From: an uncultured Verrucomicrobiota bacterium
GTDB lineage: Bacteria; Verrucomicrobiota; Verrucomicrobiia; Opitutales; Intestinicryptomonadaceae
Length of the DNA stretch: 39,196 bases
Reading direction: 5' to 3'
Assembly: GCA_949287395.1 (NCBI GenBank)
Contig: CASEFZ010000109.1
Location: forward strand, 1 to 39,196
Both the position numbers and the translations under genes were made by a program. Every line of letters starts with the position of its first letter. Position 1 is the stretch's first letter. The notes below the pieces were generated by a model. That model did no database searches and had not been told where the DNA came from. It was given only the letters and a program-made list of their open reading frames with translations. Shown here one piece after another: positions 1-39,196 of this stretch.

Positions 1-414
1 CCCGCCGGAACTTTCCGCCGGGAAAAATTTCATGGCCCTGCATCCGTGTTCAAGGGCCATTTCTATCTCTGAAGGCGTCATTATTCCGGGAGCAAACGGT
101 ATCTCAAGCTCTCTTGCCGCATCTATTATGGCCGGATTGCACCCCGGGCTGACGGCAAAGAGCGCGCCGGAATCCTTGACCTGGCGAATTTGGTCTATGG
201 TCAACACTGTCCCCACGCCGACCCTCATCTGGGGAACTTTGCTTACAACCTCGCGTATGCACTCCATCGCATTCGGCGTTCTGAGCGTCATCTCAACAGA
301 GCTCACACCGCCCGCCAACAGGGCGTGCGCCAAATCCACAGCCGCAGATTTGTCGTTGACGCTCAAAACGGCCACAATCTTGGCCTCTTTCAGAATTTCC
401 AACATATCTTTCAT
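1..414 (-). CDS. eda: 2-dehydro-3-deoxyphosphogluconate (KDPG) aldolase, partial
   Basis: Class I aldolase that splits KDPG into pyruvate and glyceraldehyde 3-phosphate (Entner-Doudoroff pathway or sugar-acid breakdown). The first 138 codons lie in the window and about 70 C-terminal residues are lost past the left edge. Visible family signatures are VEMTLRTP (residues 40-47, catalytic Glu41), VGVGTVLT, SPGCN, and MKFFPAESSGG at the edge, where Lys129 is the expected Schiff-base lysine. I took the ATG at 414 because AAAGGA lies 11 bases upstream; a second in-frame ATG follows at 405. It is the last visible gene of the minus-strand run from dapL, 55 bp after pyrE. The family is clear. Whether the in vivo substrate is KDPG or a related keto-acid (KDPGal, 4-hydroxy-2-oxoglutarate) cannot be told. 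Confidence 0.9.
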   Translation of the reverse strand, partial: MKDMLEILKEAKIVAVLSVNDKSAAVDLAHALLAGGVSSVEMTLRTPNAMECIREVVSKVPQMRVGVGTVLTIDQIRQVKDSGALFAVSPGCNPAIIDAARELEIPFAPGIMTPSEIEMALEHGCRAMKFFPAESSGG

Positions 415-469
415 CTGGCAATCATTCCTTTCTTAAAATGCACACTTTAAACAACCCAACTTTCAACTT

Positions 470-1036
470 CTAAGAACCGGGATGCACCGCCGAAAGCTTT
501 GCCAAAGATTCCGGCAATTTATCCGCCTCGTAGGTCGGGAAGGAAAACTCCAAAAGGCTAAGGCACGGGATCTCAAACTTCGCCCTGCCCTGGCTCCTGT
601 CGACCAAAACCGCCGCCGCTACTGGAACGGCGCCGGCCGCCTTTATTATGTCTATGCACTCTTGGACGCGCCCGCCGCGCGTAATTACATCTTCGACAAT
701 CAAAACGCGCTCGCCCTCGGAAAGCTTAAAATTCCGCCTAAGCACAAGATTCCCGTCCTGTTTTTCCGCGAATATGAAGCGCGCGCCCGTCTGTCGCGCT
801 GTCTCCTGCCCAAGCACCAACCCGCCCATCGCGGGGGAAAGCACTGTTGAAAAATCCAAGCCGGACAACTTTTCAACCAGCATAGCAACCAGCTCGGAAA
901 CCCTGTCCATGTGCTCGCAAACGCGCGCGCACTGGAAGAAGTGCCCGCTGTGCAAACCGCTGCGCAAAATGAAATGCCCCTCAAGAAGCGCACCGGTGGA
1001 TTTAAAAATATCCAATATTTTTTTGTCGTCAGCCAT
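470..1036 (-). CDS. pyrE: Orotate phosphoribosyltransferase
   Basis: Transfers the phosphoribosyl group of PRPP to orotate, giving OMP in pyrimidine synthesis; cytoplasmic. The 188-residue length fits the family. The PRPP-binding loop VLIVEDVITRGG is at residues 111-122, and FILRSGLHSGHFFQC near residues 22-36 matches the N-terminal PyrE pattern (SGxxS-like). The start at 1036 is supported by an AGGAGGG Shine-Dalgarno 5 bases upstream, one of the best in the window. It lies 9 bp downstream of the Nudix gene in the same direction, so co-transcription is likely. No other pyr gene is in view, so it is detached from the rest of the pathway here. Confidence 0.93.
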   Translation of the reverse strand: MADDKKILDIFKSTGALLEGHFILRSGLHSGHFFQCARVCEHMDRVSELVAMLVEKLSGLDFSTVLSPAMGGLVLGQETARQTGARFIFAEKQDGNLVLRRNFKLSEGERVLIVEDVITRGGRVQECIDIIKAAGAVPVAAAVLVDRSQGRAKFEIPCLSLLEFSFPTYEADKLPESLAKLSAVHPGS

Positions 1037-1045
1037 AACGCCCTC

Positions 1046-1540
1046 CTACAACTCCTCTTCAACAATAAAATTCAGCTCTCCCCCACCGCAATCCACGCGC
1101 ATTGCCGCAAACCCGGACTGCGCATACCTGCCCCAGGCCTGCCACAGCATCTTGCGGTCGGTTTCCGGTATTTTTAAAGATGCTATTTCACTCTCGTCAA
1201 ACAGGCCGAAGCGCCCCTCTCCCATGCGCGGCGGAAGACCCTCTATGCGCCTGCGGCAATCGAACAAAAACATCAGCCAATTGGTGTCGCCCTCGTAGGC
1301 GCGCTCGCTCACCATGCAAAAAAGGTGCAAATCACCGGCGGAAAGATCCAAGCCAATTTCCTCGCGGGTTTCGCGCACCGCGCACTCAAATGGAGATTCG
1401 CCCTCCCCCATTTCAAGCTTGCCGCCTATGGGACTCCACGCGCCCTTGTTCGGATTTTTCGCGCGCTCTATCAACAAAAAGCGCCCCTTAACGTCCCTGA
1501 CAAAGACCAATACGCTTATCTTGAAAGGGAAAGTTCTCAT
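1046..1540 (-). CDS. Nudix hydrolase
   Basis: Hydrolyses a nucleoside diphosphate linked to another moiety; the substrate is unknown. The 164-residue protein carries a Nudix box at residues 39-65: GGKLEMGEGESPFECAV followed by RETREEIGL, where Glu57, Glu60 and Glu61 are the expected metal ligands. The segment between the GG and the conserved Glu is two residues longer than the textbook GX5EX7REUXEEXGU spacing, as in some Nudix subgroups with a GGKLExxxGES form. The N-terminus (FKISVLVFVRDVKGRFLLIERAKNP) is the usual first beta strands of the fold. It lies between purU (9 bp upstream) and pyrE (9 bp downstream), which hints at a nucleotide-related or house-cleaning role. No strong ribosome site precedes the ATG. 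Confidence 0.85.
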   Translation of the reverse strand: MRTFPFKISVLVFVRDVKGRFLLIERAKNPNKGAWSPIGGKLEMGEGESPFECAVRETREEIGLDLSAGDLHLFCMVSERAYEGDTNWLMFLFDCRRRIEGLPPRMGEGRFGLFDESEIASLKIPETDRKMLWQAWGRYAQSGFAAMRVDCGGGELNFIVEEEL

Positions 1541-1549
1541 AATTAAAAA

Positions 1550-2401
1550 TCAGTCGAAAACCACCGTTTTATTTTTGTACGCAAGTATCCTGCCCTCAAG
1601 ATGGCAGCGCACCGCCTCCGACAACACTTCGCGCTCAAGCTCGCGCCCCTTGCGCATCAAGTCTTCCACGGTATCCCTGTGGCTTACCCTTACCACCGAC
1701 TGCGCAATTATGGGCCCCTCGTCCAGATCTTTAGTGGCGTAGTGCGCCGTCGCCCCTATTATTTTAACCCCGCGCTCGTAGGCTTGGTGGTAGGGCTTCG
1801 CCCCGGCAAAAGCGGGCAAAAAGCTGTGGTGTATGTTTATGACGGGCACACCGCAGGTATCCAAAAAATTCGCGCTCAATATCTGCATGTAGCGCGCCAT
1901 CACAACAAGTTCGGCGCCGCTTTTTGCTATTATGTCAAGCTGCTCGGCCTCTGCGGCGGGCTTTGTCTGCGCCGTCACCGGAGTATAATAGAACGGCAAC
2001 TCGTAAGTCTGGCTCATCCAGCGCAATTTTTCGTGGTTGGATATCACGCACGCAATTTGGCAGTTTATCTCCCCAGACCTGCACCGCATCACAATATCGT
2101 TAAAGCAATGCTCGAAGCCCGACACCATCAACGCAATTTTGGGCTTTCTGCTCGAGCGCATGAGGCTTGTCTGCATATCCAGGTCAACGCGCGCCATTTC
2201 CTCGAACAGGCGCATCTCGGTTTCGACATCGCCCGCCGGAACCCACTCCACGCGCTGGAAGAATATGCCCTCCTGAGTGTCCCTATGCTGGTCTGCGTGC
2301 AGAATGTTTCCGCCGCGCGCGTATATCCAGCCCGACACCCGCGCCACTATCCCGGCGCGGTCGCGGCCGTGCAGAAGCGCCACTATCCTCTCTTCAGACA
2401 T
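1550..2401 (-). CDS. purU: Formyltetrahydrofolate deformylase
   Basis: Hydrolyses 10-formyl-tetrahydrofolate to formate and tetrahydrofolate, balancing one-carbon units and feeding formate to purine synthesis. The 283 residues split into an N-terminal ACT domain (about 1-85, starting ERIVALLHGRDRAGIVARVSG) and a formyltransferase-like catalytic domain (about 88-283). The catalytic triad of the family is visible: Asn189 and His191 in INIHHSFLP, and Asp227 in KDLDEGPII. The start at 2401 is preceded by GAGGG 8 bases upstream. It follows dapL by 11 bp and precedes the Nudix gene by 9 bp in the same transcription unit. The length and both domains are intact. Confidence 0.92.
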   Translation of the reverse strand: MSEERIVALLHGRDRAGIVARVSGWIYARGGNILHADQHRDTQEGIFFQRVEWVPAGDVETEMRLFEEMARVDLDMQTSLMRSSRKPKIALMVSGFEHCFNDIVMRCRSGEINCQIACVISNHEKLRWMSQTYELPFYYTPVTAQTKPAAEAEQLDIIAKSGAELVVMARYMQILSANFLDTCGVPVINIHHSFLPAFAGAKPYHQAYERGVKIIGATAHYATKDLDEGPIIAQSVVRVSHRDTVEDLMRKGRELEREVLSEAVRCHLEGRILAYKNKTVVFD

Positions 2402-2412
2402 TTCCGGACCCT

Positions 2413-3657
2413 CTAAAACTCGTAGCGGCAGGAGCTCATGCGCCTTCTTATCTCCTCAACAACCTCTCTTTCAGCCGACTCCCCGTGGGCCTCAAAAGTC
2501 ACCGAAAAGCGCACATATGCTCCCGCGTCGTCCCACGGCACAGTGCTTATGAGATGTTGCGATATCATCCACTGCGAGAAATCCTCCCCGCTTGAAAATT
2601 CCTTTCTGGAGCCGTCCGCGCAAACTGCCGCCTTTGGGGCGGGCATGTAAAGGAAAAACCCTGCGTTCGGCTTTTTGGGGCTGAAGCCCAATTCTCTCAA
2701 CACGCCCACCAGAAGATCCATTCTGCGCGAATATTTTGCCGCTATCGCGCGGGTGATGGACGGATCTTGCAAACCGCGCGCGGCCGCAAGCTGTATTCCC
2801 AAAAACTGCCCAGAGTCCGTATTGTCCTTTACATCGCCGTAGGCCTTGACCAATAGCGGGTTTCCGCACACCCAGCCTATGCGCCACCCGGTCATGTTGT
2901 GACTTTTAGAGAGCGAATGCAGCTCAAGAGCAACATCCTTTGCGCCCTCTACCTGGAATATCGACACCGCGTTTGCGTCGAAGGTCAGCGACGCATACGC
3001 CGCGTCCGAAATCACAACCAGGCTGTTCTTTTTTGCAAAGTCCACAAGCTGCTTAAAGAACTCGCGCGTGGCGCTTGCTCCCGTGGGATTGTTTGGATAG
3101 TTCACCACAATGGCCTTGGCGCGCCTCAAAATGTCCTCCGGAATCGAACTTAAATCGGGAAGGAAGTTGTTTTGCTCTTTAAGTTCCAGATTGTACACCT
3201 CACCGCCCAAGTATTTCGCGTGCGTTCCAAACACCGGATACCCAGGAACAGTCATTATTACAACGTCTCCCGGATTTATGAGGCAGTTTGGAATTATGCT
3301 CAAAGCCGCCTTGGAGCCTATGGAGTGTATAATCTCCGTTTCGGGATCCATTTCAACCCCGAAAACCGCCTTCATATAGCCCGCCGCCGCGCGGCGGAAA
3401 TCCATTCCCCCGTTGTCGGCGTATCCGCGGTTGGCAGGATCTTTTGCGGCCGCATAAAGAGCTTCCACAACCTCGGGGAAAGCCATTTCGTCAGGCTCTC
3501 CCACGCCCATGTCGATCAGCGGGACATCGGGCTTGGCAGCTTTGGCGGCGCGCTTGGCGCGCTTTATTTTCTCAAATTTGTATATCGCGTTGGTTTTGCC
3601 GTAATTTGCCCCGCCTATCCTCTCGGCGAACAGCTGCTGTATGTATGAGTCTGCCAT
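2413..3657 (-). CDS. dapL: LL-diaminopimelate aminotransferase (class I/II PLP fold)
   Basis: Predicted to convert tetrahydrodipicolinate directly to LL-diaminopimelate with glutamate as donor (lysine and peptidoglycan synthesis), as known in Chlamydiae and Verrucomicrobia. The 414-residue PLP fold shows IDMGVGEPD (residues 48-56), VNYPNNPTG (185-193), SDAAY (217-221) and the PLP lysine 251 in SLSKSHNMTGWRIG. The N-terminus (DSYIQQLFAERIGG) fits the DapL subgroup. I chose the ATG at 3657. The frame stays open upstream to 4188, but that stretch is antisense to panC. No Shine-Dalgarno is seen; TATAAA lies only 9 bases from the ATG, so the transcript may be nearly leaderless. A different aminotransferase specificity in the same fold is the main alternative. 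Confidence 0.82.
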   Translation of the reverse strand: MADSYIQQLFAERIGGANYGKTNAIYKFEKIKRAKRAAKAAKPDVPLIDMGVGEPDEMAFPEVVEALYAAAKDPANRGYADNGGMDFRRAAAGYMKAVFGVEMDPETEIIHSIGSKAALSIIPNCLINPGDVVIMTVPGYPVFGTHAKYLGGEVYNLELKEQNNFLPDLSSIPEDILRRAKAIVVNYPNNPTGASATREFFKQLVDFAKKNSLVVISDAAYASLTFDANAVSIFQVEGAKDVALELHSLSKSHNMTGWRIGWVCGNPLLVKAYGDVKDNTDSGQFLGIQLAAARGLQDPSITRAIAAKYSRRMDLLVGVLRELGFSPKKPNAGFFLYMPAPKAAVCADGSRKEFSSGEDFSQWMISQHLISTVPWDDAGAYVRFSVTFEAHGESAEREVVEEIRRRMSSCRYEF

Positions 3658-3729
3658 CTTGGTTTTATATGTTGCTTTTTCAAAAAAAAGGTTAAAGATT
3701 CCCAGAATAAGAGTGTGGGGACAAATGCA
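3658..3729. promoter_or_regulatory. Divergent promoter region between dapL and panC
   Basis: This 72-bp gap separates two divergent operons and must hold both promoters. On the minus strand, TATAAA at 3665-3670 is a good -10 match just before the dapL ATG. On the plus strand, TTGCTT followed about 16 bases later by AAAGAT is a weak pair for panC. GGGG about 9 bases before the ATG at 3730 is the likely panC ribosome site. Exact start points are inferred. Confidence 0.45.
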
Positions 3730-4569
3730 ATGAAAATAATTTCTTCTCCCGAAAAAATGAAGGCCTTTGTCGCGGAGACAAAGGCTCAAGGCAAAACCGT
3801 GGCGCTGGTACCTACCATGGGCGCTCTTCACGAGGGGCACTTGAGCCTCATAGACAAAGCCAAGAGCATTGCCGATGTTGTGGTGGTGTCGGTGTTTGTA
3901 AACCCAACACAGTTTGGCCCGAACGAAGACTTCGACAAATATCCCCGCCAACTTGAGGAAGACGCCTCCAAGTGCGAGGCGCGCGGGGCCGAGGCGGTCT
4001 TCGCGCCTGCGGTGTCGGATATATACGCGCCGGACGCCTCCACTTATGTGGTAGAGGAACAGATAAGCGCAAACCTCTGCGGAAAGTCGCGGCCGAAGCA
4101 TTTCAGGGGTGTGACAACGGTGGTTGCCATACTTTTCAACATAGTAAAGCCTGACTTCGCCGTATTTGGAGAAAAAGACGCCCAGCAAATTTCCGTAATA
4201 AAGCGCATGGTGCGCGATTTGTTCATGGACGTAGAGATAGTATCCTCCCCGATAGTGCGCGACGAAAACGGCCTTGCGCTAAGTTCGCGCAACAAGTATC
4301 TTGACACGGTTGAGAGAGTCGGGGCGGCGCGCGTTCACAGGGCGTTGCTGGAGGGCAAGCGTTTGTCCGACGAGGGCTGCACCAATATAGACAGGATAAA
4401 GGCTCTTGTAATAAATTCGGTCACCAACGCAAAGACGAGGGTAATATATGTGGAAATTGTCGACGCGGAAACGTCGCTTCCTGTAAACGAAGCAATAAAG
4501 GGAAAGACAAGAATATCCATAGCGGTTTGGTTTGGGCAGACGCGCCTGATAGACAACATACTTCTTTAG
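3730..4569 (+). CDS. panC: Pantothenate synthetase
   Basis: ATP-dependent condensation of pantoate and beta-alanine to pantothenate (coenzyme A synthesis); cytoplasmic. The 279 residues match the family length. Signatures are VPTMGALHEGHLSLI (ATP-binding HxGH-type loop), VSVFVNPTQFGPNEDF, LCGKSRPKHFRGVTTVV, PDFAVFGEKDAQQ and RDENGLALSSRNKYL (KMSKS-like loop). An in-frame GTG at 3715 would add five residues. I prefer the ATG at 3730 because MKIISSPEKM aligns with usual family N-termini and GGGG sits at normal distance. It is the first gene of a plus-strand unit with nadB and apt. panB and panD are not in the window. Confidence 0.94.
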   Translation: MKIISSPEKMKAFVAETKAQGKTVALVPTMGALHEGHLSLIDKAKSIADVVVVSVFVNPTQFGPNEDFDKYPRQLEEDASKCEARGAEAVFAPAVSDIYAPDASTYVVEEQISANLCGKSRPKHFRGVTTVVAILFNIVKPDFAVFGEKDAQQISVIKRMVRDLFMDVEIVSSPIVRDENGLALSSRNKYLDTVERVGAARVHRALLEGKRLSDEGCTNIDRIKALVINSVTNAKTRVIYVEIVDAETSLPVNEAIKGKTRISIAVWFGQTRLIDNILL

Positions 4570-4589
4570 GGGCGCAAACAATATAAACC

Positions 4590-4616
4590 GCCGCGCCGGC
4601 TTTTGTTTAGCGCGGC
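4590..4616 (+). terminator. GC-rich hairpin between panC and nadB
   Basis: GCCGCGC (4590-4596) pairs perfectly with GCGCGGC (4610-4616) around a 13-base loop and is followed by AATTTTA. The tail is weaker than a classic poly-U run, so this may be a leaky terminator or an mRNA-stabilising hairpin that lowers readthrough from panC into nadB. Confidence 0.4.
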
Positions 4617-4634
4617 AATTTTAGGCTAAATTAG

Positions 4635-6230
4635 ATGGAATTTGACATAGTTGTTGTTGGGAGCGGAATAGCGGGTTTAAGTTTTGCGCTAAAGTCGGCA
4701 AGGCTGGGGCACAAAGTTGCGATAGTTACGAAGAAAGAGCGTTCCGACACTAACACCAACCACGCGCAGGGCGGCATAGCCAGCGTCACAAGCTGCGCCG
4801 ACGACTTTGACAGCCACGTGCGCGACACTCTCATTGCCGGCGACGGCCTATGCAACGAAGCCGTTGTGCGCGCCATAGTAAGTTCCGGGCCAAAGCAGAT
4901 AAAAGACCTTATCCAAAACGTCGTGGAATTTACCAGGTTGGAAGACGGAACTCCCGCGCTCGGCCGCGAGGGCGGGCATTCAAAGCGCCGCATACTGCAC
5001 GTTAAAGACTACACCGGGCGCGCCATAGAGGAGGCGCTCCTAAAGTGCGTCGAAAGAAACGACTCCATAAAAATTTTCGAGCACCACTTTGCGATAGACC
5101 TGGTCACGCGGAGCAAGCTTGGCAAGGGATGCGCCCCCGACTGCGATGAAATTGCCGGAATATACGTTTTCGACACCCGAAACAACAGGGTTGAAACATT
5201 TAAGTCGAGGGTTGTGATGTTGGCAACGGGCGGCACTGGGTGCGTTTATCTCTACACTACAAACCCGACCATAGCAACGGGAGATGGAATAGCCATGGCT
5301 TACAGGGCTGGCGCTAAGGTCTCCAATTTGGAATTCATACAATTCCACCCTACCGCCCTGTATTCCACCACAGGAGAAAGGTTTTTGATATCGGAAGCCG
5401 TCCGCGGCGAAGGCGCAATTTTGCGCAATGCCAAGGCAGAGGCCTTCATGGAGAAGTACGATCCGCGGAAAGACCTCGCCCCGCGCGACATAGTGGCGAG
5501 GGCAATCGACAGCGAGATGAAGCGCCTGGGGTCCGCCCACGTATGGCTTGACATAACCCACAAGGATGCGTCTTTCCTGAAGGCGCGTTTCCCTCAGATA
5601 TACGAGCACTGCATTCAGCGCGGGATAGACATTTCCAAGGACTACATGCCCGTGGTGCCCGCAGCGCACTATATGTGCGGCGGCGTCAAGACAGACCTCA
5701 ACGCCGCCACTTCAATAAGGGGGCTTTACGCATGCGGCGAGGTTGCCTGCACGGAGCTTCACGGGGCAAACAGGCTTGCCAGCAATTCCCTTTTGGAGGC
5801 AGTTGTGCTTTCCGACAATGCCTCCGCTGCCACCGACGAATACATAAAAAGTTCCAAGCAAAACGATCTGCCCGACGTTCCCGCATGGAAGGACGGCGAT
5901 TTCCGCGATTCCGACGAGCGCGTTGTGCTCCAGCACAACCTCGGGGAGCTCAGGCGCACTATGTGGAACTATGTCGGAATAGTAAGGACAACCAAGAGGC
6001 TTGAGCGCGCCCTAAACCGCATAGAGAATCTGCTCAAAGAGATAGAAGACTATTACTGGAATTTCAAGCTTGAGCCCGACCTTATAGAATTGAGAAACGA
6101 GACACTTGTTGCCGCGCTAATAGTGCGTTCCGCGCTGTCGCGCAAGGAGAGCCGCGGGTTGCACTACACGCTCGACTATCCCCAAAAGCTTCCCGAGCCA
6201 AAAGATTCAGTACTTTGCAAAAACTCTTAA
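4635..6230 (+). CDS. nadB: L-aspartate oxidase
   Basis: FAD enzyme oxidising L-aspartate to iminoaspartate, the first step of de novo NAD synthesis. In anaerobes it can use fumarate instead of oxygen. The 531-residue protein opens with the dinucleotide fold VVVGSGIAGLSFAL (residues 6-19), then NHAQGGIASV, FIQFHPTALY, RGEGAILRNAKAEAF, and MCGGVKTDLN with LYACGEVACTELHGANRLASNSLLEAVV, all typical of NadB. The C-terminal helical domain (about 430-531) is present. Succinate dehydrogenase flavoproteins are related, but the length and the LHGANRLASNSLLEAVV context favour NadB. It lies 65 bp after panC and 5 bp before apt. nadA and nadC are not in the window. Confidence 0.93.
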   Translation: MEFDIVVVGSGIAGLSFALKSARLGHKVAIVTKKERSDTNTNHAQGGIASVTSCADDFDSHVRDTLIAGDGLCNEAVVRAIVSSGPKQIKDLIQNVVEFTRLEDGTPALGREGGHSKRRILHVKDYTGRAIEEALLKCVERNDSIKIFEHHFAIDLVTRSKLGKGCAPDCDEIAGIYVFDTRNNRVETFKSRVVMLATGGTGCVYLYTTNPTIATGDGIAMAYRAGAKVSNLEFIQFHPTALYSTTGERFLISEAVRGEGAILRNAKAEAFMEKYDPRKDLAPRDIVARAIDSEMKRLGSAHVWLDITHKDASFLKARFPQIYEHCIQRGIDISKDYMPVVPAAHYMCGGVKTDLNAATSIRGLYACGEVACTELHGANRLASNSLLEAVVLSDNASAATDEYIKSSKQNDLPDVPAWKDGDFRDSDERVVLQHNLGELRRTMWNYVGIVRTTKRLERALNRIENLLKEIEDYYWNFKLEPDLIELRNETLVAALIVRSALSRKESRGLHYTLDYPQKLPEPKDSVLCKNS

Positions 6231-6235
6231 CGCGC

Positions 6236-6751
6236 ATGGACATAAACGACTACATAATTTCCATAAAAGATTTTCCCAAAGAGGGGGTTATTTTTAGGGA
6301 CATAACCCCGCTCATGCTCAATGCCGAGGCATACACAAGCACGATAAAGCAGATGGCGGCGCTCATATCGGCGGAACATCCCACCAAGATACTTGCCGCC
6401 GAATCGCGCGGATTTTTCTTCGGGCCGGCCATAGCCTACGAGCTTGGCCTTCCGTTCATGCCGATAAGGAAAAAGGGCAAGCTGCCGCGCCAGACGATAT
6501 CGGCGGAATACGAGCTTGAATACGGAACGGATTTGCTATTCGCCCACAAGGATGATTTTGCGCAAAAGGGAGAGCGGGTTGCGATAATAGACGATGTTCT
6601 CGCAACGGGCGGCACCGCAAAAGCCATGTGCCAAATAGCGCAGAAAGCCGGCGCCGACATTGCATGCCTTGCTTTTCTCTTAGGATTGAAGGGGTTGGGC
6701 GGAATAGAAAAACTTTCCGGTTATAAGACAATAATAATGAAGGAAGTTTAA
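6236..6751 (+). CDS. apt: Adenine phosphoribosyltransferase
   Basis: Salvages adenine to AMP using PRPP. The 171-residue length is typical. Family features are IKDFPKEGVIFRDITPLM near the N-terminus, ILAAESRGFFFGPAIAYELGLPF (residues 52-74), and the PRPP loop VAIIDDVLATGGT at 115-127. The ATG at 6236 lies 5 bp after the nadB stop. A TTG at 6215 in the same frame would overlap nadB and add seven residues with no family match. Last gene of the panC-nadB-apt unit. Confidence 0.94.
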   Translation: MDINDYIISIKDFPKEGVIFRDITPLMLNAEAYTSTIKQMAALISAEHPTKILAAESRGFFFGPAIAYELGLPFMPIRKKGKLPRQTISAEYELEYGTDLLFAHKDDFAQKGERVAIIDDVLATGGTAKAMCQIAQKAGADIACLAFLLGLKGLGGIEKLSGYKTIIMKEV

Positions 6752-7159
6752 GCGCCCGCCGGCTCCCATTTTGGGCTGCGTAAAAAAAATCTCTGGCAAG
6801 CCAGGGGAAGTTGCGTTTTACAGCCTTTGCGCATGTCGTTTTTTGGCTGCAGGCGCAAGTTGTGCGCCCCGCTCAATTTGGGCGCATTTAAAATTTGTTT
6901 TCCCGCACAACCTGCCACCTGGCGAATTTGCCAAATTTGTAAAAAACGTGGGCCAGAAATAATTCCATATTTTCCCGCCGACTTTCAGGCTGGGGATCAA
7001 TATGGCGCAAAAAAACGGACTTTCCGCATTCAATTTATGCGCCAATAAAACTAAGCCCCAAGAGGGCAAAAACGGCACACGCCCAAGATACCGCCTGCAA
7101 AAAAGCCGCCGCCGGAAATGCAATCCGGCAAGCGGCCCCAAAGCAACGGCCAAGCCGCC
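6752..7159. other. Intergenic region between convergent apt and the 7160-8920 gene
   Basis: About 400 bp without a convincing gene; the short open frames on both strands lack ribosome sites and protein-like composition. It holds a perfect 6-bp hairpin, GGCGCA (6852-6857) with TGCGCC (6863-6868), and several A/T-rich blocks. No stem followed by a clear T-run is visible for either convergent gene, although one is expected here. Confidence 0.5.
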
Positions 7160-8920
7160 CTACTCCGCAAAAGCTATATCCGGATCTATTGAAATTGTAA
7201 TGCGGTACTGCACTCCCGGACGCATCACCATTGCATGGTCTCTCGAATATACCTGCAAATAGTGGATCTTTCCCCAATATGTGCGGTACGCCGGGTCATT
7301 TGAAACAACTTCCGTATCGGCCCAATTACCTTGGAAATCGTCCTTTTCTATGCCTATGCCCTGGCCGTTTTCGCCTATTGCGAGAGTCATCGGAGCCCTG
7401 AACTCCGAGTGGGGCGCCCCAACCGGAACAACTATGCGCATCTTGTCCAAAGTCACCTGGGAGTTGACAGTGTAGATGAAATCGCCCACCATCTTGTTTG
7501 CGCTGAAGGTCCAAGACACCTTGCATGAGCCTATGCCTTTCAGGATCTCGCCGTTGCAATCAATCAGATCCGGCTGCTCATAGCGAAAGAAATACGAATT
7601 GCGCAACCCCAAGCCCGTGGTGCAGCGCTTGCCGTAAAACGACGCCGTCGTTGCGCGCCCGCCGAAAGTCAGCTCCGGAACAATCACAGGCACATATTTA
7701 TCTGCCGGCCAATCCAGAACCCCCGGCATGTGGGGGAAGGCAAGAGACGACGAATCATTCGACACTCCGGGGGCAACAAGCGGAAGATGAACATGAAGGC
7801 CGGTTTCGCCGTTCATATATATGAACAACCCCTGCTCTTTCCTATTGGACCTGTCAAAGGAAACATATTTGCCGTAAGACCTAATCTGCGCAGGCTTGGG
7901 CTGGAGCATCGGGCGCCCTACCGTCTTGGCCAGGCGCGCCCATTGGCACAAATAGCGCGCTGCGTCAAAATTGGCCATGCGGGTGGTGCAAGAATCGCTC
8001 GAGGTGCGCTCGGCGTCGCGTATGACCAAATACCCGTTTTCCTGGTCGAGGTACGTCATAAAGAAAAACTGGAACAGGCGCCTCAATATGTCCATGTAAT
8101 CGGGCATTTTGTCTTCGGAAATCCAGTTGTCGCGCATCGCCTGGAGAATCATGGATATGCAGTGCATCTGGCCGTATGCGCCTATGTTGCGCCCGTAGGC
8201 CCAGCCGAGGCCGTCCGATCTGACTATGTCGGGAAGCATGCGCAGATACTTTTCTGCAAAGGTTCTCAAGCTGGGAATCTTTCTGTCGCGCAAATGCATG
8301 TTCGCGTGAAGCTGCAGCGACTGCCTTATAAACACAAAGCTCACAATTCCGTAAATATCAAATACCCCGTCCAGAGACTTCTCAGGCTTGTCGTCGAAAT
8401 ACTGCCCCGTGGAGGTCTGCTGTATGCGCTCGAGAAATTTGTCCACAAGCTTTCCAGTTTCGTCCTTCTTGCTTAGCCCCATGCTGAAGCGCGCAACGGC
8501 CTTGGCTATGTTGAAAATTTGGAAGTGGTCAACATAGTCGGTGCGCGAGAGCAGGCGCTTGTCGAGATTCTTCTGGGTTTCCTCGTCAAGCTTTTCCCAA
8601 ACGCAGTTGCGCTCTTTTGAAGGGCCGAATGAAAGCAGGCCCAAGGACGAATACGCCAAACCGTCCTCCGTGTATTCGCTTATATTAGTTTGCGCCTTTA
8701 TGCAACGCGCGCAAAGATCCACTATATTGTGGCCGTCTATATCCGTCTTGCCCGTGGCGCGGTAATATTCGCCCAACGCCATCGCGGCGTGCCCGGGTTC
8801 GCAATCGAGGCGCGCTTCGTTTTCCACCGGCGTTATAAAGCCGTTCTCATCAATCGCCCCAATGTTCTTGCCCAATATAGATTGGGCCATATCCATGCAT
8901 TGCTCCGAAAAATTCAGCAT
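7160..8920 (-). CDS. Protein of unknown function, possible alpha/alpha-toroid plus beta-sandwich
   Basis: A 586-residue protein that I do not recognise. It has no signal peptide or membrane segment, so it is probably cytoplasmic. The first 340 or so residues look helical with repeated aromatic and Gly motifs (GHAAMALGEYYRATGK, then GLGWAYGRNIGAYGQMHCIS), as in (alpha/alpha) toroid carbohydrate enzymes. The remaining part looks beta-rich (GLFIYMNGETGLHVHLPLV, RIVVPVGAPHSEFRAP). That layout resembles polysaccharide lyases, heparinase-like proteins and DUF2264 proteins, but I see no catalytic motif that assigns it. The ATG at 8920 has no Shine-Dalgarno and is preceded by an A/T-rich stretch. It lies 68 bp after tlyA in the same direction and could share its transcript. 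Confidence 0.7.
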   Translation of the reverse strand: MLNFSEQCMDMAQSILGKNIGAIDENGFITPVENEARLDCEPGHAAMALGEYYRATGKTDIDGHNIVDLCARCIKAQTNISEYTEDGLAYSSLGLLSFGPSKERNCVWEKLDEETQKNLDKRLLSRTDYVDHFQIFNIAKAVARFSMGLSKKDETGKLVDKFLERIQQTSTGQYFDDKPEKSLDGVFDIYGIVSFVFIRQSLQLHANMHLRDRKIPSLRTFAEKYLRMLPDIVRSDGLGWAYGRNIGAYGQMHCISMILQAMRDNWISEDKMPDYMDILRRLFQFFFMTYLDQENGYLVIRDAERTSSDSCTTRMANFDAARYLCQWARLAKTVGRPMLQPKPAQIRSYGKYVSFDRSNRKEQGLFIYMNGETGLHVHLPLVAPGVSNDSSSLAFPHMPGVLDWPADKYVPVIVPELTFGGRATTASFYGKRCTTGLGLRNSYFFRYEQPDLIDCNGEILKGIGSCKVSWTFSANKMVGDFIYTVNSQVTLDKMRIVVPVGAPHSEFRAPMTLAIGENGQGIGIEKDDFQGNWADTEVVSNDPAYRTYWGKIHYLQVYSRDHAMVMRPGVQYRITISIDPDIAFAE

Positions 8921-8988
8921 TATTATTTAAACAGTTAGATTGCCCGATACAACCACGGCCGAGCCTTTTGTCAACATATAAAACTTTC

Positions 8989-9762
8989 TCAAAGCGCATT
9001 AATGCGCGCATTGGAAGTGCGGTTCCTGTAGCCGATAAGAAATTCTACATTTCCGTCGCCCCCTGCAATGGGAGAATCCATGGAACCGATTTTTTCGGCC
9101 GAGGGATAGTTTTGCGCAAAAAAATCCTCAATTTTGCGGAGCGCCCGCATTCTCAATTCGCCATCCTTGAGCACCCCGCCGCACTTTTTGATTACGCAGG
9201 CAGAAGACTCAAACTGAGGCTTTACCAAGCACACAATGGCCGCCCCTTCGCCCAACAGCGGCATCAGGCTTGGAATCGCCTTTGACAAGGATATAAAAGA
9301 CAAATCCGCGCATATGAAGTCGAATTTTTTTCCGCCGAAAATGGAAAGATTCAAAGAGCGCACATCGGTTTTTTCCATATTTCTGACTCTTTTATCCGAC
9401 AATAATTTTTCAGCCAGCTGCCCCGACCCCACATCTACACAGGCACACCATGCCGCCCCGCGCGAAAGCAGGCAATCCGTAAAGCCGCCAGTTGACGCAC
9501 CGGCGTCTAAGGCATTTGCCCCGGAAACATCTATGCAAAACTTCTCCAAAAAAGCCTCAAGTTTCAACCCCGCGCGCGACACATACCGCAAAGCTTGCGA
9601 GCCGGCGGCCACAACCGGCACGGCGTCGTCAGGAAGGGCGCGCGATGGCTTGTCAACCACTTTGGACAAATAGGACACCTTCCCCTCCTCTATCCGCGCG
9701 CGCGCTTTGGAACGGCTCGGGGCAAGGCCTCTCAAAACCAAAATTTCGTCTGCGCGCATCAT
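8989..9762 (-). CDS. tlyA: TlyA-family rRNA methyltransferase
   Basis: Predicted 2'-O-methyltransferase of 16S/23S rRNA cytidines (TlyA/hemolysin A family). The 257 residues have an N-terminal S4 RNA-binding domain (about 2-62, RADEILVLRGLAPSRSKARARI) and a FtsJ/RrmJ-like SAM domain with SRAGLKLEAFLE, ALDAGASTGGFTDCLL (SAM-binding), DFICADLSFISL and CLVKPQFE, which supply the K-D-K type catalytic residues. Two adjacent ATGs (9762, 9759) are possible. The first overlaps the upstream gene as ATGA, suggesting translational coupling. The frame is open further upstream, but the added sequence (Cys/Arg/Gly-rich) has no family match and lies over another gene. Confidence 0.9.
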   Translation of the reverse strand: MMRADEILVLRGLAPSRSKARARIEEGKVSYLSKVVDKPSRALPDDAVPVVAAGSQALRYVSRAGLKLEAFLEKFCIDVSGANALDAGASTGGFTDCLLSRGAAWCACVDVGSGQLAEKLLSDKRVRNMEKTDVRSLNLSIFGGKKFDFICADLSFISLSKAIPSLMPLLGEGAAIVCLVKPQFESSACVIKKCGGVLKDGELRMRALRKIEDFFAQNYPSAEKIGSMDSPIAGGDGNVEFLIGYRNRTSNARINAL

Positions 9763-10235
9763 TTTTCCGGGCCCGCCGCCGCCCGCGCACCCGTTTCCGG
9801 GGCCTGGTTTGCTTTCTTTGCACCCTCTGTTCCGCCAAGCTGCCGAAGTAAAACTCTTCCGCTGTTTTCCGCGGAGGCGCGCGCGCCTTTTGGCGTAAAA
9901 ACAACCTCTAAGGAACTTCCGCCGGGAGCCTCCGAACGCGCAGAATTTTTTGCGGCCTGCGCAACTTCCGAAACAATCGTAAAAGCCAATGCCGCAGTTG
10001 CAAATATGAAAGCCGCAGCCATTGCGTACCCCATCATATTTCCGCAAAACGAAGACCCAGAAAATTTGTTTTTTGCCAAAACTTTGTCCCTGGCAAAAAC
10101 TTTCCCAGGCTTTCCGCCATGGTCGGCGGAAAAACCGCGCGTCAAGACGGGGTCTTTCCCCGAACGCGAATTCCCCGTTTTCAAACCAAAAGCCGCCATG
10201 CTTGCGTTAATTGCACACGGGTCCGCCTTAAGCAA
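9759..10235 (-). CDS. Small single-span membrane protein of unknown function
   Basis: A 158-residue frame whose TGA overlaps the tlyA start as ATGA, which supports it being real and coupled to tlyA. One strong membrane segment lies at about residues 66-88 (CGNMMGYAMAAAFIFATAALAF). The N-terminal 65 residues are basic and polar, and the C-terminal 70 are rich in Ala, Gly, Ser and Lys, so it resembles a small membrane-anchored, possibly low-complexity protein. I recognise no family. The true start could be internal, for example at the Met-Met before the membrane segment. It is divergent from the first sialate esterase gene, with 123 bp between the starts. Confidence 0.5.
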   Translation of the reverse strand: MLKADPCAINASMAAFGLKTGNSRSGKDPVLTRGFSADHGGKPGKVFARDKVLAKNKFSGSSFCGNMMGYAMAAAFIFATAALAFTIVSEVAQAAKNSARSEAPGGSSLEVVFTPKGARASAENSGRVLLRQLGGTEGAKKANQAPETGARAAAGPEK

Positions 10236-10358
10236 GCATATTAAGCGGCAAACGCAAAAAATGTTTTGACTCCACGGATAAGTAAAAATACATTCCCCAA
10301 ACGCGCGCGAACGCTGTTTTTGGGCGGCCGCATCAAACGTACGGGGAGAATTTTATTG

Positions 10359-11855
10359 ATGTTGTCTTATAGAAAAATTGCATACTGCCTCTTTTTGGGG
10401 CTGGTTGTGCCGCAAGTGTGGGCGAAAGTTGAAATGCCGGCAATCTTCGGCGACAATATGGTTTTGCAGCGACAAAAGCCGATAAATGTATGGGGCAAAG
10501 CCGCGCCTTTGGCGAGCGTGGACGTCGAGTTTGCCGGGCGGAAGGCCTCGGCAAAAGCGGATGCAAAAGGACGCTGGTCGGCCACGCTGCTCCCCCTTGA
10601 AGCAAGCTCTTCGGCTAAGGATTTTGTAGTGCGCGAAAACGGAAAGTCGGCGCTTAGGTTTTCAAATGTACTGGTGGGGGAGGTCTGGATTTTAGGCGGG
10701 CAGCAAAACATGTCGGCGCCCATAGCCGACGCCTTTAAAAACAAGGCCGAGGCATCTTCCGGCAATCCATTGGCAAGGCACATAAAACTTTCCGGAGCGT
10801 CCGCCTTGCCATCAAGCGCGGTGAAAGCGTCAAACGCTTGGGCTGCACTCAATGCGGAATCGGCCAAGTGGATAAGCACCGTGGGTGCGGCCTTTGGAAA
10901 CGAACTTTCCGCAAAACTCAAAGTTCCGGTGGGTCTTATAGACGTCTCAGAAAGCGAAAGTTTTATGCGCGCGTGGATTGCCGAAAGCGATTTTAAATCC
11001 GACAAATACCTTCAGCGCGTTCTCGCTGAATGGAAGCGCGATATGGAAAACTACGATTTCAAAAAGGCCGAAGCCAACTACGCAAAAGTTTCCAAAAGCG
11101 AAAAGCATGCGCCGGGCGCACCGTCCCCTGAAACGTGCTGGCCGGACGGAAAGACTCCCGCGCGCCTTTACAACGGCCGCATAGCGCCAATAGGGCCGCT
11201 GTTCGCGCGCGGAATTCTATGGTACCAAGGCGAGTCCGACGCCTCGGAAAGCGAAAGTTCCCAAAATTTTGAGGGGCAGTTCAAGGTGATGACGGAGTCT
11301 TGGCAGAAAGCCATGAAAGACGACTCTCTGTTTTTTTTATGTGTCCAGTTGCCGAGCATGGATTCAAAAAGCGACTTAAGCGACATAAGGTGGAGACAAT
11401 ATCTATCCGCCGAAAGCCTGCCCTATGTATCCATTGTAAACTCGATAGATCTCGGCGCGGCATCCGGGCCGTCGGCGAAAGATAGGCTGGAGATAGGCCA
11501 GCGACTCTCAAGCGCGGCTCTTTCAAAAGTTTACGGCTGGAAAGCCGAAAGGGGAGCCCTCTTTCCCAGGACTTCCCACGTGGTCTACAAAGACGATTGC
11601 GCCGATGTGCACTTTAAGCTCTTTGGCAAAAAGCTTAACGGGCGCGGAACTCCGCGCGGTTTTGAAGTTAAATCCGGCGCCGAGTGGATTCCCGCAAAGG
11701 CGGAACTTCGCGGAAATATTGTGGTGCTGCGCGCGGCGGTTCCAGGGAAAAAAATTGACGGGGTAAGATACCTTTGGAAAAATTCGGCAGCCGCGGACGC
11801 CTGGCTTTTCAACGAAGACGGACTGCCTGCTTTCCCGTTTGCAAACCTGAAATAA
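10359..11855 (+). CDS. Sialate O-acetylesterase-family protein lacking catalytic Ser and His
   Basis: Exported 498-residue protein of the SASA/SGNH esterase family (sialate O-acetylesterase type). The signal peptide is MLSYRKIAYCLFLGLVVPQVWA. The N-terminal jelly-roll motif GDNMVLQRQKPINVWGKA and the later GILWYQGESDASE match the family. The nucleophile motif GQSNM, intact in the next gene, here reads GQQNM, so Ser is replaced by Gln116 (CAA codon near 10707). The DxxHP motif of the next protein aligns with ASGPSAKD and has no histidine. The protein is therefore probably catalytically dead, perhaps carbohydrate-binding. The start at 10359 is set by GGGGAGA 9 bases upstream and by the signal peptide; an upstream in-frame ATG at 10266 is less likely. 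The next gene starts 27 bp downstream and the two look co-transcribed. Confidence 0.85.
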   Translation: MLSYRKIAYCLFLGLVVPQVWAKVEMPAIFGDNMVLQRQKPINVWGKAAPLASVDVEFAGRKASAKADAKGRWSATLLPLEASSSAKDFVVRENGKSALRFSNVLVGEVWILGGQQNMSAPIADAFKNKAEASSGNPLARHIKLSGASALPSSAVKASNAWAALNAESAKWISTVGAAFGNELSAKLKVPVGLIDVSESESFMRAWIAESDFKSDKYLQRVLAEWKRDMENYDFKKAEANYAKVSKSEKHAPGAPSPETCWPDGKTPARLYNGRIAPIGPLFARGILWYQGESDASESESSQNFEGQFKVMTESWQKAMKDDSLFFLCVQLPSMDSKSDLSDIRWRQYLSAESLPYVSIVNSIDLGAASGPSAKDRLEIGQRLSSAALSKVYGWKAERGALFPRTSHVVYKDDCADVHFKLFGKKLNGRGTPRGFEVKSGAEWIPAKAELRGNIVVLRAAVPGKKIDGVRYLWKNSAAADAWLFNEDGLPAFPFANLK

Positions 11856-11882
11856 TTTACGCAAATACACATATCAAATACG

Positions 11883-13460
11883 ATGAAAATAAAACATAAA
11901 ATAATAATCGCAACATTGGCGGCGCTGTTGCCGCCCTGCCTTAACGCGGAAATCTGGATGCCGTCGTTTTTCAATACGAACATGGTTTTACAGCGCGAAA
12001 AGCCCGTCAAGATTTGGGGAACTTCGGGTGCAAAATCAAAAATAGAGGTGACCTTCAACGGTCAGAAGAAATCGGCTACGGCGGACTCCGACGGGAATTG
12101 GGTTGTTTTTCTCGATCCAATGGGGGCCGTTTCAACCCCTCAAACCATGCGCGTCTTGGAAAACGGCAAAGAGTCAGACCCAAAATGCGACGTGCGTTTC
12201 AACAATGTCCTCGTGGGCGAGGTTTGGCTGCTGAGCGGCCAGAGCAACATGGAGTGGAGCGTAGCAAACACCACGGATTTTGCGAACGTCAAGGCGCGCG
12301 CAAATTATCCGCTGATGCGCGAGATGAAAGTGGTCGGCTACACAACCAATCCTCAAAAGAACATAGAGAGCGCATCAAAAACCATTCTTGCCGACAAGTC
12401 GACAACCCCCTGGAGGGTGACTTCTCCCCAGAACGTGGGCGCCTACAGCGGTGTTGGGTTCTATTTTGCGGAACTTCTAATGAAAGAATTGAAGGTGCCG
12501 GTTGGAATAATAAACACTTCCCTTGGCGGAAGTAGCATACGCGCATGGATAGCTGAAGACCAAATGGAATCGGTTCCGTTCCTGAAGAAAGACCTTGAGA
12601 AGTTCAAAGTTTCCATGAAATCATACGACTACGACAAGGCTGTGGAAAAATACGAGTCAGACCTTAAAAAATACCAAGAGCAAAAGGCAGCAGGCAAAAA
12701 CCCCCGCCATCCGCGCAAGCCCAGCCCGATAACGAACAGAACGGCGCAAAGCACGCCCTCGTGCCTCTACAACGCGCGCATAGCGCCGCTGGCAGGATAC
12801 ACAATCAGGGGCATACTTTGGTACCAGGGCGAGTCGGACAGCGGTGGCGAAAGCCTGAGCTCGTTTGAAGACCAGATGAAGGTTATGATATCCCATTGGA
12901 GGAAGATTTGGAACGATGACTCCCTGGGCTTCTACCAAGTTATGTTGACCTCTTTTCAGCCTGGCACCTCTTGGCCGGCAACGCGCCTTGCGCAGTGCAA
13001 TGTGGCGCGCAACGTGCCGAATTGCCACATAGTAAACATTCTCGACATAGGCGAGAGCAAAGATATTCACCCGCGCAACAAGACCGACGTTGGCAAGCGC
13101 CTATGGCTGTCCGCGCAGCGCAACACATACGGCAATTCTAAAATAAACGACAACGAAGTTGCGCTGGACAACGTCAAGTTCGACGGAGACTGCGCCGTGC
13201 TGTCGCTCTCTGAAAAAAATGCAGGCCGCAAGCTCGTATGCAAAGGGGAACCGCGCGGTTTTGAAGTTAAAGTTGGCGGAAAGTGGAAAAAGGCGCCCTT
13301 TGCTGAAATCGACGCAGGCAAGGTTGTAATACACACCGACGACAATTCAAAGATAGAGGGCGTGCGCTACTTGTGGAACGCGTGGGTTGGAGACGATGTC
13401 TGCCTATGGCTGGAGGACGATATGCCGCTATTCCCCATCATGGTGGAAAAGAACAATTAG
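11883..13460 (+). CDS. Sialate O-acetylesterase (SASA domain), secreted
   Basis: Predicted to remove O-acetyl groups from sialic acid or other acetylated glycans, exposing them to glycosidases; acts in the periplasm or outside. The 525-residue protein has a signal peptide (MKIKHKIIIATLAALLPPCLNA), the N-terminal beta domain with NTNMVLQREKPVKIWG, the nucleophile motif GEVWLLSGQSNMEW (Ser121), GGSSIRAWIAED, GILWYQGESD (block with Glu317) and SKDIHPRNKTDVGKRL (Asp394, His396). All catalytic residues are present, unlike its upstream paralog, with which it aligns over nearly its full length. SASA proteins also act on acetylxylan-type glycans, so the substrate is not certain. A strong terminator follows 70 bp downstream. 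Confidence 0.9.
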   Translation: MKIKHKIIIATLAALLPPCLNAEIWMPSFFNTNMVLQREKPVKIWGTSGAKSKIEVTFNGQKKSATADSDGNWVVFLDPMGAVSTPQTMRVLENGKESDPKCDVRFNNVLVGEVWLLSGQSNMEWSVANTTDFANVKARANYPLMREMKVVGYTTNPQKNIESASKTILADKSTTPWRVTSPQNVGAYSGVGFYFAELLMKELKVPVGIINTSLGGSSIRAWIAEDQMESVPFLKKDLEKFKVSMKSYDYDKAVEKYESDLKKYQEQKAAGKNPRHPRKPSPITNRTAQSTPSCLYNARIAPLAGYTIRGILWYQGESDSGGESLSSFEDQMKVMISHWRKIWNDDSLGFYQVMLTSFQPGTSWPATRLAQCNVARNVPNCHIVNILDIGESKDIHPRNKTDVGKRLWLSAQRNTYGNSKINDNEVALDNVKFDGDCAVLSLSEKNAGRKLVCKGEPRGFEVKVGGKWKKAPFAEIDAGKVVIHTDDNSKIEGVRYLWNAWVGDDVCLWLEDDMPLFPIMVEKNN

Positions 13461-13528
13461 ATTTAAAAGCAGGCTTTTGCGGCCGGGATAGATTCCCGGG
13501 CATGAAGGTTCATCTGTAAAAAACTAAA

Positions 13529-13560
13529 AGTCTTCCGCAATATCTGCGGAAGACTTTTTT
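13529..13560. terminator. Strong intrinsic terminator, bidirectional
   Basis: A perfect 11-bp stem, AGTCTTCCGCA (13529-13539) with TGCGGAAGACT (13545-13555), has a 5-base loop, a T-run on the right and an A-run on the left. It lies between convergent genes and can end both the esterase pair (+) and the cobalamin operon (-). Confidence 0.93.
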
Positions 13561-13657
13561 TAAAGGTTGAAAACTATCTATTAAACAGGCTTTACGAATG
13601 TTTTTTCTTAAAGCTTAAAAGATCCTTTTCATTTGGAGAACAAATGGAAAGCACTTT

Positions 13658-14677
13658 TTAACGCTTTCTAAAGCGGCGATGGACGCAGAACAAAAGCGCC
13701 GCGACAGCCGCCACAAACGCGCTCGACGAAGCCTCCGGAACCACGGCGTCGCCGGCATTTATAATCCCCACCCCCGACAGGTCGAAACCGGAAGTGCCCT
13801 GCGTCGGATAGGCGTCGTATATGGGGCGCCCCATGCTGTCGAGGCACGAGCCGTCGCCAACAACATCCACTATGCGCACATAGCTTACTGCGTCTAAATC
13901 CAAATACTCAAAATCTTCCAGCAAAGACTTCATGTATTCGGCCGAAAATGTGCTTGATGCGGAAACCTCCCCGGTCTCAGGATTGTAATGGGAAAGCGCG
14001 TATTCGTAGGCGTCGGAAAGTTCGCTTAAATCGTATCCGCAACCGAAGCCTATGCGGTATTTAGAGCCAAGGTTGTAGGCTTTCGTGGGGTCGTTGTTGC
14101 CGTCGTCTATGTCCGACCCGACGGGGGATGCGCCGGTGTAAAAATTTGGGAAGCGCACAAAATGTTCGCCGTCGGAGGAGACCTCGACGTACGCAAACTC
14201 CAAAAATGTGTCGTTTAAAGAATTTTCAAAAATGGCGAAGTCGTATCCTTCACCGTCGGTTATATAATAGTCGAAGCCCAACGTTATATCGCCGCCCTCG
14301 CCAAGAACCACCACATCTGCGGTGTCGCTTGCGGTGGCCTGTCCGAGCGCCTTGGATGTATCGGTCCACCAGCTCGCGCCGTGATCCGTCCCTGAGCCGG
14401 TTATCCCCGAACCGGGATTGTATGAGACGCATTTGCTTGCCCATGCCGCAAACGTGTATTTTTGAACATACCCTCCGTCTTGCCAAACTTTCCCGTTTAC
14501 GGCAATGCCCGCAGAGGTGTCGCTGCCCACGCTTCCCGCAAACGAAACCGCATAGCCTATACCGTATGAATCCAAGACATAGTGCTCATTTTTCGGCAAA
14601 AACGGATCAAGCACCGACGAAATAGCCGCCCGCGCAAACAACGCGCCAAACGCGCACACCACAAACATTTTCTTCAT
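13658..14677 (-). CDS. PEP-CTERM exported protein of the cobalamin operon
   Basis: A 339-residue surface or periplasmic protein. It has an N-terminal signal peptide (MKKMFVVCAFGALFARA) and a C-terminal sorting tail at 312-339: VVPEA, a hydrophobic segment AAVAALLFCV, then HRRFRKR. This is a PEP-CTERM signal recognised by exosortase-type systems. The body is acidic and beta-rich, with GGDITLGFDYYITDGEGYDFAIFENS and YVEVSSDGEHFVRFP, a pattern I associate with exported proteins of the same type, but no function is assigned. It lies 14 bp downstream of the BtuB-like receptor and shares the riboswitch-led transcript. Inference: an accessory in capturing cobalamin or a related corrinoid at the cell surface. 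Confidence 0.82.
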   Translation of the reverse strand: MKKMFVVCAFGALFARAAISSVLDPFLPKNEHYVLDSYGIGYAVSFAGSVGSDTSAGIAVNGKVWQDGGYVQKYTFAAWASKCVSYNPGSGITGSGTDHGASWWTDTSKALGQATASDTADVVVLGEGGDITLGFDYYITDGEGYDFAIFENSLNDTFLEFAYVEVSSDGEHFVRFPNFYTGASPVGSDIDDGNNDPTKAYNLGSKYRIGFGCGYDLSELSDAYEYALSHYNPETGEVSASSTFSAEYMKSLLEDFEYLDLDAVSYVRIVDVVGDGSCLDSMGRPIYDAYPTQGTSGFDLSGVGIINAGDAVVPEASSSAFVAAVAALLFCVHRRFRKR

Positions 14678-14691
14678 GCTCTACCTCTTTT

Positions 14692-17217
14692 CTAAAATTT
14701 CAAATTTACCCCAATTTTCATCATTCTGCCCATTCCGGGATAATATCCCGACGCCCACGCGCAGGAAATGTAGCGCTTGTCAAACGCATTTTCCACCGCA
14801 AGAAATAATGAACCATACCTGCTGAAATTGAAATTTATCTGGAAGTCTGCAAGCGCGTACGCGGGAATCTTCTCTATGAGGTTTGAATAATCGCTGCCCA
14901 CGCGCTGCTCCGACATAAAATTTAGGCGCGCCGAAATGGTTATCCACTCCAGCGGCCTTAGGTATGCGGAAATATTCCCGTAAAATTCAGGGACCAACGG
15001 CACGCTGTTGCCGTCGAACCGCCCTCCCTCAAATTGGGCCTTTACTGCTGAAAACATTGCGCCCACTCCCCAATATTGGGAATCGTAGCGCGCCTCTATG
15101 TCCGTACCGTAGCGCAAGGTGGGGGGCAAATTCGTGTTTATCCAATAGCTGTCGCCGTTGTCGCCGAACGCCTCGGCATAGGATATTTCGTCCCTCAAAT
15201 CCATCAAGAATACGCTTCCTACAAAGCTCCAACCGCCGGAAATATACTTTATTCCCACTTCATAATTCTGCCCGGTTTCAGGTTTGAGGCTGAAATTAAA
15301 CGGTATGACAAGGCCGCCATTTTGGTACGAGGCAATTTCGTCGGTGGTTGGATAGTGGTATATTTGGTCGAATTTAAAAAATATGGACGTATCGGAACGC
15401 AACCTCCAATTTGCCGCGAAATTCGCACCGAATCCGTCCATGCACTTAGAGGCGTTGTAGGAAGTCAGCGGATTAACCTTGGCGGGGTAGTTGGGGTTTT
15501 TCTCCGGAAAGTAGTGTGTCTGCCCGCCTATTATAACCGGGACCCAAATTGTTGGATATATCGACTCCGAAAAGTAGTCGGTGTTACGGGCGCTTATTTT
15601 CGAGGCGTCATACCGGCCCACCGCGGTTACTACAAGGCCGTCGCTAACTTCATAGTCGCCGCCAAAATAGGGCGCCAAAGAGGTGCGCCAAACTTTTGCA
15701 AAGCCTTTTAGATACTGCGCGTTGTCGCCAACTCCCGCTGCCTGGGCGGAAGAGTCTTTGAAATGCAACTTGTAGTCTATGTCGTCGTAAGTTCCGTCGA
15801 AACCCAACAACAGATGGCCGGATTGGCCTACATCGAACCTGTATCTCGGCATAACACTTCCAGTCCATTGGAAGTTTTGGCTTATTCCGCCCATATTCCA
15901 ATCTATGTCGCGGAAATTCGCCCCAAGGGCAATCTCGCCCTCTCCAATCGAAGATTTGTTTTTCAATACCGCTGTGTAGACGCCGTCTCTGGACCTCATG
16001 TTAGACCCTTTGCCGTCGCTCTTGCGGGGGTCGGAATGGTACTCTTCCAATGTGAGCGGGCCGGGAAAGTTTACAGAGGAGTCGGTGTAGTTTCCGGTGA
16101 GTATAAATTCGCTATTTGAGCCAAGCTCCCTCCCGAGGGAAATATTTGCGCTGGCGGCTCTGCTGGCCGAGTTTTCCCTCCAGCCGTCGCTTGAGAAATA
16201 GTTTACGTCGGTGGTAAAAAAATATTTTCCGTCGCGCCCGGATGCGTGCGCTGCAAGATTGTATGTTGAGTACTGCCCGTATATCCCCTGCGTCTGGACA
16301 TGCACTCCGTCCTCCTTTGCGCGGAGTGTCGTTATTTTTATAACTCCGCTCTCTGCCGACGAACCGTACAACGCGCTTTGAGAACCGCGCAATATCTCCA
16401 CGCTTTCCACATTGGAGAGCGGTATTTGCAGCCAGTTTATGCCGCCCATATCCGCGCGATTGAACCGCTGCCCGTCAACCATTACAAGCACGCGGGTGTG
16501 CGAATTCTCGCCAAAGCCGCGCATGGAAAATTCCCCAAACGAGTTAGAGCCCGTATAGGAGCGGAAATTCACATTCCCATATCGCGATATGACATCTGCC
16601 ACATTGTAGTACGGGCTCTCAGAAATCTTCCTGTCACCTATGAAGGTGGAATTTACCGGAGATTCCAGCGGCGCCGATTCAAACCTGTATGCGGTCACCG
16701 CAAATTCGTCCAAAACGCCGGGCTTCGCAGACTCTTTCCCGGACTGCAGTTTTTCAACCTCAACCCCCCCCGCAAAGCCGCCTCCAGCATTCCCAGCCCA
16801 TTGGGCGCCGCCCCCAAGGCCGGTCTTGGGATATTCCTCTAAATTTTCGCCCGGCAAAGGCTCCGAATCCACATTTGGAGAACCGCCAACGGCCTTGTTT
16901 TTTTCTGTTTTACCTTCCTTGCCTGCAAGGCTATGCGCATTTTGATTTCCCATTTTATCCGCAGCTTCGGGAACCGCACGCGCGCCGGCCGAAACAACCT
17001 CAGATCCCGTCGCTGAAGCCACTTCTTCGCGCTTTCCAGCGGCTGCGACGGCGCCTGAGATGCCAGCGGCGCTTGCGGAACGGATATCCTCACCGCCGGC
17101 AAACTCCGCACCAGCAGAGGATAGATTTTTAGCGAAAGTTCCGCCAAATGCGCGCGGCTGCGAAATGCACACAGCCGCAAGCGCAAAAAAGCATAAAACT
17201 GAAAAGCGAACGCGCAT
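14692..17217 (-). CDS. btuB: TonB-dependent outer-membrane receptor, BtuB-like (cobalamin)
   Basis: Predicted 841-residue TonB-dependent receptor. The signal peptide (about 1-24) is followed by an unusual 145-residue Ala/Gly/Glu-rich linker (about 25-168), a TonB-box-like DEFAVTAYRFE (170-180), the plug (about 183-298, with VLVMVDGQRFNRADMGGINW and VESVEILRGSQSALYGSSAESGVI), then a 22-strand-type barrel ending GRMMKIGVNLKF with a terminal Phe. The start at 17217 overlaps the previous stop as TAATG. A longer in-frame start at 17283 would overlap that gene and has no signal peptide. Its position behind a cobalamin riboswitch assigns the substrate as cobalamin or another corrinoid; the protein alone would allow other ligands. 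Confidence 0.88.
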   Translation of the reverse strand: MRVRFSVLCFFALAAVCISQPRAFGGTFAKNLSSAGAEFAGGEDIRSASAAGISGAVAAAGKREEVASATGSEVVSAGARAVPEAADKMGNQNAHSLAGKEGKTEKNKAVGGSPNVDSEPLPGENLEEYPKTGLGGGAQWAGNAGGGFAGGVEVEKLQSGKESAKPGVLDEFAVTAYRFESAPLESPVNSTFIGDRKISESPYYNVADVISRYGNVNFRSYTGSNSFGEFSMRGFGENSHTRVLVMVDGQRFNRADMGGINWLQIPLSNVESVEILRGSQSALYGSSAESGVIKITTLRAKEDGVHVQTQGIYGQYSTYNLAAHASGRDGKYFFTTDVNYFSSDGWRENSASRAASANISLGRELGSNSEFILTGNYTDSSVNFPGPLTLEEYHSDPRKSDGKGSNMRSRDGVYTAVLKNKSSIGEGEIALGANFRDIDWNMGGISQNFQWTGSVMPRYRFDVGQSGHLLLGFDGTYDDIDYKLHFKDSSAQAAGVGDNAQYLKGFAKVWRTSLAPYFGGDYEVSDGLVVTAVGRYDASKISARNTDYFSESIYPTIWVPVIIGGQTHYFPEKNPNYPAKVNPLTSYNASKCMDGFGANFAANWRLRSDTSIFFKFDQIYHYPTTDEIASYQNGGLVIPFNFSLKPETGQNYEVGIKYISGGWSFVGSVFLMDLRDEISYAEAFGDNGDSYWINTNLPPTLRYGTDIEARYDSQYWGVGAMFSAVKAQFEGGRFDGNSVPLVPEFYGNISAYLRPLEWITISARLNFMSEQRVGSDYSNLIEKIPAYALADFQINFNFSRYGSLFLAVENAFDKRYISCAWASGYYPGMGRMMKIGVNLKF

Positions 17218-18179
17218 TACCTGGCAAACCTGCGCCTCAAATACACGAATGCAAGAACGAGCGCCCCCGCAAGAACCGCGCATTCCGAAGGCTCGGGAAC
17301 GTTAAAAACAACGTTGTCTATGGCTACGTAGGCAGGCGCTGTCATGCCGTAGTCGTTGGAAAAACTCGATATTATGGAAAAGCCCAGACCGGCAGACTCC
17401 CCGTCTGAATTCAGGCCAGATATATCAACAGTCAGCCATTGGTCGGCATTCTCTATTAGCCCGGAAACTTCGCCGTCGATGTTTTGCGCAAGAACAACGT
17501 CCTCGTAATTGTCGGTCCACTCACCTGCCGAATCAAGTTCGTATATGCGCAAGACATAAAAAGCCCCATTGGTGTTATATATGTTTTTAAAGTCGCTTGT
17601 GGGATCGTCGGGATCGACTCTCCCTATAACCGCATCTCCGTTTACAAGGGATTCGTAAACATAGGAGGTAAGCGTCACATCTATGCTGTAAAACTCCACA
17701 GGAGTGTCCACAAGCAAACTTGTGACGTTCGGAAAGCCCCCGTAAGAGCCCGAGCAATACGCATCGCCCCACGCTGGATCGCCTGAAAGCTGGTAGGGCG
17801 CCCAAGTATCGGGGGCCGACGTAGGCAAATACAGCACCGCAAAATTGTTCCCCGAAGCGGCGCCGCCAGGCTTTACATTCAGGTCGTTGTTCTGGCCGGT
17901 CCCGGTGGAAAGCTTGCTGTTAGAAACGGCGCCTCCGGCCCAATATCCGCTATTGCCCTGGTCGTAGGGGGTGGAGTCGAAAAAATACTCCAAGCTCGCG
18001 TTGACACTCCCGGACGCCGTCTGAAAGGCGCCTGCGCCTATGGAATTTGCGATCTGCAAATCTTTCGTCGAAGACGGCAATGGCCCCGCCACATCCTCGA
18101 AGCCGAAAACGTCCGCAAACGCCGTTCCGGAAATAATGCACGACGCCGCAAGCGCCGCCATAACTACTCTGATATTCAT
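17217..18179 (-). CDS. DUF4465-like PEP-CTERM protein, first gene of cobalamin operon
   Basis: A 320-residue exported protein. The signal peptide is about residues 1-22 (MNIRVVMAALAASCIISGTAFA). The C-terminal PEP-CTERM tail at 294-320 reads VPEPSECAVLAGALVLAFVY then LRRRFAR. The body resembles DUF4465 (FGFEDV at the start, later YWAGGAVSNSKL, NNFAVLYLP, VEFYSIDVTLTSYVY, WLTVDISGLN, GMTAPAYVAIDNVVF), a domain often met in surface proteins. The start at 18179 is preceded by AAAGGAAA 6 bases upstream. The frame is open further upstream but runs through the riboswitch, so that part is rejected. The next gene overlaps by one base (TAATG). Likely role, inferred from context: a surface-held corrinoid-binding partner of the receptor, similar in role to BtuG/BtuH lipoproteins of Bacteroides. 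Confidence 0.85.
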   Translation of the reverse strand: MNIRVVMAALAASCIISGTAFADVFGFEDVAGPLPSSTKDLQIANSIGAGAFQTASGSVNASLEYFFDSTPYDQGNSGYWAGGAVSNSKLSTGTGQNNDLNVKPGGAASGNNFAVLYLPTSAPDTWAPYQLSGDPAWGDAYCSGSYGGFPNVTSLLVDTPVEFYSIDVTLTSYVYESLVNGDAVIGRVDPDDPTSDFKNIYNTNGAFYVLRIYELDSAGEWTDNYEDVVLAQNIDGEVSGLIENADQWLTVDISGLNSDGESAGLGFSIISSFSNDYGMTAPAYVAIDNVVFNVPEPSECAVLAGALVLAFVYLRRRFAR

Positions 18180-18344
18180 TGTGTTTCCTTTCTGATTTCT
18201 TCGAAGCAGATTGGGAAGCATCCGCAAACGAACAGGGAAACACAAAACACGCCGAATGTACGCCAATAAAAACGCACACCACGAAAACGGCATACAAAAA
18301 AACAACCGCGCGCCCGCAATTCCATGCTCGAGAACTGGACAGGA

Positions 18345-18570
18345 CATCCGCATACACACGTCTTCTGGCTCGTTCCACAGCCGATGCAAACGCATCGGCA
18401 CCAGCCGGCCTTCCCATCTTTCGACAGTGGCTTGGGCAATTCGGAAACTTACAGCGGCGAGACCGCGCCCGATTTTAACGGGACTTCCGTTTGTGTGCGA
18501 ATAAAGATTCTGGAGCTGACTATCAGCCCACATTCCCAAAGAACTTGGACACACCTCTCCCACCTCGGGT
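18345..18570 (-). promoter_or_regulatory. Cobalamin riboswitch
   Basis: Read on the minus strand, the leader holds the conserved cobalamin-riboswitch blocks in the right order. There is a GGAAG segment, then a CCCG...CGGG arm and GCGCGGTCTCGCCGCTGT at about 18451-18490 (B12-box region). GCCACTG then GGGAAGGC lie at about 18409-18432. GAGCCAGAAGACGTG at 18358-18372 corresponds to the usual GAGYCAGGARACCTG. The 5' part (about 18500-18570) can form the outer stems, but its exact limit is uncertain. It lies about 165 bases upstream of the first operon ATG. A U-tract near 18295-18302 follows it, but I see no clear terminator stem, so control may be at translation or through a less obvious structure. 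Confidence 0.9.
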
Positions 18571-18941
18571 TAGATTTGTCAACTTTTTTTTACTCCGCCG
18601 AACCCAACCAGTAGCGCCGCAACAAACTTAAAAATTTTACAGTTCCTTTAGAAAAAAGTCCTTGAACGTTTTTCAGGACCGCCGCCTCAATCGAACACAT
18701 TATCCGAAAGCGCCACTTAAAACTTAAGGGCACTTCTCAATCTTTCGACGCACCTCCCCCTTAAGACTCCTTAAGAGCTGCAATATGCGCAAACCAACCG
18801 GCAAGAGCCCCCCCCGCTTCGGCAATCTGCCCGCTTAAAAGGCCTACACACACCCCCTGAAACAAACTTCAGGCCACACTGGGCGCCCCGCTGAAATCCC
18901 GCATATCTGCAAGCCAATCTGCCAAGACAGCCCGAAAAGCC
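18571..18941. other. Gene-free stretch upstream of the riboswitch
   Basis: No gene is visible in these 370 bp. It holds the terminator of the 18942-19730 gene (18652-18679) and must hold the promoter of the cobalamin operon. A TTGACA on the minus strand (18582-18577) is the only clear -35-like element, without a matching -10. The stretch 18690-18900 is C/A-rich on the plus strand and otherwise featureless. Confidence 0.45.
18652..18679 (-). terminator. Intrinsic terminator of the 18942-19730 gene
   Basis: On the minus strand GTCCT-GAA pairs with TTC-AGGAC around a short loop, with one bulged base, and runs straight into TTTTTT. It lies about 260 bases after the stop codon of the secreted protein gene and would shield the cobalamin operon from readthrough. 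Confidence 0.6.
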
Positions 18942-19730
18942 CTACATTTCAAGCCCCTCAAACCCGCTGAAATTAAATGGATTCGGGATCTCCTGGCGCC
19001 TTATCGGCTTGCCCTTTTTAAACACTACCGACATTGCATCTATTTCCAGACGGACTTTATCGGAAGGCTTTATTTTGCAAAATTTGCTATCATACGAAAA
19101 ACCAACCCCAACCTTGCGCTCTTCTCCGGCCTTCAAAATGCTGCCCAATCCAACTGGCATTTCCTCGGATGCAATAACCTTCCCGTCGGCCTCGTTTACG
19201 CATCGGAAGTTCATGGTTACGCTTTTTATCTGCTTGGAAAATCCGTTTTTCACCACAAACTCCGCGCTGGGCTTAACGTCGGTAAAAACCAGTTTTGCGC
19301 CGGATGCGGAAAGCGCCTCAAGCGATTTGTTCAACCTCTGAGCCTCAAACATGCTCTCAAAACATTTCGAGCACTCCTTTGAATAGGCAAGGGCCCTCTG
19401 TGCCGACGCCTTCTTGTTTATGTCGTTTCCGCGAATTCTCCCTGAAATTATAAAATTCAGGTTTTTTGCCAAAGTTAGGATATCTCTGGGCCTCTTGCCG
19501 TCGAACACCTTGTAAAAATCCTCACCGGACATCTCAAAGTTATGCGCCGCAATAATTGCGACGGCATCTATGTACACCTTTTTATTCTTGGCGTCTTTAA
19601 TCGCATCAAGAGTCGAGCAAACGCTGCGCAAAAGCGCTCCGGAGGAGTCTACCTTATAGACCTGCGCATTCGACCATGCAGGCGCAGACACAAATGCTAA
19701 AATAACAACTAAAAACCTAACAAATCTCAT
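18942..19730 (-). CDS. Secreted protein of unknown function
   Basis: A 262-residue protein with a clear signal peptide (MRFVRFLVVILAFVSAPAWSNAQ) and no lipobox or sorting tail, so probably periplasmic. Residues 30-100 are helical and include FYKVFDGKRPRDILTLAKN, faintly like small bacterial lipoproteins of the DUF6694 type. The region from about 140 onward (AKLVFTDVKPSAEFVVKN, VTMNFRCVNEADGKVI, LEIDAMSVVFKKGKPIRR) looks like a beta-sandwich. I assign no function. It is transcribed alone from a recognisable promoter, with GGAG 7 bases before the ATG, and its terminator is at 18652-18679. Confidence 0.75.
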   Translation of the reverse strand: MRFVRFLVVILAFVSAPAWSNAQVYKVDSSGALLRSVCSTLDAIKDAKNKKVYIDAVAIIAAHNFEMSGEDFYKVFDGKRPRDILTLAKNLNFIISGRIRGNDINKKASAQRALAYSKECSKCFESMFEAQRLNKSLEALSASGAKLVFTDVKPSAEFVVKNGFSKQIKSVTMNFRCVNEADGKVIASEEMPVGLGSILKAGEERKVGVGFSYDSKFCKIKPSDKVRLEIDAMSVVFKKGKPIRRQEIPNPFNFSGFEGLEM

Positions 19731-19760
19731 ATTCAGTCTCCATATCTATTTATATCTCCT

Positions 19761-19788
19761 ATAATATTCTAATACTCACAATTTACAA
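19761..19788 (-). promoter_or_regulatory. Sigma-70-type promoter for the 18942-19730 gene
   Basis: On the minus strand TTGTAA (19788-19783) and TATTAT (19766-19761) are separated by 16 bases, about 30 bases before the ATG at 19730. The surrounding sequence is A/T-rich. Confidence 0.55.
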
Positions 19789-19847
19789 TAAAAAAATTTT
19801 TTGCACCCCGAAAAACCGCCGTGCGGAAATTTGTTCAGAATTATATC

Positions 19848-19875
19848 TTGACTTGAAACAAGCCAAATAAAGAAT
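19848..19875 (+). promoter_or_regulatory. Candidate promoter for the NhaD-type transporter
   Basis: TTGACT (19848-19853) and AAGAAT (19870-19875) are 16 bases apart. The -35 is good and the -10 is moderate. It would give a leader of about 190 bases before the ATG at 20073. Confidence 0.45.
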
Positions 19876-20072
19876 AAACCGCATTGTGCGCAGCACACGG
19901 ATTCCAGCGTGCCTTTGGGCATGTGGGTGTTGCCGTTGAAAAATTGCCCTTGTGCGAAAATGCGGCGGAGGGCGGTTTTTTTGTTGCGTGCGCATCCAGG
20001 CACTTGGAATTCAGGGTGTTCACGCCTACGGCTCTGCACCCTTTGAACCTGAAAGCCAATAGGGAAATTTTC
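19876..20072 (+). other. Long 5' leader of the NhaD-type gene with a hairpin next to the ribosome site
   Basis: The leader is unusually long for this compact region. AGGGTG (20013-20018) pairs with CACCCT (20037-20042), and an inner GCC (20024-20026) pairs with GGC (20030-20032), just before the AGGGA ribosome site of the gene. The frame is open through it, but the encoded residues do not resemble a transporter N-terminus. A structured, possibly regulatory leader is an inference; I do not recognise a known riboswitch. Confidence 0.35.
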
Positions 20073-21395
20073 ATGACTTATCTTCAGACATTCGCGGAAC
20101 AATACAACGTGTGGATATCGGCAGGTATACTGCTATTGGCGTATATATTCATCGCCACGGAAAAGATGCCGAAAGTTACGGTGGCGCTAATCGGCGCGGT
20201 GGCAACAATAGCTTTCGGGCTTGTCAGCCAGGAGAAATTTACGGGTGGAAAGATAAATTCGGACTACTTTATAAATTTTGTGGATTTCAACGTAATATTC
20301 TTGTTGATATCCATGATGGTTATAGTGGCGATAACAGCCTCGAGCGGGGTGTTTGAACGCGGCGCCGCATTTATGCTGAAACTCGCCGGCGGCGGGGCCA
20401 TGCGCGCAATGTTTGTACTCGGGATCTTCACGGCGGTATTGAGCGCTTTTCTCGACAATGTCACAACTGTAATACTGGTCATTCCCATGACTTTTTCCAT
20501 AGCGGAAAAATTCAAGATGTCGCCCGTACCGTTCCTTCTTTTAGAAGTATTTGCATCGAACATAGGCGGCACGGCGACGCTCATAGGGGATCCTCCAAAC
20601 ATCATCATCGGAAGCGCCGCAAACCTCTCATTCTCTGATTTCATAAATCAGCTGAGCGGAATAGTAATAGCCATATTGCTTGTTGTGACATCCACAATCA
20701 TCTTTATTTTCCGCAAGCAGTTGCGCGCCGCGCCAAGGCTCTCGAAAGAGACTCTCGACCAGTTTGTGGCAAACACTCCAATCCAGAAAAAGAAAGCGAT
20801 AAGGTCGCTTGCGGTATTGGCGCTGGTAATTGTCGGTTTTATAGCCCGCGACCAAATAGGGCTTGACACGTGCGTTGTTGCGATATTGGGAGCGTCGGTA
20901 CTCCTCCTATTTGAAAAGCCGAGCAATATATTTAGGGAAGTTGAATGGAATACCATACTGTTTTTTATAGGACTGTTTGTGATAATAGGCGGCCTTGAAG
21001 CCTCGGGCGGGATAAAGATGATGGCAAACGCCCTCGTGTCGGCAACTGAAGGATCAAGGGGGCTTACGTCTATGATAATACTCTGGGGTTCGGGGATAAT
21101 ATCTGGATTTATAGACAACATACCGTTTACCGCAACGATGGCCCCCATGATATCGCAAATACAGGCGACTGTCGGTGTCGAATACGCAAAACCCTTGTGG
21201 TGGTGCCTTTCGCTGGGCGCGTGTCTTGGCGGAAATCTCACTATCATAGGTGCGGCTGCAAATGTGATTGTGTCTGAAAATGCCGCCCAGCACGGGCACA
21301 CAATAAAGTTTTTGGAATTTTTCAAATACGGCATAATAGTGGTATTGATATCGCTGGTGATGAGCTCGGCGTATATATGGCTGGAGTTTCTCTAA
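20073..21395 (+). CDS. ArsB/NhaD-family ion transporter
   Basis: A 440-residue inner-membrane protein of the ion transporter superfamily (ArsB, NhaD, P-protein). It has about 11-12 membrane segments. Two inverted-repeat halves each carry a DN motif: FLDNVTTVILVIP (residues 127-139) and FIDNIPFTATMAP. They also carry the matching re-entrant motifs SNIGGTATLIGDPPNIIIG (162-180) and LGACLGGNLTIIGAAANVI. These are hallmarks of NhaD-like Na+/H+ antiporters and related carriers; the ion cannot be fixed from sequence. The start at 20073 has AGGGA 8 bases upstream. The open frame continues 63 codons upstream but without membrane character. It is divergent from the secreted protein gene. Confidence 0.87.
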   Translation: MTYLQTFAEQYNVWISAGILLLAYIFIATEKMPKVTVALIGAVATIAFGLVSQEKFTGGKINSDYFINFVDFNVIFLLISMMVIVAITASSGVFERGAAFMLKLAGGGAMRAMFVLGIFTAVLSAFLDNVTTVILVIPMTFSIAEKFKMSPVPFLLLEVFASNIGGTATLIGDPPNIIIGSAANLSFSDFINQLSGIVIAILLVVTSTIIFIFRKQLRAAPRLSKETLDQFVANTPIQKKKAIRSLAVLALVIVGFIARDQIGLDTCVVAILGASVLLLFEKPSNIFREVEWNTILFFIGLFVIIGGLEASGGIKMMANALVSATEGSRGLTSMIILWGSGIISGFIDNIPFTATMAPMISQIQATVGVEYAKPLWWCLSLGACLGGNLTIIGAAANVIVSENAAQHGHTIKFLEFFKYGIIVVLISLVMSSAYIWLEFL

Positions 21396-21832
21396 TTTCC
21401 ACGCGCGGCAATTTTCGCCTTTAAGGGGCCGCTTCGGATAAAATCAAGAGGAGGCCAGCGTTAAAAAGCGGCGTTTCGCCGGCGCGGGCAAAACAGGCAT
21501 GGTATGTGGGGGAAATAGCGCACCCATTTGAGGCCTTGCAACGGCAATCCTGCAAAAGATATTTCCCGCCTAATTCCCTCGCAGGCGCATTTTTTGGAAA
21601 TAAAAAACTGGGAAAGCGCTTTCTTGCGCAGGCCTAAAGAGACGCGCCTTGTATCCGGCAAATCTAACTAACGCGCCTTCCGCCGGGTGGCACGCGGTAA
21701 AAACCGATAATTAAAAAACTGCTCCAAGAATCCGCCCCACTAACGGGCTGGCAAATTTTAATAAATAAAAAAATGTAACTTCCCCCTTTGGCGCCTGCCG
21801 CATGCGCCGCCGCTTGGCCCAGCAATAAAAAA
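21396..21832. other. Intergenic region between convergent transporter and SGNH genes
   Basis: About 440 bp without a supported gene. A 66-codon frame on the minus strand (21461-21661) has no ribosome site and basic, Cys-rich composition and is not believed. Several short A/T-rich blocks are present, including a run of A/T around 21755-21775. The only clear signal is the terminator that follows. Confidence 0.45.
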
Positions 21833-21853
21833 GGCGCCCCGAGCCGGGGCGCC
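21833..21853 (-). terminator. GC-rich intrinsic terminator of the SGNH-queH unit
   Basis: A perfect 9-bp stem, GGCGCCCCG (21833-21841) with CGGGGCGCC (21845-21853), has a 3-base loop. On the minus strand it is followed by TTTTTTATT, and it starts 24 bases after the SGNH stop codon. Confidence 0.93.
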
Positions 21854-21876
21854 AAATTAGGTTAACTTAAATCCGC

Positions 21877-23163
21877 CTACTTAACCGCGCCGCTCGGCCC
21901 CATGGCCGAACTCTGCTGGACAACGCCGCCATCGCCATCGGAAATTTTCAAAGCTTTGAGTATTGTTTTCGATATGAACTCGTTGGGTTTTTTCTTGTCA
22001 TCGCCCGACATCATAAAAAACTGCATTTTGTTTCTTTTTGCGTAGTTTTGCAAAAATTTGGATATCTGGTTAAGCTCCTTGGAGGACGATTCCACTGCGC
22101 ACAAAACAACCTCGGTATCGGGATAGTCTTTCTTGAGGAAATTCATCATCTGTATGAAAGACTTTTCCCATGCTTTTCCCGCCTTGTGGGGATCGCCCGG
22201 CTGGATGTACAAAACATAGTCGTAGGGAAGGAGAGTCATTGCATATTTGAACATGCGGGCAAAATCCGGGTCAGTTATGCACTTGGTTGTTTCCCACGCA
22301 GAAAGATTTACCTGCTTGCCAAGCTTCTCGCGCAGCGCCCATGCCGCTCCGTGCGCATAAGAGCCCGTCATGAACACCCTCTTGCCGACTTTGCTCTTCG
22401 TGTTCAGCCCAACTATATTGCTATGCACAACGTTCTCCTTTACAACGGGTGCGGGCTTGAAAACCTTTTTGTTCAGGTTAGACGAATTAAGCCCCTCTCC
22501 CGCGCGCTCGATCTCCTGCGCTATGGCCTTGCCCTGCATGTCGACGGCGGGCTTTTTAAAGTGATACCTGTCGCTCCAATACTTATCCCTATCCAGCGGA
22601 GCCATTATCGCGTTCAAGTCCACAAAGGGTAAATTGAACTTCTTTGCAAGATCCGGAAGAGTTCTGTCGGTCTGCTCGGCCTGGTCCTTTATGGGAGTTG
22701 TCCCAACTATTATGAGCTTTGAATTGGGCATTTTCTCAAGTATAAACTTGATGGAATTCTCTATCGCCTTAACGCGCTGCGCAAGAGGCTTGTGGCCGTG
22801 CAGTCCGTTGTTGTAGGTGATAATATCGTAAGGCGCCTGTTCAAGCACCAGATTTAGGGCGTATATAAAGTCTGGATCGGTTGCGTCCATGGAGCTTGCC
22901 CAAAAGGATATGTCGTATTTCCCGTTTAAAATCTCCTTTACGCTGCGATGGTTTGCGTTGCATATGGAGTCACCTATCATAAGGACTTTTGGACGCCCCT
23001 CCTGCCGAGCATCGTACATGGAAAAGCGAGACCAATCTATACCCTCCTGCGGCTGGGGCCTTGGATCCTCGGGTTGATATTTCTTGTATGTTTCGTCCTC
23101 GGCATGCGCGCCGGCCGCAAAAACCGCGCAGCAAAACAGCAAACTTGCAAACCTTTTAAGCAT
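21877..23163 (-). CDS. Secreted protein with two tandem SGNH-hydrolase-like domains
   Basis: A 428-residue exported protein with signal peptide MLKRFASLLFCCAVFAAGAHA. Domain 1 (about 55-225) is a complete SGNH/GDSL esterase: VLMIGDSICNANH (Ser66), YNNGLHGHKP (Asn119 and the following Gly) and SDRYHF (Asp198, His201). Domain 2 (about 258-405) repeats the same layout: MTGSYAHGAAWALREKL, then TDPDFARMFKYAM parallel to TDPDFIYALNLVL of domain 1, then LPYDYVLYIQPGDPHKAG. It lacks the GDS serine context and the DxxH, so it is probably inactive. The start at 23163 has a perfect AAGGAGG 8 bases upstream; the upstream in-frame extension lies over queH. It overlaps the queH stop by 8 bases. Substrate unknown; carbohydrate esters are plausible. 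Confidence 0.85.
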   Translation of the reverse strand: MLKRFASLLFCCAVFAAGAHAEDETYKKYQPEDPRPQPQEGIDWSRFSMYDARQEGRPKVLMIGDSICNANHRSVKEILNGKYDISFWASSMDATDPDFIYALNLVLEQAPYDIITYNNGLHGHKPLAQRVKAIENSIKFILEKMPNSKLIIVGTTPIKDQAEQTDRTLPDLAKKFNLPFVDLNAIMAPLDRDKYWSDRYHFKKPAVDMQGKAIAQEIERAGEGLNSSNLNKKVFKPAPVVKENVVHSNIVGLNTKSKVGKRVFMTGSYAHGAAWALREKLGKQVNLSAWETTKCITDPDFARMFKYAMTLLPYDYVLYIQPGDPHKAGKAWEKSFIQMMNFLKKDYPDTEVVLCAVESSSKELNQISKFLQNYAKRNKMQFFMMSGDDKKKPNEFISKTILKALKISDGDGGVVQQSSAMGPSGAVK

Positions 23164-23785
23164 CGTTATGTCCCTCCTTATTTTTGTTAAATGAAAATTC
23201 GCACCCGCAATACTGCTGTAGATAAAAGCCAAATTTTTTGACAAGCAAGTCTCTTCTTTGCTGAAGGCCACCTTTTCTCCAGCAGACATCCCAAAAAAGC
23301 GCACCGGGATAAAGCGCCTGCGCAAATCCCCCGGCCAGGGCAATTTGTTTTGAGTCTTTCCAGCGCGAAGACGTCAGGGTTGTGGCAAACACCCCGAACC
23401 CCCTTGCAACCGCCTGCCTGGCAGTCTCCGCAAGCCTCATCTTAAAGCACGCCAGACACCTTGCTCCGCGTTCCGGCTCGGCCTCCAAGCCGCGGACTTG
23501 CCCCAACCAGGCGCCGTGCTCCCACTCGGCATCTGCGTAAAACTGTTCCAACCCCAAAGATTGCGCATGCCTGGCGCACTCGTCCCTGCGGCGCTCGTAT
23601 TCGACCAAAGGATATATGTTAGGATTGTAATAAAATAGCGCCGGCTTTATTCCGCTCGCCAAAAGAGCCTCTATTATGGCGCACGCGCACGGAGCGCAAC
23701 AGCAATGCAATAAAATCTTGTCAGCTCCCCCTGGAGCCTCCAAGCCCGGCGCTTTAAAATCGGAACTTTCAGAATCTGGGCGCAT
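23156..23785 (-). CDS. queH: Epoxyqueuosine reductase QueH
   Basis: Cobalamin-independent reduction of epoxyqueuosine to queuosine in tRNA (QueH/DUF208 family), an alternative to B12-dependent QueG. The 209-residue protein has the diagnostic HCCCAPC cluster (residues 27-33), YYNPNIYPLVEYERRRDE, GARCLACFKMRLAETA, ATTLTSSRWKD and a C-terminal YCGCEFS, which supply the Cys ligands of the metal and Fe-S sites. It follows the thioesterase gene by 4 bp and overlaps the SGNH gene at its 3' end. The first 20 residues (MRPDSESSDFKAPGLEAPGG) precede the conserved core and may be a slight over-extension. Confidence 0.92.
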   Translation of the reverse strand: MRPDSESSDFKAPGLEAPGGADKILLHCCCAPCACAIIEALLASGIKPALFYYNPNIYPLVEYERRRDECARHAQSLGLEQFYADAEWEHGAWLGQVRGLEAEPERGARCLACFKMRLAETARQAVARGFGVFATTLTSSRWKDSKQIALAGGFAQALYPGALFWDVCWRKGGLQQRRDLLVKKFGFYLQQYCGCEFSFNKNKEGHNDA

Positions 23786-23789
23786 GTGT

Positions 23790-24545
23790 TTAAGGCCTCT
23801 CCTGCCACAAAGTTTCCATCGCGCACAAAACTGCGCCGTCCCTTCGGCGGCGCAACAGATGTGTAAACGCGTCGCCGCGCCGCGTGAGAATGCTCTCTAT
23901 TTCATCCCCGTAAAAAGCCTCGTGCTCAAACCTTATCCTGTAAGACTTCAACATGTGGCAAATCCTGTAGTCTTTGTCTATGGCCTCAAGGGCGCGCGGA
24001 ATGTAGCGGACATTGTTTAAGTGCATATTGAAATCCAACTCGTCGAAGCGCACCGTCTGGACAATCATGTTCATGCCCTCCGACGCGCAACAGCCGTTGT
24101 CAAACATCTCAATTTTATCAAACGCGTGATCCGGTATGTCCACGCTGTCCTTGCAGACTTCAAGCATGCCTGCCACCGATGATGCCTTCTGCGGCTTGTG
24201 CGTTTGAAGGTCGGCAATAAAATTGACAGTGCTGCCGCAGGCTATCTTTCTTCCGCCGCAGGCGGCCTCAAAATTCGTCCTTATCTTCACGCCGCCTATT
24301 TCGCAAACCCAGGCGGACACCTCTACCGGATCCCTCCAGACCGGCATTGGAGGAAAAAACTTCACAGCCCCTCCCATAGTTATCCACGTCAACCCCAGTT
24401 TTGCCAGATCGGGCGCGGCGCACTTGTGCGCCACGGCATATTCGGCAAAGCACTCTTGGAAATACATTCCAACGTAATATTCCCTCATCTCGTAGTCGGG
24501 GGTAATTTCGGAACTCCTGACCCTGTATGTATTCTTGAATTTCAC
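23790..24545 (-). CDS. Acyl-ACP thioesterase (double hotdog)
   Basis: Predicted to release fatty acids from acyl carrier protein (FatA/FatB-like bacterial family, PF01643 type). The 251 residues form two hotdog repeats. The first (about 1-130) opens with TYRVRSSEITPDYEMREYYVGMYFQE and has LGLTWITMGGAVKFF. The second (about 155-251) has VRFDELDFNMHLNNVRYIPRALEAI, matching the D-x-N-x-H-x-N-N pattern of the family catalytic region. It follows the SpoIIE phosphatase by 17 bp and precedes queH by 4 bp. Chain-length preference cannot be read from sequence. The ATG at 24545 is followed directly by a fold-like N-terminus, so I keep it. Confidence 0.87.
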   Translation of the reverse strand: MKFKNTYRVRSSEITPDYEMREYYVGMYFQECFAEYAVAHKCAAPDLAKLGLTWITMGGAVKFFPPMPVWRDPVEVSAWVCEIGGVKIRTNFEAACGGRKIACGSTVNFIADLQTHKPQKASSVAGMLEVCKDSVDIPDHAFDKIEMFDNGCCASEGMNMIVQTVRFDELDFNMHLNNVRYIPRALEAIDKDYRICHMLKSYRIRFEHEAFYGDEIESILTRRGDAFTHLLRRRRDGAVLCAMETLWQERP

Positions 24546-24562
24546 AAAACTGCAACCCCCTT

Positions 24563-26506
24563 TCAGGATTCTCCCACTCCACTTTCAGAGCCCGCGCCGA
24601 CATACTCAAACACCACCATGGTTATGTCGTCCGACTGCGGCTCTCCGGCGGCATGGGCGGATACGTCCTCCCTTACCTTTGACAAAATCTCGCTTGACGG
24701 GCAGCCTGCCACGCTCAGTTTATCAAGGCAGCTCTTGAGCCGCTGTTCGCCGAATAAGTCCCCGGCCGCGTTCATGGCCTCGGTCACGCCGTCAGTGTAG
24801 AGGAATATTCTCTCCCCCGGCGAAAGCGATGTTTCAAAAGACGAATAGGCCGTCCCTTCCAACGCCCCCACCACAAGGCTCGGACGGCACTCCATATATT
24901 TCCACTCCCCGTCCTCCCTCATGACAAGGGGCTGGTTATGCCCGGCATTCACACAGCATAGGGCGCCGGTCCTAAGGTCGACAATGCACAGAAATACCGA
25001 AACAAAAAAGTCTTGATCGTTCGTCTTGCATACCTGGGCGTTTATGCGCGCCATAAGCTCCTCAGGGCGCGCTGAATCGCGCATGGTATTCCGTATGAGG
25101 GTGCTGGTCGTCATCATGAAAAGCGCGGCCGGTATGCCCTTCCCTGATACGTCGGCAATGAGGAACACAAGACGGTTGTCGTCCAGCATGAAGAAATCGT
25201 AAAAGTCTCCGCCAACCTCGCGCGCGGCCGCCATATTCGCGTAAATTTCAAACTCCTTGCGCCGCTCTTCGGGGGAGAACCTCTTGGGCAGTGTTGACTG
25301 CTGTATGGATTTTGCTATCTCAAGCTCGGACTCCATTCTCTGGCGCTCCGCTGAAATCTCCATTATCCTCTTAACATGCCCCTTGATGTCTTCCGTCATC
25401 TTGTTGAACGAATCCCCCAAGACGGCAAATTCCGCCGGCTCGGGAATCGCTATCTTCACGTCCAAATTTCCATCGCCTATCTGCGCAGTCTTCTCCAATA
25501 AAAGCGCTATGGGCTTGTTTATGTATTTCGAAAGCGATTTATAAACCAGGAAGGTTATTGCGGCACACACCAAAAAGAGCAATATCAACAACGCCGCTTG
25601 AATTCTGACAACACTCCCCAAAAGTTCGGATGTCGGAACGTTCATTATCAAAATCATTCCGTTATCGAGCTCTTTTTTAAACGAAAAATACATTTTTCCC
25701 TCGCACTCGATCTCCGTGCCCGATTTCAGTGAGTCCGAATACCAGGAAATATTACTAAGCGGGCTTCCCACAAGCGGCGCATTCACCTTGCCGTCCCTGA
25801 AAAGCATTATAAAATCGTTCCGCGCGTCGGCAAACAGGACGCAACTGCCCTCGGTTGGAAGAAGTGAAGCCAACTCCTGGGAAATGGAGTCCAGCTCCCA
25901 GTCTACCGTCGACATTCCCACAAACGCGCCCCCGGCGTCGTATATGCCCGCCCCGACAGTGACCATCAAGGCATGTGAACCGGACTCGTCAAAATACGGC
26001 GCGGTCCAATAGGCACCACGCCTCTTAATGGACGCCTCCTTTACGGTAAGATACCACCTCTGGGTCAGGTAGTCGTACCTGTCGGACTCGAAATCCTCGT
26101 CTATCACAACCGCGCCGGAATCTTTGTAGGCGTAGCGACAAAAACGCTTTTTCGACTTCTCAATCTTGTAAGGCTCAAACCAAATGCCGCCGCCCACGGA
26201 TATGGGGTTATTCTCAAAATTTCTTCGCACGGCAAGGTCGGCCACGGATAGATCCCGAACTCCCCCGGTAACGGCCGCGTAAAAAATCTCCCCCGAAAGC
26301 GCCAAGTTTCTGGCGTTCTCCTGCAGGCGCTTTATGGATTTGTTCAGCCTCTCGCTAAAAAACGACACCTCCAAATTGCACGAGCGTATCTGCTGGCGCT
26401 TGTTCCTCTCATAGGATGCAAGGGAAAACGACGCCGCAACCGCACACAGCACCGCAAGCTGCACGACCATCAAAAAGACAATTTTAGACCTCGCAGTCTT
26501 CAGCAT
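24563..26506 (-). CDS. Membrane sensor serine phosphatase: dCache-HAMP-SpoIIE (PP2C)
   Basis: A 647-residue signalling protein. It has TM1 (about 8-30), an extracytoplasmic dCache-like sensor (about 40-300, with YLTQRWYLTVKEASIKRRGAYW and GAGIYDAGGAFVGMSTVDW), TM2 (about 303-323), a HAMP region (about 323-377), a coiled linker, and a PPM/SpoIIE phosphatase (about 420-636). Metal-binding Asps are visible in REVGGDFYD (Asp434), IADVSGKG (Asp452), YTDGVTEA (Asp572) and QSDDITM (Asp626/627). Such proteins usually dephosphorylate an anti-sigma-antagonist; no STAS or anti-sigma gene is nearby. The start at 26506 has GAGGGA 5 bases upstream; an in-frame start at 26572 is less likely. It lies 111 bp after the dUTPase-like gene. 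Confidence 0.9.
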   Translation of the reverse strand: MLKTARSKIVFLMVVQLAVLCAVAASFSLASYERNKRQQIRSCNLEVSFFSERLNKSIKRLQENARNLALSGEIFYAAVTGGVRDLSVADLAVRRNFENNPISVGGGIWFEPYKIEKSKKRFCRYAYKDSGAVVIDEDFESDRYDYLTQRWYLTVKEASIKRRGAYWTAPYFDESGSHALMVTVGAGIYDAGGAFVGMSTVDWELDSISQELASLLPTEGSCVLFADARNDFIMLFRDGKVNAPLVGSPLSNISWYSDSLKSGTEIECEGKMYFSFKKELDNGMILIMNVPTSELLGSVVRIQAALLILLFLVCAAITFLVYKSLSKYINKPIALLLEKTAQIGDGNLDVKIAIPEPAEFAVLGDSFNKMTEDIKGHVKRIMEISAERQRMESELEIAKSIQQSTLPKRFSPEERRKEFEIYANMAAAREVGGDFYDFFMLDDNRLVFLIADVSGKGIPAALFMMTTSTLIRNTMRDSARPEELMARINAQVCKTNDQDFFVSVFLCIVDLRTGALCCVNAGHNQPLVMREDGEWKYMECRPSLVVGALEGTAYSSFETSLSPGERIFLYTDGVTEAMNAAGDLFGEQRLKSCLDKLSVAGCPSSEILSKVREDVSAHAAGEPQSDDITMVVFEYVGAGSESGVGES

Positions 26507-26617
26507 TTCTTCCCTCTCTAAAAACACGGGCAAAACCGCCGCCGCACACCCCGCAAACAACCCGGCATCCAACGCTCCGCGCAGAGAAAAGCCAACCCGC
26601 CGCGCAATTTGCGAAAG

Positions 26618-26989
26618 TTAAATCGACCTGCAATCAGACTCGTCCTTCGTCTGGTATCCCGAATCCTGCCTGTCGTGGTTTATGTGGTTCTTTTTCGCGT
26701 ACGCCTGGTAAAAGTCGTCCGCGCTCATGCCCAAAACTTGTGCAACCGACACCAAAAAGTGAAGCATGTCCACAACCTCAACCCTCGCATTTTGGACATC
26801 GAAAGTCTGGTATTTTGCCCACCATTTCCACGGAACAGAATCCACAAGTTCGCAATTCTCCTGCTGAAGCGCCCTGCTGTAGTTGAGCACCCATTTTATT
26901 TTCTCGGACTCGTCCATATTGGAGGTATCTACACCTATCCTCTTGTTGAGCTCGTACTGCATCTTAAATATTTCTTCCAGCTTGTCCAT
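26618..26989 (-). CDS. dUTPase-like all-alpha NTP pyrophosphohydrolase
   Basis: A 123-residue helical protein of the dimeric dUTPase/MazG superfamily, which cleaves (d)NTPs to monophosphates. Visible metal-binding patterns are QQENCELVDSVPWKWW (ExxE/D helix) and ARVEVVDMLHFLVSVAQVLG (ExxD helix), followed by ADDFYQAYAKKNHINHDRQDSGY, which fits the dUTPase_2-type family. I took the ATG at 26989 (MDKLEEIFKMQYELNKR), where the fold begins. An in-frame start at 27121 would add 44 residues of non-domain sequence over the hpnH promoter area. No good ribosome site precedes it. First gene of the minus-strand unit, divergent from hpnH. Confidence 0.8.
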   Translation of the reverse strand: MDKLEEIFKMQYELNKRIGVDTSNMDESEKIKWVLNYSRALQQENCELVDSVPWKWWAKYQTFDVQNARVEVVDMLHFLVSVAQVLGMSADDFYQAYAKKNHINHDRQDSGYQTKDESDCRSI

Positions 26990-27166
26990 AATTGCCGAAA
27001 TAATTGTCCCAGCAGGCCTAAGAGTCAAACCAAAAGCGCCCAAATGCCGCCCGGGCCGCCCATGAAACGTGCAAAACCACAACTTGGAAAAAAGAGTTGA
27101 ACAAAAATGCGCAAGGTTCATTGTCGGTGGTTATATTACAGAATTTAACATAGCACACTAAATATT

Positions 27167-28189
27167 ATGGCAGTTCCCATTTCACAGGCTTTAACAGTGG
27201 CAAAATACGCCCTTTCCAACTCGATAAAGGGCAAGAAAAGATACCCTCTCGTGATGATGCTTGAGCCGCTTTTCCAATGCAATTTGGCGTGTTCGGGCTG
27301 CGGGAAGATACAGTACCCCAAGCATATACTCGACATGCGCATGCCCAAAGAAAAGGCATGGGCCGCCATAGAGGAATGCGGGGCGCCCGTTGTCAGCATA
27401 GCCGGCGGAGAACCCCTGCTCCACCCCGAAATGCCGGAAATGGTAAAAGGGTTCATAGAGCGCAAAAAGTACGTGTACATGTGCACAAACGCGCAGATAC
27501 TCTTGGCTAAGATAGACAAATTTGAGCCAAGCAAATATCTTTCGCTTGGAATCCACCTTGACGGCACGCGCCGCATGCACGACAAAAGCGTCAACCGCGA
27601 GGGCGCATACGATACCGCCGTCAGAGGGATAAAAGAGGCCCTCAAGCGCGGCTTTAGGGTCACCACCAACACGACTGTCTTCAACAACGCCGACCCCGAC
27701 GAAATACGCAAGTTTTTCGACGACATGACTGAGCTTGGCGTAGAGGGAATGATGCTTTCGCCCGGCTTCCCGTACGACAAGGCCCCCAACCAGGACATTT
27801 TCTTGGAGCGCAAAAAAACGGTTGAATTGTTCAGGCGCATACTTGGCAATCCCAATCCGAAGTGGGTGTTCAACCATTCGCCGAGTTTTCTCGCCTTTCT
27901 GAAGGGAGAGCAGGAGTACGACTGCACTCCGTGGGGCAACCCAACCTATTCCATTTTGGGCTGGCAGAAGCCCTGCTATCTAATAAACGACGGCTACTGC
28001 GAAACTTTTGCAGAACTTATGGACTGCATAGACAAATACAGCCTTGGCCCCAAAGGGACGCGCCCGGAATGCAAAGACTGCATGTTGCACAGCGGGTACG
28101 AGGCCAGCGCCGTATGCGATATATTCGGCAGCGTTTCCGGTTTGTTGAGGGCATGGAAACACATGCGCAACTTTAAAAAGAGCGTCTGA
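27167..28189 (+). CDS. hpnH: HpnH-family radical SAM enzyme (adenosyl-hopene transferase)
   Basis: Predicted to add a 5'-deoxyadenosyl group to diploptene, the first step to extended hopanoids. The 340-residue protein has the radical-SAM cluster motif CNLACSGC (Cys38, Cys42, Cys45) in LEPLFQCNLACSGCGKIQYP, then VSIAGGEPLLHPE (SAM-binding GGE) and LGIHLDGTRRMHDKSVNREGAYD. The C-terminal KPCYLINDGYC and CKDCMLHSGYEASAV segments match HpnH. The ATG at 27167 has no Shine-Dalgarno; a weak TTGTCG...TAACAT promoter lies just upstream, so the leader would be very short. No squalene-hopene cyclase or other hpn gene is in the window. dinG follows after 5 bp. Confidence 0.9.
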   Translation: MAVPISQALTVAKYALSNSIKGKKRYPLVMMLEPLFQCNLACSGCGKIQYPKHILDMRMPKEKAWAAIEECGAPVVSIAGGEPLLHPEMPEMVKGFIERKKYVYMCTNAQILLAKIDKFEPSKYLSLGIHLDGTRRMHDKSVNREGAYDTAVRGIKEALKRGFRVTTNTTVFNNADPDEIRKFFDDMTELGVEGMMLSPGFPYDKAPNQDIFLERKKTVELFRRILGNPNPKWVFNHSPSFLAFLKGEQEYDCTPWGNPTYSILGWQKPCYLINDGYCETFAELMDCIDKYSLGPKGTRPECKDCMLHSGYEASAVCDIFGSVSGLLRAWKHMRNFKKSV

Positions 28190-28194
28190 GAGGC

Positions 28195-30258
28195 GTGGGG
28201 GAATTTGACGAAGGCAGGCTGGGGCTGCCTGCTCTCAGCGAGCGGGTGTTTGGCGCGGACGGATACGCGCGCGTTTTGCCGAATTTCGAGCATAGGCCAG
28301 AGCAGGAGCGCATGGCGCTCAACTGCGCGCAGGCTTTTGCCGCAGACACCGCCCTTTTGTGCGAGGCCGGAACGGGGGTCGGCAAAAGCATGGCCTATCT
28401 TGTTCCCGGAATAATAGCCGCCGTGCGCTTTCGCAGGCAGCTTGTTGTCGCAACCCACACCATAGCGCTCCAGCAGCAGATAATAGAGAAGGACATTCCG
28501 CGCATACGCGCCATGTTTGAGGCGTGCGGGGAGTTGTCCGATTGCAAGGATTTCAAGGCGGCGCTCCTGATGGGGAGGGCAAACTACCTTTGCACGCACA
28601 GGCTGAAGAGGGCACTTGCGGAACGCCGCGAATTGTTCGACACGCGGGAGAGCAAAGAGCTTGAGCGCATAGCGGACTGGAGCGTTTCAACGGATACGGG
28701 TTTTGTGGAAGAAATGTCGCCGCCGCCGGATCCGGAGGTGTGGAACTGGGTGAATGCGGACTCGTCGTCGTGTGCGCCGCGCAACTGTTCCGACGGAACC
28801 TGCTTCTACCAAAAGGCGAGAAGATTAGTGGGCGAGGCAGATGTTGTTGTGCTAAACCACAAGCTTCTTTTTTCAATGCTTGCGGCCGGAATGTCGGCGG
28901 ACGAAGACACGCGCGGGATACTTTTTGCCGGCGACATGCTTGTGGTTGACGAGGCCCACCTGGCGCCGGATTCGGCGGCAGACTGTTTCGGGATATCGTT
29001 GAGCAGTTCGGGGGTGTCGCGCCTGTTGAAGAGAATTTACGATCCTTCCAAAAAGAAGGGGTTAATAGTCAGAAACGGCATGGCGGAATTTTGCGACAAG
29101 CAGATAGTCTGCCAGGCAATAGATGCCGTTTGCGAATTTTTTTCCGCAATAAAAACGGAAGTTCTCGGCCAGCGGGAAACGGTTAGGCTGACCGTTCCAG
29201 ATTGGGCCGATATGGGCGCATGCGGAAGCCTGGACACACTTGTGCGCATGTTGGACTCTCTTGCCCAAAACGCAAAGACGGACACTTTGGCCGCCGAAAT
29301 AAAGGATTACAGAAGGCAGGTTGCGGGAATCAGAAACTCCATGGAAGACTGTGCGTCTCTGGCTGACAAAGACTGTGTGTACTGGGCCGAAAACGCGGGG
29401 GGGAAATCTGCGGCGGTGCGTTTAAACTCGGCTCCAATTGATGTTTCGGAGATTTTGCGGCGCAAGATATTTGCGCGGTCCACGGCGGTTGTGATGACCA
29501 GCGCAACCCTGGCGATAGATGCTACCATGGACTCTTTCTCGCGGAAGGTGGGTGCGGAGTGCGCCGAAACGTTTATATGCAAGTCTCCCTTCGACTACGC
29601 GAGAAATATGAGGGTGCTTTTGGATGTCTCCTCGGCCGAGCCTGACAGGGAATCCGGCAAGCTTGATTGCAAGTCTATGGCCGAAACAATAACAAATTTG
29701 GCCCTGCAAGTCCGCGGCGGGACGCTTGTGCTTTTCACCAGCTATTACGAACTCAACAAATGCGCCGAAATTCTTGAGGCCGACGCCCGCCTTTCAGAAA
29801 GAAACATATACGTCCAGGGAAAAGTTAAGCGCAATGCCGCAGTGCGGGGTTTTGCCTCGGACGGCAACGCCGTCCTGCTGGGCACGGATACATTTTGGAC
29901 GGGGATAGATGTCCCCGGAGAGGCGCTTTCTCAAGTTATAATAGCGCGCCTGCCATTCGAGAACTTCAAGCATCCGCTGGCCGAGGCCAGAATGGAGCGT
30001 GCGGAAGCCTTGGGTGAAAATCCGTTTTTAAGCATATCCTTGCCAAACGCCGTAATAAAATTTAGGCAGGGCGTTGGCAGGCTGATACGCGCCAAGACCG
30101 ACAAGGGAATAATCGTGGTATTAGATTCCCGAATGGCAAACAAACACTACGGGCTAAAGTTTGCCTCGGCGCTTCCGACCGCCTCAATAGTAAAGTGCAC
30201 CAATAAGCGCCTTCCCGAGGAAGCGGGAGCCGCAGCCAGGGAACTTGGCATTGCGTAA
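28195..30258 (+). CDS. dinG: DinG/XPD-type ATP-dependent DNA helicase
   Basis: Superfamily 2 Fe-S helicase, 5' to 3', thought to act in DNA repair and R-loop removal. The 687 residues include RPEQERMA, Walker A EAGTGVGKSMAYLVP (residues 57-71), VATHTIALQQQ and an iron-sulfur domain with Cys in NYLCTHRL and CAPRNCSDGTC. VVLNHKLL, the DEAH box VVDEAHLAP (about 250), TSATLA, LFTSYYELN, GTDTFWTGIDVPG and the final RQGVGRLIR (motif VI) follow. The GTG start at 28195 lies 5 bp after hpnH; GAGAGG is very close to it, so the start is slightly uncertain. The exonuclease domain found in some Gram-positive DinG proteins is absent. It shares a transcript with hpnH but has no obvious functional link. Confidence 0.9.
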   Translation: MGEFDEGRLGLPALSERVFGADGYARVLPNFEHRPEQERMALNCAQAFAADTALLCEAGTGVGKSMAYLVPGIIAAVRFRRQLVVATHTIALQQQIIEKDIPRIRAMFEACGELSDCKDFKAALLMGRANYLCTHRLKRALAERRELFDTRESKELERIADWSVSTDTGFVEEMSPPPDPEVWNWVNADSSSCAPRNCSDGTCFYQKARRLVGEADVVVLNHKLLFSMLAAGMSADEDTRGILFAGDMLVVDEAHLAPDSAADCFGISLSSSGVSRLLKRIYDPSKKKGLIVRNGMAEFCDKQIVCQAIDAVCEFFSAIKTEVLGQRETVRLTVPDWADMGACGSLDTLVRMLDSLAQNAKTDTLAAEIKDYRRQVAGIRNSMEDCASLADKDCVYWAENAGGKSAAVRLNSAPIDVSEILRRKIFARSTAVVMTSATLAIDATMDSFSRKVGAECAETFICKSPFDYARNMRVLLDVSSAEPDRESGKLDCKSMAETITNLALQVRGGTLVLFTSYYELNKCAEILEADARLSERNIYVQGKVKRNAAVRGFASDGNAVLLGTDTFWTGIDVPGEALSQVIIARLPFENFKHPLAEARMERAEALGENPFLSISLPNAVIKFRQGVGRLIRAKTDKGIIVVLDSRMANKHYGLKFASALPTASIVKCTNKRLPEEAGAAARELGIA

Positions 30259-30558
30259 GCCACTGCTCTTTTGCCGGGCTCAAGGCAAAATTTGCAAATA
30301 TATATCCGCGCACTATCCGTCCGGCGGAGGTACGGAAATTTATAAAAAATTTCAATGTCTGTTTCCAATGGCAGTTTGCCCCCGGCCATTCCTGAAAAAG
30401 AAACAAACTTATAGGAACGACTTCCGGCGCGCCCAAGGGCGTTCCCGAAAAATTTTATCCGCCCAAACGCGCCCGCTAACGGGAAAAACGCCATGCAGCA
30501 GCAAGTCCCATTCGTTCCTGAAGCCGGCGCGGCGCAACAAAATGGCAATGCAGATTTT
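30259..30558. other. Intergenic region between convergent dinG and HAD genes
   Basis: Three hundred bases without a supported gene. TTTTGCC (30269-30275) pairs perfectly with GGCAAAA (30284-30290) around an 8-base loop, 11 bases after the dinG stop codon, followed by TTTG. This is a plausible weak terminator for dinG. A short CCCG-CTAA-CGGG hairpin lies near 30473-30484. Nothing else stands out. Confidence 0.45.
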
Positions 30559-31614
30559 CTAATCGCCCCCGCGCTGCGCCCCCTTAAAAAGCGACAACTC
30601 CGACTGCTTCGGACTCTGGTTTTTTTTGGGCGGCGTTGCAGGATTGTGAAGGTGCCTTGGAGCCCTTCCCGTGCGCTCCTCTATTGTCTGGGAGACCTCC
30701 TTTACAATCCTGTCGCAAATGCGCTGTATGTGCATTTTCAGCCACATTACGGTGGAACTCTCCGGAGTGTAAACATTCGGCCCGTATGCGTCTATGCGCC
30801 CGTTTTCAAGAAGCATGTCGTTTTGTTCGAACTCCGAACGCCTATCCGGGGTATAAACTGCGAAGGCCTTGCCGCCCCCATTTCTGACAACGGAAAATAC
30901 CGGCACGTCGCTTGGCCCGTCCGCTATGTAAATCATGTTCTTTATGGGAACGCGGCGGTCAGCCTCTAAAATCCGCGCGTTGACATCTATGGCCGGATTC
31001 TTATTGGTGCCCTTGTTTATCTCAAAGATAAAGCGAGTCTTGATTGTGTTGTCCACCATGACGCCTATCTGGTTTATCTGCGCGGACAAAGTTGACAAAT
31101 CAAACTCGGGCTGTCGGGAAAAATACGGGGGCAAGGGCTCCTCTATGAATTCGCAGCCAAAAATTCCGTCGACATACTTGGCCACGGCGCTGCCGCGTAT
31201 CATTTCGGCGAGGCCTGTGCTGACTATGTAGTGCTCAAGGCGTATGTCCAGCTTTGAGTAGGCGGGAGCCCTGACAACAGAGCGCAAGTCCGCAAAAAGA
31301 TCGGGTATGCCGTCGCAGAACTCCAATCGCCCGCCAAGCTCCCTGAGCTTGGCGTTGCTAAGCCCGTTCATATAGCCGCTCTTTACAAAACTTAAAAGAT
31401 GGTTTAAATAGACGGTTTCGGGAGAAACGCGTATTCCCCTGCTCTTGTAGAATTCGGGAAGCAAGTTTACTTCGCGCCAAAAGAGTTTTTCGTCTATGTT
31501 GTACTCTTTAAATATTGGCGTCTGCATGTAGCCCTTAATAAGGGTCTTGTCAAAATCCCAAATGCAGGCTATTATGTGTGTCTGCCTCAGCGAGGCGTCG
31601 GCATCATTCTTCAT
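30559..31614 (-). CDS. HAD-superfamily hydrolase
   Basis: A 351-residue cytoplasmic phosphatase-like protein. HAD motif I is CIWDFDKTLIKG (Asp20, Asp22). A helical cap follows. YIVSTGLAEM fits motif II, and the later MVDNTIKTRFIFEINKG contains a candidate motif III lysine. MIYIADGPSDVPVFSVV is motif IV with the metal-binding Asp pair. The protein is long for the family, and the last 50 residues (ERTGRAPRHLHNPATPPKKNQSPKQSE...) form a basic, proline-rich, probably disordered tail. Substrate unknown. It is transcribed alone, convergent with dinG and divergent from the regulator at 31977. No Shine-Dalgarno is seen before the ATG. Confidence 0.82.
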   Translation of the reverse strand: MKNDADASLRQTHIIACIWDFDKTLIKGYMQTPIFKEYNIDEKLFWREVNLLPEFYKSRGIRVSPETVYLNHLLSFVKSGYMNGLSNAKLRELGGRLEFCDGIPDLFADLRSVVRAPAYSKLDIRLEHYIVSTGLAEMIRGSAVAKYVDGIFGCEFIEEPLPPYFSRQPEFDLSTLSAQINQIGVMVDNTIKTRFIFEINKGTNKNPAIDVNARILEADRRVPIKNMIYIADGPSDVPVFSVVRNGGGKAFAVYTPDRRSEFEQNDMLLENGRIDAYGPNVYTPESSTVMWLKMHIQRICDRIVKEVSQTIEERTGRAPRHLHNPATPPKKNQSPKQSELSLFKGAQRGGD

Positions 31615-31976
31615 CGGGGCGGATTCTTAATATGCGCAAAAAAAATGCAAGTTTTTAGCTTTGCGGCTGCCCTACAACCGAAATTAAAAATTTTTCAGCG
31701 CTTAAACCGTAAAAAATCCACGCGGAAAAAGATCAAAGTTTTTTTCTGCAAGGCATTCAACGGGAAGCGCGGCAAAGAAATAAAAAATTTTTTGCCATTA
31801 GTCCCTTTCAAAGAGACATTGCAAGACTTGCCTTACACCGCATTTGAAAGTCGCTGCAACACGAATTACTACGCGCCGGGAAAAGTTGTGTTTTAGCCGG
31901 ATGTAAGAACAAGGCAATTTAGCATTTCCGCCCGGATACAGAAAGATTAAAAGGGAAGAGACAGGGAGTAAAATTT
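31615..31976. other. Divergent intergenic region before the regulator operon
   Basis: About 360 bp, A/T-rich with several poly-A/T blocks, between the HAD gene (-) and the regulator operon (+), so it must hold both promoters. I find no clear -24/-12 GG-GC sigma-54 element and no convincing gene. The ribosome site AGGGAG lies at the right end (31963-31968), 8 bases before the GTG start. Confidence 0.4.
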
Positions 31977-33710
31977 GTGTGGCGCAAAAATTCAAAAAAT
32001 GCTTTAATCCGGCAGAAATTTCAGATGCGCACAAAAGAAAAACCGACGAAAAAACCGCTCAAGGACGCGGGCGCGGAACTGCCCCACGGAGCTTCTGCGC
32101 TAAAAAAGGCCCGCAAGTCTAAGGGCGCGGGAAAAGCCTTAAAAAGGGCGGCATCCGCCGACAAAACTCCGCCTTATTGCGGAATTCCAACCGACAGGAA
32201 ACTTGTTTTGTCGGTTCTGCACAAGATAAGCAGAATTTTGGTGACAGTGCCCGATGTGCACGAGCTTTTGAGGGAAGTTTTAGACATATTGTGCACGCAA
32301 ATGGGGCTTTCAAGGGCAACCGTGACGCTTAGAAACGGCGACGCCCTTGTAATAACTGCCTCGCACGGCCTATCGGACGAGGAAATGAGGCGCGGCTTTT
32401 ACCGAATGGGAGAGGGCGTCACAGGCAGAGTTGCCGAAACGGGCAAGTCTATAATTGTTCCCGACATAAGCAAATCGGCGGATTTTTTAAACAGGACGCA
32501 AAGCCGGCAGATAAATTCCCGCACGGCCTTTCTTTGCGTGCCCATAAAGAGGGAGGGCAACCTTATAGGCACCCTCAGCATAGACAGGTTCGACCCAACC
32601 GAACAGACGCTGCAAACCGACGTAAAGCTGCTGGAAACGGTGGCCAATCTGATTGCCGAAGCCGTGGGCGTAATATTGGCCCAGCGCAGGGAAAACGAGA
32701 AACTCTCAAAGCAGAACCAGAGGCTGAGGCAGAAACTTCAGACGCAGTTGCATCCAAAAAGCCCGATAGGCACAAGCGCGTCCATTATAAAGACCTACGA
32801 GCAGCTACAGCGCGCCGGGGAGAGCACCTCACACATACTAATACGCGGAGAATACGGGGCCGGGAAAGATTTTGCCATGAGGGTGATAGCATCTTCGCCC
32901 ATCTGGAGGGACAAGCGCGTGGAAACGCTTGACTGCTCTACCCTCAGCGATTCCGTCATAGACGCCAAACTTTTTGGAACCGACGGATACGAGTCGTCGG
33001 CAGGGGCGCTCGAGAGGGTCGGAGACGGCATTGTATACCTCGACGCAATGGGCTTGATAGGCAAGCCGCTCCAGCTAAAGCTGCTGAAATTCATGAAATA
33101 CGCAACCTTCAAGAAGGTTGGTTCCGATACGGAAATACAGAGCAAGGCGCGCATAATAGCCTCGACCGCCGGAGACCTTGAAGCGCGCGTCGGAGACGGC
33201 ATAGTGCGCCAGGATTTCTACTATTTTTTTGCCGGCTCAACCATATTTATCCCCCCCCTGAGAAAGCGCCGCCGCGACATTCCGGCGCTGGCTAAATATT
33301 TTATGCGCAAGCACGCGTCGCTGAGGCAGAAAAAGGTTACCGACATATCCGATGGTGCAATGGGAATGCTCTGCGCCTACCACTGGCCAAGCAATGTTAG
33401 GGAGCTTGAAAATTGCATAGAAAGGGCCGTGATAATATCAGCAGGGCCCGTTATATGCGAAAGCGACCTTCCGCCTTCGCTTCAAACCCCGCAGTCAACC
33501 AATACCTCAAAATTTCGGGACGAAGGCTCCATAGACTTTCAAAAGATGGTTGGGGAATTCGAGCGAGACCTGATTGTGGAGGCTCTTGTTGCAAACGGCG
33601 GGAACGCCGCCGCGGCTGCGCGTTCGCTTTCGGTTTCCAGAAGAATATTCAACTATAAGACGGCAAAGCTTGGCATAACGCCCAAGACCTACCGTTCCAG
33701 GCTGAAATGA
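31977..33710 (+). CDS. NifA/NtrC-like GAF-AAA-Fis regulator with degenerate sigma-54 motifs
   Basis: A 577-residue transcription-factor homolog. It has a Lys-rich N-terminus (1-70), a GAF domain (about 75-232), a coiled linker, an AAA+ domain (about 264-500) and a Fis-type helix-turn-helix (about 525-572, GGNAAAAARSLSVSRRIFNYKTAKLGI). Walker A GEYGAGKD (291-298) is kept. The GAFTGA loop that contacts sigma-54 is absent: after KLFGTDG only YESSAGALERVGDG follows. Walker B reads YLDAMG, with Ala357 where the catalytic Glu of DE should be. The second Arg-finger position reads YYFF rather than YYRL. It probably does not activate sigma-54. The GTG start at 31977 has AGGGAG 8 bases upstream. The envelope genes follow. 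Confidence 0.87.
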   Translation: MWRKNSKNALIRQKFQMRTKEKPTKKPLKDAGAELPHGASALKKARKSKGAGKALKRAASADKTPPYCGIPTDRKLVLSVLHKISRILVTVPDVHELLREVLDILCTQMGLSRATVTLRNGDALVITASHGLSDEEMRRGFYRMGEGVTGRVAETGKSIIVPDISKSADFLNRTQSRQINSRTAFLCVPIKREGNLIGTLSIDRFDPTEQTLQTDVKLLETVANLIAEAVGVILAQRRENEKLSKQNQRLRQKLQTQLHPKSPIGTSASIIKTYEQLQRAGESTSHILIRGEYGAGKDFAMRVIASSPIWRDKRVETLDCSTLSDSVIDAKLFGTDGYESSAGALERVGDGIVYLDAMGLIGKPLQLKLLKFMKYATFKKVGSDTEIQSKARIIASTAGDLEARVGDGIVRQDFYYFFAGSTIFIPPLRKRRRDIPALAKYFMRKHASLRQKKVTDISDGAMGMLCAYHWPSNVRELENCIERAVIISAGPVICESDLPPSLQTPQSTNTSKFRDEGSIDFQKMVGEFERDLIVEALVANGGNAAAAARSLSVSRRIFNYKTAKLGITPKTYRSRLK

Positions 33711-33805
33711 GCCTGCGCGGCAAAAAGATTTGCGCGCGTTTAATGCAAATGCGTTTTCTGTTGCTATTTTGCGCAAATTATCTTGGAATTGCGCGGAAAA
33801 TGAAA

Positions 33806-35161
33806 ATGGGAGAATTTTTGAGAGTGTGCGTATGCGGCGCGCTTTTGTGTGCGTGCGTTCTTGCGCGCGCGGCCCTCGTTTGGGAGGAAGGCAAGGGGTG
33901 GACCATACAGGGCGGCATCATCGCCAACGTAGTTGGGGAAAATGTCAACGTTCAAAATGCGCTTGAGGCCATGAACGAGGGCAAGAAGGCCTTTGACGAG
34001 GGCGACTATTGGCTTGCGCTTGGCTACTACCAGACTGTTGTGCGCGACTATCCAACCTCGATATTTGCGCCCGAAGCCTACTATCAGATGGCCAAGGTTT
34101 ACCAGGCGCGCGGACAATTTGAAAATGCCTTCAACGCCTTCGAGGAAATAGTTAAGAACTACCCCGACTACCCAAACTTCAACATGGTTGTGGGCGCCGA
34201 ATACGAGCTTGCGTCGGTTATACAAGGCGGGGCAACTCCGTACCTTTGGGGGTGGTTCCCGTGGTTTACAAATTACAATGACGCAATAAAAATTTACGAG
34301 GCCGTTGTAAAAAATGCGCCCTACAGCGACTATGCGCCCATAGCCCTCATGAATGTTGCCCTTGTGGCAGAACAGGAGGGCACCTACGAAACGGCCTTTG
34401 ACGCCCTTGACCGTCTGATAAACACTTATCCCAAAAGCCTCTTCACCTCCGACGCCTACCTTCAGATGGCGAAAGTTTACCGCAAGCTTGTAGAGGGTCC
34501 GGAATACGACCAAACACCCACAAGAAACGCCATAAGTTTCTTTCACGACTACCTGATTTTATTTCCGCAGGAGGCAGAGGTCGCAAATGCCGAAGAAGGC
34601 CTTGAGGAAATGGAGGACACTCTTGCACGAAGCAGGCTTTTGATGGGAGACTTCTTTTATTACTACCGCAACAATTCCCTTGCCGCGTCGATTTTCTACA
34701 ACGAGACTATAACCATAGCCCCGAACAGCAAGGCTGCCGAAGAAGCTAAAGCGCAGCTTGCCAAAATAGAGAAAGGCATACCCGCCCCCATGACTCCGTA
34801 CGACTGGTTCTGGGGCAGGTATCAAAAACCCACCGTTGACCAGTTTGAGGATGAATCCAGGGTTGAGGAGATAAATAATGAAAATTTTGCCATTATGAGC
34901 CTCGACGATTTCTTGGCAACGCCCGGAGCTGTTGTGGAGGAGACTGTCACGCCGTCGGGCCAGCCAGTTTCCACGCAGTATTTTGCGCCGCTTTTTGGCG
35001 AGAGCCTCGACGATTTCCTCATGCAGGGCGAATCTTCGACGGTTCAGCCGGTTCCAAACACTTCGGTTCCTGAGGCCATGCAGAAGGCTGTTGCCGAGAA
35101 GGAGGCCGCACAAAAGGCTGAGAAGGCCGCGGCTGCCGACGGCGGCGGCTCAAAAGAATGA
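33806..35161 (+). CDS. BamD-like TPR outer-membrane assembly protein
   Basis: A 451-residue exported protein with TPR repeats like BamD/YfiO, which helps insert beta-barrel proteins. The signal sequence is MGEFLRVCVCGALLCACVLARA; no standard lipobox is seen. TPR-type repeats run from about residue 48 to 350 (AFDEGDYWLALGYYQTVVRDYPTS, AYYQMAKVYQARGQFENAF, IALMNVALVAEQEGTYETAF, NNSLAASIFYNETITIAPNS). The last 100 residues are acidic, then Ala/Lys/Glu-rich and probably disordered, making it longer than E. coli BamD (about 245 residues). I took the ATG at 33806 because GGAA lies 7 bases upstream. ATGs at 33800 and 33707 (overlapping the regulator stop as ATGA) are alternatives. lptE follows after 19 bp. 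Confidence 0.8.
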   Translation: MGEFLRVCVCGALLCACVLARAALVWEEGKGWTIQGGIIANVVGENVNVQNALEAMNEGKKAFDEGDYWLALGYYQTVVRDYPTSIFAPEAYYQMAKVYQARGQFENAFNAFEEIVKNYPDYPNFNMVVGAEYELASVIQGGATPYLWGWFPWFTNYNDAIKIYEAVVKNAPYSDYAPIALMNVALVAEQEGTYETAFDALDRLINTYPKSLFTSDAYLQMAKVYRKLVEGPEYDQTPTRNAISFFHDYLILFPQEAEVANAEEGLEEMEDTLARSRLLMGDFFYYYRNNSLAASIFYNETITIAPNSKAAEEAKAQLAKIEKGIPAPMTPYDWFWGRYQKPTVDQFEDESRVEEINNENFAIMSLDDFLATPGAVVEETVTPSGQPVSTQYFAPLFGESLDDFLMQGESSTVQPVPNTSVPEAMQKAVAEKEAAQKAEKAAAADGGGSKE

Positions 35162-35180
35162 AAGCTATAGCGGAGGTTTT

Positions 35181-35696
35181 ATGAAAAGGATTTTTTTGGG
35201 AATTTTTTGCGCGTTTGGCGCGTTTCTGCTTGGCGGATGCTTCAGCTACAAGCTTGCGGGGACCCCAACGGAACTTCCGTTTAATTCAGTCTATGTGCAG
35301 CCGGTAAAGAATTACTCCTATGCGCCGCAGGCGGCGGCACTGCTGTCGAACGCGATAAGCCAGAGCCTTTTGCAAGCGCCGGACATAACTCTCGCCGGAC
35401 CCGACGACGCCCAGGCCACTTTAACTACGGAAATTGTCGACTACACCAGAACCCCCATCGCCACACAGGCGCACGATACGGCGCTTGCGGCCTCTTACAT
35501 GATAATGGCCACGGCAAAATGCACTCTGACAAAATCCAACGGAGACGTCATATTTAAGGATAGAAAGGTAAAGGCGAAAACTTACGTTTATCTAAATGGA
35601 AGCGGAGCCTTAATTTTCGACGAATACCAAAACATGCCCGTACTGATGCGGGAGCTTGGCGGGAAGATAAAAGACGCCGTCATAGGGATATGGTAA
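35181..35696 (+). CDS. lptE: LptE-like LPS-assembly lipoprotein
   Basis: Predicted outer-membrane lipoprotein that plugs LptD and helps place lipopolysaccharide in the outer leaflet. The 171-residue protein has a lipoprotein signal MKRIFLGIFCAFGAFLLGGC with the lipobox LGGC (Cys20), then YKLAGTPTELPFNSVYVQPVKNYSYAP, a beta-alpha fold typical of the LptE/YbaY-like family (Y..F..V.P..N). The start at 35181 has CGGAGG 4-5 bases upstream. It lies 19 bp after the BamD-like gene, and its stop overlaps rpe by 7 bases. The pairing with a BamD-like gene supports an envelope role. Sequence similarity within LptE is low, so the name rests on fold pattern, lipobox and context. Confidence 0.78.
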   Translation: MKRIFLGIFCAFGAFLLGGCFSYKLAGTPTELPFNSVYVQPVKNYSYAPQAAALLSNAISQSLLQAPDITLAGPDDAQATLTTEIVDYTRTPIATQAHDTALAASYMIMATAKCTLTKSNGDVIFKDRKVKAKTYVYLNGSGALIFDEYQNMPVLMRELGGKIKDAVIGIW

Positions 35697-36343
35697 GCAA
35701 CTCTCTGAAGCTGGCGCCGTCCATTTTGGGCGGCGACCATTCCATGTTGGCCGAGGCCGTGAGGCTGATAAAGGCCGAGGGGTTAACTTGGGTCCATGTG
35801 GACGTCATGGACGGACATTTTGTGCCGAATGTGTCATTTGGGCCCGGTGTTGTGGCGGCCTTAAAGAAGCGTTATCCGGACATGTTCTACGACGTCCACT
35901 TAATGTTGGACAACCCAAACCTCTACATAAAAGCCTTTGCCGACGCCGGCGCGGACTTGATTTCAATTCATGTGGAACCGGAATATCCCGTCTGGGAAAC
36001 TCTCGACGAAATACACCTTGCGGGGAAAAAGTCGGGGATAGTCCTAAACGCGGGCACACCGGTGGGAGATTTGGCCCCGTATCTGCCAAAGGTAGATTTG
36101 GCGTTGGTAATGAGCGTCAGGGCCGGTTTCGGAGGGCAGGCGTTCAACGCGTCAGCCCTAAAAAGCCTGTCGGCTCTAAAATCTATGAGGGATGAAATGA
36201 AGCTCTCTTTCAGGATAGAGGTCGACGGCGGCATAAACGCGGAAAATGTCGGCGCGGCTATTGAGGCAGGCGCCGACACGATAGTTGCGGGAACTTCGTT
36301 CTTCCGTTCCCCAAAAGAATTGAAATCGGCAATGGGCATATAG
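35690..36343 (+). CDS. rpe: Ribulose-phosphate 3-epimerase
   Basis: Interconverts ribulose 5-phosphate and xylulose 5-phosphate in the pentose phosphate pathway. The 217-residue TIM barrel has LAPSILGGDH, WVHVDVMDGHFVPNVSFGP (metal ligands His36 and Asp38), YDVHLMLDNP (His70), VDGGINAEN (metal Asp) and IVAGTSFFRS at the phosphate site. The phosphate-side loop usually reads MSVNPGFGGQ; here it is MSVRAGFGGQ (residues 141-150), an unusual change. Its ATG overlaps the lptE stop by 7 bases, so it ends the regulator-bamD-lptE unit. Metal and phosphate ligands are otherwise present, so function is likely kept. Confidence 0.92.
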   Translation: MVSNSLKLAPSILGGDHSMLAEAVRLIKAEGLTWVHVDVMDGHFVPNVSFGPGVVAALKKRYPDMFYDVHLMLDNPNLYIKAFADAGADLISIHVEPEYPVWETLDEIHLAGKKSGIVLNAGTPVGDLAPYLPKVDLALVMSVRAGFGGQAFNASALKSLSALKSMRDEMKLSFRIEVDGGINAENVGAAIEAGADTIVAGTSFFRSPKELKSAMGI

Positions 36344-36689
36344 AATCCACGCGCTGCCGGGCTTGAAAATTCCAATAAAAAAACAATTCCCGCTTGCTGG
36401 CCCGTTGAATTGCGTTTTTTAACGCAAAATTTGCGCGGCGAAAAAAACCTTTTTTTAGGCTTCGCGAACAAGCCTTGGGCGTCCGCCATGAGAGCTGATT
36501 GCAAGAGATTTTCCCGATGTAAAATGGCGAATCTTTTAAGCGCTAATAAAACGCCCCTTGGCGCAGGAAGAATTTTGCGCTCAATGCGTCCTTCCTGTAA
36601 AAAAGCCTGCCAGCAAGCGTGGCGCAAAGAAAAATCCACCACAACCCAGCCGGTTGGAAGGCCACCGCATTTGCGTGACAAAAAAACTT
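36344..36689. other. Intergenic region between convergent rpe and DUF2156-GNAT genes
   Basis: About 345 bp without a believable gene. A perfect 7-bp stem, TTGCGTT (36410-36416) with AACGCAA (36421-36427), with a T4 loop is the best terminator-like structure for either strand, though it lacks a strong U-tract outside the stem. The remainder is A/T-rich with no clear signal. Confidence 0.45.
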
Positions 36690-37958
36690 TCAGAATTTAA
36701 ACGGCGTAAACGTGTCCATAACTTTCGCCATGGGCCCATAGACACCACGCCCTTCGGGAGTTGATATGCACGTTATGTAAGAGACCCCTTTTGAAAACAG
36801 AAAGTTTGTAATGTGGGCGCATAGTTTCTTTCCTGCGCCCATTCCCCTGAATTGCGGGTCTACAAACAAGTCCAATAGGTAGGCGTCGCTTACGCCGTCG
36901 GACAGAGCCCTAAAAAACCCGGCAAGCCGCACGCCGTCGAACGCCCCAAAAAAACAGTAGCTGTTTTTGACAATCGACTCCACCTGGCGCGGTATGTCTG
37001 CGTCTTCGCCGTCAAACCAGCCAGACAATGAGTACAGACTCAAAACCTGCCCCAAAATATCGGTGTCTTTCGGATCTATTTTTCTGACGCTAAAACGCGC
37101 GCCGGCCGGATACAACATTCCGCGCTCGAACATGAACGGATCCAGCGACCTCTTTGCATGACGCAAATTTTCAAGCCCCATATCCTGTTCCCTGTTCATT
37201 ATCCGGCCCCCTTTTGAGAGAATATACTGCGCCTCAAGCTTAACTATCATTTGGGCAGCGCCCTCGCATGACTTGTCGGATTTTTCAAAACTCACATCGA
37301 AGACTTCGTCGTTAATTTTGCAAATGAGCGCCGCCGCCACGATTTTCCCCGAAGAGTTCTTCAACGCCACCCCGCCCCAGCCGAGAACGTCAAAGTTGTC
37401 GAACGCGCACGATATTGCGGCGGTTTCGGAATCGCACTCCATGGCCTCCATAAACGCGCGAGCCTCGGCGGTGTTGCCCGCGCACAAATCCTCGCAAGTC
37501 CAGCCGGGATTCTCCGATGTAAAGTGCTTTATATGGTTGCGCTTTTTTCTCAAAAGCGGCCCCTTCAATTCAAAAATATCCGCTGCGTTGTATAGGTAGT
37601 CGAAGTATTTTTCTTCAAGCTTGAGTTCAAAAAAATCTTTCGCGTTGGGATAGGCATCAAAATAGCCTGGAGGAATATCGTAAACGCTGGAAACCTTAAA
37701 GCCGCACGCCTCGACCTCGCAAACCAGCCTGAACAAATCCTCAGGCGGGGTTGCCTCCCCCAACGGGTACATCAGCCACCCGTTCGACTTTTCAAAAATG
37801 ACCAGTCTTCCATTCCAATCGGCCACGCGGTAATCGAAGAATATTCTCCACACGTACGCCACCGCAAAACACCTCTCGCACCCCGGGGATGGATATTTGC
37901 GGCAAAGCTCCTCAAACAGGGGCTTATCCCCCAGCGAAAATTCCCTAAAATTCAACAT
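36690..37958 (-). CDS. DUF2156 (phosphatidylglycerol lysyltransferase-like) fused to a GNAT domain
   Basis: A 422-residue cytoplasmic protein with two acyltransferase-fold halves. Residues 1-290 match DUF2156 (LNFREFSLGDKPLFEELCRKYPS, AYVWRIFFDYRVADWNGRLVIF, LLRKKRNHIKHF, then IMNREQDMGLENLRHAKRSLDP), related to the C-terminal domain of lysyl-phosphatidylglycerol synthases and tRNA-dependent aminoacyl transferases. Residues about 295-422 are a GNAT N-acetyltransferase with the acetyl-CoA loop VDPQFRGMGAGKKL (about 367-380). The fusion may transfer two groups or act on one substrate in sequence; function is not known. It is transcribed toward rpe, starts 62 bp after the ffh stop on the same strand, and may be read from the ffh transcript. 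Confidence 0.85.
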   Translation of the reverse strand: MLNFREFSLGDKPLFEELCRKYPSPGCERCFAVAYVWRIFFDYRVADWNGRLVIFEKSNGWLMYPLGEATPPEDLFRLVCEVEACGFKVSSVYDIPPGYFDAYPNAKDFFELKLEEKYFDYLYNAADIFELKGPLLRKKRNHIKHFTSENPGWTCEDLCAGNTAEARAFMEAMECDSETAAISCAFDNFDVLGWGGVALKNSSGKIVAAALICKINDEVFDVSFEKSDKSCEGAAQMIVKLEAQYILSKGGRIMNREQDMGLENLRHAKRSLDPFMFERGMLYPAGARFSVRKIDPKDTDILGQVLSLYSLSGWFDGEDADIPRQVESIVKNSYCFFGAFDGVRLAGFFRALSDGVSDAYLLDLFVDPQFRGMGAGKKLCAHITNFLFSKGVSYITCISTPEGRGVYGPMAKVMDTFTPFKF

Positions 37959-38020
37959 CTCAACGGCCCTTCATAAGTCCGTAGTTTTGACAATTCCCGA
38001 ACGAAAATGTGCAAAAAAAT

Positions 38021-39196
38021 TTATCCCAATCTGCGCGCAAGCTGCTTGGCCATTTTCTTTCCGCGTTCCCCTCGCATCATTTTCATCATTTTCCGCATCT
38101 GTTCAAACTGCTTTAGAAGGGCGTTTATCTCCCTCACTTCCGTGCCGCTGCCCTTCGATATGCGCAGCCTCCTGCGCGCATTCAAAATGCCGGGATTGCG
38201 GCGCTCTTGGGGGGTCATGGACAAAATTATTGCCTCTGTGCGGCGCATTTTCTTTTCCTCGCGCTCTCCTACCGTTATTCCTCCAAGCCCCGGAAGCATT
38301 TTTATTATAGAGCTCATCGAGCCCAGCTTTTTTATCTGCCGCATTTGGGAAAGAAAGTCTTCCAGGTCAAACTCCGCCTTGCGGAGCTTTTCCGACATTT
38401 TCTCCGCCTCCTGTATGTCGATAGTCTCCTGCGCGCGCTCCACAAGGCTGACAACATCCCCCATTCCCAAAATGCGCTGCGCCATTCTGTCGGGATGGAA
38501 AACGTCGAACTCGTCAACCTTTTCGCCCACCCCCGCAAACTTTATCGCCACATTCGCAACCGACTTTATCGAAAGCGCCGCCCCGCCGCGCGCGTCGCCG
38601 TCAAGCTTTGTAAGTATCACGCCGCTTAAGCCAACGGCCTCGTTAAAAGACTTTGCCACATTTACGGCCTCTTGACCGAGGGCTGCGTCCGCAACCAAGA
38701 GCGTCTCGGCCGGGCGCACCGACGCGCAAAGCGCCTTTATCTCCTCAATGAGAGCCTCGTCTATCTGAAGCCTTCCCGCGGTGTCGTAGATTACGGCGTT
38801 TGCGCCCTCCGAGAGCGCCTTCTCTCCAAGTCTCTCCGCAAGGCGGGCAACATTTTTCTCATTTCTGTCCGAATAGACCGCAACGCCAATCTGCGCACCG
38901 AGAGTTTCAAGCTGGTCTATGGCCGCGGGCCTGTATATGTCGCATGCTATGAGCGCTGGCTTTAATCCGCGCTTCAAGAGAAGCCTTGCCAATTTTGCAC
39001 TGCTTGTCGTCTTGCCCGACCCGTGCAGCCCAACCATAACTATCTTTAGCGGGCGCAAAGCTGAAAGCCCGGCGTCCCCGCCGCCCAAGAGCTTTTCCAG
39101 CTCGTCGCTTATTATCTTTACTATCTGCTGGCCCGGCGTGACCGACTTTATAACCTCCCTGCCTATGCACTCGCCCTTGACGCGCTCTATAAACTC
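38021..39196 (-). CDS. ffh: Signal recognition particle protein Ffh, partial
   Basis: SRP GTPase that binds 4.5S RNA and signal sequences and delivers ribosomes to the membrane. The window holds 391 C-terminal residues; roughly 60 N-terminal residues (start of the N domain) lie beyond the right edge. The frame runs open through 39196 ([19 protein letters not shown] at the edge). The G domain shows [10 protein letters not shown] (G1), [22 protein letters not shown] (G3), [14 protein letters not shown] (G4) and [16 protein letters not shown]. The Met-rich M domain closes with [17 protein letters not shown] and [11 protein letters not shown]. It is distinguished from FtsY by the M domain. An internal TTG at 39088 is not the start. 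Confidence 0.95.

Follow-up and report, generated by a model that had tools for sequence, protein, structure and literature searches.

GAFTGA-deleted EBPs, homologs of the ATP-driven sigma-54 activators, act at sigma-70 promoters (PMC3162934, PMC10274813). In the NtrC proteins of R. capsulatus and Caulobacter a deletion in loop 1 covers the GAFTGA motif, and both proteins work at promoters of this type; R. capsulatus NtrC requires the binding of ATP but not its hydrolysis, VpsR works without ATP, and Caulobacter NtrC, which has a receiver domain and a sensor kinase, is inactivated by a Walker B mutation (PMC10274813). VpsR, DhaR, HupR and YplP, which we compared by description, are listed as EBP paralogs that lack GAFTGA or depend on sigma-70 (PMC3162934); they belong to other lineages. 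E. coli TyrR has a shortened loop 1 and GKD after Walker A, with LDEIG and the full RxDxxxR motif kept. Finally, NifA (in Opitutales beside nifHDK; in A. vinelandii, PDB 9qq6) has the domain order GAF-AAA+-Fis, the GAFTGA motif and the Walker B pair DE.

The protein described here, regulator A, is encoded at 31977..33710 (plus strand) of the window, i.e. the whole stretch of 39,196 nucleotides that was analysed, taken from a 1.93 Mb draft genome in 119 contigs. Judging from its open reading frame, Pfam matches and 13 orthologs in the genus, it appears to be a GAF-AAA+-Fis protein that derives from NifA and is no longer coupled to sigma-54. It shares domain order and ancestry with NifA; however, it has neither GAFTGA nor DE, and its family lacks nifDK. 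It resembles the two NtrC proteins in the deletion of loop 1 and differs from them in that it has a GAF domain, descends from NifA and has lost the Walker B Glu naturally. The first-pass annotation had proposed a sigma-54-independent regulator on the pattern of TyrR. Independence of sigma-54 is still the best reading, and the likeness to TyrR holds for the loop 1 deletion and GKD; it does not extend to LDEIG and RxDxxxR, both complete in TyrR, so regulator A has gone further. The class, sigma-54-independent EBP homologs, is already known and regulator A is a new variant of it; by analogy, it most likely works in the manner of R. capsulatus NtrC or TyrR, with the former the closer. It adds a repeated case of an ATP-driven sigma-54 activator becoming an ordinary regulator, and it is a caution that genes of this kind should not be annotated as sigma-54 activators.

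Domains, motifs and predicted structure

The gene has a GTG start and codes for 577 amino acids. All the domains named by the first-pass annotation were recovered above the Pfam cut-offs: a GAF sensory domain (PF01590, 73.6 bits; residues 93-230, 32253..32666, plus strand), Sigma54_activat (PF00158, 96.4 bits against a cut-off of 20.2; residues 264-418), the AAA lid (residues 429-510) and HTH_8 (26.1 bits; residues 527-561), the last within a Fis-type DNA-binding helix-turn-helix aligned at 33555..33677 (plus strand). The N-terminal ∼70 residues are unconserved; ortholog matches mostly begin at residues 69-77. The best-scoring NCBIfam family is NifA (TIGR01817), yet with 298 bits the match stays below the cut-off of 528.85; the TyrR model (NF008085) gives 138 bits against a cut-off of 576.

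Alignment placed the functional motifs, all on the plus strand (single residues follow PspF numbering). Walker A, GEYGAGKD (residues 291-298, 32847..32870), is intact. At the loop 1 site (32979..33002) the sequence reads LFG-TDGYESSA-GALE, with TDGYESSA where GAFTGA is absent, and the distance from LFG to the Walker B Asp is 20 residues versus 26 in every canonical homolog counted. Walker B is YLDAMG (residues 354-359, 33036..33053), with Ala replacing the catalytic Glu. The RxDxxxR motif is RQDFYYF (residues 411-417, 33207..33227), in which R162 and D164 are present and R168 is Phe. The Arg of sensor II is present in WPSNVREL (33384..33407). The intact Walker A, the missing loop, the missing Glu and the Phe at the second Arg-finger position had all been noticed at first pass and were read in the same way here.

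Thus, among the features of a functional sigma-54 EBP, PF00158 and a genomic RpoN were found; the GAFTGA loop, the Walker B DE and the full RxDxxxR were not. The EBP architecture with loop 1 deleted is that of a GAFTGA-less EBP homolog. By the curated models regulator A is neither NifA nor TyrR and, judged by its motifs, it is not a functional sigma-54 activator.

An AlphaFold2 model built on a 44-row alignment had pLDDT 87 and pTM 0.54, the latter meaning that domain placement is uncertain. Its AAA+ core superimposed on NtrC1 with 1.4 Å over 242 residues (Z 29.7); further structural matches were ZraR, FleQ, PspF, NifA and VpsR (Z 26.4 for VpsR). The AAA+ fold is therefore predicted by the model to be retained. 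Neither the alignments nor the model contained a displaced, extended or substitute loop 1. A shifted GAFTGA-like loop, which the first-pass annotation had named as refuting its interpretation, was rejected on the same data. One could still suppose that regulator A couples to sigma-54 through another surface, as RpoN is encoded in 17 of the 19 genomes of the family. With no displaced loop, with the catalytic Glu also gone, and with changes in GAFTGA reported to weaken or eliminate activation through sigma-54 (PMC3162934), such coupling is very improbable.

Fixation of the losses and ancestry

Orthologs were searched for in 54 related genomes; the genus is represented by 14. One of the 14, a one-contig genome (G011), gave no candidate for any query, RpoN included; it was taken as unreadable and left outside the counts. 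Each of the 13 readable genomes has an ortholog of regulator A: 12 are full-length with open frames and one is truncated at the end of its contig. The first-pass annotation had asked whether the losses are fixed in related bacteria, and in the genus they are. The GAFTGA loop is absent from all 13 orthologs, and the Walker B Glu position is occupied by Ala (6) or Ser (7). The Walker A Lys and GKD are present in all 12 orthologs covering the site; the Walker B Asp, R162, D164 and the sensor II Arg are each present in 13/13. Position R168 is more variable (Gln in eight orthologs, Phe in two, Arg in two, Ala in one), so the Arg has been lost in 11 of the 13, and Phe is limited to the window species and its nearest relative.

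Mean identity among the orthologs is 70% in the helix-turn-helix, which agrees with its description at first pass as well kept, and 75% in the AAA lid. The AAA core is at 61%, versus 84% for the canonical paralog B in the same genomes. Canonical homologs share 86 invariant AAA positions; all copies of regulator A retain 44% of these, and 22% are gone from every copy. Several residues are newly fixed: GKE has become GKDF, and an R to W, an F to Y and a sensor I A to S replacement are each found in 13/13. Canonical residues swapped for new fixed ones point to a new function rather than to decay. For ortholog pairs with estimable dS, dN/dS is ∼0.05-0.10; regulator A is under purifying selection, with dS near saturation.

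The higher divergence of the AAA core in regulator A than in B would fit a functionless, decaying remnant, and the motif losses might in principle be assembly errors. We find either idea barely credible, given 12 full-length orthologs with open frames, the low dN/dS, the fixation of new residues where motifs have changed, and the recurrence of these losses in genomes assembled separately. Since all 13 orthologs lack the loop and the Walker B Glu, regulator A is, on sequence comparison, a stable derived protein, neither a sequencing error nor a decaying gene.

The genus has three GAF-AAA+-Fis paralogs, A, B and C, and the sister genera g2 and g3 have A-like copies, A2. In trees, A, C and A2 share a branch whose sister is B (support 97-99), and the Opitutales NifA proteins lie outside; A and B have a close common ancestor and identical domain order. 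Two of the outgroup NifA genes adjoin nifH or nifDK; nifDK (PF00148) was found in 0/19 genomes of the family. As far as sequences tell, the whole A/B/C set is rooted in NifA.

The window genome encodes RpoN (contig C41, 179 bits), a point the first-pass annotation had left to be checked, and among its paralogs is a canonical one that has both GAFTGA and DE. Genome-wide loss of sigma-54 was thus rejected as the reason for the change in regulator A; with RpoN and the canonical paralog present, sigma-54 activation is covered elsewhere. A parallel is seen in family f19, whose nif-less genus g37 has homologs with GSFSGA, GLFAGA (with an altered Arg finger), GAPAGT or an intact GAFTGA; RpoN is present in the genomes of the eroded NifA-type homologs (L138, L140 and L141 in G115, G068 and G213). 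On the simplest story, erosion of GAFTGA is under way there independently. As the same motif wears away independently in a nif-less lineage, the comparison suggests that NifA is released from its tie to sigma-54 once nitrogenase is lost. For the A/B/C set the simplest story would likewise be that, once released from nitrogenase, a NifA-type protein found a new role near gltBD and duplicated, whereupon copies lost their sigma-54 coupling; we infer that nif loss came first. Outside the family, the best full-length matches read among 273 genomes of the order were canonical NifA types or members of the f19 group, and none was of the GAFTGA-deleted A or C type. Within this one order stand a canonical paralog, two paralogs altered in different ways and outgroups with nif genes, which makes the succession of losses readable.

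Paralogs and mode of action

The sigma-54 activator domain has four good matches in the window genome, two strong and two weaker; a related-locus search of genome contigs matched only the closest ortholog and one distant EBP. Paralog B is canonical (GSFTGA or GAFTGA, DE, RxDxxxR) and lies mostly directly after gltB-gltD or gltD (L041-L049, L051-L054, L057; glt genes named from sequence), a position that suggests relocation of a NifA-like regulator to glutamate synthase. Paralog C (L065 at G000:C105, L050, L055, L056, L058-L067) adjoins mnmA (tRNA 2-thiouridylase) in 13/13 genomes. It has lost the loop 1 GAFTGA and the Arg finger (R162 in 0/13, D164 in 2/13) and has Walker A and DE (Lys, D107 and E108 each in 13/13); in L066 and L067 loop 1 is nearly gone, with 8 of 26 residues remaining. 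What is new here, from the aligned motifs, is a paralog altered in a way complementary to A.

In PspF, the E108A variant has a Vmax of 0.15 versus 39.5 per min (∼0.4% of wild type) and a lower Km, and R168A has a Km of >4500 µM, R168 being needed for normal nucleotide affinity (PMC3419264); Walker B, R162 and R168 variants were also examined in mixtures (PMC3419264; see also PMC4132715). We consider it probable that regulator A is a duplicated NifA-type EBP turned into a sigma-54-independent DNA-binding transcription factor that binds ATP and is poor at hydrolysing it. This reading follows from the genus-wide loss of the loop and the catalytic Glu, the retention of Walker A, the first Arg finger, sensor II and the helix-turn-helix, and the action of GAFTGA-deleted EBPs at sigma-70 promoters. 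By analogy, regulator A would work as an ATP-loaded, GAF-gated oligomer: it would bind ATP and hydrolyse it very poorly; upon sensing of a ligand by the GAF domain, ATP-bound subunits would assemble through R162 at the gamma-phosphate; the oligomer would bind DNA through the Fis helix-turn-helix and activate or repress sigma-70-type promoters by contact or occupancy. As R168 is lost in 11/13 orthologs, the binding of ATP could also be weak, as in a VpsR-like protein.

The complementary losses allow another scheme, in which A and C form one mixed ring, C giving the ATP sites and A the Arg finger in trans. ATP would then be hydrolysed by the mixed ring alone, and the ring, having no sigma-54 loops, would be a DNA-binding switch driven by ATP. 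All 13 readable genomes have both A and C, with E108 absent and R162 and D164 present in every A and the reverse pattern in C; C retains its ATP-site residues despite an AAA core identity down to 49%; A2 lacks both E108 and R162, and its genera, g2 and g3, yielded no C; and mixing Walker-B-defective with R162-defective subunits of PspF restored ATPase activity (PMC3419264). On the other hand, A and C are unlinked, at separate loci with different neighbours (the HAD-like gene and mnmA, respectively); R162 and D164 in A are statistically unremarkable, with 44% of canonical-invariant AAA positions kept in all A; R162 could serve A alone as gamma-phosphate sensor; and A2 represents two lineages only. 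We regard the mixed ring as unlikely. Its fuller version is a shade more unlikely: that, after NifA-type duplication following nitrogenase loss, C kept the ATP-cleaving half-site and A the Arg finger in trans, and that the obligate mixed ring controls sigma-70 promoters through ATP. Either way, the A-C pair is a direct test case for a split ATPase ring; if true, such a ring would repeat in nature what the trans-complementation experiment did with PspF.

Regulator A might instead modulate the canonical B, joining its hexamers or occupying its sites and so damping sigma-54 activation of gltBD. PspF rings tolerate some Walker-B-defective subunits and need adjacent intact L1 loops (PMC4132715), so that A subunits would be expected to poison B rings; A and B also have a close ancestor and their domain order in common. 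However, the recognition helices differ (SVSRRILNYKI in A versus GATQRIILYKI in B), and in two genomes, G004 (97% complete) and G006 (86%), no B was found where A and C persist; modulation of B is improbable.

Genomic neighbourhood and promoter elements

The first-pass annotation had placed regulator A at the head of an outer-membrane assembly operon. Genes of this kind do follow it in the window, in the order bamD-like, lptE-like, rpe, the first being a TPR gene at 33707..35161 (plus strand; NCBIfam TIGR03302, over cut-off). This adjacency is absent elsewhere in the genus: bamD, lptE and rpe stand together in all 12 other genus genomes in which bamD was found, always apart from regulator A, which lies beside bamD only in the window genome. 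In g2 the arrangement differs, and bamD and A2 are ∼5 kb apart. With the three genes conserved as a unit without the regulator, the operon link was rejected. As matches of relatives begin at residue 12 or later, most at 16-45, bamD probably starts near 33800, not at the overlapping ATG at 33707.

The neighbour conserved in the genus is a HAD-like gene (30559..31614, minus strand), directly adjoining regulator A in 9 of 11 genomes with both at readable loci (seven divergent, two in the same direction). In G001 one ORF lies between them and in G013 they are unlinked; the remaining neighbours vary between genomes. The HAD-like product scored under the Pfam cut-off and had no PDB relative by sequence. 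Under the sigma-54-independent reading, the likeliest local target would be the short promoter region shared with this divergent gene, together with the regulator's own promoter. A counterpoint is that the HAD-like gene, found across Opitutales with 52-61% identity outside the family, is present through most of the order in the absence of regulator A and is therefore independent of it.

NifA-type sites have the form TGT-N10-ACA. The window contained two such sites versus 3.9 expected, with none at the regulator A locus; a sigma-54 promoter pattern, uninformative at genome scale, had 17 matches in the whole genome versus 10 in the reversed control, again with none at this locus. The element CTTGC(A/G) is conserved in the intergenic region between the HAD-like gene and regulator A, shortly before the HAD start (31644-31652 in the window; also L070-L073, L078 and L079). 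CTTGCA is not enriched in the window and, compared by eye, we read it as a putative core promoter or leader element.
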